DNA of 64,000 bases. Origin: Nereocystis luetkeana. Its lineage: Eukaryota; Sar; Phaeophyceae; Laminariales; Laminariaceae. Shown here in pieces: positions 1-64,000 of the stretch. A program made the position numbers and the translations under genes. Every line of letters begins with the position of its first letter. The first letter of the stretch is position 1. The notes below the pieces were generated by a model. That model had not been told where the DNA came from. It ran no database searches and saw only the letters and a program-made list of their open reading frames with translations. The stretch lies in assembly GCA_031213475.1 (NCBI GenBank), contig JARUPZ010000004.1, positions 3,435,501 through 3,499,500 of the forward strand, given 5' to 3'.

Positions 1-243
1 CTTGTCGTCGTTCCTTCTGCTGAACCGGTGTCTGAGGATGTGGGTGTCTACGAAATGTCGGAGATTGATATACCAACGGGGGACGTGGGTGTTTGTGAGG
101 ACTCCGAGATTGATGTGAATGGACTTGTCGTCGTTCCTTCTGTTGAACAGATGTCTGCTTCTAAGGAGTTCTCACAAAGGGATGTGGATGTCTGTGAAAC
201 GTCGGAGATTAATATACCTGTGTTGAGGACTCTGACTCGTTAA
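1..243 (+). pseudogene. Tandem-repeat ORF of LTR-1 copy D (3' fragment)
   Basis: This is the open 3' end of the second ORF of the LTR-1 family. It consists of about 43-residue tandem repeats alternating GDVGVCEDSEIDVN with VVVPSA-EPVSASKE and DVGVCE-SEI blocks, rich in Asp, Glu, Val and Ser. The function is unknown. No protease, reverse transcriptase or integrase motif is visible. The repeat number differs from copies A and B, as expected for unstable 130-bp tandem units. Confidence 0.5.
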
Positions 244-841
244 GGGGCGCTCCTGATCAGGGTTATCGGTGAATCAACTGCAGAATGTCCGGTCGTGTTT
301 GCTTGCCCGCAGTCAAAAAAACTATCCCTGAGCCTGGGCCCTCTACTAGCTGCTCCGGACTGATGGCTTTAGGCCGAGACAGGAATAAGCTGGTAGATTG
401 CCTCCTTTCTGTGTACTGTTTGTTGTATGCGTATGGATGTGTGTGTGCGTGTGATAACTGGTATGTTTCGGACCTGTCTGTCAGAGAATTAATAACTGGT
501 ACGACGGGAAAGGAGGAGATATGGATGACGTCAAGAAATATTGCCGTGTAGGTTTTCACGTGAAATTGGATACCAGGTACAGTTTCTACAAATTTCCGGT
601 GTTTCTCGTCTGAGTTTAAATCTAATCCAGTGGTTGTGTTAGATAGATAGCACTGTATGTGGTTGTGGTTGAATGCCATATGGTAAGGGTTTCGTAGAAA
701 CGGACGATGTTGACTGGTGGTTTCTTCGTTTTTCTTCTTCGGGTTGTAATTAATTTATGGTCTCCCCGCTGTCCCTGTCTTCATTTTTTTATCGTTTTCC
801 CCAAGTCCCTTTGGGCCTATGGGTTCGCTCTTGGAGGGGGC
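1..841 (+). mobile_element. 3' internal part of LTR-1 retrotransposon copy D
   Basis: This is the right-hand internal part of a gag-only LTR retrotransposon, cut by the left edge of the window. Positions 1-243 carry the family's tandem acidic repeat (units like GDVGVCEDSEIDVN and VVVPSAEPVSASKE), followed by a 600-bp noncoding 3' stretch. A polypurine tract (GGAGGGGGC, about 833-841) touches the LTR start at 842, as expected for second-strand priming. The same order is found in copy A (18,051-19,446) and, reversed, in copy B (7,093-8,369). Confidence 0.75.
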
Positions 842-1100
842 TGTGGTCGTCAGGGGACATCCGGGAGACGTCTCCGGGTTTCCAGTAGAGATATGGATAT
901 TGGGGTATAACCACGTCCTTGTTGCTGGAAAACTTTGCCCACAGCAGTCACTCTTCTCTTTTCTTTTCTTTAGTATTTCTATATTTTAATAATAAACTTA
1001 TGAACCTCTTACTTCGCGTCGACTAGGGTGGCTGACTCGATCGAGTGGTACAGCTATATGTTGGCCTCGAGCTGAGCTTGGTCATCCGAGGCGTACCATA
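842..1100 (+). repeat. LTR-1, copy D (3' LTR)
   Basis: A 259-bp long terminal repeat beginning TGTGGTCGTCAGGGG and ending GCGTACCATA. Other family members are at 3,200, 5,858, 6,783 (minus), 10,446 (minus), 15,588, 19,447 and 37,463 (minus). It carries the conserved pyrimidine-rich patch (TCTTTTCTTTTC) and the CTTCGCGTCGACTAG block seen in every copy. Confidence 0.8.
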
Positions 1101-1660
1101 ATCGTACCGCGTACTCGTAGACGAAGGTTGGTGCTTGATGTACTCGTACGTCATACTCGTATCCAAAAAAATGATGCTCCAACCACAGATGCTGCTCCAA
1201 CCGCCTGTTGCTGCTCCACTCGAACAGTCGATGGCCCTGACCGTCAACCACTCGTCCCGATGACAGACACCTGGAACCCTAATGTAGCTAAAGATTTCGC
1301 AGGTGATATTGGCTCAACCGACCTTCAATTGATTGTAGATATGATACATCGATATTGTAAGTTGTAGCAGCAAGCAAAGTTCTACCCGAATTCCACCCGA
1401 AAATCTTGAACACCTGTACAAAGTAGAATATCCCCAACCCGATGATATAACCAAAACCCGAAAAAGAGTTGAAGAATTCATCCGAAGACCAAATACCCAA
1501 GACGTCAATATGCCCACATGCCCAAACGATCGATACCTGACCGAAAGATACCCACACCCAACCCTCAAACTCGAAATTTGAATGCGAAAGATACGGGAAG
1601 GTCGCCTCACTGTTTTGTGCACCAACCAACGAAGATATTTCTCCTCTCACCTAAAATATC
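1101..1660 (-). mobile_element. LTR-1 5' leader fragment, reverse orientation
   Basis: This matches the reverse complement of the leader between the 5' LTR and the gag-like ORF of copies A (about 15,960-16,560) and B (about 9,830-10,420). It includes the TACGAG-rich stretch and the segment resembling GGTGGACGGTCAGGGCGATCGA. It abuts LTR copy D tail to tail without its own LTR, so it is a rearranged fragment. ORFs here are not conserved between copies. Confidence 0.65.
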
Positions 1661-1676
1661 CTTCAAGAGACATATA

Positions 1677-2190
1677 TATTACTAGGGAATAAAAGGCCCT
1701 CCCGCCCTCGGCGGTTGGGACAAATTCCTGTAGATAAAATAGAAGCTAAAATAGGTGAGCCAATACATAGGGATTGGCATTAATTGTGGCCCCGTAAGCC
1801 ACTTTATGTAAGACCTCAAAAGGCGTTGAAATGATCAATTATGCACTTTTTATTGGATGTGCTTGCTCCCTCTCTGAAATCTCACAATATAACTTCATTA
1901 ATAGTCGTTGGTAGCAGCAGTACGATGCAATACAATCAGCGGGAAATACGATAAACACACAGCAGAGGGACCACACTCGGAGTATCGACTGCTTCCGTAT
2001 CGAGCAAATTTTGTACTCTGAATGCTGAGACTATTAGGGGGCTTGCGGCCTCAACATTGCGAGTGACTGGGATTGTGAGCAGTACTCAACTTCAAACCTC
2101 GAAATACTGCCTGAATGTTGCGAGTAAGTGCAAGTGTGAGTAGTACTGAAGATCCAAAGGCCACGGGTGCAAGGAGTGCCCGCAGGGTCG
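1677..2190. repeat. Large inverted repeat, outermost left-arm segment
   Basis: This segment reappears reverse-complemented at about 32,700-33,215. Shared blocks include TACTAGGGAATAAAAGGCC, the AGGGACCACACTCGGAGTATCGA block and GCAAGGAGTGCCCGCAGG. It is the outermost pair of an imperfect inverted duplication centred near 17-19 kb. No gene is visible. Confidence 0.75.
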
Positions 2191-2198
2191 GAAACCGA

Positions 2199-2790
2199 AA
2201 TGTCCAGGGTTCTTTACGTTGCGGTCTTTTCTATCGGTTCACCGCACCGTAAGAATTTCGCCTTTTTAGAACCGCACCGCACCGCACCATAGGTTTCAAG
2301 AAATAGGGAAACCGCCACGAACCGCACCGTAGAATTTCAAATTTTACCGGACCGCACCGTAGGGTTCCCGACAACTGAAATCCCGACCGAACCGCACCGT
2401 AGCCTTTACGATATTTTGAAATTGCACCGAGCCGCACCGTAGGATGTATCACAGAACCGAACCACGCCGTAGGATTCACAATATCTAGAATCCGCACCGA
2501 ACCACCGAAACATTCCTGATTTCTTACAACGGCACCGAACCGCACCGTAGGAAGGCCATCGAAACCCCACCGCACCGTGTGCATCAAGATTCGGTGCCAA
2601 AAACCGGTAGATGGGTTACTTAACGGTGCGTAAACTCGAAACCGTAGAAAAACCGCCGTTCCATCGGCCGCGGAACAATGCAACAGGGTCACGGTTTCGC
2701 ACGGCTTATGACGGTTTCTGCACGGTTTCGTGTCAAATGTGTTCCAGCTGGCTCGGTTGATCGTACGGTATTTCACATTTCGAATATTCT
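2199..2790. repeat. GCACC pentamer minisatellite array
   Basis: This array has about a dozen runs of (ACCGC)n, mostly within GAACCGCACCGTAGG, spaced 35-45 bases apart by short A/T-rich linkers containing ATTTC/AAATTT. It begins with CAGGGTTCTTTACG. That start and its architecture recall the GGGTC-rich TIR element at 60,562-61,516, but no matching right-hand CCCTG terminus is found. The long minus-strand reading frame across it is a by-product of the repeats. Confidence 0.65.
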
Positions 2791-3199
2791 ATTGGCTGAA
2801 AACCCAATAAAGGCAATTGTTTCAGGTTGATTGTTAGTATTATTTCTTAATTTTTGATACATCATATACTCCGAGTCTCCGGAAGTACACCTCTGCCGGA
2901 AAGTATGAAATAGGAAATATGCAAATACCAGAAAAAAATAGGATATCTGTTAAAACTGAAAAAAATATCAGAGAGTGCCTGCGCAAAATTGTTTTGTGTA
3001 TCAAGGATATAATAAGTCGGAACGATAGTCAAAATCGAAAGCCTTCCATCATGCGCATAATCGGAGACGAAAAATTGCTAAACATTGGATTTTTATGCTT
3101 GAAAAAAAAACACTTGCAGCAGCGGCAGCACTTTTGCAGCACCCAATGAACAGATCAGAAGGCGTGCAAGCAACAGTACCTACCTGCAGCACAGGAGCA
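2791..3199. other. No gene seen
   Basis: A-rich unique sequence with a short open frame around 2,919-3,149 that has no recognisable features. There is a small GCAGCAGCGGCAGCA run near 3,115. Confidence 0.5.
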
Positions 3200-4191
3200 T
3201 GTGGTCGTCAGGGGACATCCGGGGGACATCCCCGGGTTTCCTGTAGAGATAGGGATATTGGGGTATAACGGCGTCCTTGTTGCTGGGAAACTTTACCCAC
3301 AGCAGTCACTCTTTTCTTTTGTAGTCTTTCTTTCTTCCACTATAAAACTAAGGCATCTCTTACTTCGCGTCGACTAGGGTGGCTGACTTGCTCGAGTGGT
3401 ACAGCTATATGCTGGCCTGGAGCTGAGCTTGGTCATCCGAGGCGTACCATAATACTGCAGTATTCGAGGGTAGGCCGGTTGTCGCACGGGAAATTTCGAG
3501 TTTGAGGGTCGGGTGTGGATATCGTTCGGTCAGGTATCGATCATGTGGGCATATTGACGTGTTGGGTATTGGTACTCGGATATATTCTTCGGGTCTTCTT
3601 CGGGTTTAGAGTCTATCATCGGGTTGGGAATCTTCTACTTCGGTCAGGTGGTGTTCAAGGTTTTGGGTGGAATTCGGGTGGGGATATCTACGCTTCAAGT
3701 GGAGTTAGCTTTGCTTGCTGCTACAAATTACAAAATATACGTATATCTACAGCAAAGGTCGGTTGTGCCAATATCGCCTTCTTCGGGAGCTTTGGCTGCA
3801 CTCATTCGGGTACGAGGCGTCTGTCATCGGGATGAGTGGTGAACGGTCAGGGCGATCGACAGTGGGAGTGTAGCAGCAGCCGATTGGAGCAACAGCTTGG
3901 CTGGAGCATATGTTTGGATACGAGTCGAGTACACCAATCACCAAATTTTGTCTACGAGTACGAGTACGAGGTACGAATACAACAATATTTGTCAACCAAA
4001 TATATCTTTGAGAGACACTGGTGGGTGAAAAATTATCGACAGGATCTTTTCGGTGAGAGGCGAGGAACACTAAAAGTACCTTAGCCCTGATACTCTTAAA
4101 TTCGGATTCCTAGCTTAGCGGACAAGGATAAGGAATGCTGGCAAGGTTCGGTCGGTCGGTCTATTGGTCCAGACCAAGGTCGAGGGGCTGG
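3200..4191 (+). mobile_element. LTR-1 copy C: 5' LTR plus leader, truncated
   Basis: The LTR spans 3,200-3,451. It is followed by the 12-bp palindrome ATACTGCAGTAT and the leader, which runs into the first codons of the gag-like ORF (GGTCGGTCGGTC, TCCAGACCAAGGTCGAGGGGCTGG at about 4,145-4,191). There it is cut by the LTR2 copy beginning at 4,192. No 3' half follows, so this copy is dead. Confidence 0.75.
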
Positions 4192-4756
4192 AGTTACAGC
4201 AGGGTACAGCTCTTAGACTCTAAATAGGACCCGCGCTCGTTAGATCTCTGAGGCTGACTGACCTGCTGGGTGGGAGTTCGAGAAGTGCCTTCGTGCAGTA
4301 ATGATCGGGTCACGCAGCGAGTGAATCGATGCAATGCAGCAGTTGCAAGCAGCTAGAACGAGCAATGGAACAGGCACCACAGGCACGATGACGGGCACGA
4401 CGGGCAACGCAAGGCCCAAGGGGCTGGGGATCGATAGGACAGGTATCATAGATCACTTGGCTTTGACTTTCTTTCTTTCTTCGCTTGGTGTCTAGTAAAC
4501 ACCGGGCTGTTTCATGACCTCGTTACTGGTTCTTTACACGGAACTGAAGGCGTTCCCACACCGGGAATCCTCCCTGCCTCTATAAAATCCGCCCAAAGGA
4601 TGCTATCCAAAGCTTGCCCTCTTCTGCCCATCGAATAGACCCGACGCGTGAGACATATCAGGACAGTTGTCTCGCGCCTTATTATCCTCCCCACAGCGCT
4701 GGTCACGACAGTCGCAGAGCTATGAACCTCCTACCCTGGCGCCACTCGCTGTAACA
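4192..4756 (+). repeat. LTR2, copy a
   Basis: A 565-bp LTR of a second family, beginning (A)GTTACAG and ending CTGTAACA, so the termini are short inverted repeats. It aligns with the minus-strand copy at 27,832-28,394 (termini TGTTACAG/CTGTAACA) and the nested copies at 37.7-38.8 kb. A TATAAAAT box lies in the second half. It interrupts LTR-1 copy C inside the start of its gag-like ORF, so it is younger than that copy. Confidence 0.7.
4581..4588 (+). promoter_or_regulatory. TATA box of LTR2 copy a
   Basis: TATAAAAT sits about 170 bases before the LTR end and is kept in the other copies (TATAAAA at 27,998-28,006 on the minus strand, TATAAAG at 38,649-38,655). Its position matches the U3 promoter of an LTR retrotransposon. 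Transcription start is not shown. Confidence 0.5.
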
Positions 4757-5470
4757 CCCCCCCTGCCCGACGCATGACCATCGTCGGCACAAAGCGAGCA
4801 TCCCAGTACTTGCCCGGTGACAGCGCGTGCGGCTTTCTACCTCGGTCGGCCCAACGTCTGTAGCACCCCCCCAGCGGGCATTACGATCATAAATCGCTGC
4901 AGAGAGTGCACCTTCCATCTCCGCACCTCGCCGTCGGCTCGATAATGCAGCTCCTCTCCTTCCTCAGTGTTGCCTCCAGGCGGTGGTGAGAAGAGCAGCG
5001 ATCCTGACCTTCGTCCAGATCTTCTTCTGTATTCCTCTTCCCATCCAACGCCGCCGGCCCGATGTTGCAGCGCCTCTCCTTTCCGCGGTATTGCCCTTCG
5101 ATGGTGGTAAGAAGAGCAGCGGACCTGACCTTCGTCCAGATGTTCTTCAGCATTCCTCCGTCCATCGCCGTCGGACCAGGTGCAGCGCCCCTTTTTCCCG
5201 TGGTGCTGGCCTTGGACGGTGTTGAGAAGAGCGGCAGACGTGACCTTCGTCCAGATGTTCTTCAGCATTCCTCCGTCCATCGCCGTCGGCCTGATGTTGC
5301 AGCGCCTCTCCTTCCCACGGTGACCGTAGACCCTGTTGAGAAGGGCGGCGGATCTGACCCCCGTACATTCTTCACGACTTGTAACTTCCAGCGCCCCATC
5401 TGTATAACACGCTCGGAGCATGTACTCACCTGTGAAAAATATGTTTTTCTTCCTGCCTCACCTGCATCTG
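4757..5470 (+). mobile_element. LTR2 internal leader with tandem repeats of about 117 bp
   Basis: Sequence directly after LTR2 copy a, shared at its start with 27,540-27,831 (minus). From about 4,920 it contains four to five imperfect units of about 117 bp, with markers like GAAGAGCRGCGGACCTGACC near 4,987, 5,110, 5,226 and 5,339. The inverted-arm counterpart has a single unit, so the array expanded on this arm. Open frames on both strands arise because the unit length is a multiple of three. No pol domain follows. Confidence 0.6.
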
Positions 5471-5857
5471 AGTGAGGTGGGGGCTCACATGCATCTGAGG
5501 CCCTCTCGAAGGCCTCCATCTTTGTTTTAACAATAATCTACACGTTCACTGTTTCGGCCCCGGCATAGATTCCACTGTAAGCTACTATCGTCCTACCGTA
5601 CCACCTCACTTTTCACTCAAATTTTACAGTGTTCTGCCAGTCCATACTCGTGAGGCTATACGTGGCCACACTACCCAAACACCGCGGTGATTGTCCACGT
5701 TGCCCCTCTATATATCTGCGCGCTTGATAGTCTAACCTGTAGTAACGGCGCACCGCTTGGTACCCAAATATCCTTGCGTACTGGACTGTCGATATTGCAA
5801 AACTTCATGTTCCTTTGTAAGACGTTTCAATCTGCGCAGTGGACTATGTCGACGGTG
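5471..5857. other. No gene seen
   Basis: Unique-looking sequence between the LTR2 leader and a solo LTR-1. Short open frames only, without recognisable domains. Confidence 0.45.
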
Positions 5858-6110
5858 TGTGGTCGTCAGGGGACATCCGGGGGACATCCCTGGGTTTCCT
5901 ATAGAGATATGGATCTTGGCGTGTAACGGATGTTGCGTCCTTGTTGCTGGGAAACGTTGCCCAGTGCTTCTCTCTCGTGTCTCTGTGTGTGGTCTTCTAA
6001 GAAACTTGCGCATCTCTTACTTCGCGTCGACAAGGGTGGCTGACTCGCTCGAGTGGTACTGCTATATGCTGGCTTTGAGCTGTGAGCTTGGTCATCTGAG
6101 GCGTACCATA
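5858..6110 (+). repeat. Solo LTR-1 (copy F)
   Basis: A 253-bp LTR-1 with no internal region on either side. The flanking tetranucleotides are GGTG (left) and GATG (right). This is close to a 4-bp target duplication with one mismatch, as expected after LTR-LTR recombination of an older insertion. Confidence 0.75.
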
Positions 6111-6782
6111 GATGCCACCATTCACTTACCTTCGTCAGACATTTCTCACTGTACCTTCAACAACAGTTTATGCGTAGATTAGCATCCATCTGCCACTCCG
6201 AAGTATATCCGGATGTCTCTTAGTCTCTTTGTACGGATTATCACGTTCTGACTTCTTGATGAACTTCGATCGCGCGTAATACGGAGTTTACATTATGTAT
6301 GCCTACCTTTTGGCGATTGTCTCAAACTTCTCTGCATTGAGAGTAGGTACTTCTTGCGAATGTGGAGGTGGTTTTATGTATGGGTTCGTCACGGACGTGC
6401 TGTAGGAAGTTCGTGTTGAGTCCTCTTTCTACTCCCTCCTCCTGATGTAGAGTTCTACTTGGTATCCTTCGAGTGTTTCGACTTTCTGGCACTAGCCCGA
6501 GTTATTATCCGCTCCCGAGTGACTACATGGTTTGAAGGTACTGGCGTTTACGCCACTTCGACTTACGGGCACTTCTAAATTGTTTCCAAGTATTGTATCT
6601 GTTGAGATATTGAGCTAATGTGAAGGGCTCAGCAACTTCTGGTGCTACTGTGGGATGGCTCACTAGCCAGGGTAACTATTTTATTCCGAGTAAGTAAGTC
6701 GTTTGCAGGTACTGACGTTTACGCCACTTCGACTTACGGGCACTTCTAAATTGCTCCCAAGTATTGTATCTGTTGAGATATT
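6111..6782. repeat. Inverted-repeat left-arm segment with 171-bp tandem units
   Basis: The part from about 6,370 matches the reverse complement of 27,300-27,540. Two tandem units of about 171 bp start at 6,537 and 6,708 (GGTACTGGCGTTTACGCC and GGTACTGACGTTTACGCC). Retrotransposon B interrupts the second unit at TATT (6,779-6,782), and the unit resumes at 10,724. No gene is visible. Confidence 0.7.
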
Positions 6783-7092
6783 TAAGGTACGCCTCGGATA
6801 ACCAAGCTCAACTCGAGGCCAGCATATAGCTGTGCCACTCAAGCGAGTCAGCCACCCTAGTCCACGCGAAGTTAGAGATGCATACGTTTATTACTGTAGA
6901 AGACCACACAGAGACAAGAGAGGGAGACACACAAGAAAGGGACACACACAAGAAAAAGAAACACGCAAGAAAGACACACACAAGAAAGACGCTGCTGTGG
7001 GCAAAGCTTCCCAGCAACAAGGACGCAACATCCGTTGTACCCCAAGATCCATGTATCTATAGCAAACCCGGGGATGTCCCCTGACGACCACA
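6783..7092 (-). repeat. LTR-1, 3' LTR of copy B
   Basis: A 310-bp LTR, longer than the others because of expanded ACACA/AGAAA-rich sequence in the middle (about 6,900-6,995). It ends ACCTTA instead of the usual ACCATA. Confidence 0.75.
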
Positions 7093-7937
7093 GCCCCCCC
7101 CCAGAGAACCTATAGGCCCAAAGGGACTTGGGGAAAACGATAAAAAACTGAAGACAAGGACAGCCGGGGACCCTAAACAAAACACAACTCGAATAAGAAG
7201 AACGAAGGAATCACCAGTCAACATCGTCCGTTTCGTCAAAACCATTACCATAAAGCATTCCTCGACAATACAGTGGTATCCAACACAACCACTTGATTTG
7301 ATATAAGCTCAGACGAGCAGCACTGCCAATTTGAGCGAACTGCATACCAAATTTCATGTGGAAATCTACACAGCAATATTTATCAACGTCGTCTCATATC
7401 TCCTCATTTACCGTCGCACCAGGTGTTATTTTTCGGACAGACCGGTAAGAAATATACCAGTTATCACACGCGTATACACACATCCGTACCCATACAAGAA
7501 GCAGTACACACAAAGAAAGCAATCCACCTGTTTTTTCCTGTTGCGGCCTAGAGAGCAGCCAGTAGAGGCCCCAGGCTCAGGGATACATTTTTCGACTGCA
7601 GGCAAGCAAACACGACCGAACACTCTGCAGTTGATTCACCCATAACCTTTATCCCAGCACAATAACCGATTTGATCGTCGACATACACTTCTTCGCTTAC
7701 ATGATGAGTTTTGCCCTCGCGTTCTTTGCCCTCAAAACCACCCGTGTTATTAGTACATTTCTATGACCCGACCCGAATTTGAACAACATGGTCCACGAGC
7801 TCGACCCCGGGCGATGCCACAACAACGTCCGGTTCAGTATCAATCATCATCAGCAAAAGAGTGGATTTAGAGGACGTAGCTTCCTTTTCAGGAGCGTCCC
7901 GTAACGAGTCAGAACCTTCAACAACTGGTATATCAAT

Positions 7938-8369
7938 CTACGACATTTCACAGACACCCACATCCCTTTTTGAGAGCTCCTTAGAAGCAGACACCGGTTC
8001 AGCAGAAGGAACGAAGACAGGTTCATTCACATCAATCTCGGAGCCCTCACAAACACCCACGTCCCCCGTTGGTGTATCAATCTCCGACATTCCACAGGCA
8101 CCTACATCCTTTTGTAAGAGCTCCTTAGAAGAAGACACCAGATCAGCAGAAGGAAAGACAACAGGTTCATTCACACCATTCTCGGAGTCCTCACAAACAC
8201 CCACGCCGCCCGTTGAGGTCTCCTCATAAACAGATATCAGCAGCGGAAGGAATAACATCAGATGGATTCGTGTTGCAGCGCACGACATTAATTGAACAGT
8301 GGATGGAACCAGCCCCACAAGATCGATGCTGATGGCTCTGAAGTCCAGACCAAGACGGCCTCCCACCAC
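7938..8369 (-). pseudogene. Tandem-repeat ORF of LTR-1 copy B
   Basis: Open frame with three acidic repeat blocks (ETSTGGVGVCEDSEN, TPTGDVGVCEGSEIDVN, VFVPSAEPVSASKELS) equivalent to those at 18,051-18,566 and 1-243. It begins downstream of the gag-like sequence in a different frame. No catalytic motif is recognisable. It may be the C-terminal part of a structural polyprotein. Confidence 0.45.
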
Positions 8370-8507
8370 CAGTAGAAATATCGGGAATGGCAGCAGTATT
8401 AGTCGTCGCAGTTGAAGCCCCTCGCCCCTTAACTATTGTTGTAGAATTAAGTGTCGTAGCACGTGATACGTTGATATTTGAAGGAACAGAGAACATAGCC
8501 CCGTATC

Positions 8508-9769
8508 TCAGCCGCAAAGATGCAACACAGCAACACCGCTTGGAGTGTCACCTGACCTACGAGAATATTCAGATCTAGCAACACTGTCGCTGGTAGCACA
8601 CAAAGGACTAGGGTTTCGGTGTTGGCGGAAACCCTGAGGTTTGAAACGTCCCACAGGAAGACCCACCGATCCGGAACAATCATCGCGTGCGGAAGCAAGG
8701 TAGACAAAATGCCTAGAGTAAAAACGCTCGCCTCCAACTCCCTGCTCTCCTTGGCTGGCCTCACGCTCAAGTCCACCTGTGTACCCATCACGGCCCTGCT
8801 TGACTCCACCCCCACTCGATGGTAAGAAATGCGACCTATTATCACAGAAGACCTTTTGCTGGTAGCCTCGACTCCCAGAAAAATAATAATCCTGGTTATC
8901 CGTAGACATAGACGCATGCACCAGTAACCGGTGTGTTCTCGGCCACTCCTTCGCTTCTCTTTCCACCATCAAAACCAAATCCATTGATTGAGAATATAGC
9001 TCGTCGTCGACAAGCAACTGCGAAGTGCATGCTTGCCTGAAGACTTCAGGCGATATCGCATACTCGTGAAAGTTGTGCTGGTGCTGATTTCCAGGCGCCT
9101 CGAAAATCTCCTCCAACCATGGAAAAATCACTTATTCCCGGCAACGAACTTGCACATATCGTCAAATTGCGTCTCAACCTATCGTGCTTTATCAGCAGCG
9201 TTAGTCGCAGGATCAACCGGTCGAGCAATTGAGCAAAGCGATTCTTCCGCAGAAATAGCATCTAGCTTGCGCTTATGACATGCCTTAGCATGCAGGCAGT
9301 CCAGCAGGTCGTCATTGGAAATACGAGAAGTATCTCCTATATAGCCTGCCGCCATGCATAGCCGTTGCAGCAGAAATACTGGAATCATATCTCGAATGCA
9401 ATATTCTCTCAAGTCATCCAGCTTCGCACGGGAATCGAGGAACAAACGGATATCGTCCACCTGACCACCAATAAGTTTGGGGAGTTATCTGCTTCGGGAA
9501 GAAAGACCACGTACCACGGCTGTCCTAATCGTGTCGTACTTGTTGTCGAAATCATTTGTCTCGCGGTAGTCGAAATCATTTGTTTTGCGGTTACATTTTG
9601 AAACGGCATTATTAACGCCGAAAAGACGACGACCCTCTGCATCTGTACGAGGAATCGATGAAGCTCCAGCCTCGTGCTCGTACATATGAGTACCGCGTGA
9701 GGCACCACCAGCCCCTCGACCTTGGTCTGGACCAAACGACCGACCGACCGAACCTCGCCAGCGTTCCAT
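8508..9769 (-). pseudogene. Gag-like ORF of LTR-1 copy B, disrupted
   Basis: The frame starts at ATG 9,767-9,769 (MERWRGSVGRSFGPDQGRG), with a Gly/Arg-rich N-terminus and a short duplicated KTNDFDYRETNDFDNK block. Copy B has a TAA at about 9,485 where copy A has AAA. It then continues through DDIRLFLDSRAKLDDLRE and HAKACHKRKLDAISAEESL to a TAG shared with copy A. A third block in another frame (PWLEEIFEAPGNQHQHNFHE onward, 9,131-8,508) follows. There is no CCHC zinc knuckle and no pol motifs. Gag is assigned by position only. Confidence 0.5.
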
Positions 9770-10445
9770 ATCCTAGTCGGCTAAGCTAGGAATTCGAATG
9801 CGAAAGATACGGAAAAAGAGCCTCACCGCTTTGTGCACCAACCCACGGAGATATTGTTCATATCACCCAAAAGATTACGTATTTCGACTATTTTTTATTG
9901 TTGACAAATATTGCCGTACTCGTACCTCGTACTCGTAGACAAAATTTGGTGATTGATGTACTCGTACCTCGTACTCGTATCCAATAAAATGATGGTTCAA
10001 CCACAGATGCTGCTCCAACCGCCTGCTGCTACTCCACTCGAATAATCGATCGCCCTGACGTCCACCACTCGTCCCGATGACAGGCACCTCGCACCGGAAT
10101 GTAGCCAAAGATCCCGGAAAAGGTGATATTGGCACAACCGAATTTTAATGTAGATACAGCATATTGTAATTTGTAGCAGAAAGCAAAGCTCACTCCTGCT
10201 GAAGCGTAGAGCTCCACCCGATTTCCACCCAAAACCTTGAACACCACCTGACCGCAGTAGAAGATTCCCAACCCGAAGATAGAGCCAAAACCCGAAGATT
10301 ACCCGAAGAATGTATCCAAGTACCAGTACCGAAGACGTCAATATGCCCACACGATCGATACCTGACCGAAAGATATCGAGACACCTAACCCTCAAACTCG
10401 ACATTTCCCGTGCGACAACCGGCCTACCCTCGAATGCTGCAGTAT

Positions 10446-10723
10446 TATGGTACGCCTCGGATGACCAAGCTCAACTCGAGGCCAGCATATAGCTGTGATA
10501 ATCAAGCGAGTCAGCCACCCTAGTCGACGCGAAGTAAGAGATACATAAGTTTATTACTGTAGAAGACCACACAGAGACAAGAGAGGGACACACACGAGAA
10601 AGAGACACACAAGAGAGACACACTGCTGTGGGCAAAGCTTCCCAGCAACAAGGACGCAACATCCGTTGTACCCCAGGATCCATATCTCTATAGCAAACCC
10701 GGGGATGTCCCCTGACGACCACA
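10446..10723 (-). repeat. LTR-1, 5' LTR of copy B
   Basis: A 278-bp LTR starting TGTGGTCGTC (minus strand, 10,723) and ending ACCATA at 10,446. It is immediately followed by ATACTGCAGCATTCGAGG. Confidence 0.8.
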
Positions 10724-12670
10724 TATTGAGCTAATATGAGCGGTTCAGGAACGTCTTGTGCACCCCGACTGTGGGATGTCTCACTAGCCAGGGTAAGTAT
10801 TTGATTCCGAGTAAGTAAGACGTTTGAAGGTACTGACGTTTACGCTAACCCCCCAGCACGAACAGTGCCCATTGATGTGGCATTTTCGTGCTAAAACCAA
10901 ACATGAATCCTCAAGCGTCATTCATCCACAACCACTTCCAGATCGTAGCCCTTGCAGAACGCTTTTTGTGGAAGTAGTTGTGGAAAGATGGTGACGAACA
11001 CCCCCCCAAAACGGAAACTACCTACCGTTATTGGCATTCCAATGACACCTCTCGATTCGTTCCTTCAACACTGGGCCACCATACTTGGAGCGTCGAATAG
11101 CAGGGTATCATGTTAGGTTGCGCAGATCATACCAAAGCTTGTTACGTTCCATCCCGGTCATGGGTCTCACAAATGTGTACCTGTGGGTGGTGCAGCGACT
11201 TGCACATGCACTCATCCCTTTGAACATCTGGGCATATTAACCTTATCATACCTGGTATAATCATCATGCACGTCATTATGAGACGTACAAATATCTGTCT
11301 ATTAACTGAATCTGTGTGAACAATCCCCACAGCCTAGGTAATATCACGAAAACGTTTAGCAAAACACTCTGGTCTGTATCTGATATTGGGTTAAGGATCC
11401 TGGTCGATCGTGATAGATGCTTAGGCGTGTCGACCTCTACCCCTCTCGTAGCAGGGTTCTGTGTCCTGACTTGCCTCCCATTCAACTGTCACTGTTATTG
11501 TGCCATCGTTGCGATTAAAGTTACGGTCACCTGCATTACACTATGATGACATCATTTGTTTCCAACAGTAGTAATGCATTTCAGCATTTCTACAACCGTT
11601 CTTCTCCGACCAGGCGGATCACCCGATACTCGGGTACAGACGACAAAAGAGGGATGCGTGGTACGCTCAACAATTACACGCTCGCATTCGCAAATTGGGT
11701 GAACCTTTAGTTAGGACATTGGGCATATGTGGCCTTTATTTTATACCTGCCCTCCCATTGCGGAGACGAAGCACTTGGAAATAGGGTCAAACTTAGGTAC
11801 ATGTAAAGCAGTGTAGTAATCAAACGGTTAAGATGCCCAGTCGTCATTGGGAACCGTGTCAGATATTTCAACTGAGTCGAGCTCGGTTGACTCTCCGTTC
11901 ACCGCGTCAGCGACTATGGCGGCGCATGAGTATGCGTGCTGGGGAGGGGGGCTTTGTTTTTCGAACGGAAAATACCAGGTTTTCTCTCCTCAGTCGATTG
12001 GCATTGTGTATCTCGTATCCTCCGCTCAGGATACATGTATTTGTTCTGAAAGAGCAATCACACTTGCTACAGGCAAAGCGTTCCGGATAGAAGCTCACGC
12101 TACAGGGTCATTCCGGCGCGATGTGACAAGCGCCTGTTCTCACGCCAAGGTTTGGTTTACTTTCCAGAGTCCTACAGTAAGTAGCCCGCTCTATTCTCTA
12201 TGCTGGGCGTATATGGCACGTTACCACTCTATCCCAGTTCGTGCCCCAACTGACCCATGTACCACGCAGCCTGCGGCCCTTGTTGGTGATCCATTGTAAG
12301 CGCTGTCCTGAATACGTAGTGTATGATTCGCTCTTTCAGCACTCTTGTGTTCACACACACCGCAAGTAGAATGTATGTTTAGTAACTGCTGTAGTTCTCC
12401 TTTCTTTGTCCTTTTGTTTTAGTTTCGGGTGTACATATAATAATACAGCATGGATACGTTCATGGTGTCATTTAGGTGCAATTGATACGGGATGGTAAGC
12501 CATATCGGGTGTCTCTTTAGTACCGTTTCTCTCACGTACTGGTACTGCACTATTTAGTTACGTATCTGTTACTTGTTTGCTTCCTCTAATCGAGATGCAT
12601 TTTAGTTACAGCCTGTTTAGTGGCCGAAGTTCGGAATGTGTTCTATTACGAGTGCATCAACGTCATCATA
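10724..12670. repeat. Large inverted repeat, inner left-arm segment
   Basis: This matches the reverse complement of about 23,852-27,300 over its whole length once the 24.03-25.28 kb insert and the SINE in the right arm are removed. Examples are TACCGTTTCTCTCACGTACT near 12,520 with its complement near 23,990, and GATACGGGATGGT near 12,485 with its complement near 25,280. ORFs here (11,847-12,299 and others) are broken in the partner arm and have no recognisable domain. Confidence 0.8.
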
Positions 12671-13361
12671 CGAAATGTGTGTACAGCAGCAGTGTCTTCT
12701 TCGAACCAAACCGATCTTGAAACCGCTCGACGTGCTGGAGCTTGGCGATGCTGAGCCTGAGGTGAAGCTTGGTGTTACTGTGTCCGAGGTGGTGGGCCTT
12801 GGGTATGCTGAGCCTGAGGTCGTGAAGCTTGGTGTTACTGTGTCCGAGGTGGTGGGCCTTGGTTATGCTGAGCCTGAGGTGGTGGAGCTTGGTGTTGCTG
12901 TGTCCGAGGTGCGCAACTCCGGTCAGAACGGGGGGTCAACGTACCCCTTCGACCGGGGAAAACTCATATGCGCGAGGCTGGCACCGAGTGGCTGGGAAGA
13001 TGGATCTGGCTCGGTTTGGGGGGGGTATGGTGGCGGATGGGGAGACGAGGAGAACGAGGGGGCGGGGACCAAGAGCAGCAGCAGCAGCAGCGGGGAGCGA
13101 AATTTCCCGTTCGACCCTGGGAAACAGGCATGTAATATTTTTCCAGTGTTTTGGTGGACTGGATCTGTTTTGTTCGTTCTTCTTTTTGTTTGTCTTTTTC
13201 TGCGCTTTCTTTGTGTTTGGCTGGTATGTTCTCAAATGCAGTGTGCAATATTACGGAAGGCGTCGTGTACCTGGTACCTGGTACCAGGTATGTCTTTTAT
13301 GACAGAAACATTTCCACCGCAGCTGCTGTTCACGTACTCATATATTAACCAGAGGGTATGA
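12636..13361 (+). CDS. Hypothetical protein with 21-residue tandem repeats
   Basis: A 241-codon frame from an ATG, unrecognised. Residues about 34-93 hold three repeats of a 21-residue unit (LGYAEPEVVKLGVTVSEVV). Next come two related blocks, STYPFDRGKL and RNFPFDPGKQ, separated by Gly/Trp/Glu-rich and poly-Ser sequence. A strongly hydrophobic stretch (VLFVLLFVCLFLRFLCVWLVC, truncated here) could span a membrane. The frame overlaps the end of the inverted repeat and contains three overlapping TACCWGGTA motifs near its 3' end, which argues against selection on that part. It may be a fortuitous frame over a 63-bp minisatellite. Confidence 0.3.
   Translation: MCSITSASTSSYEMCVQQQCLLRTKPILKPLDVLELGDAEPEVKLGVTVSEVVGLGYAEPEVVKLGVTVSEVVGLGYAEPEVVELGVAVSEVRNSGQNGGSTYPFDRGKLICARLAPSGWEDGSGSVWGGYGGGWGDEENEGAGTKSSSSSSGERNFPFDPGKQACNIFPVFWWTGSVLFVLLFVCLFLRFLCVWLVCSQMQCAILRKASCTWYLVPGMSFMTETFPPQLLFTYSYINQRV
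12722..12910. repeat. 63-bp minisatellite, three units
   Basis: Units of 60-63 bases with shared GAGCCTGAGGTGGTGAAGC and GTTACTGTGTCCGAGGTGGT. The units differ at only a few positions, so amplification is recent. Confidence 0.8.
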
Positions 13362-15344
13362 GGGAACCGTACCACGTCTGCTACCTGGTTCCATACTACT
13401 GTGTCTACCCAGGCCGCGAGTTGCAATGGCAAAACGGACGTACCTGCGTTGCCAATTACCCACCTGAATATGAGGAAGACCAACTATGAATAGTAATCGG
13501 TACTGACGTTGTCTTGCCACTATTGTTTTGTGTGAACTCATGAGGGGGGGTTTGATGGCATGATTCTACTCGTAGACATAGTGCATAATGATGTGCCTCG
13601 TTATCTAACGAGTAACCTCGGTTTCTGGCTCGAACTGGCTTGATTTCTGACGCTGACCCACCCGATATTGTCCACTGCACCTTGCGGCTTTGCGAGATGT
13701 AGTCCATGTCGCGGCAACATGGAGCCGCGGCGGAAGACAAGTGTTGCATCCGTATTGCAGGGAGCAGGAGACGGAGGTTGAGAGGTGTGTTTGGACGCGA
13801 GTTCGTTTCTTTTGATTTTATGGTTGAAGTATTTTGGAGTCGTAATGACATCGCAACATTTTGATGATGAGTGCTTCGTCGTCTTATGAGCAGGAGGGGC
13901 ATAGTAGCTGTACTTGGTAACACAACGAAGACTTTCTATCGCAGATAGTGGAGCTCAGTTGGAGTGAGCTCATAAGTGGATGCGGACCATGCACGTAAGG
14001 GTACTGACCCGAGGTCTGTCCCTGGTGGAGTGGTGCGCGGATGTCTGTTCATCACTTTCCTCTACTGAATGTAGATGTCTAAGGCATGTGTTTAACGGGG
14101 AGTCTGAGATCAACACGTACGGTCGGCAGAGCAGCATGCCGATTTTCTTATCAAACCGTCGCCCGCTGAGATGTGTCGTTTTGGGCTTGACTTTGTGATG
14201 AACTTGTGGCGATTTCTTTCATTTATTTATTGGTTTCGGATAATTTGGGTTATTGGGTGATGAGAACGGAGAATAGTGTTTTTTAGTGAATTGGAGAAAG
14301 TATTGGGATGTACTCATGCGTTGAGTAATGTTAACACGCCACTAGGTTATGCCGATGGTCTTGATGAATCGTGCCGTACCCGTTGGCTATTGGTTATTAT
14401 GCACAACGTACAGGGGACTCAAAACCACTAGTATCCATAGTACTTTTAAATTCAGATGCAGTTTGTTGTTGACTTTTGCATACTCCCGGCGTGAGCACCT
14501 ACTAATAGCAGGGGGCTATTATAGTTCGATTTGAAATGTCCTACATCAGAGACGTTCTGTTGTTCTGCTCTTTCAGAGTGCAAAACAGGGGGGCCGATAC
14601 TATCGGGCGGTACGATATCTATGTGAAGACAGTGTTAGTGATTTTCTTAGAAGGTTTTACCAACATACTTACGTTTGTTAGATTTTTTTCCTTCTCCTAG
14701 TTACTCTCTTTATATATTTTAGGAGGTCTCTACTGGAATCGAGATTGAGAGATTTGGTATCGGGATTGCCGTTTTACATTGGCGATTCTGAAGGGTGAAT
14801 TTTGAGATTACCGTTTTACCTTGGCAACAATGAAGGATGGCATTAGGGGCTGCCGTTTTACCTGGCATTTGTTGATAAGATATTCGAGACCTATCGTATC
14901 GAGCACCGAATAGGGGGGTTGCTTGTGGTATGCGGTAGCTTGATACAGGTCTGCGCGTATTAGGGGTTTCATATATTGTGGGGTTTCGTATTATGTATCG
15001 GGGCATTATTTGGTATGCCTCGTGGATGGAAGAGTGGAGCTGCTCCTCCGGGGGCAGTCGCTGTTTTTATTTATACGGCCCAGGCTTTGATGATAATGAT
15101 ACTGCCTGTCTATATATGAGTGGTGCAGCCGGTGACAATCTTGGTGCGGCTTACCTCCTGTGTGTGGTTTTTGTGGTGGGGTCTCTGACAGAACGGTATT
15201 GATCCACGGTGTGTGTTGTGTTTGGCTTATTGTGACTGGTATTTTATTTGCTCTTCCTCAACGATTATGGTGTAGACCACGGGTGTATCACGTGCACGCA
15301 TCCGACAGCTCCTGTGATCAAACAGAGCTCGAAAAAGTTTTTTA
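13362..15344. other. No confident gene
   Basis: Frames on both strands are short and lack domains or splice-site support. The longest (13,456-13,923, minus) is unremarkable. This forms part of the loop of the large inverted repeat. Confidence 0.45.
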
Positions 15345-15583
15345 ACAAGTTGGTATTGGAGAGGTATCAGATACGTAATACTATGATGAAGTTATAAATT
15401 GGACATCACGCTGGCTATATTTAATAAATATATCAATATGGGACGGTGCAGATAAATGCTTCGCGTACCTTGGAATAAAGTAACGAGTGTCGGAGATAAA
15501 CTTTTCAGGTACTTCCGTGTACTCCGAGTATTCCAGGGCTCGATACTCCGGGATACTGCTCGTACTCGGAGTATTTCGGGTAT
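15345..15583 (+). repeat. R7 repeat, left part
   Basis: Contains a tail block (GATGAAGTTATAAATTGG near 15,384) also found at about 21,310 and, reversed, at about 30,225. It continues into a GTACTCGGAGTA-rich stretch. The R7 sequence resumes at 19,716 after retrotransposon A. The reverse-complemented copy is 30,190-32,425. Confidence 0.65.
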
Positions 15584-15587
15584 GATC

Positions 15588-15937
15588 TGTGGTCGTCAGG
15601 GGACATCCGGGGGACATCCCCGGGTTTCCTGTAGAGATAGGGATATTGGGGTATACCGGATGTTGCGTCCTTGTTGCTGGGAAACTTTGCCCACAGCGCC
15701 CGGGTTTCCTGTAGAGATAGGGATATTGGGGTATACCGGATGTTGCGTCCTTGTTGCTGGGAAACTTTGCCCACAGCGGTCACTCTACTCTTCTCTTTTC
15801 TTTTCTTTTGTCTTTCTTTAGTCTAAAACTAAACTTATGTATCTCTTACTTCGCGTCGACTAGGGTGGGTGCCTTGCTCGAGTGGTACAACTATCTGCTG
15901 GCCTCGAGCTGAGCTTGGTCATCCGAGGCGTACCATA
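15588..15937 (+). repeat. LTR-1, 5' LTR of copy A with internal duplication
   Basis: A 350-bp LTR containing a tandem duplication of about 80 bp (CCCGGGTTTCCTGTAGAG at about 15,619 and again at about 15,699) that the 3' LTR lacks. The duplication therefore arose after insertion. Confidence 0.8.
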
Positions 15938-16622
15938 AAACTGCAGCATTCAAGTTGTCGCACGGGAAATGTCGAGTTTGAGGGTTGGATGTGGATATCG
16001 TTTGGTCGGATATCGATCGTGTGGGCATATTGACGTCTTGGGTATTGGTATTCGGATATATTCTTCGGGTCTTCTTCGGGTGTTGGATCTATCATCGGGT
16101 TGGGAATCTTCTACTTCGGTCAGGTGGTGTTCAAGGTTTTGCGCGGAATTATTCGGGTTGAGCTCTACGCTTCAGGTGGAGCTAGCTTTGCTTGCTGCTA
16201 CAAATTACAAAATATACGTATATATACATTAAAGGTCGGTTGAGCCAATGTCACCTTCTTCGGGATCTCTGGCTACATACGGGTGCGAGGTGTCTGTCAT
16301 CGGGGCGAGTGGTGGACGGTCAGGGCGATCGATATTTCGAGTGGAGTAGCAGCAGGCGGTTGGAGCAACAGCTTGGCTGGAGCATATTTTGGATACGAGA
16401 CGAGTACACCAATCACCAATTTTTGTCTACGAGTACGAGGTACGAGTACGGCAATATTTGTCAACGAAATATCTCTTGAACAAGATACCCGTAGGTGGAA
16501 AATTATCTACAGGATCCTCTAGGTGACAGGAACAATATCTTCGACGTGGGTTGGTGCACAAAGCGGTGAGGCTCTTTTTCCGTATCTTTCGCATTCGAAT
16601 TCCTAGCTTAGCCGACTAGGAT

Positions 16623-17213
16623 ATGGAACGTTGGCAAGGTTCGGTCGGTCGGTCGTTTGGTCCAGACCAAGGTCGAGGGGCTGGTGGTGCGTCACGAGGT
16701 ACTCATATGTACGAGTTCGAGTCTGGAGCTTCATCGATTCCTCGTACAGATGCAGAGGGTCGTCGTGTTTTCGGCGTAAATTATGCCGTTTCAAAATGTA
16801 AACGCAAAACAAATGATTTCGACTACCGCGAGACAAATGATTTCGACAACAAGTACGACGCGACTAGGACAGCCGTGGTACGTGGCCTTTCTTCCCGAAG
16901 CAGAAAACTACCCAAACTTATTGGAGGTCAGGTGGACGATATCCGTTTGTTCCTCGATTCCCGTGCGAAGCTGGATGACTTGAGAGAATATTGCATTTGA
17001 GATATGATTCCAGTATTTCTGTTGCAACGGCTATGCATGGCGGCAGGCTATATAGGAGATACTTCTCGTATTTCCAATGACGACCTGCTGGACTGCCTGC
17101 ATGCTAAGGCATGTCATAAGCGCAAGCTAGATGCTATTTCTGCGGAAGAATCGCTTTGCTCAATTGCTCGATCGGCTGATCCTGCGACTAACGCTGCTGA
17201 TATGTCACGATAG
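16623..17213 (+). pseudogene. Gag-like ORF of LTR-1 copy A, one nonsense change
   Basis: Begins with ATG (MERWQGSVGRSFGPDQGRG) and would encode 196 residues to the TAG at 17,211-17,213. One in-frame TGA at 17,000 replaces the CGA present in copy B, a typical CpG-to-TpG change. Features are a Gly/Arg-rich N-terminus, a duplicated TNDFD block at residues about 62-76, and charged helical segments. It is the first ORF of the element, so a capsid-type role is inferred by position. The terminal TAG is shared with copy B. Confidence 0.5.
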
Positions 17214-17981
17214 GTTGAGACGCTATTTGACGATATGTGCAAGTTCGTTGCCGAGGTTGGAATAAGTGATTTTTCCATGGTTGGAGGAGATTTTCGAGGC
17301 GCCTGAAAATCAGCACCAGCACAACTTTCACGAGGATATTCTTGGATGCGATATCACCTGAAGTCTTCAGGCAAGCATACACTTCACAGTTGCTTGTTAA
17401 CGACGAGCTATATTCTCAACCAATGAAATAAGTTTTGATGGTGGAAAGAGAACCAAATTAGTGGCCGAGAACACACCGGTTACTGGTGCATGCGTCTACG
17501 TCTAGTGAAAATCATGATTACCCTTATTCTGGGAGTCGAGGCTATCAGCAAAGGTCTTCTGTGAGTAATAGGTGTCATTTCTTTCCATCAAGTGGGGGTG
17601 GAGTCAAGAAGGAACGTGCTAGATATGCAGGTCGCCTTTTTGAGCGTCAGGCCAGCCAAGGAGAGCAGGGAGTTGCAGGCGAGCGTTTTTACTCTATGCG
17701 TTAGGTCTGCCCTGCTTCCGCACAAGATGATTGTTCCGGATCGGTGGGTCCTCCGGTTGGACGCTTCAAACCTCAGGGTTTCCGCCAACACCGAAATCTT
17801 GGTCTTTTGTGTGCTACCAGCGACAGTGTTGCTAGATCTGAATATTCTCATAGGTCAGGTGATACTCCAAGTGATGCTGCTGTGTTGCATGCATTCAGCC
17901 GGGCCTGTGTTCTCTGTTCCTTCAAATATCAACGTATCACGTGCTACGACACTTATTTCTACAACAATAGTTGAGGAGTGA
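17214..17981 (+). pseudogene. Second block of LTR-1 copy A internal sequence, frameshifted
   Basis: Matches the 8,508-9,131 frame of copy B in pieces (VLMVERE, THRLLVHASTSSENHDY, GSRGYQQ). Stops and frame changes separate the pieces. The PSSGGGVK-like segment is followed by a different frame giving GPPVGRFKPQGFRQHRNLG. No cysteine cluster or polymerase motif is present. Confidence 0.4.
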
Positions 17982-18050
17982 GGGGCTTCAACAGCGACGA
18001 CTGATAGTACTGTCAGTACCGATATTTCTACTGGCGATGGGGGAGCGCCT

Positions 18051-18566
18051 TTGTCTGGGCTTCGGAGCCATCAGCATCGATCCTGTGGGGCTGGTTCCAT
18101 TCACCATTCAATTGATGCCGTGCGCTGCAACACGAATCCATCTGATGTTATTCCTTCCGCTGCACTGATACCTGTTTATGAGGAGACCTCAACGGCGGGC
18201 GTGGGTGTTTGTGAGGACTCCGAGAATGGTGTCAATGAACCTGTTGTCGTTCCTTCTGCTGATCTGGTGTCTTTTTTTAAGGAGCTCTCACAAAAGGATG
18301 TGGGTGTCTGTGGAATGTCGGAGATTGATACACCAACGGGGGACGTGGGTGTTCGTGAGGACTCCGAGATTGATGTGAATGAACCTGTCGTTGTTCCTTC
18401 TGCTGAACCGGTGTCTGCTTCTAAGGAGCTGTCAAAGGATGTGGGTGTCTGTGAAATATCGGAGATTGATACAACAACGGGGGACGTGGGTGTTTGTGAG
18501 GACTCCGGGATTGATGTGAATGAACCCGTCGTCGTTCCTTCTGCTGAACCGGTGTGCTGCTTCTAA
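18051..18566 (+). pseudogene. Tandem-repeat ORF of LTR-1 copy A
   Basis: A 171-codon open stretch ending in four repeats of about 43 residues (GVGVCEDSENGVN, PTGDVGVREDSEIDVN, TTGDVGVCEDSGIDVN and intervening VVVPSA-EPVSASKE). It is homologous to the ORFs at 1-243 and 7,938-8,369. A one-base change after the last repeat shifts the frame. Function unknown. Confidence 0.45.
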
Positions 18567-19446
18567 GCAGCTGTCAAAGGATGTGGGTGTCTGTGAAATG
18601 TCGGTGATTGATATACCTGTTGTTGAAGACTCTGGCTCGTTAAGGGGCGCTCCTGAACAGGAAACTGCGTCCTCTTAACCCACTCTTTTGCTGATGATGA
18701 TGGGTACTGAACCGGAATTTGTTGTGGTATCGCCCGAGGTCGAGCTCGTGGACCATGTAGTTCAAATTTGTGTTGGGCCAGAGAAATGTACGTATAACGC
18801 AGGAGGTTTTGAGGGCAAATAACGCGAGGGCAAAGCGCATACTGTAAGCGAAAAAGTGTTAGTCGACGATCTAATCGGTTCTTGTGCTGGGATAAAGGTT
18901 ATGGGTGAATCATCTGTAGAGTGTCCGGTCGCGTTTGCTTGCCCGCAGTCGAAACAATTCTCTCTGAACCTGGGTCCTCTACGAGCTGCTCCTGACTGAT
19001 GGCTTTAGGCCGCAACAGGAAGAAGCTGGTAGATTACCTCCTTTCTGTGTACTGTTTGTTGTATGGGTATCGATATGTGTATGTGCGTGTGATAACTGGT
19101 ATGTTTCTGACCTGTCTGTCAGGAAAAAACTAAGTGGTAGGAGGGGGATCGAGGCGATATGGGATGACGTCGAGAAATATTGTTGTGTAGGTTTTCACGT
19201 GAAATTGGATACAGTTTCTTCAAATTTCCAGTGTTTCTCGTCCAATCCAGTGGTTGTGTTGGATACCACTATATTGTTTTTGAATGATATATTGTAAGGG
19301 TTTCGTCGAAACGGACGATGCTGACTGGTGGTTTCTTCGTTCTTCCTGGAGTTGTGTTTTTTTTGTCTCCCCGGCTGTCCCTCTGTGTATTTTTTATCGT
19401 TTTCCTCAAGTCTCTTTTGTCCTATGGGTTCGCTCTGGGGGGGGGC

Positions 19447-19711
19447 TCTGGTCGTCAGGGGACATCCGGGGGACATCCCCGGGTATCCTGTAGAGATAGG
19501 TATATTGGGGTATACCGGATGTTGCGTCCTTGTTGCTGGGAAACTTTGCCCACAGCAGTCACTCTTCTCTTTTCTTTTCTTTAGTCTTTCTTTATTCTAA
19601 TAATAAACTTATGTATCTCTTACTTCGCGTCGACTAGAGTGGGTGACTCGCTCGAGTGGTACAGCTATAGGCTGGCCTCGAGCTGAGCTTGGTCATCCGA
19701 GGCGTACCATA
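19447..19711 (+). repeat. LTR-1, 3' LTR of copy A
   Basis: A 265-bp LTR. The first bases are TCTGG rather than TGTGG, a point change. It ends ACCATA, followed by the GATC target duplication. Confidence 0.8.
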
Positions 19712-19715
19712 GATC

Positions 19716-20240
19716 ACTCTCAATACTGGGTGTACTCGGAGCATTTAGGGGTTCGATACTTTAAAATACTGCTGTACTCCGAGTATTCCGGGGTTCTTAC
19801 TCTGGAATACTCGTTGTGCTTGAAGTGTTTGGGGATCTCGTACTACTTTAAGTACTCGGCGTACTTGGGCATCTCGTGCTGCAAAAACTTCAAAACTCAG
19901 AGTATTTTAGGGTTTCATATTACGAAGTACGAGTAATACTCGGAGTATATTCCAGGGTTTTTACACTCCAAGTGGTGCTCTGGGTTAGAGTATCACTCGG
20001 AGTATTTTACCCGGATGAGGGAGCATTTCTGGGTTCAATACTCGTGGTACTCGGAGTACTTCGAGTATTTTAGATGGTGGTACTCCGGGTACTGCTTGTA
20101 CCCGAGTATAAGTACTGCTCATACTCCCAGTACTCGGAGGTTTTGACCCTTCAGTACTCAAGTACTCCAAGTATTGAGGCCATGAGTACTCTAATACTCG
20201 GAATACTCGGATTACGACAATTACTCGATACTCATCGAGT
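19716..20240 (+). repeat. GTACTCGGAGTA minisatellite, part of R7
   Basis: Degenerate 40-60 bp units built around the near-palindrome TACTCGGAGTA and a GGGTTCGATACT block. The reverse-complemented array is at 31,370-31,580 and 31,942-32,400, there split by a SINE. No coding potential. Confidence 0.75.
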
Positions 20241-20341
20241 AAAATACCGAGAAGTCGGACGCTTTCGAGCCGCGAGTAATCTCGCTAGTCAAACCGGCTG
20301 CTGGACAGGTGACATAGGGCAAGTTTTGACGTCGTGAAAAT

Positions 20342-21131
20342 ATGTTTTGGATCATCGTGATTTTTACAGATATCAAAGTAATCGTGGATCTCGAACAGGG
20401 TGCCAACAACAGCACCATGCGATGGCGAAACAACAGAAGGAGGAGCAGCAGCAGCAGCGTCAAGCCGAGTGGTAAAAATCGACGGGGATCAAACAAAGCG
20501 GGCACGAGCAAACGTGAACCGACGGAGGATGATAAACGAACCGCGCATACGCGTCATACATCCGCTCCTGCTAGGAGAGCCAACGTCTTTCGCACCGTGT
20601 AGGCGGTTTAAGTTGTCTCACCACAGGTGTTGCAGGCAGGCTTCTTCCTTCCGCTGCTGTATGCAGTTGAGTTGTCTTTGCTCGGGGCAAGGTCTTCGCG
20701 CCGAAACTCATCATCATCATCGCCACGGGCCACCTACAACGCGGTGTAGCGAGCGTCTCTCCTCATCCTCTCTATACGGAAGGTGAAATCGGTTGGTTAA
20801 ATAATAAAAATTGCGGCGGGTTTTCGATACGTAACGGCAAAGTATGATCTCGACCAACAATGTGGCGGGACAAACAGATACCTTCTCGTGTCAAGCTTGC
20901 ATGATTTTGTGTGAAGAGCAGTGTGCTGCGGTAGAAGGAGGTAGGGAAGATGATTTGAACATTGGGTGGGTGTTGTTGCAGAGGTTTACAGAGAAAGGTA
21001 CCGCTTTGTTGTCTGCAGTAGTCCACAGCGTGGCGTATGCAGTGTACAAAAAACGACAGAGAGGATTGCGTGAACCCCTCGGTAGCTCGAAAGACTCTCA
21101 TTTCGATGGACGTCGGGTGAAGCGGCGGTAA
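20342..21131 (+). other. R7 ORF region (two overlapping frames conserved in the inverted copy)
   Basis: Frames 20,342-20,602 and 20,400-20,786 overlap and are both also open in the reversed copy (31,009-31,248 and 30,825-31,211). A third frame, 20,844-21,131, is broken in the reversed copy. At 21,132 an ATG opens a short reading frame (TRACFEDEVAKDKI) running into a good donor (AAAAG|GTGAGT, about 21,240). The reversed copy has a stop inside it. The peptides are low-complexity (Ala, Ser, Arg, His runs) and unrecognised. This could be a decayed gene duplicated with the repeat. Confidence 0.3.
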
Positions 21132-21274
21132 ATGACGAAGACCGGATGTTCAAAGCGCAGGAGGGCAAGAACACGTGCATGTTTCGAAGATGAAGTCGCA
21201 AAGGACAAGATCTTGGAACGTTGCACGAAGGCAACTTACAAAAGGTGAGTTCGGAGTACGTTAGGTATCTATTT

Positions 21275-21565
21275 TTGAAACAAGTTGGTATTAGAGGAAA
21301 TACTTTGATGAAGTTATAAATTGGGCATCATGCTGTCTATATATAGTTAATATATAAAATGTAAAGAGCGACCTGTTGAGACCGCCTAACGAGAGTAGGT
21401 GTAACGAAGGACTAAACTCTTCTCGCAATGTAAATCCAAGGTACAGACCCCATGCTGGGAGGAGATTGAAGAGCCTGCTCTGTCACCCCGGGTGTTTATA
21501 TGCAAGAGGAGTAGAGAAACAAGGGTGAAGAGAACAAACGGAATGGAAATCAACAATATTTCCAT
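21275..21565 (+). repeat. R7 tail followed by a degraded SINE 3' region
   Basis: The R7 tail (GATGAAGTTATAAATTGGGC near 21,310) is followed at about 21,365-21,560 by sequence like the SINE body (CTTCTCGCAATGTAAATCC, GAAGAGCCTGCTCTGTCACCCC). The SINE part lacks the tRNA-like head and is clearly older than the copies at 26,881 and 31,585. Confidence 0.5.
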
Positions 21566-21744
21566 TCTCTATATCGTACATACATAACTACGAAGTAATA
21601 ATATAAGGTATGAACATTCGGTAAAAACATACGAAGAAACACTGCATCGTTGATGGACGTCGAGCTGTTTCAAGGTCGGCTTGGTTTGAAGAAGACACTG
21701 CTGTATACATATGTGTACGTATGTTTGTCAAAGTTTCGTGCTTT

Positions 21745-21960
21745 AGCCAACTTGTCTCTCCGTACAAAGCACGTTTCGGTAAAACACCAAAAGCTCGGAC
21801 ACATTGGTCGAGGTCTCGGCGCGATCCGTGCACTCTGGAGCGCGTGGCATGCGCTCAAAGTTTTTTTTCGGCGGGAGTGGATCAGACGACTTCCCTGGTT
21901 TCGATATGAGAGGCCTTAGTTCGCACGTACGTGTCGGTAAATTGTCGTCTGTTTTTTTTA
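21745..21960 (+). repeat. R5 dispersed repeat, copy 1
   Basis: Shares CTCGGACACATTGGTC, GATCCGTGCACTCTGGAGCG and CGGGAGTGGATCAGACGA with the reverse complement of about 58,975-59,165. Nature unknown. Both copies lie near SINE-like sequence. Confidence 0.6.
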
Positions 21961-23631
21961 CACCAGGTACAGAGGAGACAATCGCAGATCCCATCGTTCC
22001 AACGCTGCCGCCCACTCACGATGCGTGTGCGACACACCCATATGCGCAGTATTGCTGTGGCTCGTTGTGTTTGTCGGGGCCTGCCGCCCGTATTTCTCCA
22101 TCTGCCTTCCCAAGTGTCATATTTTGTTTTATACTTTTTTACCTACAAACCCAGGCTGGCGTACCAGGTAAGTATCATCATCACCTCTCTCCCTGCTGCT
22201 TCTGCTGCCGCTGCGTGTTGCTGTGTGTGATCCACCAATGCCACTACTCCAGCTGTGCTCGGCACAGTGCGCCAACAGTACAAGTAGGCAGCATACGGTA
22301 CGCATGCACTCTCAGTACTACAGTTCTGTTTGTTGTTGTCATCGGCATTTGGCCTGCACATACATACCTATTAGTACCTGCTGCTGTGTGTGACTGGCAT
22401 TTTATGCACCATACCGATCCCTAGATACTGGATCGTGTATATTCGTCGAGTCCAGTACAACCAATCGGTCGTAGCATCGTGTACAGCAGCATTCGTACAA
22501 AAATACTTACAGTAGTAGTTACTGGCTGTTGTGTGTCCTGAGTACTGCTTTATGATAGGCCCTAGAGCCAGCTGAAAGAGCACAGCAGTACACGTTCCTT
22601 TGTCGCAGTACGCGTATCCTCTGCTGCCGTATCTTATAGTATGGCATTTTAAAGCAGTACGAGCTACTCTAAAAGATCCTGCAATGTGTTTTACATGACG
22701 AAAAAAACATACTGGTACATGTAAAGTTGTTGGTGATAAGTGCAATAACCTGCACTTGATTTTATATGCGTTACCGGGATTCGACCCTCTCACCATCCAC
22801 GATTCTTTTTAATTTTCACCTTTCCTTTTATTTTGTACCGGTACATCCACGTTGCTTTTCTGACCTAGCAGGTACTATTTGTACGTACGACAAGTTGTGT
22901 GTTTTTACGCAAGGAAGACCGCGGAGTTTGGGCACGCTCTCATGTGTGGCGGGCGTACATACCCCAACCTTTCACAGTTAGTTGCTCCCAAAACTTGGGA
23001 CTAAATAGGTTCGAGACAATACTACTGTAGGTACTTCGTGCTTTCTCGCAGTCTGAGTGCTTCACGAATATCGAGGTTCTGTACTGATGCGGGTACTGCA
23101 AGTACCAGGTATACTTCAAGTGTTTCGTCCATTGGTATTAATAGTGTTCGTACTGCGAGTACTCGCAGTACCGAAATAATACTATCACGATGTTCAGTAA
23201 TACTTGGAGTACAAAGTATACTTCGACCGTCTGTGCACCGTGTCGACAAATTCTCAGCCCATTGTTCGACACAAATCACTCACAGATGGTTCGACGAGTG
23301 GGAGTTGGAGCAAATTACTTTCGCAGGGGACAACTCGAATACTTAGCACTGACTGGCAGTATTTGGTGATATGTACCGCGAGGAGTATGCACTGCGAGTA
23401 CTCCCAGTATCTCGATGTTCTCCTTATTTTTTACCCTGAGCACCAAGAAACATTTATTCTGCGGGAATATATTTTGTGCTGGATTTTACTCAGCCGGTTA
23501 CAAAGTATCATGTTGCAACCACGACCTCGCGCCATTTTTTTCTACTTAAGTTTATGCCGCAAGCATTGAATTGATCGCCGTGAGACACTGTTCTGGATCA
23601 ATATCCACTTACTACCCGTATACCCTCTATA
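21961..23631. other. No confident gene
   Basis: Contains scattered TACCAGGTA palindromes (22,162, 23,103) and a degenerate GTACT-rich stretch at about 22,990-23,420 reminiscent of the R7 minisatellite. Frames such as 21,804-22,424 have no domain and cross repeats. Confidence 0.45.
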
Positions 23632-23852
23632 TTATTGTTGCAATAGTAACGATCCCACACTATTTCCACAAACAGCGGTGCATATAGTCTGTCCTCAAAA
23701 CTGTGTTCATGTGTATTCTTCACGTTAATGATGGGTGGATGCAGTTAAAGTAGTTCTAAACAGATACCAGGTAGGTGTGCAGGTACTTCAAACGACGAGT
23801 ATTATTTCTTGCGCCACTCCCCTAGGCACGTCCCGGACGGGAACCTTGTCTT
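23632..23852 (-). repeat. R6 dispersed repeat, copy 1
   Basis: The reverse complement matches 57,240-57,452. Shared blocks are ACAAGGTTCCC, GTCCGGGACGTG, TAGGGGAGTGGCGCAAGAA and GGAAATAGTGTGGGATC. It begins exactly where similarity between the two arms of the large inverted repeat ends. Confidence 0.7.
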
Positions 23853-24029
23853 TCGTATGATGATGTTGGCGCATCATTATTAGAACACACTCCGAACTCC
23901 GGCCACTAAACAGGCTGTAACTAAAATGCACCTCGATCGAAGAAAACAAACAAGTACCAGGTACTAACTAAATAGTGCAGTACCAGTACGTAAGAGAAAC
24001 GGTACTAACGAGATACCCGATATGGGATA

Positions 24030-25278
24030 CCTCCGTTCCCTTCGCTGCCTCGGCAAGGAATGCTGCAAGGCATGCCCTATCAGGCTAATAGCGAGTGGGG
24101 TAGGTCTTTCTGGCGGGTGTAAGGCCGGACTCACCCTCAAGGAGTGATACCTTCTTGCTGCTGCCTGTGGCCGCGAGGCTCAGGCGGCAGTAGAGTTGGG
24201 TCGTACGTGGTGCGTCAGGCACGGAGACCTACGATTCGCGCGTCTTTTTAGGCAGCTGCGGCAGAGCAGCAATGCTCAATCGGGGTGTCCATGCGCGGAG
24301 GCAGGCGCCACCACAGGCCACACTACGGCACAGTCTATTGCGCCGGTAGGAGGCTGGATTCGACGACGAGGGAGGAGGGAGACTGAGCGTCGACGTGCGG
24401 AGAAGAGACGGATTGACCTCCCCCTGCGCGAGAATTTTTATTTCCCAGATCAGAACCGCAAGTGCGAGGAGCATTTTGTTTTTCAGGATGACGGAGAAAG
24501 GGAAACGACTGGAAGGGAATGGCAACGAGTGCACGCGCAAAGGAGCGGGTGGATTGGGCCAAGGCGATGATGCGGCCATGAAGAGCGGCAGGAAGACGGT
24601 GCATGGAGACCCATGATTTGCGCGCACACTATCATCACGAGAGAAGCAGTCATAGTTTGTTTTTTCCTGGTTTTGTTTTTCACGAGGCAGAATAGTATCT
24701 ACCGGTACTCGTCACTGGTTTTTGTAGTTTAACGAGTTGTAAACCCTTCATGGGGAATAACCTACGCAATTATCAGGGGCGTGGTATCATAACTGTGCTG
24801 CACCTTTTTGTGTCAGACAGTCCAGGAAGAGATGGCGATCGTTGATATTCGTGTGGCAGTAAGGTTCGATTGCTCCTTTTTTCACTGCATATCCGCGAGT
24901 CTTCACTCTGACAGCACTCCAGATAGCAGGCAGGTGTGTTCCTCTTTCGTTTTCACGACTACCGTGCGTTTCGTACGGTGCAGGCAGCACTTCAGACAGC
25001 ATCCGCTGTAGTCAGCAGCCACGAGTTGGTTAGTGGTGGGAACGGGGGTACTCTTCTATGTTATAGTTGAGAGGATATACCCGCGGCCATGTTAGTTCAG
25101 TTTTGCACATTGGTTTTATCTTGTGTGCGCTTTTTCCGTCTCGTGTATTTTGAGGCAGCCGAATTTTCGATTTTTTTTTTTTTTGTTTTTCGGATCTTCC
25201 TAGGGCTCCAGCACCTTTGTGTGACCACGGACTCCTTCGTCAGAGAGTTAATGTGAGAACAACAACAACAAACAACCA
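24030..25278. mobile_element. Unidentified 1.25-kb insertion in the right arm
   Basis: This sequence is absent from the left arm at the junction near 12,490. The uninterrupted order there reads GATATGGCTTACCATCCCG in complement. The insert has overlapping frames of about 120 codons on both strands (24,196-24,570 plus, 24,229-24,627 minus) rich in Arg and Glu, without recognisable domains. Neither clear terminal repeats nor a target duplication could be fixed by eye. Confidence 0.5.
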
Positions 25279-26880
25279 TCCCGTATCAATTGCAACTAAA
25301 TGACACCAAGAACGTATCCATGCTGTATTATTACACCCGAAACTAAGACAACAGGACTAAGAAAGAACTACAGCAGTTATTAAACATACATTCTACTTGC
25401 GGTGTGAGTGAACACAAGAGTGCTGAAACAGCGAATCATACACCACGTATTCAGGACAGCACTTACAATGGCTCACCAACAAGGGCCGCAGGCTGCGTGG
25501 TACATTGGTCAGTCTGGGCATGGACTGGGACGGAGTGTGAACGTGGCATATACGCCCGGCATAAGAGCATAGAGCGGGCTACTGTAGAACTCTGGAAAGT
25601 AAACCAAACCTTCACGTGAAAACAGGCGCTTGTTACATCGTGCTTGAATGCATTGGCTTCTATCCGGGAGGTTTTGCCTGTACCAAGTGTGACTGCTCTC
25701 CCAGAACAAAAACATGCATTCTAAGTGGTGGATACGAGATACACAACGCCAATCAAACTGAGGAGAGAAAACCTGGTATTTTCCTATAGCAAACCAAAGC
25801 CCCTCCCCAGCACGCACACTCATGCGCCGCCTTAGTCGCTGACGCGGTGAACGGCGAGTCAACCGAGCTTGACTCTGTTCAAGTATCTGACACGGTTCCC
25901 AATGACGACTGGACATCTTAACCGTTTGAGCACTGCACTGCTGTCTGTACATGTACCTGAGTTTGATCCTTATTCCAGGTGTTTCTTCCCCGCAAGGGGA
26001 GGGCAGTTCTAGAGGCCACATATGCCCAATGTCCAAACTAAAGGTTCCCTTCATTTGCGAACGCGAGCGTGTAGTTGTTGAGCGTACCACGCATCCCTGT
26101 TTTTGTCGTCCGTATCCGGGTATCGGGTGATCCGCCTGGCCGGAGAAGAACGGTTGTAGAACTGCTATTAATAAATTGCATGTTTAATGTTGGAAAAAAA
26201 TGTTTTCATCATAATTTTATCCAGGTGACCATACCTTTGATCGCAACGATGTCACCATAACAGTGACATTTGAATGAGAGGCAAGCCAGACACAGAAACC
26301 TGCTACGAGAGGGGTATAGTTCGATACGGCTCAGCATCTATCGTGATCGACCAGGCTCCTGAACCCAATATCAGTAGGATACAGACCATAGTGTTTTGCT
26401 AAACGTTTTCGTGATAATACCTAGGCGTTGGGGATTACTCACACAGATTCAGTTAATATACAGATACTTGTACTCGTCAGCCTTTCATCAGACGTACATG
26501 AGGATTATACCAGGTATGATAACGTTTAAATACCCAGATATCCAAAGGGACGAGTGCATGTACAAATCGCTACACAACCCACAGGTACACACTTTTGTGA
26601 GACCCATACCCGAGATGGAACGTGACGAGCTTTGGTATGATCTGCGCAACCTAACAGGACACCCTGCAGTTCGACGCTCCAAGTATGGTGGCCCAGTGTT
26701 GAGGGAACGAATCTAGAGGTGTGATTGAAATGCTCATAGGCGGTAGTTTCCGTTCCGGCGTTCCGGGGGGGTGTTTCTCACCACCGTTATGCAAGGGATA
26801 CGATCCGGACGTGGTTGGGGATGAATGACATTCGAGGACTCATGATTTGGTTTAGCACGAAAAGGTCTCACCAGTGGGCA

Positions 26881-27218
26881 CCGGTCGCCCAGGTGGTTCA
26901 AGTGGTTGCCCTCGAATTCTACTTGTGTTTGAGTCCTGGGTTCGAGCCCCAGGTGGGTCGGACATTTGACTTTATTTGCAAAAAATAAAAAGGATTCAAT
27001 TGTTGAGAGCGCCTTGCAGCGTGGGTAGGCTCAATTCGATGCGAGTCGACGAGGGAAGAAAAGGCTGAAATCTTCTCGCGATAAAAATGAAGGCACGTAC
27101 CGTAGCGGGAAGGGGGTAGAAGAGCCTGCTATGTGACCCCGGATCTGAGTTACGAGTTGGAAGGAGAGAGAGAAGATGTGCGAAGATAATAAATGGGAAC
27201 GAGCAAAAAAAAAAAAAA
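26881..27218 (+). mobile_element. tRNA-derived SINE, copy 1 (full length)
   Basis: The head is tRNA-like: an A-box TGGTTCAAGTGG (26,894-26,905), a B-box GGTTCGAGCCC (26,939-26,949), and imperfect acceptor pairing between CCGGTCG and GGGTCGG. A 250-bp body and a 14-A tail (27,205-27,218) follow. The matching site in the left arm (about 10,868, GGGCACTGTTCG in complement) lacks it, so the SINE arrived after the inverted duplication. It is likely transcribed by RNA polymerase III from the internal boxes. Confidence 0.8.
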
Positions 27219-27539
27219 CTGTTCGTGCTGCGGGGGTGGCGTTAAACGGCAGTACCTTCAAACGACTTACATACACGGAATCAAAAAATTACCTTCGCTA
27301 GTGAGCCATCCCTCAATGGCAGTAGGGGTGCACCAGAAGTTCCTGAGCCCCTCACATTAGGAAGCCCGTAAGTCAAAGTGGCGTAAACGCCGTATCTTCA
27401 AACGATGTAGTCACTCGCAATCGAATAATAATTTGGAAAGTGCCAGAAAATCGAAGCACTAAGGATACCAAGTATAACTCTACATGAGGAGGAGGGAGTA
27501 GAAAGAAGACTCAACATGAACTTCCTACAGCACGCCCGT

Positions 27540-27831
27540 GATTAACCCACACAATAATCCATACAGATCTCTGGACGAAGGTCAGGATCGCCGCTCTTCT
27601 CACCACCGCCTGGAGGCAACACTGACGAAGGAGAGAAGCTGCAACATCGAGCCGGCGGCGAGGTGCGGAGATGGAAGGCGCACCCTCTGCAGCGGTTCAT
27701 GATCGCAATGCCCGCTGGGGGGGTGCTACAAACATTGGGCCGACCGAGGAGGAAAGCGCACGCACTATCGCCGGGCAAGTACTGGGATGCTCGCTTTGTG
27801 CCGACGATGGTCATGCGTCGGGCAGGGGGGG
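27540..27831 (-). mobile_element. LTR2 leader fragment, copy b
   Basis: Sequence downstream of the LTR2 copy b end, matching 4,757-5,000 in complement, with a single unit of the 117-bp repeat. It ends abruptly at about 27,540 against arm sequence. Confidence 0.6.
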
Positions 27832-28394
27832 TGTTACAGCGAGTGGCGCCAGGGTAGAAGGTTCATAGCGCTGCGACTATCGTGATGAGCGCTGTGGGGA
27901 GGATAATACGGCGCGAGACAACTGTTCTGATCAGTGTCACGCGTCGGGTCTATTCGATGGGCAGAGGGCAAGCTTTGGATAGCATCCTCAGGGCGGATTT
28001 TATAGGGGGAGGGAGGATCCCCGGTGTGGGAACGCCTTCAGTTCCGTGTAAAGAACCAGTAACTAGATCACGGAACAACCCTTTGTTTACTAAACACCAC
28101 CAAGTGAACAAAGAAAGTCAAAGCCAAGTGATCTGTGATACCTGTCCTATCGATCCCCGGCCCCTGGGGCCCTCTGCCTTGCCCGTCGTGCCCGTCACCG
28201 TGTCTGTGGTTCCTGTACCATTGCTCACTCAGGCTGCTTGCAACTACTGCATCGCATCGATTCACGTTCTGCGTGACCCGATCATTACTGCACGAAGGCA
28301 CTTCTCGAACTCTCAACCAGCAGGTATGCCGGCCTCAGAGATCTAACGAGCGCGGGTCCTTTTGAGAGTCTGAGAGCTGTACCCTTCTGTAACA
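27832..28394 (-). repeat. LTR2, copy b
   Basis: A 563-bp LTR on the minus strand with inverted termini TGTTACAG (28,394) and CTGTAACA (27,832), and a TATAAAA box at 27,998-28,006. It is the best-preserved copy of the family. Confidence 0.75.
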
Positions 28395-28614
28395 CGAGCC
28401 CGCTTGGCTGCTTTGTAACTTCTGTGCCCTAGGGTATGTACGTTGCATCGGCGCCCCAAACGGTATGTATTAAATGACGACACCCCCGGGTGTGTGTACT
28501 TTGAAACCCTTCCCTGTACAACTAATTACCTTGGTAGGCAGCTATTTTCAGTTTTTTGCCGGTTGAGGTCGACACACGAAGCAAGGAGCCACAAAAAAAG
28601 ATGGCGAAAACAAA

Positions 28615-28775
28615 GGGGAAAAAAAATAAATATACCCTTGGTGAGGATCGAACTCGCCTCGTGAGGGCATAAAGGGCCTAAAGTAGTTGCCAAAATATTT
28701 GCAACTAAAAAGCTTTTCAGAAAATCCTTCAATCGCCCAAGTCGCGGGTTCGAGTCTGGGCTGGGTCTTTTTTTT
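28615..28775. repeat. Pair of inverted tRNA-like B-boxes, possible SINE remnants
   Basis: GGTTCGAGTCT at about 28,745 (plus) and GAGTTCGATCCTC at about 28,643 (minus sense) look like tRNA T-arms facing opposite directions. Between them is a hairpin, TAGTTGC...GCAACTA, near 28,683-28,706. T-runs or A-runs flank both sides. Neither side folds into a complete tRNA by eye. Confidence 0.35.
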
Positions 28776-28905
28776 TTCATTTTTCGCTTTTTTCCTCGGC
28801 AACCAATGCATATGCTGACAAAAAAAACAGGTCGATGACTGTATCATTCATGTCTGCTGTAGAAGGACGTTGCCTTTCGGACCATAATAGGCGACTACCT
28901 GGTAT

Positions 28906-29235
28906 TTAGTTGTACAGAGGGTTTACCCTTGGTCGCACGGCCCGACTCCTTCGGAAGGATGGGATGGCCGAGGTGTTTCGAGATAATTGAATGGACAGAA
29001 GAAGTGTTACTTTGCGCAAGAAAATCCGTTCGTACAGTACCACGAGTGACTTTCGAATCACAACTTCAAACAGCAGGTGCGACAATAAGCTGGTCAAGAA
29101 CAGGCTGAGGTACATGACGGGGCGGTGATCGTCGTCCTTGACTGGTAAAATTTTGAGAGCAATCATGCTCACAGGGTACCCCATATGCATAGTCACGAAT
29201 CCAACGACCAGAGCTTCGACAAATAATCGAATCAT
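28906..29235 (-). CDS. Small membrane protein of large-DNA-virus type (integrated, possibly degenerate)
   Basis: A 109-codon frame from ATG 29,233-29,235. Residues 6-28 form a first membrane segment (VEALVVGFVTMHMGYPVSMI). A second hydrophobic block contains MYLSLFLTSLLSHLLFE. The pattern of a VG-V-T-G--VS helix followed by an SLFLTG--HLL-E helix is the one I know from short conserved membrane proteins of nucleocytoplasmic large DNA viruses, including those of algae. The usual Trp-Tyr-Cys end of that family is missing and the C-terminus is basic and unrelated, so it may be frameshifted. The Fanzor fragment at 29,440 is its neighbour. Confirmation needs a database search. Confidence 0.5.
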   Translation of the reverse strand: MIRLFVEALVVGFVTMHMGYPVSMIALKILPVKDDDHRPVMYLSLFLTSLLSHLLFEVVIRKSLVVLYERIFLRKVTLLLSIQLSRNTSAIPSFRRSRAVRPRVNPLYN

Positions 29236-29370
29236 CTTTTACTTTTTACTCAACATAAAATTGGGGCTGGCTACACACACAGTCTCGACGTAGTCGACAG
29301 GGCTGGCCAAAACCCTCTTCAAGCACGACCTTCCGCTCAGCTCGTCAAGTGGCGATGCTCATCCGTCTCC

Positions 29371-29795
29371 TTGCTCGTCGCACACGTCTTCCCCGAGGAA
29401 GGGCGCGTCAGCTTGCCATTGCACCTATTGTCATCAAGTGAAAAGCATCTCGGAAGCTTAGCCCACACGTTCTCGATGACCTTCAGGTCGAGGAAAAACG
29501 TACAGACAATCAAGATTCTGGGGTGCTGCATCAAGGACGGTCTCATGTTCAAGCGATCATGCGGATCAGAAAAGCTCAAGGGTTTCGAAGACTGGGCTTC
29601 GTACGAAGGTGAAATCATCATTCAGAAGGATCGGTGTGGCAACTTCAACAATCTCAAGTTATCCCCGAACGTGTCGAGCACACGGAAGACCCGAGGGTTG
29701 TCGCCCTCGACCCTGTATGGACTTTTAACACCACCGTTGACGCCAGAGGAAACGTGACCGAGTTCGTCCCTGGAGATGTTGGAAGAATCTGTTGA
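29371..29795 (+). pseudogene. Fanzor (eukaryotic TnpB-like RNA-guided nuclease) fragment, N-terminal to RuvC-I
   Basis: Two frames must be joined. The first (29,440 to about 29,660) reads FSMTFRSRKNVQTIKI and later KDRCGNF, matching the wedge/REC-side β-strand and DRCG-type motifs of Fanzor/TnpB proteins. The second (about 29,645-29,795) reads VIPERVEHTEDPRVVALDP and then GNVTEFVPGDVGRI, the RuvC-I motif with its catalytic Asp at codon 29,709-29,711. The usual DPG glycine is Val here. A TGA at 29,793 stops it where repeat R4 begins. RuvC-II, RuvC-III and the zinc ribbon are absent, so it is not functional. The known activity of intact relatives is RNA-guided DNA cleavage. Confidence 0.6.
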
Positions 29796-29982
29796 TAAGT
29801 CCCAGGGGAAGAAAGATGATGCTTGGTTTTAGTAATTTTCTCTCGGCAGAGTAGATACAGATGGAAGTAGTCATGTCGGTATCACGTACACCCACAGAAG
29901 CAACTACCAAGTAAATAATACTATGTCAATATACCGAATAGTCATAAAACCGTCAAAATACTGAATAAGCATATTCGAACAA
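29790..29982 (+). repeat. R4 repeat, copy 1
   Basis: About 192 bp starting TGTTGATAAGTCCCAGG and ending CATATTCGAAC. A direct copy is at 35,843-36,034. It starts inside the Fanzor GRI codons, after AGAATC. No coding potential. The sequence AGAATC also follows R4 at the second locus. Confidence 0.65.
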
Positions 29983-29999
29983 ACTCCCTGCTTTTCCAG

Positions 30000-30189
30000 C
30001 AAAACAGCAATGACAATTCAAGATAACCGAACAAAACTCATCTCCATGATCAAAAACCAACTAAAATATTTCTAGAGAAAACCTGTACCTCACAAGCAAA
30101 AACCTCTCCCTCCCGTATGAACCTATTCCAGATCTCCTTTGCAACTGCAGTAGTTCAATGCCGCAAAAACAAAAACTAAAGCGATAGAT
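30000..30189. other. No gene seen
   Basis: A/T-rich short unique stretch between R4 and the reversed R7 repeat. Confidence 0.4.
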
Positions 30190-32425
30190 CTATTAATTAT
30201 ATATAGGCAGCGTGATGCCCAATTTATAACTTCATAATAGTATTGCCTCTTTCATACCAAATTGTTCAACAAATATATATATACCGCACGTACAAACAAC
30301 TTTTTTTAGCTCCTTTCATGCACCAACGTAAAATAAAATGTATCTCTCACATACCTAGTACTCCGAACTCACCTTTTGTACGTTGCTTTCGTGCAAAGTT
30401 ACAAGATCTTGTCCTTTGCGACGTCATCTTCGAAACACGCACGTGTTCCTGCCCTCCTGCGCTTTGAACATGTGGTCCTCGTCATCTACCGCCGCTTCAC
30501 CCGACGTTCATCGAAATAGGAGTCTTTCGAGCTACCGAGGGGTTCACGCAATCCTCTCTGTCGTCTTTTGTACACTAAATACGCCGAGCTGTGGGCTACT
30601 ACTGCAGACAACAAAGCAGTACTTTCCTGTATAACCTCTGCAACAACACCCACCCCATTTCCAAATCATCCTCCCTATCTCCTTCTACCGCAGCACACTG
30701 CTGTACACACACACAATCACGCACGCTTGACACGAGAAGGTATCTGTGTGTCCCGCCGCGTTGTTGGTCGAGATCGTAAAGGTTCGAAAACCCGCCGCAA
30801 TTTTTATTTTTTAACCAACCGACTTCACCTCCCGTATAAAGATGAGAAGCGACGCTCGCTACACCGCGTTGTTGGTGGCCCGTGGCGATGATGATGATGA
30901 GTTTCGGCGCGAAGACCTTGCCTCGAGCAAAGACAACTCAACTGCATACAGCTGCAGCAGAAGAGAGAAGCCTGCCTGCAGCAACTGTGGTGAGACAACA
31001 CAAACTGCCTACACGGTGCGAAAGACGTTGGCTCTCCTAGCAAGAGCGGATGTAAGACGCATATGCGCGGTTCGTTTATCACCGTCCGTCGGTCCACAGG
31101 TGCTCGTGCCGGCTTCGTTTGGTTCCGGTCGATTTTTATCACTCGGCTTGACGCTGCTGCTGCTGCTCCTCCTTCTGTTGTTTCGCCATCGTATGATGCT
31201 GTTGTTGGCACCCTGCTCCACGATTACTTTAATATCAGTAAGAATCACGATGATCCAAACAGCTTTTCACGACGTCAAAACTCGCCCTGTATCACCTGTG
31301 CAGCAGCCGGTTTGATGGTTTTTGGGGGTTGTACAGACATTGCTCGCGGCTCGAAAGCGTTCGATTTCTCAGCATTATACTCGATACCCCAAGGATACTC
31401 GGAGTATCGAGTAATTGTCGTACTCCGAGTATTAGAGTACTGGTGGCTTAAATACTCGGAGTACTTGCAGTATGAGCAGTACTGAAGGGCCAAAACCTCC
31501 GAGTAGTATGAGCAGCAATTATGCTCGAGTACAAGCAGTACCTGGAATACAAACATGTAAATTACTCGGAGTACTCCGAGTATTTTTTTATTTTATTTAT
31601 CTTTGCTCATCCCATTTATTGTCTTCGCACATCTTCTTCTCTCTCTCCTTCCAACTCGTAACTCAGATCCGGGGTCACATAGCAGGCTCTTCTACCCCCT
31701 TCCCGTTACGGTACGCGCCTTCATTTTTATCGCGAGAAGATTTTAGCCTTTTCTTCCCTCATCGACTCGCATCGAATTGTGCCTACCCACGCTTCAAGGT
31801 GCTCTCAACAATTGAATTCTTTTGATTTTTATTTTTGCGAATACAGTCAAATGTCCGACCAACCTGGGGCTCGAACCCAGGACTCAAACACAAGTAGAAT
31901 TCGAGGTTAACCACTTGAACCACCGGGGCGACCGGCTCTCGCGAGTATTAAACCCAGGAATACTTCATCATCCGAGTAAAATACTCCGAGTAATACTCCA
32001 ACTCGGAGTACCCTGTGAAACCCTGAAATATACGAGTATTACTCGTACCTTGGAATATATGAAACCCTAAAATACTCCGAGTATTGAAGCTTTTGCAGTA
32101 TGAAATGCCCAAGTACTCGGAGAACTTAAAGTAGGAGCAGTACAAGATCCCCAAATTCTTCAAGTACAACGAGTATTCCGGAGTATTGAACCCCAAAATA
32201 CTCTGAGTACAGCAGTATTTTAGAGTATCGAACCCCGAAATACTCCGAGTACAAGCGGCATTCAGAGTGACCACACATGATATACTCCGAGTACGAGCAG
32301 TATCACGAAATGTCGAGCCCTGAAATACTCCGAGTACACGAAGTACCTGAAGAAATGTATCTCCGATACTCGTTATTTTACTCCAAGGTACTCGGAGCAT
32401 GTATCTGCACCTTCCCATATTGATA
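30190..32425 (-). repeat. R7 repeat, reversed copy
   Basis: Reverse complement of 15,410-15,583 plus 19,716-21,358. It keeps both ORF-like frames (30,825-31,211 and 31,009-31,248) and the GTACTCGGAGTA minisatellite. It lacks retrotransposon A, so it preserves the pre-insertion site. A SINE interrupts it at 31,585-31,941. Confidence 0.8.
31585..31941 (-). mobile_element. tRNA-derived SINE, copy 2 with 8-bp target duplication
   Basis: Same head (A-box and B-box in complement, GGGCTCGAACCC at about 31,867) and body as copy 1, on the minus strand, with an A-rich end at about 31,585. The flanks CGAGTATT at 31,577-31,584 and 31,942-31,949 are identical, so this is a clean target-primed insertion. 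It sits in the minisatellite of R7. Confidence 0.8.
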
Positions 32426-32699
32426 TATTGCGAGCCTCGTCTGGTTTTCGCTCAGGACTACCTAATCCGGCACACTTTTCTGTTGATGACCACCATAATT
32501 ACAGCCGTTCTTCGTGCATTTACATTTTGCGTTACCATTGCTGCTGCCGTCTCCATCATCCTCGTGTTTGTAATTGAGTAAGTTCGACATCGTTTTCATT
32601 TCATTGTCCTACCAGCACGGTCGTCTGATCTCTGCTCTGACACCTCGATTTAACACACCTCATCCTCTCGATAAAAGTGACAATATTGACGACCGTTCG
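32426..32699. other. No gene seen
   Basis: Short unique stretch. A frame at 32,399-32,581 has no recognisable feature. Confidence 0.4.
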
Positions 32700-33215
32700 T
32701 TCGGATATTGCGGCGTCCGATCCTGCGGGCACTCCTTGCACCCGGGGCAGTTGAATATTTAGTACTACTCACACTCGCACTTACTCGCAACATTCGGGCA
32801 GTATTTCGAGGTTTGAAGTTAAGTACCGTTTACACCATCAGTCACTCGGCCGTAAGCACCCTAATAGACAAATTAGCTCGATACGGAAGCAATCGATACT
32901 CCGAGTGTGGTCCCTCTGCTGTGCGTTTGTCGTATTACCGGCAGATTTTATTGCATCGTGCTGCTGCAACCAACAACTAATAAAGTTGCAGTGTGAGATT
33001 CCAGAGAGGGAGCAAGCACATAAATAAATATTGCACAATTCATAATATCAACGCATATTGATTGAGGTGCTACATAAAGTGATTTACAAAGTGGTTTTCA
33101 TTAATTTAAAGCACGGGGCCACAATTAATGTCCAACCTATGTTATCTACAGGAATCTGGCTCGACCGCCGTGGGGGCGGGAGGGCCTTTTATTCCCTAGT
33201 AAATGATATAGCGCT
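32700..33215. repeat. Large inverted repeat, outermost right-arm segment
   Basis: Reverse-complement partner of 1,677-2,190, including CTGCGGGCACTCCTTGC, CGATACGGAAGCAATCGATAC and GGCCTTTTATTCCCTAGTA. Confidence 0.75.
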
Positions 33216-33456
33216 CGGGAGGAACTTCGTTCCCCCGGGACACGTCTCCCTGTGCCAACTACTCCCGCCATAAACTATACCTGGTATTTCCCTATAGAGT
33301 TTGCTCAGCGCTTACTATTCCCGATACAATATCCGTTTGTGTCAGAACCAAAAAAAAACTCCCTGTTCCTGGTTCAGTTCATTATCTATCCTTGTTCCCT
33401 GAAATAATTCACCTTTTTCCTACGTGTGTACCGAGAGATTTTTATCACCCTCAATC

Positions 33457-33732
33457 ATGAACAATCATATACCCACAATAATTGATCTCCCAGCTCGCGA
33501 ACAACATTTCCATCTTCCATCAAGTTCGGAGAAAAAAACAATGGTGATAGAACAACCAATTATCATGAATATGCATACCCTCCCTGGTTCTGTCACCACT
33601 AGACAGAACAAAGAAAAATTCCTGCAAGACCCAATAAAGTCAGTATCCACCAACACCGCATCTCCGGAACACCCCTCCTCAAGATGCGCTCCCATCACGT
33701 ACTCTCCATTCGCCAATCCGACAAATCAGTAA
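33457..33732 (+). CDS. Short ORF of unknown function
   Basis: A 92-codon frame from ATG (MNNHIPTIIDLPAREQHF) to a stop at 33,732. No domain, signal or membrane segment is recognisable. It lies in otherwise unique sequence between the end of the inverted repeat and a tandem duplication. It could be fortuitous. Confidence 0.2.
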   Translation: MNNHIPTIIDLPAREQHFHLPSSSEKKTMVIEQPIIMNMHTLPGSVTTRQNKEKFLQDPIKSVSTNTASPEHPSSRCAPITYSPFANPTNQ

Positions 33733-33851
33733 ATATCAGTTCCACCAGTCACCTGCTAGTCCTGTCTATATCTCTATAAGACTGTTTGATTTGAACATGA
33801 AATTAGATTGGAAAACTCCATGCAGAACAAGAAGCTACGTATACCGTCATG

Positions 33852-34360
33852 TAGACGATATGATACCTGTTAAATAGGCTTCCGTACCATTTACGATTTT
33901 CCCGGGATAAAAAGTATACTCCATACGATCCGATCATTCAGAAACCCGTATCCAGTGACGTAAAATCTACCATTTACCCGGGAAGAACGATGACTACCAT
34001 ATAATTTTATACCTAACACGTCGCAAACGGTTTTTATCTTATACGACTTCACCGGAACGAATCTACACCCTGTCGAAAATGACACATCTCCATTTGACGA
34101 ACCTACAGTAGTAGACGATACTATACATTCTTCATACCATTCACGACTCTTCCGGGATACAAAATATATTCCATACCATTCAGATCTCCGTAACCAGTGA
34201 CAAACGATATAATTACCCCTTACCCAGGAAGACCGATAACCGCCATATAATTTAGTATTCCCTTACACGTCGCAAACGTTATGTATCAAATACGACTTTC
34301 TTCACCCGGAACGAATCCAAACCCAGTCGAAAATGATATATCTTCATTTGTACGATCAAA
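33852..34360. repeat. Tandem duplication of about 258 bp, two units
   Basis: Units begin at 33,852 (GTAGACGATATGATAC) and 34,111 (GTAGACGATACTATAC). They share TTCCGGGATA, CACGTCGCAAACG, CGGAACGAATC and GTCGAAAATGA blocks. Divergence of roughly a fifth suggests an old duplication. No gene. Confidence 0.75.
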
Positions 34361-35394
34361 AAGGTATTTCGACCGACAGGTGTATCCAATCACAAGAGAA
34401 AACTACTCCTACGAACACCCACAAGAGAGACTTAATGCATAACCTCCCGCCCGCGAAGTAGCCGCATCACTAAAAAGGCTCCAGCTGACGAGATACCTGT
34501 TTGTCCATTGCACGACCTTCCCGCAACATAAATACACCCTTGACACCGACTCCCTCCACACCTTTGAAATATGCGATATTTTGTATGGTGCTTGTCCAGT
34601 TTCTCTTCTGGGCCTGCCAACATCGAACACGGAGCGCAACGAAGCGCTGTGGATGTACCCGGCAGTAATATTTCGAACCGAAACACAAAAATACGGTTTT
34701 TCAACTACCAGGTGGGGGACGGGGGTATTCACGTATCATCCAGGAATAGAAGCTCAAACGACACTTGCGTACGTATCATCCAGTATGTACCTCATCGCAC
34801 ATCCCATACGTACTCGTACGTACTACGAATCAATTTACGAATTTCTACCCTCGTCGTAAAAATAAACAAACCTCACAATATAACAGTGGATCAAAGACCC
34901 ACCATTACGAGTGCAAACCTCGCCCCGCGTGTTGCTGGACCCACAAAGGGATCCAGCGAACGATCCAACCACGCTTGCCCCATCCACGACCCCCGCTGCT
35001 ACTGCTGCTGCTGAGCTTCCGCGGCTGCTGCTGCTCTGTCCCTGACCTCCCGCTGCTGCTGTTCTGTTGCTGCTGCTGTCGTCGTGTGCACGCGACTTCT
35101 GTGCCACGCGACTTGTTACCGATGCAGACGTGCCCTCCTTCGGTACTAGTACTGCTGCAGCAGCACCCGATTCTCCCCACGTCCGCTCCCTCGACCACTA
35201 CCGCACCGTAGTCGAGTACGCGCATCTCGTACGCGGCTTTCCCGACCATGCCACATGGCTGGCCGGGTGCACACGGCCTGGCTCACCGTGCGATTTCACG
35301 CGAAAATGTGCAGATTTGTCTCCCATCCCCACGGCTCCTAGCCCCCCCACAATCTCCCTGAGTGGGGTGCGCACGTAAAATATCGCGCGACTGG
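34361..35394. other. CTG/CAG-rich stretch, no confident gene
   Basis: Contains CTGCTGCTG runs (about 34,995-35,170). Frames in several registers encode Ser, Gln or Leu runs and are by-products of the triplets. Confidence 0.45.
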
Positions 35395-35811
35395 TTATCC
35401 TCCATGCCACTCCCCACGGAGGCGCCTACGGTTATGCTTCCACCGCAGGGCTTTTTCTTCTCCAGTTAGCACGCCGTCGTGTCTCCGGCATACTCCGAGA
35501 GCATCAACACAGCTTCCGCACCCTTTGCCACCGAGGCGGCCATCTTCCGCGGAAACGCGTTCCCGCTCCCGGCTCCCGATACCAACGTCGGAGCGTTCCG
35601 ACGCTGGCGTTGAAGCATATCTCCCTGCTCCAACTGCGGTAGATAGCTGCTGCTGTCTACCGGACCCCATCTGCGCAATCATCTCGAGGATCTCGGTGTG
35701 ATTCGACCGTCAACGCTCCTCTGCGTCTGCGGTCGCACGCTGTAGCCCCTCGAGGGCGAGGCCCTGCTCTAACACCATCGTCCGAAGACCTTCTACTTCG
35801 TCACCCATGAG
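35395..35811 (-). pseudogene. Coiled-coil ORF remnant, possibly retroelement gag
   Basis: Starting at ATG 35,809-35,811, the frame reads MGDEVEGLRTMVLEQGLALE and continues as a heptad-like charged helix, with a TGA at about 35,710. It then resumes as NHTEILEMIAQMGSGRQQQL. An N-terminal coiled coil followed by Ser/Arg-rich sequence is common in retroelement structural proteins, but nothing specific identifies it. Repeat R4 lies just upstream of the start. Confidence 0.3.
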
Positions 35812-35842
35812 CCTAGGTTCTCAACGTTGCGAACTCTAGAGT

Positions 35843-36034
35843 GTTGATAAATCCCAGGCGAAGAAAGATGGCGATCCAGGTTTTAGTGTTATTCTCCCGG
35901 CAGAGTAGATACAGATGGAAGTGGTCATGTGGGTATCACGTACACCCACAGAAGCAACCACCAAGTAATTCATACTAAGTCAGTATACCGAATAGTCATG
36001 AAACCCTCAAAATACTGAACAAGCATATTCGAAC
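35843..36034 (+). repeat. R4 repeat, copy 2
   Basis: Direct copy of 29,790-29,982, about 85-90% similar by eye. It is followed directly by AGAATCTACCGTCTCTGT, which reads RIYRLC, the Fanzor motif expected after GRI in the first locus. Confidence 0.65.
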
Positions 36035-36321
36035 AGAATCTACCGTCTCTGTCATCACATGGTACATCATCATACCCGAACGAATCGACAAGGCAAACGT
36101 CGAGACATCCACGGAACCACGGGTCATCGGCATAGACCCTGGACTTCGGACGGCTTTCACATGTTCTTCGAGCTCGGGCGACGTTCGGGAGCTTGGAACT
36201 GACACCCGGCACCGCGCCAAGAGGGAACACTTCAAGAAGGATTCCATTGCCAAGAAGATGAAGGATACAACGTGTTCCAGGAGAAAAACAAAGTTAAGGA
36301 AAGCTTGGTACCGCTGTTAAG
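36030..36321 (+). pseudogene. Second Fanzor fragment with RuvC-I motif
   Basis: The frame from about 36,037 reads WYIIIPERIDKANVETS, then EPRVIGIDPGLRTAFTC, an intact RuvC-I motif with catalytic Asp and the DPG glycine. GDVRELG follows, then a basic helix ending TKLRKAWYR, as in the linker between RuvC-I and RuvC-II of TnpB/Fanzor proteins. A TAA ends it at 36,321. In an overlapping frame the first bases read RIYRLCHHM, so two Fanzor pieces appear joined here. No RuvC-II, RuvC-III or zinc ribbon. It converges with the ORF at 36,344. Confidence 0.6.
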
Positions 36322-36343
36322 CTGACCCGCCGCTTACTCGAAC

Positions 36344-36883
36344 CTATCGCTCAAAGCTTACCTTGGTGACAACCGCCTCGAAGTGGCACCCCAATGTCCA
36401 CAAAATGCGCCCGTTCTCCATCAAGGGGGTAGTTAGGCCGTCAGCATCCATCAGTTCGTACTTGTCGCCGTCCACCATCTGCTGGATGACCTGCACATTG
36501 GTTTTGTACCGCTCGGCCAAGAGACGAACGGCGCGGAAATCCAGGATTTTGCCGTCGGTAACCTCCTGGACCCATGAGGCCGAGTCGGGGAGTTTTTCCT
36601 CCTTGACCGCAATCACGCCCGAGAAGAGGGCGCCAGACGGGTTGGAGAACATGGCCTCTACGATCCGTTGACGGCCACGTTGAAGCAGCTGTATCAGACG
36701 CCCATCTTTTTTGCCACCCCACAGGACCTTCTGAACCTGTGCCGGGTGAAACCCCCCTGCCACCAGGCAGCACGTCATGACCGAACGATCGCCGCAGTAC
36801 CCGCAGCCGAAATTCTTCAGCCACCACAAGCCCAGTTCGCGAAGAGCGCTCGTACGTTTCTCCTTTAAAAGAGTAAGCACCAT
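36344..36883 (-). CDS. Intact 179-residue ORF, unknown; weak OTU-like C-terminus
   Basis: An uninterrupted frame from ATG 36,881-36,883 to TAG 36,344-36,346, notable among broken elements. The N-terminal third has a Cys-rich stretch (FGCGYCGDRSVMTCC) that could bind metal. The middle is charged. The C-terminus runs LLAERYKTNVQVIQQM, then ILWTLGCHFEAVV, which loosely recalls the final β-strands and catalytic His of OTU-type cysteine proteases, but no matching D-G-x-C motif is seen. It ends 23 bases from the second Fanzor fragment, convergently. It could be another viral or element gene. Confidence 0.45.
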   Translation of the reverse strand: MVLTLLKEKRTSALRELGLWWLKNFGCGYCGDRSVMTCCLVAGGFHPAQVQKVLWGGKKDGRLIQLLQRGRQRIVEAMFSNPSGALFSGVIAVKEEKLPDSASWVQEVTDGKILDFRAVRLLAERYKTNVQVIQQMVDGDKYELMDADGLTTPLMENGRILWTLGCHFEAVVTKVSFER

Positions 36884-37224
36884 GTTTCACCCTTGCATCG
36901 CGCGAAGGGAGGAGGCATGGTGATTATAGTGTTAGTAGTGAGTGGTGTCTCGATTTTTATCTCGAATATGGAGGTGGCATTAGGGTGGGTGGGGGCATGA
37001 TGACATCGTGTAAAGTAGTGTGTGACACGCCTTTTATATCGATTTTCACCTCGATTTTCATCTCGATGGTTTCATGTCGATTTTCGTCTCGATTTTGTCA
37101 TCTCGATTTTGATGAAAGCGTCAAATCCTCGGTACATTGGTGCCGATTTATAATCCACAATAGAGTTTGGCAGGCCCTTCCGCACTACCTGGTATTTTCG
37201 AGTAAAACTTTTGATTAGTACGTA
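36884..37224. other. No gene seen; TCGATTTTC-type short repeats
   Basis: Contains a short reiteration of TCGATTTTCATCTCGATTTT near 37,035-37,110. No coding frame of interest. Confidence 0.45.
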
Positions 37225-37713
37225 AATTTCAGGTAAGGCACGAGCCCAGAAGCCTAACCGGGCATGCATCCCGATAACAGACCCAAACCCGAAGAAGATC
37301 CGAAGAATATATCCGAAGACCCGAAGACTCGTACAGTAGATATATACCCAAGATTGCCGAAATACCCCCACGACCGATACCTGACCGAAAGATACCCGCA
37401 CCCAACCCTTGAACGCGATTTTTTTCGTGTGACGACAGGCCTACCCTCGAATACTGCAGTATTATGCACGCCTCGGATGACCAAAAGCTCACCTCTAGGC
37501 CAGCATATAGTTGTACCACTCGAGTAAGTCAGCCACCCTGGTCGATGCGAAGAAAGAGCTGCATAAGTTTTTTACAAGACCTAACAGAGACAAGAGGGAG
37601 ACCGCTGTGTACAAAGTTTCGCTGCAACAAGGACGCAACATCCGTTATACCCCAAGATATATATTTCTATAGGAAACCCGGGGATTTCCCCCGGATGTCT
37701 CCTGACGACCACA
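37225..37713 (-). mobile_element. LTR-1 copy E: 5' LTR plus truncated leader
   Basis: The LTR spans 37,463-37,713 (251 bp, minus). The palindrome ATACTGCAGTAT (about 37,450-37,461) and about 230 bp of leader follow to roughly 37,225. No ORF region remains. It abuts LTR2 sequence on its right. Confidence 0.7.
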
Positions 37714-38822
37714 GACCCTAAAAAGGATCCGCGCTCGTTAAATTTCTGAGGCCGGCCGGAGAGTTCGAGAAAAGCCTTCGTGCAGGGGGGAACGAGTTCC
37801 GCAGAAAGTGAATCGATGTAATGTGGTAGTTGCAAGCAGCCAGAGTGAAGATGTCACACACAGCGAGTGGCGTCAGGGTAAATGATTCATAGCGTTGCGA
37901 CTGTCGTGACCAGCGCTATGAGGAGGATATTACGGCGCGAGACAACTGTTACCGTTACGATCAGTGTCAGCGTCGGGTCTATTTGTTTGGACATAGGTTG
38001 AGCGTTCACCAGCTCCTCTGGGCACAGCCTATTGTGGAAGGGAGGTTCCCCGATGTGGGAACGCCTTCAGTCTCGGGTACAGAGCCAGTAACGAGGTTCC
38101 AAGACCACACCTGGTGTTCGGTTAACACCAAGTGAACCACAGAAAGTCAAGGCCAAGTGATCTGCCGTACCTGTACTATCGACCCCCAGCTTCTTGGACC
38201 CTGCCTTGCCGATCGCGCCCGTTAGCATGTCCGTAGTGTTTCGTTGATTGTTCACTCTGGCTGCTTGCGACTACCGCCTTGAACCGATTCACCTTCTGCG
38301 TGACCCGATCCTCTCCCTGCACGAGAACATTTCTCGAACTCTCAAACAACAGGTGAGCCGGTCTCAGAGATCCAACAAGCGCGGGTCTTTTCTAGGGTCC
38401 GAGAGTTGTCCCCTGTTGTATCAAACAATCAACGGAGCACCACAGACACGTTTAACGGTCACGACGGACAAGGCAAGGTCCAAGTGGCTAGGGGTCGGTA
38501 GGACGGGTATCGCAGATCACTTGCCTTCGACTCTTTTTGGTTCACTTGGTGGTGTTTATTTATCGAGCGCTGGGTGTTCTCAGAACCTCGTTAATGGCTC
38601 TGTACCCGAGGTGAAAGGCGTTTCGACACCGGAGACCCTCCCTGCCCCTATAAAGTGTGCCCAGAGGAGTTAACTAAGCTTACCCTCTGCCCCTACAAAT
38701 AAGCCCGACGCGTGACACTGATCAGAGCAGTTCTCTTGCATCCTATAATCCTCCTCACAGTGATGGTCACGACAGTCACATCCTTTTGAACCTTTCACGG
38801 TGGCGCCACTCGCTGCAACACC
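37714..38822 (+). repeat. LTR2 copy c interrupted by nested LTR2 copy d
   Basis: Positions 37,725-37,849 match the first part of LTR2 copy a (GGATCCGCGCTCGTTAAAT...). Positions 38,427-38,822 match its remainder, ending CTCGCTGCAACA, with a TATAAAG box at 38,649-38,655. Between them lies a reverse-oriented LTR2. Confidence 0.65.
37853..38426 (-). repeat. LTR2 copy d, nested in copy c
   Basis: A 574-bp LTR2 on the minus strand with degraded termini (TGATACAACAG at 38,426, CTGTGTGTGA at 37,853). It is inserted inside copy c. Several long frames across it are repeat shadows. Confidence 0.65.
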
Positions 38823-39350
38823 TCACGAAAATCACGATTTTGTAACGTGTGCGCTCGAGTTCGAAAACAGTTCTTACCCCCAGCGCACGAGAGAGAGCGC
38901 GCGGCGACCAAGCAACCTACCGAGAGTGGACGGTACACTTCCCGTCGCGCGAGCGAAAATATGATCAGCTTTGTAACGAGCCTTCCAAACATTAGAGCAA
39001 CTTTCTCGATGTTGAAAAGGAAGGCTCAACACAAGCCACCTTGAGCTTTTGACACGACAATGCAAAACATTATTCTCACGAAAATGATGTTTTACAGCCT
39101 ATGCGTTCCAGATCTAAAAGTCCTCGTGAACCTTGTCGGATATGGCCCACACCACGACTGCTGGGAGCGCGAACCCACAGGGACGTGGGGAGTGCGCTAA
39201 GCCACTTCTGACGGTAGTACTAGTGCATGCAACCTTTCAGGCACCTCAACTTGACTGAGCTTTCGAAAAGTGACCTCTCGCCCACAGAAAAGCTTGTTTA
39301 TTAAATAAACTTAAGCAGTGTGGATTGCTCCGAGCAGGGCCGGTGTTGCT
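38823..39350. other. No gene seen
   Basis: Mixed sequence with a short frame at 38,847-39,044 that has no recognisable domain. Confidence 0.4.
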
Positions 39351-39959
39351 TCATTGCTGGAACAAATCTAGACATCTTTGGGCAGTCCGGCAACAAGTTT
39401 CCTCCAGGTCGATCGAGGTCATTTTTCGCTCACACGATGGGATATGTATGGTAGGACGCTCTCCACGTTTTGTGCATCCCCGACACGCGAGCGCAATTGC
39501 TTTCATCTTTACGGCTGGTGCTCGATCTGGTCTAAAAATAAAATCTGAAATATTGACGCTTGCGCATACATACCCCAACTGAAATTGACACCGTGCTTGT
39601 AGAGCAATGGTGTCCTTTAACAATAATACCTTTGCTTCATGTTTTTTGGATGCAATATATCTCGAACAATATTCGACCGCCTCGCAACAAGTCTGCTCGC
39701 GGCCCACCAAGCCCGATTTTTTGCTTTAACGATGGCATGCGTACAGCCCACTCTACAGACAGGTTGTAGCCTCGGCACACCTTTTAGCGCGCTCGTTCGC
39801 GGGCGACCAGTGCACGGCCGAGGGTGCTCCAATCGCCAAAAAGCTGAGAACTTCGTGGTTATGCGCGATGTTGTCGCCCATAAGGTTCGAAATACGGTCG
39901 CGACCAAAGTGTCCTACGCCGGGAATCAGTTTTACTGCAGGAATTTGATCATTCATCAT
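39351..39959 (-). pseudogene. Decayed ORF of unknown origin
   Basis: From ATG 39,957-39,959 the frame reads MMNDQIPAVKLIPGVGHFGRD with good protein-like composition up to a stop at 39,753. A second frame continues with KNRAWWAASRLVARRSNIV, and a third (39,351-39,710) ends in FQQ. The three pieces in series suggest a frameshifted gene. I do not recognise the family. Confidence 0.3.
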
Positions 39960-40145
39960 GGCGAGTTTGCCTGACCGTTAGTGTTCCGAGTCGGAAAATA
40001 GTAGCGAGAGACAGATTTGCTGTGGCCATGACCAGTTAGTTGCCTGACCTTGATTGTTCCGAGTCGGAAAAGGATAGCAGTACGAGTAACTCTAGATAAC
40101 GTTACGAGGGTCATGGCGAGTTGCCTGACCCTGATCGTGCCCAGT
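39957..40145. repeat. Three imperfect tandem units of 70-85 bp
   Basis: Units begin near 39,957, 40,026 and 40,109 with CATGGCGAGTTTGCCTGACC, CATGACCAGTTAGTTGCC and CATGGCGAGTTGCCTGACC. Each is followed by a TGTTCCGAGTCGGAAAA-like block (degenerate in the third). Confidence 0.65.
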
Positions 40146-40192
40146 TGGCGCCAGGTTGGTGAGAGTACACAAATACAATGGAATACAAGCGA

Positions 40193-40832
40193 GTGCGAGC
40201 TGGGCCAGCCAAATAGTGGATAAAACATCGGCCGTTCGTATCTCGTGAACCACCGTGAATTAGGCTTGGAATTTCGAATTGAACCTGACATAACACTGCA
40301 TGTGCAAAAAAAGTATATAAAAAATAAGACATATTTGTAATTTGATTCGACTTCGACGAGATATTGGCGAAAACTCAAAAACAACAACTTTTCGAAGCAA
40401 ATTTCGCAATAAAATCGTTCCCAAAGAAGACTCTACGAGAAAACCATACGCGTTTCAGTGCACAATTCGCCACCCATCAAGAAATATAGCCGAAAAACGT
40501 TTTCCATACATAACACAAGTAATTACGATCATGTTTTGTTTTTCTGCGATGCGACGTTCAAATTTGCAAGTTTCCACATGAAAATTTGACCTCGTTTGCC
40601 TGACATACGCAGGCAAACGGAAAGCGAGCCAGTTTTGTTTTAAACAAGTTGCGTTCGCTTTCGTATTCTTCCGGACCTTTTTACCGGTCTTATCTATCGA
40701 ACAAAAACGAAAAAAGGGTTCGCTTTCCATTTGTGGGTTGGTGCATGATCAACACCGTGTCAAAAAATCGCATCAAAAAACGGGGCTGGACAATCATCCG
40801 ATTGGCAACACCTTGGCTGGCCCAGCTCGTAC
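40193..40832. mobile_element. Non-autonomous TIR element of 640 bp
   Basis: The termini are inverted repeats of 20 bases with one mismatch: left 40,193-40,212 and right 40,813-40,832, core GAGCTGGGCCAGCCAA. The A/T-rich interior has no transposase frame. The outer flanks share CAAG, so a target duplication is uncertain. Confidence 0.5.
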
Positions 40833-42537
40833 GCAAGATAAAAGCTCGTACGCAAAAATAAAATATGTACTCGAGTCTGGGCGACCAGTAGCATCTTCGT
40901 GTTGACCAGGAACGTACTACACTAAAGTTCGGACACGCAAGCTAAACAATAAGTACAAGACAAGGAAGACCCAAATCGCTGATCTGAACGAAAAACGGAT
41001 TCAAACAATGTTGATGGCCGACAAAAACCGCGACCATACCACGAGTAGGAAGAAACGATTCATACGAGAGATGGCAGAGACATATATATGCATAGCTGTT
41101 TCATGTTAGCGATGGTGAAGTGGGACACGTGGCCCTTGTAATCAGAAGCACCTTGGTGTCACTCACCTCTCTCCTTCGTCGGTCAGGTGGAGCACTACTT
41201 CGGGGAAATTAAAGGCTTCCCAACAATAATGGAGCTCGTAGATATTACCGACAATGGTGTTCCGATAAAAACGTCAGTCACCAACCTTCACCCAACCAGA
41301 GCGACGCAGCATGGTAATCGCAGTGCCGTCGCAGAATACATGAACCTAGTTTGGGAGAAACCGTACAACGATATTCGACGAAAGCGTGTTTGACAGAGAA
41401 TATGTTGCCTCTGAAAGGTCTACGGGTGGCACCCCCAGGTGCTATGCTGTGGGCACGCACAAGATCCTTGCTGTTAAAGACTGCTATTTTTATGCCGGAG
41501 CGGCCAGGGGGGGAAATGGGGGCTAAACAAAAACATGCGAACCCAAAAAGTATAAAAATGCGTATGTGGTGACGCACTCTCTTACACTCCCAAAGGTTCT
41601 TACATATCTTCGAATAAGTTCCCCCCCCTTCGTATACTATTGGCAAAATCAGACATAACATGAATGTTGGAACTTCACCGTACCAGGCGCAGAACTTTTG
41701 CTATGTGGTAGACGACGTCTTGGTTGCAGTTTTTTAACCAACCTTGGGATAAGCAGCATCGCCGGGGTACTGGGGCCTCTTGGCCACAGCGACCGAATAC
41801 GCCCACTGTAACACTGCCGTAGATAGCGCCGGTACCCTTCCATGAAGAAAAGTATGATGTCGCACGTCGAAATCTTGAAGCCGTGTGGGAGACTGGAAGT
41901 CCAACACGAAGTCCAGATAAAAGAGCAAACGCCCCACGAAGAGGGGGACGAAGAGGGGGGTGAACGAACCGTTAAGTATTGCATTTTGACGAGCGTGCAG
42001 CGCAACGCATCAGATCAGACGGCTCTCATAGTATCGACTTCTCTCGCGTACGATAACGTGAGATTATCAGATTATGCGGACCAGGTGAGAAAGGTGAAAC
42101 CCCTTTTCTTGCCCCGAAGAAGAGCATTGATTGGAATTCAGCAGAAGACGCTCTCGGCTTAACCGTGATACATACTATGCGAATGTCCGTCAATAAGCCA
42201 AAAGTAGAAGCATCTAGACGCATACTAAACCTTGAGTGGACGAGTAGCAAAATGCGTGCAGGCGCAAAGTCCGTTCTCAGCATGGCCGGCAATTTATGGA
42301 ACCTCGCGTAAGTAGTCAGCAGGTAAATACTTTGGCAGTTTCTTCATTTGACCCATCTGCACAAAATTTCCACGGGGAAAAAACGGACGCCAAGAGTACT
42401 GGGAGTTCCACAATGATATAGTTCACTGGAAGTGGGCAATCGACCAGAAGTTGTTCAGCCCCGGAGAGTCTCTTGGTGCACCATTTTACGCACATCTACA
42501 GGTACTCAGACGCGAGCTGTACTGCAGTCGGTGAGAT

Positions 42538-42950
42538 TTGCCCAGAACTACAGGAGGTGTAGAACCCCGAGCTGCGTGGGCTATATTGGGGAACCAAATA
42601 GTAACGAAGGGTAAGGAAGCAGTCACGATCAACTTGCTTGAGCTTTGTGGCACTGTAGTAACAGCGCACAAGTCATTTTGCAAGACAGGCCAAAAACACC
42701 AGGATATCCTGTTTTGTCGAGCGGGGACAACGTTGCAGCAGTTTCGTAGATTGGCCGATTTGGAGGATCACGTAACAGACGTGCCGCCATAGCCATGAGA
42801 TCACTATATCAGGTGGACTGGAAATCTCGAGCAGTTGATGACGCAAGAAATATTCCCGGAGTGCAGAATAAAGTGGCGGGCGGATTTCTAGATAACCGAG
42901 AGAAAATATCGCACGCAACGTACAAGGTGAATGGTGAGAGCAAAGCGTAG
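42538..42950 (+). pseudogene. RNase H-like remnant of the retroelement
   Basis: The frame at 42,538-42,792 contains AWAILGNQIVTKG and TINLLELCGTVVTAHK, resembling the RNase H strand and helix around the second acidic residue in DIRS and Ty3-like elements. After a stop, DDARNIPGVQNKVAGGFLD resembles the HIPG-x-N-x-xAD-x-LSR motif at the end of the domain. Confidence 0.45.
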
Positions 42951-43499
42951 AGACAATTCTTCAACCCGACTTTCCCACTTAGAGTCACATTCTTATCGGA
43001 GAGCTTTTTTCCAAATTTTTCGACCCTTACTTCGCGCAATTTTTCAATCTTCCATATTTTCCTGGGTTCTTTTCCAAATGTGTGAAACTTCGCGACCTTG
43101 ATTTTTTTGCTTCTGGAGAATTTTACGGATAGTGACAGAACGCCTCCGTATATTGATACATATCTCCAATTATTTCCGGACTTTGGAAATTATGAAAAAA
43201 ACGCTCTCCGATAACAAGCCTTAGTGCATTGATAACATCATTCAGAAGCATGAGCACTTCTCAAACCTCTCCGTACAGGAACATAACTTGGAGAGGGAAG
43301 GAATGAGGACGAGACGGACATACTGGAGGAGACCCTAGCTCTGGCCTCGATGTGGGGGAGCACACAGAAGATGTACTGGTGGAACACTCGGTGCCGTCTC
43401 AGGGCGTTAGAAGGGAAGGGTTGGCTGGTTATCGGGGACGGAGTCAAAGCGCCAATTGAAGAGCTGACAAAATGCATGACTCTAAAATGCTCTACATGT

Positions 43500-44032
43500 A
43501 AAAAAAAAGAGTCACGCTGTTAAAGGGAGGCCATCTAGCCGCGATTAAGTATTTGCAGAAAATGTTTGGTAGTTGGGAATTGACCACGTCACACTGCATG
43601 ATGACAGCGGTAGGAGAAGGGATCGATAGAGTGCACGGAAAGTCGGAGGTGTGCCCCGAGGTGAGGAAACCTTTGTCCTAGGAACTGCCAAACAAGGGAA
43701 GGAGGAGCGTAGCCGAGTTGGAGACCGAAAGGTGGGTAGTTTGGAGCGGACTCGCGTGGTCGTTCCACCTACTTTGCAGAGCCTCGGAAATTTGGACGGT
43801 AATGTCTGGTATACTCTGATTTTGTCTGACTAAAAATGACTTGGTATTCTTTGCGGGCGCGTCACAATTGGCGTGGGGCGACAGACGCGTAGCGGACAGA
43901 GTAGATGCCACGTTTCACGCTTCCAAGTCAGACAACAAGTGTTTGGGGTGTATGCACCGTGGCAAGGACGAGCGTAACGATAGGGAGCAAAGCGAGGGAC
44001 GTAAAAGTGTAGCGGGGAGCTGGAAACAGTAG
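43500..44032 (+). pseudogene. Tyrosine recombinase-like remnant
   Basis: Several frames together give KGGHLAAIKYLQ, AWSFHLLCRASEIW and FFAGASQLAWGDRRVADRVDATF. The Arg in CRASE is the likely first catalytic residue of a phage-integrase-type recombinase. The downstream H-x-x-R and catalytic Tyr are not recognisable. Confidence 0.4.
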
Positions 44033-44384
44033 TGTAGCTTCTATACTTTCACCCCGAATTTAGTGGGTCACCACCTCTCGTGTAGACACACACGGCAAAC
44101 GGGTGGAAGGTTATTCCGCGCACGGTAGCGACAATGGCCTTGAGGCGGACGCGAAGTAGTTTGGGTAGAGATCCGACCCAGTAGGGCCTACACTCAGGTA
44201 GTTGGTGGGGTTACGCAGTTACTGCACTAGGATCATCAGACATTCCGATGAAAAGGGCGGGTAGATCGAGCTGCTCGGCGTTCATGGTGTAAATAAAAGC
44301 GGGACAAGAAGGGGAAGACTTTGTGTCAGAAGCTTTGACAAGGTGAATGAAGCAAGAAGATGAGTGGTGAAATAAGTTCAGAGG

Positions 44385-44905
44385 TCATATCGCCAATGGA
44401 AAGGAGCGTAGCCAGTGTTTCCGTTTCGGTGGTACGGGTCCGAAACATAAACGTAGGAAGCGGTGCTTTTGTCTGAAAGCGGTGTGTGCCTCTTACGGTA
44501 GGCATTATTTTACTGCGTACCCGGAAAATTAATGCCACAATACAGTATATTCAAATCCTTTCGGAATATGGAGTTTGTGGAAATGGCGAGGCAACAATGT
44601 TTAGGGGATATGGGTTGACATATGGTCAGGAGGTTTTGGGAGGGGTTGGGCTGGCAGTGTCCGTTTTTCGGAGCGACGCGGCTTGAAGAGCAGCAGGTAG
44701 AGCGCAAGGAATACAAGCGCAAGACTGTTATCCAGGCTTTGGGTGTTATTTTCCCACCATCCACCCTAACGCCCAAGAGAGAAGGGTGTTGTAGTTATTG
44801 CACAACAATAGCAGAAAACTGTGGGCGTGTTTCCATTTTTCGGTGGTACAAGTCCGAAACATGAACGTAGGAAGCGGATTGGACAGAAAGGGGTTTTTAG
44901 GCTGG
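44385..44905. repeat. Direct duplication of a segment of about 80 bp
   Basis: GTGTTTCCGTTTCGGTGG with following CCGAAACATAAACGTAGGAAGCGG at about 44,417-44,462 recurs at about 44,828-44,878 with few changes. No gene is recognised between 44,061 and 45,494. Confidence 0.6.
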
Positions 44906-45059
44906 GAGCTGGGCACCCCAATATACCTGTGTGCCTATCACGTACCTGGTACTTATGTAACGAATCAACAACATTATCGAAAAACCGGTACCGGTGTAGC
45001 ACGAGCAGTATGGCGCCCACCAGCACCGTTCGGTCATGCCGAAACGCACATTGGCTCAT

Positions 45060-45494
45060 GAAAACACACGGGGGGAGGCGCGTATATTATCATCTAATTT
45101 GCAGGTGCTTGTTGCTTGTCAGAGAAACGAACACCTCGGAAGAACACTAAAAGGCACAGCTTGGTACAAACAATTGTTGGGGTAAAGAGCACGCACAATT
45201 TGCTCATGCTACGTCACCGATGACAGTTCTCACCTTAGTGCAGACCCGATCGTTTCTACACTATATTTTCACCCGGCACACGGCTATATCCTTCATACTG
45301 TCGCACGCTAAAGAAAGTAGTTACCTTGAAGCGTCACAAAAAATGCATCGCGTGCCACACAATAATGTTCAAAGCACTTATATACATGCAACAGCGAACC
45401 TCCGAGACCCGAACTTTCAAACGTCTGAGACACCCACCATTGTTAGTGTTTGCTTTGCCCAGTTCATATACAACAATGTCCGAGATGCCGTCAT
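45060..45494. other. Downstream flank of the Sec8 gene
   Basis: Intergenic sequence following the Sec8 stop codon. It includes a near-duplicate of TTCAAACGTCTGAGACACCCACCATT (45,416-45,442) and TTCAAAACTTCTGAGACGCCCACCATT (45,494-45,521), so the gene's last codons overlap a short duplicated segment. Confidence 0.5.
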
Positions 45495-48400
45495 TCAAAA
45501 CTTCTGAGACGCCCACCATTTTTCGAATGATTGCCCAGTGCTGCCGTCCGCGGTTCGACTATTAGGCCCCGCCAGAGACCATGACACGCGGTATTCCTCC
45601 TTGCTGAACATCGTGCGATTCTTCCTTATGAAAGACTCCAACTCGCTTTGTGGCATACTTATCAAAGCGACGTATTGCCGGGCCCATTCAAATCGCTCCT
45701 CCACTGCTCCCGTTGGTGTGTTGGGTCTTGTTCCTCGTCCATGAGCAGCTGCCGTAGTCTCGTCCTGGCTTTTGAGCTTGGGTTCCTCTGTGACATCTCC
45801 CACAGTCTGCTGCAAAGTGTTGAGGATTTTGTTCAATTTGCCCACACCACCCACGGTGATGGTCTTTGTCTTGACGAAAGAAAACGAGCGCACCAAGAGC
45901 CGGGGGAGAAGACGAGGCAACGGCGCCAGCACAAATGCAAGCAGCTCCCTTGGACAGAGCAGAGGCAAGCTTCCCTTGGGCTCAAACGGGCTGAGAGCTT
46001 CTTGCTCTTCGCGGATGCACCGATTGAGAGTGACCACGCATGGGTCTTCAACGCTCCCAAGGCTCATTGCTGTAGTCGAGCCTTGTCCGCTAGTTACCGC
46101 CAGATCGATGGCGGGCAGCTGCTGCATGTAGTAGCTTACCAGCATATATACCTGAGCAAAAAAGCAAAAAAAAAACGACGATCCAAGCTGCGTTAGATAA
46201 CAGCTACGATTCAAAGGCGATATGACACTATTGAAAAAACGCTGAACCAGATGCCACGGGGACAATCCCCAGCTCATGACTTGTACGGAGCACGATCTTG
46301 TGACTGAGCGAGTGCAGCATGTGTTCGGAAGCGCAAACCTGTGCTGGTACTCGTGCAGTGTGCAAGAGAGCGGTTGACAGGCTCACCTCGAGGCGGAGGC
46401 ATAGAAGGCTATCATCGGCGAGTTGTGACAGCTTTCGCGCGATCTGCCGCAGTTTCTCCGCGGGTGCCACGACCCCGTCAGCCGCAGGAGATGTGCGACG
46501 GTCAGGGTCGCCGATCCTGTTCACACTGCTTGATTTGGCGCCGACGTTGGAGGATTGCTCGTATGGAGCAGATGCGGGTTGGTGCTTGATGGCGGCGGAG
46601 ATCTTGAGCAGTTTGTGCGCCAGCCAATCGCAGCTGAAACCCAGGCACGCCACAGCTTGTTGCTTTCGGAGAGAGAGAAGACTCTGAAGCAAGAAATGAG
46701 CCAGCGTAGGCGAGCAAATACACAATGCCGTCAGTCTTTGGACAAATGCAGTAGTGCGGAGTGTTCATGGAAACATTGTTAATGGAAATATTGTTAATGA
46801 AAATATTGTTAATGGAAACATTGTTAATGGAAACATTGTGGCTCGGTGAGAATACGGGGTGGGTCCATGGACAGAACACGCTCCGTGGCTACCGTATCTC
46901 GAGGCAATTGGGCGCGTCAAAAGCTTTCCTTAACGACGCCGACGAGTGATATTTCTTCAAACCGACTGCCAGGTAGTCTTGAAAAATGCAAACCTATTGA
47001 GCCTGTTGGGTCGTTTTGTCTTGGCGCTATCATCTGCAGCAAACCAAAAATAATCGCACAAAACAACGACACCCTGTACCGGTATGAATTAAGTTCATTG
47101 AATACCACGTTTCAAAGCCTTCAGCTGTTCCGGGAGGCACCCAAACCAAGTCTTCAAACGAACATCGGTTGAACAATCGGTGCGTCGACCCGCATGGGTG
47201 AAAACAGCGATATACACACCTGTTTGGTCACTGGAAAAGGAACGTTGTTGAAATTCCACAAGTCTTTAAGCAGGACAAACTCGCTCTCGAAAATGTCGTC
47301 GGCTTCTTCCTCTCCAGAGCTTTCCAGGCGCCCGTCCCTGCCCCGCAGGGCGTCCTGGCGATCAACACTCTTGCCAGTTGCCCCGCCGAGTGATCTCCTT
47401 TGGGCAGGCCCTTGCGCCGCTAGTGCTTCATTCACCTCGCCTTCGTCCCACCGGAGCAGCGCACCTGCACAGCACTATGTGTTAGAATTGCGGTGTACAA
47501 TTGAATCAAGTTTTACTGCCGATAAACATGATACGCCCACGCAGAACGTAGGGGCTATACAACACTCACCATAGATGAACGTCTTGTACTTGAGGTGTTG
47601 CGCGTCCCGGCGTAGCAGGTCTCGTAGCTTGTCGCTGAATCGCTCCAATCGCGATCGAGATGCGCTGTTCACGGTAAGCAGCAAGCGTAAATTGTTATTC
47701 TTTCAACGTCCAAATCGCAACTAACAAAAATGAACACACCAACTTATATACCCGTTCTCCGCCGAAACAGCCATCCTTATTTATATTTCCTAATACCTGT
47801 ACATTGTCGTTTCTTGGAACTTGTTCTGGACCAAGGCAAAGTAGTCCTCCAAGCTCGTTCGAAGTATCTCGCCAATCTGCGACAAGATTCGTTCGTGAAA
47901 CGCTGAGATCCAGAGGTCACAGAATGGGTAGTTGCTTTTATAGCTGGTAGTACACAATCCAGGACAGATCTCGCGCGCAACCGCGTGTCACGATTTTTCA
48001 ACGATTGTACCGGCAAGTCAATCGTGACAATTATCCTGCAGCCAAAAGTCGCAACAAGCACAAGGAGGTCCTCACCTCCTCCTTGTAATGCGGCATCTGA
48101 ACCATCGCTCTGAAGAGAGTGCACGCCTGACCATACATGTCCTCAGCACCTCTGCTCGGATGAAGGCCACCGACGTTACCGGGAGTGCGTTCACGAGACG
48201 CAGCGCCATCACTTGCGCCGACCTTGGAAAGGGCCTGCGACCCAGAGGCCATTGATGCCGGGAAGAACCAATCGTTGTCTCCCACTAGCTGGAGTTCGGC
48301 AGTACCGCGGTTCAGGGCAACGACTTGGGGTCAGGAGAATAATTTCACTTGTGAGCGCACAAATGGCAGTAGGTCCTCAAACGGTGGAGAAATCTAACAT

Positions 48401-51400
48401 CGAGATTGGACGGCCGGTTCTTCATCAAATTGTGTGTCCTCCATCATTACGCACCTTGCGCATAACAGTATCATCAGCGCGTGACTGATGCAAAGTATAA
48501 CGCACAGACAGAGTCGCCGAGATCTCTGTGCCAAAACGGAGTAAAGCGCCTCTACACGGATTATGCGAAACACATACGTGCATAGCGCGAGGCTTTCTGC
48601 CGCTAGCTAGACAAGGTACTCGCCAACTACGTCAAACTTTGTGGCGTAAAGAGAGACTTTTCGTTGGCTGTTTAAAGACTAAGAATCACTTCACAACAGC
48701 ACATACTTCGAAGTATGACATGCGCATCGCTGACTCGTGGATTATATACAGAGACGCGCAATCTGTGTACAACATACAGTAGGTGCAGTCGTACCGAGCA
48801 GACCTGTGCCAAAAGGTCGGCCAGCGCAACATCTACCAGTATTAAATACCGTCAGCAATGCATGGTTATGCGCGTTAAAATCGATTGACCCGGAACGCGA
48901 CGAAACAGTCGCAGTCGGCCTCTAGAAGGGCCCTTCGGCCTAACAGATCACCTGCGCGTTCATGGTTAGGCAGTCGGCGCCAAGCAGAGGAAGAAAGTTG
49001 TCACAAGCCGTGGCATGCATAAATGCAGACAGCGTACTCCCTGCGTTTTCCGGTCCCTCTGGCATGACTCGGCGTGCTCCTCTGTCTCGGTGGATGTGGC
49101 CCGCTTCAAAAATTTCCTTTTTCATCTCGTTGATCATGGCCTGTATGGTACGAGGCGGGGAAGAGGGGGGGGGGATTTTTTTTGTAGAGATAAGTATATT
49201 AGATGGCCTAAGCTAGCTAGGGTCAGAGCAAATACACGACGTAGTGGGCCTATTCAAGCGTGTTTTGAAGCATCAAGAGAAGTGCTGACGAACCGAGCTG
49301 CGCCAAAACATATGTACCGACCGAGAGGATCTGACGCCGGTTGCGACAAACGTACTACATACAAGTGGGCATAATTTAACTTCCGGGGCATTCGAGAGTA
49401 ACGTTACAAATTACTAACTATTAAAAGACGAAGAGGCAAAGCAACCCAACGACCGCCGCGTACGTGGACTCTGTTTTACGATCGGAGGTGCGGCAGGAAG
49501 CTCATCGACGTCTTCGAAGCAACATCAGCGAGTGCACTAAACCACCCTCAGCGAACTCACCTGTTCGACTTCGACAAACTTGAGGGTAGGGCGGAATATG
49601 TTGATAATGATGAGAGGCGAAGGGTCTGCCAACAAACGGGAGCGGCAATACTCAGCAGCGCTTGTGTGATCGAGCTCGATGGCTGTCCTAACCAATCCTG
49701 TCGAAGATGATTCGGGACGTCGCAGGGGACGAAAGTACGAGACGGACGAAGCCATGCTCAACGGCTCGATGCTGGACGAGTTTGAGCCGAACTTAGTGTT
49801 TTGCACCCGACCAGGTTGTGCCTTGCTGACTTCCGCTGCAACGTCACCGGCCTGCGAATCTGCCATGTGTCTTGCCAGCACGTCGACCAGGTGACCCTGA
49901 ATGTGTTGCCACAAACCCACGACAAGCGATTCCTTGTAGGGTGCGTCTGCCTCGAATACAGGTGCTCCCGGATCACTTTCGCGGAGATCTCGCAATCGGG
50001 CAGCATGCAGAAGTCGGACGAGACGCATGAGATTCGCCAGAACGCTAGTGAAGGAGTCGAAGACAAGACTCAGGTACTGCGTCAGGTTTTGCACGTGCGT
50101 CCCCAACCCCTCGTCCTTTCTCCTGCCTTTAGAGGAAGCGCCACGAGACTTCACGCGAACCTCCTCGTGCTTGTCTACACACGTGCGCATGTGCGTGGCG
50201 CTCAGAGTCAAGACCTCGTCCGGCAACCTCTCCAACAGATACCGCTCAACGTCGTCTAGACACCGCAAACGGCGCACAGCTTCAACCAAAAGGCGTAAAT
50301 ACACGTTGAATTCCCGCGATGGGTCTTCCAGCGCCTGCTCCTCGTCATCTCCGACGTCAGTCACATCCATTGGAATGCCTGCCCACATAATATCTGCAGC
50401 CTCATCTACCCCCGCGCTCGATACAGAGGCTGCATCCGAAGAAAGGCCACCACCCGCGCCTCCAGGGGTACCCTGTCCGCGAGACAACGCGCTAGCCGTG
50501 GGATCGTCCGCTAGCGCTCCACCTGCTCCACCTCGTTCCCTTCTCCTTATATTCTTGGGCGCTACCCGCCCCTTGTCCCCGGTATTGGATTGGACGGTCG
50601 CCGCGCGCAGGAATAAAATGTCCGCGATTTCTTCAACCAAGGTGTCCAGTATCCTCCCCTTTTGAACCAGCATCTCATCCCGTACACTCGCTACAGCGGG
50701 GACGTCGACCAACTCGGCGCTGAAAATGTTGAGCAGGGATTCGTTGAGCAAGTCGACAGCTCCAACAAACCTCTTTTGGCGTACTAGCCGCTCAAACTTG
50801 ACTGGGGCATCCTGTTGCAACAGCGGCAACGCGCGGGGGAAGGCGAGCTAAGGGGGGATATATTCCATCGTCCGCCAAACAAGTGACCTAAGGGTACCGT
50901 ACTCCTGCTGTTAAGCGCGCATGTCGAAATGCGGCATCCCGGTTCCACTGCCTTTGTGGAATATGTGGCAAACAGGCAGGCATTTTCGCGGCATGGTCCA
51001 CATAACACGCTATCAAAAAGCAACGTAAGCTGAAACAAGCGTCCTCGCCGTGCCTTGCATTCGTAGACGTACCCTTCTTGGCAATAAAGTGGACGTTACC
51101 GTCACACCGCAACAATATTTGATCAGGTAGACACATCTCTGGCCTGCTGATCTACGAGCTCAAGTGAAATTGAGCGAGAGCGCTACACACTCAACATGCA
51201 CATGGGACATGAACAACAAAAACCTCTGAATACCACCACACGCTATGACTCGCTGAGCGTAAGCAGTCTAGAAGAAGAAAACGAGAAAAAATTGAAGCTC
51301 ATCGATTTTTGACCTAAATCACTCTGTCCACTACTCCACCGTGTTGTTGCCCTCAAACACATATACTACCGGGCTTGACTTAGCTCCGCGAAGAATACCG

Positions 51401-52236
51401 ACTGATGCTTGATTCCAGGACGGGTTTTAACCACAGCAACCTGTGCTGTGTACAATTCTACCTGATTTTTTATATACCGTTTCCTGGCAGACAAATAGGT
51501 TGCAACCGACGTACTCAAGTCAACTACCATGCACGTTGGATGCGTACTCTCGTGAGAAAAACGGCACGCAGGTATCGAAACATTCTCCAACGCATATGCC
51601 AAGACGATAGCGGCATCGTGAAGTGAATGAACACAACGCCTTCCCGACGCCACGGGTGCCCATCCGTCGAAACCTTTCGCGTTGCTGCAGAACCAAAGAC
51701 AGCACAGAAGAACTCCATCGCAACAATGACCAGAGTGTTTTTTCAACGATATCCACTAAGCCACTCGACAATTATAGGCGAAGCCTCAACCATGATGATG
51801 AGAGCATCGATTAGCGTGAAGTTAAGCGGGGCTGGTAGATCCGTAGGAACGCACCTTGATCATGTCAAGAGCGTTCAATAGCCGCAGCACGAGAGAGTAC
51901 TGCAATTTTCGTTGCCATAGCTCCCGTACGTCGGTCTGGCTCACGCCCGTTTGGAGGAGTTGCTTGCACTCCCGCAGCTGCTCTCGAAGCGTGCCGACAT
52001 TAGATCGGGTCTGGTTGTAATGCCTCGCCACCCCGCCCATAGCTTGGACTGAGCTGTTCAAACTGCCATGGTGTTCCACAGTGATACGTTCGACCACATC
52101 GCTGCACACTTGAAGTTGTCGCTGAATGTTCTTGTGTAGCGGGTTACCTGCCAGCTGCTCGAACTCGGGGCTTTCCTCGTTGTCGTTACCTTGGTCAAGG
52201 CTGACACTCAGAATCTCGATCACCTGGTTGAATGGC
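45495..52236 (-). CDS. SEC8: Exocyst complex component Sec8 (EXOC4), nine exons, 5' end missing
   Basis: Sec8 is a subunit of the octameric exocyst, which tethers secretory vesicles to the plasma membrane before SNARE fusion. Coding exons in transcript order: 52,236-51,855; 50,847-49,561; 49,140-48,952; 48,288-48,076; 47,876-47,797; 47,664-47,570; 47,464-47,220; 46,683-46,387; 46,151-45,495. All eight introns are GT-AG, phases agree at every junction, and the total is 1,147 codons. Matches to Sec8 include the N-terminal coiled-coil region (LRECKQLLQTGVSQTDVRELW, then LRLLNALDMIK), RKRFVGAVDLLNESL-type sequence, IINIFRPTLKFVEVEQ, DDSLLCLRLEV, DPCVVTLNRCI and FEWARQYVALI near the end. The human protein is 974 residues, so this one carries extra low-complexity linkers. 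The first exon could start after the acceptor CAG at 52,239-52,237, and the initiator exon was not found. Confidence 0.85.
46766..46842. repeat. 15-bp tandem repeat, five units, in a Sec8 intron
   Basis: Units of ATGGAAACATTGTTA with one or two changes each, inside the 536-bp intron between the seventh and eighth exons. Confidence 0.85.
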
Positions 52237-52238
52237 CT

Positions 52239-52460
52239 GGCAGATGGGGGGGGGGGGGGGGGGGGGCGTACTCATTTGTTGCTTGCCTTAGTCATTTGAC
52301 CAATGACCACGCATCCCTTTCGAGACGGAGCTACAGTGGGGGGGGGGGGGGGGTGTACTCGATAGGAGAGACGTTCTCGATCTCATGCATGGCCGTAGTC
52401 GTATGACCATAACGAACATATACCCTTGCATCCCTACAACGCCGGGGGGGCAAGTAATTA
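52239..52460. repeat. Poly-G-containing degenerate units upstream of Sec8
   Basis: A G21 run (52,246-52,266) and a G16 run (52,338-52,353) are each followed by GTACTC. A G7 run lies at about 52,444. GCATCCC-type blocks precede the second and third. The spacing suggests imperfect units of about 90-100 bp. On the Sec8 strand the first run is a C-tract that could serve as the pyrimidine tract of the CAG acceptor at 52,239-52,237. Confidence 0.55.
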
Positions 52461-52556
52461 GACGCAGCGCCTGAGCGGGAAAGGGTCATATGAACAAAGA
52501 CTTCGTCGAGCCTCGAAGCTGATGCCCACACTCATACACTCACACTATCACCAATC

Positions 52557-52883
52557 GTGGTGGGTATACCTGGTGTACAAATCACAAAACAGAACAAAAT
52601 TCATGGTGGGACTGTAGGATTGGACTGTTTCATCGAAATCTTTGCCCTCGAGTACTCAAACGTCGAACGAAGAATCGTGCGCCATATTGTGGTGTGTCAA
52701 GCTCTTGCGAAAGTGGGCCAGATCCTTTCTAACCTAAATCGCCTATCCGCGATGTGCGATATTATAGCTGATCTCGCTCAAGTGTCGTTCCAACGGAAAG
52801 CGGCAGGCACAGCAGGCAGGCTAAATCATGCCACACGAGGGGGCAAAGCTTACTACACCGCCAGCACGTACACCAAAGATTAA
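52557..52883 (+). other. ORF of unknown status, divergent from Sec8
   Basis: An open frame of about 108 codons without an ATG near its start (first codon GTG). Its sequence is protein-like (NVERRIVRHIVVCQALAKVG, then LNRLSAMCDIIADLAQVSF), helical and Leu/Ile-rich. No family is recognised. It may be an internal exon or a relic. The nearest good donor was not identified. Confidence 0.25.
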
Positions 52884-53149
52884 GATTGATTACGTACAAA
52901 AGACGGCAACATCAATCTGTGACGTACCTTCAGCGCTGTACAGTGTCACCGCAAATGAGCAGAACGTACGAAGGTTACCGACGTTAGTTACCAGGTATTT
53001 ACGACCGCGGTAAGTAGCAAGCGTCGTCGATGACACAGCGGGAATTAAGAGGGGTATATAGCACCTAATTATGTATCGAGGACGATCCACAAAAAGTAGC
53101 TCTACAGCAGCAGTACACGTTTTGTCACTCGACTTAAGCCCTTTACTCT

Positions 53150-53345
53150 AATCCTTGCCCTTCTTTCGCAGTAACTCAGATCACGGGTCCCATACCTCAT
53201 ACTCATACTTCGGGCATAGCAGGGCAATCCACCCACCTTTCTGACTACTGGATACTTGGCTTGGCTGTATTTGCGGGTTGAGGTCAGTATTTCCCTTCAC
53301 TCGCCGACTCACATCGAATTGTGCATGGTGCAACGTTCTTCTTGC
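53150..53345 (-). repeat. Degraded SINE body
   Basis: The reverse complement shares CACAATTCGATGTGAGTCGG and GATCTGAGTTAC with the SINE bodies at 26,881 and 31,585. Head and tail are missing. Confidence 0.5.
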
Positions 53346-53411
53346 AGACATGACAGGTATACCAACCGAATCTACAGTATGCCAATTACGGTCTAATGAA
53401 CCCTTTAGTGA

Positions 53412-53520
53412 TATCACGGGGGGCCATAGTAAATAGGACCAAATATTGCTAGTAAAGATAGTGAAATATATGTGTTCTTGTGTGTACCGTAAGTCCTGCT
53501 TACTATGGCCCCCCGTAATA
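53412..53520. mobile_element. MITE of about 109 bp
   Basis: Terminal inverted repeats ACGGGGGGCCATAGTAA (left, 53,416-53,432, first base pairs differ by one) and TTACTATGGCCCCCCGT (right, about 53,499-53,515). TA dinucleotides flank it, consistent with a TA-target (Tc1/mariner-like) family. No coding capacity. Confidence 0.65.
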
Positions 53521-53727
53521 GTGGGAGCGCGCAGCAGTACGACTATTTAATAGTATTATGCTGCGCGCACGTCGTAGACTCCCATGCATTGGAGCTCGGG
53601 TGCATCTCCAACCTCGGCATCAGCAACCCGGGTTGATTCGTATGACTGACGCTGTACTCAAGTCTCGTATACCGACACGTTTGTCCCTTCAAGTAAAATC
53701 CTTTCAATACCGATACCAGGTATAGAC

Positions 53728-54183
53728 TTGCAACCAAGTGCATTAATTCTACATCAGACGCAGTGCATCGCTGCTGTCTTGTGCACGAAGCATAGCATGG
53801 AGGTATTGCGCTCTGCGGCAACTTGCATCCCTGTTTACGAAGTGCGACGTATTTCGAGAAGAAAGAGAATGGTCTGGCGTCTCAACAGATTAATACGAAG
53901 GTGGTTTATCCTGTTTTTCCAGAGTACGCACTCCTTTCTTTACTTATTCGGTGGCTCTTCAAGTCCCTTTGTACTGTCATCCTGTCATTTGGAAGGGACA
54001 GGATTCACAGCTCAGCCTCGAAGCTTTTGGCACGCGGCTACTGCGAAATTTAGGAGCCATCCCCGGGTTTCAGGCCATGCGTTTCGCATAGTCCTGCCGC
54101 GTGCGTCCCCTCCAGCACACCAGCCATCGCTCACGGACCAGCGCGCGATGACAGCGAAGCCAAGCGTCTCGTTTATCCCGTGA
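53728..54183 (+). other. Long frame without recognisable protein
   Basis: A 151-codon open frame whose composition is mixed and unconvincing. No domain, repeat partner or splice signals support it. The surrounding 53,521-54,955 has no confident gene. Confidence 0.2.
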
Positions 54184-54971
54184 TAGACCCGTCAAATCCC
54201 GTAGGTAGCCCTGACAGACCTCAAGACAAACTGACTCTAACCCCGTCCGCGCAAGGGATAGCTCATAAAAGTCTGTTGTGTTGTCTTCACATTAAATCGT
54301 TCCTTCTATCCAGCGTCATCAGCACACCCAGTGTCCGTCCTGATTCCTTGTCCTAGAGAGATACTGATTCTGTGGTCACAGACTGTGAGACAGAGGAAGA
54401 CCAAAGCAAGAAATGATCGCAAACTCAAGTGAAACGCCAGCGTACCCGGTACGAGAACACAACAGCACAACCAAAACCAGAAAAAACATAGACAGTAAAA
54501 CAAGAACAAAAACAATTATGAAATAAAACAGAATAGATTACAAATGGCGCAAGGAAATCAAAAAGGCTGCTATGTAAAAGAAACATACGTACTCAAGAAG
54601 GACAACTATTATTAGCTTATGCACGGACGAAGCAACACGAAGGACGTAAAGGTATCGGCATATGGACGGCGGGGAGGGGAAGAAAACAAAGAGAGGCACA
54701 ACGAAAAAAACAAGAAGGAAACGGAGAAATAAATCACCCCAGACGTACATATACGAGTATTAGTAGCCATTGTACAAAATCGCCTAAAAAGTACGTAGTC
54801 GTATGATACTATCCTCATTTTCCTGATTACAAGATACTACTATATCACTCCCTCGCGTATACCTCGTACAGAAGCACTGCATCACCAGCACTGCGTCACC
54901 AGCACTTCTGCGCAGCCTGAAACCCGTGGATAGCTCATGAATATAGACAAAGTGTTTGCGTGTCAAAAAAA

Positions 54972-55178
54972 ATGGCTTACAACAACCACTTTTATTTTTC
55001 TGCTACCGACAGTTCGTCCTACCCTGTTTCCAAATTTGGGCCGAATTTGGCCAACTATTCCAGGTTGGCAGAAATTGGAGAGCAACAATTGATAAGAGCC
55101 GAAAAGGACGACGACCACAGCATTCCTTTGGTCAACATCTCTCCGAAGCGAAAGGCACAGCGTTGGTTGGCGGACTAA
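54972..55178 (+). CDS. Short ORF of unknown function
   Basis: A 68-codon frame from ATG (MAYNNHFYFSATDSSSYPVS) to TAG-type stop at 55,178, following an A8 run. The sequence is protein-like, hydrophilic, and ends basic (SPKRKAQRWLAD). No family is recognised. It could be a small gene or the first exon of a larger one. Confidence 0.3.
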   Translation: MAYNNHFYFSATDSSSYPVSKFGPNLANYSRLAEIGEQQLIRAEKDDDHSIPLVNISPKRKAQRWLAD

Positions 55179-57235
55179 ACCCGGAGCTCCAGCCCATTTG
55201 AAGGCTTGAAGGGAACGCCTGTTGTCTCGTCCGTGTATCGCATCTGTGCCTACAGCACTTCACCCTCGTCTGAAAGGATAAAGGATACAGGCACGAGTCA
55301 ACTGCAGAGCCCTCTCGAAGTGCAATCGGCTATCGCTCTTACTACTCGGCAAATGTGTTCGAGCTGAGATATGTTGGGGGGCAGGGCTTGCGATGTGGTG
55401 ATCGAGGATTCCCTGGCGGCTTGCTCCTTGCTTGTTCGTCGACCTATGCACGAGTACAGCTCCCTGATAGCACCTATCTCGCTCTGTCGTTTTAGATTGA
55501 TCGGATGTTTGTTTTCCCTTGTGCTACTACTGTACTGGGAGGAAAGCGTTGCTTCTGGGAGAGCGTCAGAGCGCGGGAAAGCCAAACAGTGGGGGAGGGG
55601 GAGGTATGATGGCGCTGACGCGTTGACTGAGCACCCAAGGGAAAGCGCTCATGTGCTGGCTACTAGCTGCTAGCATCGCTGCTCGGACAAGAACGTCCTG
55701 CGCGAATTCGCTGTGTGTAATCGTGTTTCGTGTTTGTTATTGTGTTTCGCTTCCGACAGCGGCCATGCCTTTGCAACAAAAGGAGTGCGCAATAGCAGCA
55801 GCTCGTTCGACACAAACGCAGGCCGCAATAGGTTCCCTTTAGTCTGCGGCGCTGTAGTGCCGCCGCGGCCGGGGTGCGGTGCCTCTGGCCGACTGGCTGC
55901 ATCATTTATTATCAACAAACAGAAGGACAGGACGACACCAGCATTTCAACAGCATTTGGGGTGCAGCATACCTCTCGGTATCACATACCAGGTAGTACAT
56001 ACAACAAACCATTCCGCATGGCCACCCAACCGGTCAAGATTATCTAAATTTCACCGAGTTTCGACAAAGTAGTCCACGCACACCGGAGATACTTCATTCT
56101 GGGTTCAGATTACCGACGGACATCCAATTTGCAAAACGTGGTTCGCGCACACAGTCTCATGTCTCCGTATGGGAATTAACTCTAAACTCGTTTGGGCCGG
56201 TCGGTGTCACTTGCCCGGCTCCTTGCCCGGTGGCCAAAATGTTTTTATTCAGTTTTCAAGAGCTTCATTATGTGTTTTGTTCTTGCCCTGGCCATATACG
56301 TACGTACGAGTAGCTGGTGAATACGAGGAACGCACGAAATCCTGCTGTGCCCCCCCCCCTTTTCAGCTTGCGCGTCCCCGGGATTTCGATTCAACCACAA
56401 TCCCGAAGGGAAGCCCTAGGGCCTGTATTACGGAGGAGAATTTCATTGTAATTATTTATTTATTTTTTAAACGAGTAATTTCATTTGATTTGAATATTGG
56501 TTCGGTGAAAAAGCCGTGTGTGGGCCTTATACAGAATTGGGGCACTGTGTTTTAAAATTCGAATAACGCAAAAGGGTCAACGAACACCCGTGGGCAACCA
56601 ACGAGGCGAGCGACGGCACGCGTCCTCCCCGGAGCGCCGCGACCAGCGGCAAATTGGTTTGCCGCCACCGGCTAGGAGGCTATCGCTCTTGCGATGTCTT
56701 GGGTGGTTGGCGCAGCCATGAACCCCCACCGCAGCAACGACAGGGATACAGTAGTGATTAAACTTCTGAGCCACGTCGGGACCAGGTCGATGCTTGTGTA
56801 GTTTGGGCGGCAAAGCGGGATGAAAAATTGGGTTTGCGAAGTCCTCGTAATTTTTAGAGGCGTCGAGGGTGGTCTACTCTGTGTTATAGGGGCAATCGAA
56901 CCTTACGCTGCGGCTGCTCCGCTGGCCCTGCAATCAGATGCAAATCAAATCGAACGAAAAACATCGAAATTCAATTTGAAAAAAACTCGTTAATCCGGCC
57001 CCGTACGTTGTACAGCCAAGGTACATCAATTCGAGTACGAAGCGGATCGTATAAACAGCATATCTATTAATGAACGACAAACCAGACAAGTGTGAGGATA
57101 TCAGTCGTTCCGTCATATCTCAAGGAAAGTTCACACCGAGTTTGAGCGAAATCCACAAAACGGAGGTTTTGAACTTTCATGTACCTGATAGACTCCAATA
57201 CCGTTTGTATCGACATACCTGGTATATACATTTAC
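55179..57235. other. No confident gene
   Basis: Frames at 55,371-55,673, 55,298-55,585 (minus) and 56,169-56,555 are open but have no recognisable domain. TACCAGGTA occurs at 55,986 and TACCTGGTA at 57,216. Confidence 0.4.
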
Positions 57236-57452
57236 AAGGTTCCCCTCCGGGACGTGGCTAGGGGAGTGGCGCAAGAACGAAATAATACTCGGATGAAATA
57301 AATACCTGCAAACTGCACATCTGTTTAACTGCATCCCACCCATCATTGTCACGTAATGTGATGAAGAACACACACACATATTCTAGACTGTAGAGGGAAG
57401 AACTGCTTACTGCACTTCTGCTGTTTGTGGAAATAGTGTGGGATCATTCATA
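57236..57452 (+). repeat. R6 dispersed repeat, copy 2
   Basis: Matches the reverse complement of 23,632-23,852 over its length, starting ACAAGGTTCCCCTCC and ending GGAAATAGTGTGGGATC. Confidence 0.7.
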
Positions 57453-58228
57453 TTACTACCAGAGCAGAGGTTACCGGTAGGACGGGTACTGCTACAGCCC
57501 ATAAGAAAGTGCCCAATAAAAACATAATGCTCAATTTTTGGAGAACGCCATTAAGAAGAAAATTGGGTTAAAAAAAACGGCTCAGTGGTGAAAATTGTAC
57601 ACTAAATCCTATATAGTAGCCTATGCTCGAGGTTGTTTCAAGATGGCGCTACAATAGAGTCTCAGGATTGCCCACACTGTTGTAGTACCCATTCGGATGA
57701 CTGTACTAATCACACCGCTATACTGCTACTACTCTGTTCGCTGTAGGAAAAGTCCGGTAGTGTACAGCTGCAGCAACAGTAGGGTAAACAGCAGTTAGTG
57801 CATCGTCGTACGATATTTGTGCGAGCGACATTGTGTCTATGACATGTTTTATATTTGATGGTATGAGAGCTTTTACACAGAGGGCAGGAATCGGTTCCAC
57901 TTCTTGGGTGCGTAGTAAAAAACTTTTCAAAAAATGCCTGCAGACTGCAGCAAGCCGAGCAAGTAGCTGTGTGCCTGGTGCATAGTGGTCAGCATGACAA
58001 CAGCAACGTGCAACAGGTACTCGTAGGCACATACTTGCTGACTGCTGGCCTCTCCGCTGCTGCGAGCATCGCACCACTGCTTCACTGTTGCTGCTGCTCT
58101 GCGGCTGTCTATCTATAGCAAGCAAAAGAAAAGCACGCCAGCAGCAGTAGCAATCCATTTGTGCCGTCACACACCAAAGATGTCAGCAATCAAGCAAAAC
58201 GTCAAGTGCCAAGGGTGGAGGGCCGAGT
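57453..58228. other. No confident gene
   Basis: Rich in AGCAGTA and CTGCTG motifs. The 57,718-58,170 minus frame has no recognisable domain. Confidence 0.4.
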
Positions 58229-58392
58229 GTTCTATACTCAAAACTACTGTAGCTACAGCAGTAGTAATAATAGTATTTGGTTGTTCTATACTAGAAACTA
58301 CTGTAGCTACAGCAGTAGTAATAATAGTATTTGGTTGTTCTATACTCAAAACTACTGTAGCTACAGCAGTAGTAATAGTAGTATTTGGTTTC
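58229..58392. repeat. 54-bp tandem repeat, three units
   Basis: Unit starts TGTTCTATACTCAAAAC and ends AGTATTTGG. Each contains the hairpin-forming CTACTGTAGCTACAGCAGTAG. Units differ at only one or two positions. The period is 18 codons, so frames stay open through it without implying a protein. Confidence 0.85.
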
Positions 58393-58630
58393 AGTCAAGG
58401 CATGTCAAGGCCAAATTTCTTTCCGTCATGGGCTAAAAATTCTGTCTCATATGACATCATTGTTACACAGCAAGCGCAGACAGGCTCTGTAGAGCGCGGC
58501 TCTACCACACGTGCATGGTGTTGCCTACTGTTGATACTGTAGTTAGCTGGCAGTCAGTACGCTCTCTGCGCTGGTGGTGTTGATGTCTGTCGCCAGAGTC
58601 GCACTTCTGTGTGCAATAGCCCCAATATCT

Positions 58631-58656
58631 TGTGCGCGATCGCACGATCGCGCACA
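58631..58656. repeat. 26-bp perfect palindrome
   Basis: Arms of 12 bases (TGTGCGCGATCG and its complement) separated by CA. It could form a cruciform or a protein-binding site. Confidence 0.85.
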
Positions 58657-58784
58657 GCATCAGAGAGAGAGAGGTGTGTAGTTGGGGGATGATCGATCTC
58701 AGGGACAGAAAAAAGTAGCTAGCCAAAGCAATACAGCGCAGACCTACGCACATTAAGATCTGCCACACCTGCCCGTGGCTGCCC

Positions 58785-58785
<1 letters not shown>

Positions 58786-58821
<36 letters not shown>
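58786..58821. repeat. (CTG)12 microsatellite
   Basis: Twelve uninterrupted CTG triplets. The Ser, Gln and Leu/Ala runs in frames across it are artefacts. Confidence 0.9.
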
Positions 58822-58959
58822 AACGGCAGGGTTGTAGTGTTGTATGCAGGTGGGGCTCTCTGCTCTGCTGCTGTATTGAATTGCCTGTTGTCTGTGTTGT
58901 GTGTTTTTGTATTCAGAAGCAAAAAAAATGGTACCGGCACGTACTACAGCAGCACATAC

Positions 58960-59200
58960 CACATGATTAACCAAAAGGATGACGACATTTCAGAGGCACG
59001 TACGTATAAAAGAAGGCCTCTCGTACTGAAACCAGGGAAATCGTCTTATCCACTCCCGCCGGAAAAAAACTTCGAGCACCCGCCACGCGCTTCAGAGTGC
59101 ACGGATCGCGCCGAGACCTAGACCAATCAGTGTGTCCGGCCGGGTTTCCCGTGTCCGAGCACTTACTAATTGTGTTTTGCCGAAAAGTGCTCGTGTGAGG
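58960..59200 (-). repeat. R5 dispersed repeat, copy 2
   Basis: The reverse complement of this segment matches 21,745-21,960. Confidence 0.6.
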
Positions 59201-59264
59201 AGAAAAGTTGGCAAAAGTACGAAATATTGACAAAAGATACGTACACTGAAGAGAGCGCCAAGTA

Positions 59265-59460
59265 GTGTACAGTGGGTAGGCGCAATTCGACGCGAATCGA
59301 CGAGGGAGAAAGGGCCGAAGTATTCTCGCGATAAAAATGCAAGGCACGGACCGCATTGGGAAGGGCGAAGAAGAGCCTGCTATGAGGCCCTGGATCTGAG
59401 TTACGACTATTATAGGGAGGAAAGAGAAGAACGGCGAACAAAATAAATGGAATGGAAAAA
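59265..59460 (+). repeat. 5'-truncated SINE
   Basis: Contains the SINE body from GTGGGTAGGCGCAATTCGACG through GATCTGAGTTACGAC to an A-rich end. The tRNA-like head is missing. Confidence 0.65.
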
Positions 59461-59639
59461 AAGGCGTTTGACGAAACCACCTCGGATTTCGAAAATTCCT
59501 ACGTCGGCAAATGCGCCACACACAGGCTCAGGAACACAGTATTGTTAACTTTGAGCAGTAACATTTCCGAATGGCTGAGAAATAGCCGAACGAGCTCGAA
59601 AGCTCATATTGGCTGTACAAATAGGGTGTTTGCGAAAAC

Positions 59640-59933
59640 ATGTCTTCAGAAAATTACTTTCCTTCCACTAAAAAAAGTGAAGTCCCTTCCCATCATGATC
59701 TCGGTGTGTTTGCGGACGAGGTAAAGCAAATCTTGCTGGCGACTCCTCCTAAATGGAGGAGGGAATTGAGGATATGTGCGGCAACGCGGCGAAACAAAAA
59801 AAAACGAAAAACTAAAAAACAGCGTGCGAGTAGCAACGGCGGCCCAGCAACGGTGTTGGCGGCAGAGTTGACTGCAGTGCCACTACTGCCATCCCACGAC
59901 CGCAAGCAGCAGCTAGGGGCAGCATCAGCTTGA
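59640..59933 (+). CDS. Hypothetical protein, basic, C-terminal low complexity
   Basis: A 97-codon frame from ATG (MSSENYFPSTKKSEVPSHHD). Residues 20-45 are helical (GVFADEVKQILLATPPKWRR), followed by a Lys/Arg-rich nuclear-localisation-like stretch (RRNKKKRKTKKQR) and an Ala/Leu-rich end. Unrecognised. No splice signals or repeats overlap it. Confidence 0.3.
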   Translation: MSSENYFPSTKKSEVPSHHDLGVFADEVKQILLATPPKWRRELRICAATRRNKKKRKTKKQRASSNGGPATVLAAELTAVPLLPSHDRKQQLGAASA

Positions 59934-60561
59934 GCAACAAAAATAAACAGCATCAGCACCATCACCACCACGACCAGCTTCCATTTTTGCGTTTTTCGAT
60001 TGCTGCTGCTACTGTTGCTGCTGCGCTCGGCCTACGCGCAACACAGCGCCTGCGCGCGCCGCTCCACCGCCGCTGCAACTAGTGCTGCTGCTCCTCCTCC
60101 TCCTGCTGCTGCTGCTGCTGCCATAGCAGTATGGTGGATTAAAACGATAGACAAGCTGTGATGCTGTCGCGCTCCACAAACATAACAAGCCGGTGCGAGC
60201 ACCAGTCTGAGTACAAATACGAGTACGAGTCCTTTCGGGACGACGCGTCCTTCACGGCACCAAGCGGGCGAGAGCGTACCGTAGCAGCCGGCCGCCAGCG
60301 GCCCCGCTGGCACAATCCTACTCCACTCGTCCGCGTTATACTCCAGCTACATATGTCGAGCTTCTGTGCTCTTAGCCGTTGTCGTGTTGTATACAGCAAG
60401 CAGCATGGTGCGTGGAGGCATGGAACATGCTCGGTGTTTATAAGCCAATGCTGTGAAGAGCAAAATTGTAGCATGCATTTCGTCCAATTCCTACCTTGGA
60501 TGAACTACTTTTAAGCCTTTTTCAAGAATTTACCTCAAATCCTACCTTCGGTGTTTATTTT
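59934..60561. other. No confident gene
   Basis: CTGCTG/CCTCCT runs at about 60,000-60,125. Frames here encode low-complexity Ala/Leu runs only. Confidence 0.45.
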
Positions 60562-61516
60562 CAGGGCTTTTCGCGGGTCAGGCAAACCTCACGGGTCGGG
60601 TCGGGTCGGGTCGGGTCGGGTCGGGTCGGGTCGGGTCGGATCCGCGAAAATATTTTGAAGTGTGCTGACTTGACCCGACCCGAACCGCGAGATTTTGAAA
60701 GCCTCTTGAAATGACCCGATCCGCGAGATTTTAAAAGCTGTTGACCCGACCCGACCCGACCCGTGAGATTTAAAAGTCTCCTGACCCGACCCGATCCGCG
60801 AGATTTCAAAAGCTGTTGACCCGACCCGACCCGACTCGCCACGTTCCGATTGACCCGTGAGATACGGGTTTCATGCGGGTTGAGTCACCTTTACCCGCAG
60901 GATCGTTTATCTTGACCCACAGCTTCGACCCGCGAATCCGGTCGGTGGGTCGACACTTCAAAAACAATTCAACATTCATTTTTGCGCCCCGCAGCGATAT
61001 GTGGCCTGGATGTGTAGTGGGTATGGATAGATGCGGGCATGCGTATACCAGGTATGGATGGCGGTGTTTTATTGCTTGAAAATGATAGCAACGGAGTATT
61101 ACTGAATTATTGAGTATTGGTACGAGAGAAGCCTTTGGGTAAGAGAGTCAGAAGTGTTTCAAGCGTCGGATCCGCGAGCCGGGTGCGCGGGTCCGACCCG
61201 CGGATCAGCAGAAAACAACTCGCGGGTCATGCTGGCCCGACCCGCCAGTGAATCGTTTCTCGCGGGTCATGCTGGCCCGACCCGCGAGTGAATCGTTTCT
61301 CGCGGGTCATGACCTGACCCGACCCGTGAGGTTTTCACACATCACCTCTTGACCCGACCTGACCCGACCCGCGAGATTTGAAAACTTCTTGACCAGACCC
61401 GACCCGACCCGTGATATTTCGAACACTTCTTCACCCGACCTGACTCGACCCGTGACATTTTGAACAACCCGTGACCCGACCCGCGGCGGGTCGGGTCATG
61501 GCCCGCGAAAGCCCTG
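60562..61516. mobile_element. TIR element (hAT-like ends) filled with GGGTC repeats
   Basis: A 955-bp element whose ends are inverted: CAGGGCTTTTCGCGGGTCA at the left and the complement of CAGGGCTTTCGCGGGCCA at the right. CAGGG termini are typical of hAT transposons, which make 8-bp target duplications. The flanks TTTATTTT and TTTTTTTG match at six of eight bases. Inside are (GGGTC)n at 60,590-60,640, about six GACCCGACCC units joined by GCGAGATTTTGAAA-like linkers, and a 44-bp tandem at 61,218-61,320. No transposase frame. Confidence 0.6.
60592..60640 (+). repeat. (GGGTC)n pentanucleotide array
   Basis: About nine GGGTC units within the left end of the TIR element. It can form G-quadruplex structures, and its complement occurs repeatedly up to 61,495. 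Confidence 0.85.
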
Positions 61517-61564
61517 TTTTTTTGGGGAAGGGAAGTAGTCAAAAAAACACTTTTGCAAACACTC

Positions 61565-61635
61565 TACCTGGTACAGCAGTACCTGGTAGTAAATATACAA
61601 GTATATAAGTAATACCAGGTACCGCCTACCAGGTA
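61565..61635. repeat. Cluster of four TACCWGGTA palindromes
   Basis: Copies at 61,565, 61,580, 61,613 and 61,627 just outside the TIR element. They are part of the dispersed family described in the findings. Confidence 0.85.
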
Positions 61636-63282
61636 CTGGGGTAAAAAATACGTAAGGTACAAGACGATTCGCTCCGCGAGCGGCCTACGCCGCCCTCTAC
61701 GCTCGCTCAGGAAGGAAAAGTGCATCAAATTACTATGCGAAGCGGACAGAGGTCAAAGGTTGAATAAAGGTTTTTTATGATGTTACTGTAGTTGCAAACT
61801 GGCGACTTGATAACGCCAAGAGCCCCGCCGCCATGCTTCAGGAGAAAACAGCTCGGACACCACATACGCTTCGCGTCGCGGGCGGTTGCCGCACGTACGT
61901 ACATATCCCAGGTAGGGTACTTATTTCTTCTTTTGATATGCTATGTACGAAAAAGAGAAAGGACAGCACGGCACAGCAGCACCGCAAAATCAATGTAAAT
62001 GAAACAAAACAAAAAACGGAAAGAAAAAAAATCCCCGTCCCTCTCATGAAATATTTTTCTGCCTGATTGGAACACCTTGCACCGGTCAAAAAAAAATCCA
62101 ACAGCAGAGCTTCTCTCTCAGCCTCGTACGCCGCCCGCCGCTTTCGCGACCACCTCGCCACCGATTCGGTCCGGATAAAGCTTTCCTTACTCTCTGCCAC
62201 AGTGAGCCCCGTCGCCCGCCTCGCGTTAAGCCCGGTGCTCACCGTGGCCGTCGTTCGTCAGCTCGACAATGTTGTTGCTAAGATTGGGTAGCTCCCTCCG
62301 TGGTTTTCAGCCCGGTCGCAAAAATAAGCACCGCTTGAATATTACCTTGCAATCCCGAAACGCCCTTATATACTCGTACATACTCGAACGAATTATTCAG
62401 ATGGAGGCCAGACAGAGCCCATTCATGCTTCCCTCGTGTCTCGAGGCACACGCGACGCCTAGGCACGAAAGCGGCGACCGCGCTCCTTTCGACCCCCTCT
62501 CTACCCGCCAGCACCCGCTGACACCCGCGACGGCGCTGGGTTCGCCCGCGGTGCCGTGCTCCGAGTACACCAAACGAAAGAAGAAAAAAGGAAAAAGAAT
62601 CGATAGTGTCGAAAACAAAGAACTGCTGGAAAGGTCCGGCAAGTAATAAAAGGAGGCAATTTCGAAGTGGGAGCTCTGAGAGGCCAGGGATGTACCAACC
62701 GAGCACGCTCAGAGAGTGAGATATCTGTAAGTAGTGCTATGGCTGCTGTGCTGTATTAATACGAATCGTACGAGTATCATTTCCCTATTTTTTACAAGCA
62801 GCACACTGTGCTATCATACATACCTGGTATGATATAACTGCTGTGCTGTACTCGTAGAATTAATAGTACGAGTATCATTTCCCTAAGTATACTGCTACAT
62901 CGCCGCCTCCTACCTCGTATAGCAGCACTGCAGCAGTGCATCAGCAGTACTTCTGCAGTCCTTTCTCATCGCAGACACGCGCTTGCAACGCATCAATATT
63001 GTTGTCACAAACCAGACTGCTTCTCGTTCGTAGATCGAGACGACGGAAGTTGTCCAACATTGTACAAACATGATTATTTCGCTTCAAAGAAACAGTCCAG
63101 TACGAGCACGGATGGCATATTTGCACCCGACGGACGAAAACACTTCATCAGCCAGGATATTCTTTTCTATGAAATGAATAGTACCACTACACGTCTACCT
63201 GGTACTGCTGTAGTGCTACAGCAGTACTATGCTCGTAATGTGGTTGTCGTTCAGTCCTGGAACAGTTCTATACACTGCTCAC
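61636..63282. other. No confident gene
   Basis: Frames such as 62,067-62,291 (plus; begins TTG), 61,838-62,242 (minus) and 62,278-62,706 (minus) overlap one another and have no recognised domain. A GTACGAGTATCATTTCCCTA duplicate occurs at about 62,768 and 62,868. Confidence 0.4.
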
Positions 63283-63380
63283 CGGAAATCCTGCTCCGCC
63301 TCGAAGAAGGCAGGATCGATTTCTATCCGCAGCTTGTCCTCGAGGGCCTGCAAGTGCTTCCCGGCATCCGACGTTCCCAT
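63283..63380 (-). CDS. Plausible first coding exon of an unidentified gene
   Basis: ATG at 63,380-63,378 in a good context (GGCCATGGG). It is followed by 32 codons of clearly protein-like helical sequence (MGTSDAGKHLQALEDKLRIE, then IDPAFFEAEQDF) that end at a canonical donor CCG|GTGAGC (63,283/63,282). Downstream exons were not fixed with confidence. A segment at 63,110 downwards is open in a compatible phase but is not convincing. The family is not recognised. Confidence 0.4.
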
Positions 63381-64000
63381 GGCCGCTCGCTTTCAGTGTG
63401 CTCCCTCCGATAACAAAGCGACACAGGCTGTGAGCACTACTGCCTACGCAGCGAAAGGAGCCCAGAAGAAGGGTCAGAGAGGGTTAACATGGACCCCGTT
63501 GTAGAAACGCCCTCCAATTGCTTGGAACCCTGCAGAGATTTTAAATCGCCGTGTTCCGCTGCCAGATCCGGAATCGCGAGAACACCGAACACGGCTGAAC
63601 ACACAGCAGTACCAGCTACCCGCACATTGCTTCTATACAACTACTCCAACTTTGAGCTTGTTCTTGAACACCTAGTGAGGTGAACTCCGAGCCTGGTGGC
63701 GTACCATGTCTGGTAAAGGCATTTCGAGTACTCACTCGGAGAGATAGACTTACTATTAATACTCTGTTCTCATACTTTTTAAAGACGTACCCACGGGTAG
63801 ATCGTATCATATTGTATTTATGACGTATGATGAATTACCGGGTATAATTATATCATCTCGACTCGTGTAGATCAGATACCAGGTACCACGTACCTGCAGG
63901 ATACGGCAAGAAACTCTACTCGTACTCATGTTGTGATTGTGATATGTTTCTTTGGGCTGGCTGAGTGTGACCAGTGACATGATGGCTTCAATCCCTTGGA
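63381..64000. other. Right-hand end, no confident gene
   Basis: Possible 5' flank of the minus-strand exon at 63,380. Contains TACCAGGTA at 63,877. Frames at 63,437-63,640 and 63,616-63,810 (minus) lack recognisable features. Confidence 0.35.

Follow-up and report, generated by a model that had tools for sequence, protein, structure and literature searches.

A Fanzor relic in Nereocystis luetkeana, probably an old fusion of two broken copies, interrupted by a Copia-type LTR retrotransposon

Introduction

Fanzor proteins are eukaryotic relatives of TnpB, an RNA-guided nuclease of bacteria. Fanzor1 and Fanzor2 have been described (Bao and Jurka 2013; Saito et al. 2023; Yoon et al. 2023), and one of these papers gives the motif DPG as a fingerprint of Fanzors and of the TnpBs nearest to Fanzors (Yoon et al. 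2023, PMC10711439). The C-terminal motif of a full Fanzor is given, in PMC3627910, as D-X(125,275)-[TS][TS]-X-X-[C4 zinc finger]-X(5,50)-RD. Fanzor is known both from viruses of brown algae and from integrated copies of these viruses (PMC3627910, PMC13236599); the main text of PMC12477816, a paper on Ectocarpus transposons, mentions neither Fanzor nor TnpB.

Here we describe two Fanzor-like fragments, A and B, in a 64,000-nucleotide stretch of the N. luetkeana genome (the window). They resemble Fanzor-like proteins of viral contigs in the DPG-bearing RuvC-I region of B, in the F(R/K)SRK run that precedes RuvC-I in A and in the RIxRLC run that follows it across the empty site. Unlike a Fanzor, the locus comprises mid-protein sequence only, present twice, and is without RuvC-II, RuvC-III, the zinc ribbon, transposon ends or a guide-RNA end.

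Results

Two broken fragments of Fanzor type

The window was scanned with an HMM built from 17 Fanzor-like proteins of viral contigs, with no named Fanzor references in the profile. We take these proteins to be Fanzor rather than phage TnpB because they carry a DPG motif and because of the solved protein nearest to them. That relative is the TnpB-like protein L79 (PDB 9b0l), which we take to be a Fanzor2. The 17-row profile matches it at 2e-57, with TnpB, Cas12-type and designed nucleases ranked below, and a single viral-contig protein does so at E 1.7e-23; none of the 18 PDB sequences matched by the profile is named Fanzor. The fragments differ from the profile here, in that PDB sequence searches with B and with the VVALDP frame of A left L79 unmatched and returned nothing relevant.

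Among 1761 reading pieces of the window, each of at least 25 residues, ranks 1-3 are B (41.1 bits, E 9.8e-12, profile positions 264-347), the VVALDP frame of A (12.0 bits, E 0.0064, positions 277-316) and the FRSRK frame of A (9.3 bits, E 0.043, positions 204-248). Rank 4 stands at E 0.56, the top score across 20 shuffled windows is 8.7 bits, under all three Fanzor pieces, and neither strand of the 64-kb window holds a further significant match to the profile. The NCBIfam model guided_TnpB also matches B (E 7.4e-6, 25.5 bits, far under the full-protein cut-off of 100), as does Pfam OrfB_IS605 (E 0.0081, under the family cut-off); among phage proteins, the best matches of B are of Staphylococcus phage TnpB type (33%, E 0.1). 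The two pieces of A, each taken alone, show weak Fanzor similarity. Neither Fanzor frame of A has a match in Pfam or to guided_TnpB, and a third frame over A gives a sub-threshold Pfam match to the unrelated DUF5580 (E 0.0065). An earlier note on this DNA had assigned both segments to the TnpB/Fanzor type and proposed a profile search as the check. In that check the assignment is borne out clearly by B and weakly by the separate pieces of A, on which NCBIfam is silent; the assignment itself is supported by the three top ranks, by B's match to guided_TnpB and by the 27.8 bits of A once its flanks are joined (see below). Both fragments thus appear to derive from TnpB/Fanzor-type sequence, and the comparisons support Fanzor as the type, at a level above the division into Fanzor1 and Fanzor2.

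All peptides quoted in the earlier note lie where it had placed them. FSMTFRSRK and KDRCGNF share the + frame 29227-29754 and VVALDP falls in a different + frame, 29613-29792, so A is frameshifted. Its RuvC-I is degenerate (ALDPVWT, with the glycine of DPG lost). VIGIDPGLRT, which keeps the RuvC-I aspartate in the DPG context, and KLRKAWYR both lie within 35979-36317 (+), a frame whose first part, 35979-36035, is LTR and not Fanzor.

The profile scan of both strands found no RuvC-II, RuvC-III or zinc ribbon left in the window. The full C-terminal motif of Fanzor is likewise absent from the window, B being truncated at 36317, and the fragments are therefore degraded remains rather than a working member of the family. 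Because the later RuvC motifs and the zinc ribbon are gone and A is frameshifted, neither copy would be able to make a nuclease, in agreement with the earlier description of both as broken. The window retains no 3′ end of an element, and so offers no starting point for tracing the guide-RNA end. The inverted arms that flank the locus, at 28.2-28.4 kb and 37.7-38.4 kb, recur elsewhere in the window in both orientations, which speaks against their being the terminal inverted repeats of a transposon that carried Fanzor.

Table 1. Features of the Fanzor relic and of the element inserted in it (window coordinates)
Feature	Position	Strand	Remarks
Fanzor fragment A, part 1	29440..29600	+	region before RuvC, FSMTFRSRKN..QTIKI; within ORF frame 29227-29754
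Fanzor fragment A, part 2	29655..29789	+	degenerate RuvC-I (RVVALDPVWTFNT), then residues to GDVGRI; frame unlike part 1
Target-site duplication GAATC, left copy	29785..29789	+	
Copia-type LTR retrotransposon, whole	29790-36035	-	6.2 kb; LTRs of 192 and 194 bp; GAATC duplication
LTR, 192 bp	29790..29981	-	3′ LTR if the sense strand is minus
Internal region, Copia-type element	29982..35841	-	main pieces ~79-92% to six sibling elements
Stretch absent at this position in siblings	30196..33199	.	secondary (nested) insertion or insertions
gag ORF, N-terminal 99 residues, in-frame stop	35524..35820	-	81% identical to gag of sibling L116
LTR, 194 bp	35842..36035	-	5′ LTR if the sense strand is minus
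Target-site duplication GAATC, right copy	36036..36040	+	
Remainder of fragment A beyond the insertion, YRLCHHM	36041..36061	+	frame of A part 2
Fanzor fragment B	36057..36317	+	WYIIIPER, RuvC-I VIGIDPGLRT with intact DPG, to KLRKAWYR; truncated there

An LTR retrotransposon between the fragments

The element that separates A from B (Table 1) is identified as a Copia-type LTR retrotransposon from its LTRs, its target-site duplication and the gag of a sibling. Its LTR ends, TGTTGA..TTCGAACA, with TG..CA termini, are common to six sibling elements, which were picked for paired matches in a genome search. Exact 5-bp duplications flank five of the six and the sixth has one mismatch; one sibling, L114, has extra LTR pieces, and the pairing of its ends was our choice. 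The gag of sibling L116 matches Pfam Retrotran_gag_2 at 4.6e-7, over the cut-off, and its zinc knuckle, at 0.00088, falls slightly short. In its TG..CA LTR pair, 5-bp duplication and the Retrotran_gag_2 domain of a sibling, the element is like the short gag-bearing derivatives among Copia-type elements; unlike them, the window copy has the first 99 gag residues only and ~3 kb of foreign DNA. In all six siblings the alignment skips from internal position ~186-214 to ~3219-3227. Parts of the stretch missing there resemble dispersed repeats, one of which also occurs elsewhere inside sibling L111 and beside L115. The genome search that supplied the siblings also gave candidate matches on contigs C14 and C17 extending beyond the LTR portion.

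The two LTRs are identical at 172 of 192 aligned bases (K2P 0.113), and the insertion is therefore not recent.

The fragments as one locus

The earlier note had counted two separate Fanzor loci. That count is ruled out by the GAATC on both sides of a single 6.2-kb insertion and by the continuity of A's reading frame, which runs over the empty site into YRLCHHM, at a position where many viral Fanzor-like proteins have RIxRLC. The YRLCHHM stretch overlaps the first bases assigned to B, whose reading frame is a different one. When the flanks are joined without the element, the score of A rises from 11.2 to 27.8 bits, a value reached by none of 200 random joins (best, 18.3), which are a control for the join and not for the choice of profile. 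Before the LTR insertion, A would have run directly into B.

Fanzor elsewhere in the genome

The searches of the whole 465-Mb assembly read the DNA unspliced, and a spliced full copy could escape them; two viral Fanzor-like protein queries also failed to recover the window's own fragments. Within this scope no intact or full-length Fanzor copy was found, and the active family that the earlier note had envisaged elsewhere in the genome did not emerge. The intact RuvC-I pattern has one match genome-wide, B itself. A search with the VVALDP frame of A returned the window only, and one with B, freed of its LTR portion, returned only itself under E 8, with two other matches at E >8.

Other traces are partial. 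Contig C23 carries a Fanzor-like zinc-ribbon piece with a stop. Contig C31 has, at 271.8-276.2 kb, a profile-supported N-terminal Fanzor half in apparent exon blocks, of which the middle block is single copy, and the next 19.5 kb of C31 gave no RuvC motif. The viral protein L024, used as a query, has four genome matches, on C7, C29, C14 and C31; the first three were rejected as Fanzor, having no profile match as good as E 1. On C27 there is a candidate match only, from a viral Fanzor-like protein query. As a long shot, the half on C31 might be a domesticated, nuclease-free host gene that keeps the nucleic-acid-binding half of Fanzor; if so, the window fragments would be its dead cousins.

Discussion

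We suggest that the locus is very probably a fossil, namely a fusion of two Fanzor copies that was later split by a Copia-type LTR element on the minus strand. An older rearrangement would have fused two diverged Fanzor genes, a step proposed because a RuvC-I motif is present in both A and B within a few hundred joined bases. Copy A, kept to ~30 residues past its RuvC-I, would have been followed, in a different frame, by copy B, which begins just before its own RuvC-I motif. The Copia-type element would afterwards have inserted into A, duplicating GAATC and shifting the last surviving residues of A, together with B, ~6.2 kb away, and other DNA would have entered the element later still.

There are other scenarios for the presence of two RuvC-I motifs. 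A and B might belong to one Fanzor gene whose RuvC-I region was duplicated internally before the LTR element split it, and a similar IPER..(E/D)PRV run does precede RuvC-I in both, in the same orientation. We consider this improbable, because A and B share no more DNA similarity than chance would give (their score is reached in 15 of 300 shuffles), which also leaves a recent tandem duplication unsupported, and because the two are unlike at most positions past the motif. A live, spliced Fanzor gene, with A and B as exons and the LTR element in an intron, is scarcely credible. The exon-like blocks on C31 make spliced Fanzor genes conceivable in this genome; however, the insertion interrupts a continuous reading frame, A is frameshifted, B repeats RuvC-I rather than continuing A, and no other part of a Fanzor is found by profile in the 64-kb window.

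A separate question is whether the Fanzor pieces arrived with an integrated giant virus, the neighbouring ORFs at 28978-29232 (-) and 36347-36886 (-) being viral relics too. That Fanzor occurs in viruses of brown algae, integrated copies included (PMC3627910, PMC13236599), is in keeping with this idea, as are the single-copy state of the 180-residue ORF and the best fold match of the membrane-like 85-residue ORF, a phaeovirus protein (E 1.0, not significant). Even so, we regard a viral arrival as rather unlikely: neither ORF has relatives among viral contigs, the sole family match of the 85-residue ORF is to the non-viral CENP-M (E 0.0048, sub-threshold), the 180-residue ORF has no family match, and a motif of a giant-virus membrane family gave no match. 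Viral origin is thus not supported by ORF relatives, motif or fold searches. The fold model of the 180-residue ORF (mean pLDDT 35.4) was set aside, and the capsid family PF04451 had no genome match in a search in which the controls were equally silent.

Finally, the fusion split by an LTR element, which we favour, corrects how this DNA is read, because one locus would have been counted as two and an active family inferred from it. What is known of Fanzor function is unchanged. The LTR pair (K2P 0.113) sets a lower bound on the relative age of the Fanzor relic, which adds one datable Fanzor fossil in a large eukaryotic genome.

Fanzor identity of the two fragments

All peptides quoted in the earlier note are present in the window sequence, and those of fragment A are spread over two reading frames (see table). 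Pfam OrfB_IS605 matched fragment B at E 0.0081 and NCBIfam guided_TnpB at E 7.4e-6. Fragment A had zero Pfam matches in its two Fanzor frames and was unmatched by guided_TnpB; a sub-threshold Pfam match (DUF5580, E 0.0065) lies in the third frame over it. Neither B nor A's VVALDP frame had a relevant match in a phmmer search of PDB chains. Because these generic libraries were weak, Fanzor-like proteins were gathered from viral contigs using a degenerate RuvC-I pattern (27 stretches), and 17 of the 27 reading frames were aligned as a profile; the ten left out were apparent near-copies of kept rows, judged over the stretch shown. Of four profile proteins checked against Pfam, all had Cas12f1-like_TNB and three had HTH_OrfB_IS605 above cut-off, and one profile protein matched PDB 9b0l (TnpB-like protein L79) at E 1.7e-23. 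The profile itself matched 18 PDB sequences, with L79 at the top (2e-57) and TnpB, Cas12-type and designed nucleases below it; none of the 18 is named Fanzor.

When the window was scanned as 1761 reading pieces of at least 25 residues, fragment B ranked first (41.1 bits, E 9.8e-12), followed by A's VVALDP frame (12.0 bits, E 0.0064) and its FRSRK frame (9.3 bits, E 0.043), with rank 4 at E 0.56. In 20 control windows with two-base units permuted, best scores ran from 8.7 down to 1.9 bits, and a 25-row profile returned the identical top three. The earlier note was right in its observation and in assigning both segments to the Fanzor family.

Coordinates, strand and basis of the features discussed (window positions unless a contig is named)
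Feature	Position	Strand	Basis
Fragment A, FSMTFRSRK and KDRCGNF	ORF 29227-29754	+	translated frame
Fragment A, VVALDP	ORF 29613-29792	+	translated frame, other than that of FSMTFRSRK
Fragment B	ORF 35979-36317	+	translated frame
Membrane-like ORF, just upstream of fragment A	28978-29232	minus	two long helices predicted, mean pLDDT 76.3
Open 180-residue ORF, end adjoining fragment B	36347-36886	minus	reading frame
Fanzor-like N-terminal half, three exon-like blocks	C31:271.8-276.2 kb (L103 ~3297-7720)		profile and reading

One locus split by an LTR retrotransposon

The fragments had been described as two loci. A direct repeat pair of LTR-like form (29790-29981 and 35842-36035) starts with TG, ends with CA and has GAATC directly outside on either side; the two copies are identical at 172 of 192 aligned bases (K2P 0.113). 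Beyond the right GAATC duplication, the frame of A's second part continues as YRLCHHM, at the position of which many viral proteins have RIxRLC. Closing the empty site lifts A from 11.2 to 27.8 bits, and none of 200 control joins to random window stretches got as high (best 18.3). The in-frame continuation and the rise in score on joining indicate that a retrotransposon landed inside fragment A; together with the LTR pair and its duplication, the joined score argues for one locus rather than two.

Fragment B starts at about the end of A's short continuation, in a different frame, and repeats the RuvC-I region, which suggests that the locus was already a fusion of two Fanzor remnants before the insertion. 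DNA similarity between A and B does not exceed chance (15 of 300 shuffles score as high), and by this comparison the two are probably diverged paralogues.

The B ORF begins with 19 residues of LTR. Searched against the genome (465 Mb in 1987 contigs; the window is C4:3435501-3499500), this ORF had 149 matches, mostly limited to residues ~2-30 and many paired ~3.1-3.5 kb apart. Six sibling places were fetched, selected for being paired. All share the LTR ends TGTTGA..TTCGAACA, and the 5-bp duplications are exact in five, with one mismatch in the sixth (L112); L114 contains extra LTR pieces, and its end pairing is our choice. Window ~30196-33199 is absent from the corresponding place in all six and therefore represents nested insertions; parts of it resemble dispersed repeats found also inside sibling L111 and beside sibling L115. 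A 43-nt sequence rich in ACTCGGAGTA-like units occurs six times at 31423-32338, where the spacing of the last four copies is 42-43 nt; similar DNA lies near 19.7-20.2 kb and 15.5 kb.

Sibling L116 has a gag ORF of 429 residues (Retrotran_gag_2, 4.6e-7; zinc knuckle 0.00088, just under cut-off). In the window copy, residues 1-99 of this gag survive on the minus strand and contain a stop. From its predicted gag, the family is assigned to the Copia type, with its sense strand minus in the window.

Fanzor traces elsewhere and neighbouring ORFs

The earlier note expected an active family elsewhere in the genome, an expectation that searches of unspliced sequence did not bear out: the intact RuvC-I pattern [VI]-[AG]-x-D-P-G-x-R-T matched fragment B alone (reversed control pattern, none), A's VVALDP frame found only itself, and B without its LTR found itself and then matches at E 8.78 and 9.56. 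PF07282 has one match, C23:10037975-10038154 on the minus strand (E 2.9e-4, above the family cut-off, with an internal stop). This piece (L001, L102) is a Fanzor-like zinc ribbon, CSKCH..WNRDVKACRNI, scoring only 5.5 bits by the 25-row profile; to us its context reads like a Fanzor C-terminus interrupted by an upstream glycine-rich microsatellite.

Two viral-contig proteins used as genome queries failed to recover the window's own fragments, which limits those searches; one (L070) gave a single match at E 0.875, and the other (L024) four weak matches, of which the profile supports C31:273701-273901 alone (35.3 bits; E 5.7e-10, with the number of sequences set nominally to 2000). Of the three exon-like blocks on C31, the first has an HTH piece (4-5 bits by profile; Pfam HTH_OrfB_IS605 E 0.022, below cut-off), the middle one ends in KALKYRTRKD and is single-copy in the genome, and the last ends in RFYLCIPES (6.9-10.6 bits). 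Up to C31:295.7 kb, ~19.5 kb on, the profile found no RuvC-I or zinc ribbon, and a plus-strand motif search turned up only two D(P/T)G strings, both chance occurrences outside any Fanzor context. The C31 half may be a relic or a reduced host gene.

The membrane-like ORF has no relatives found among the viral contigs, a sub-threshold Pfam match (CENP-M, E 0.0048) and only non-significant fold matches, the top being phaeovirus EsV-1-184 (E 1.0). The ORF adjoining B is single-copy (next match E 0.106, with stops); comparison with protein families, the PDB, phages and viral contigs gave it no notable match. At 49540-52271, minus strand, lie exons of the host gene for the exocyst subunit Sec8 (Pfam Sec8_N 1.8e-10, Sec8_C 9e-6).

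The Fanzor DNA may have come from a virus, which would fit the published record on brown-algal viruses (PMC3627910, PMC13236599). The locus holds decayed remains of a known family and is ordinary in that respect; its insertion history is unusually clear.
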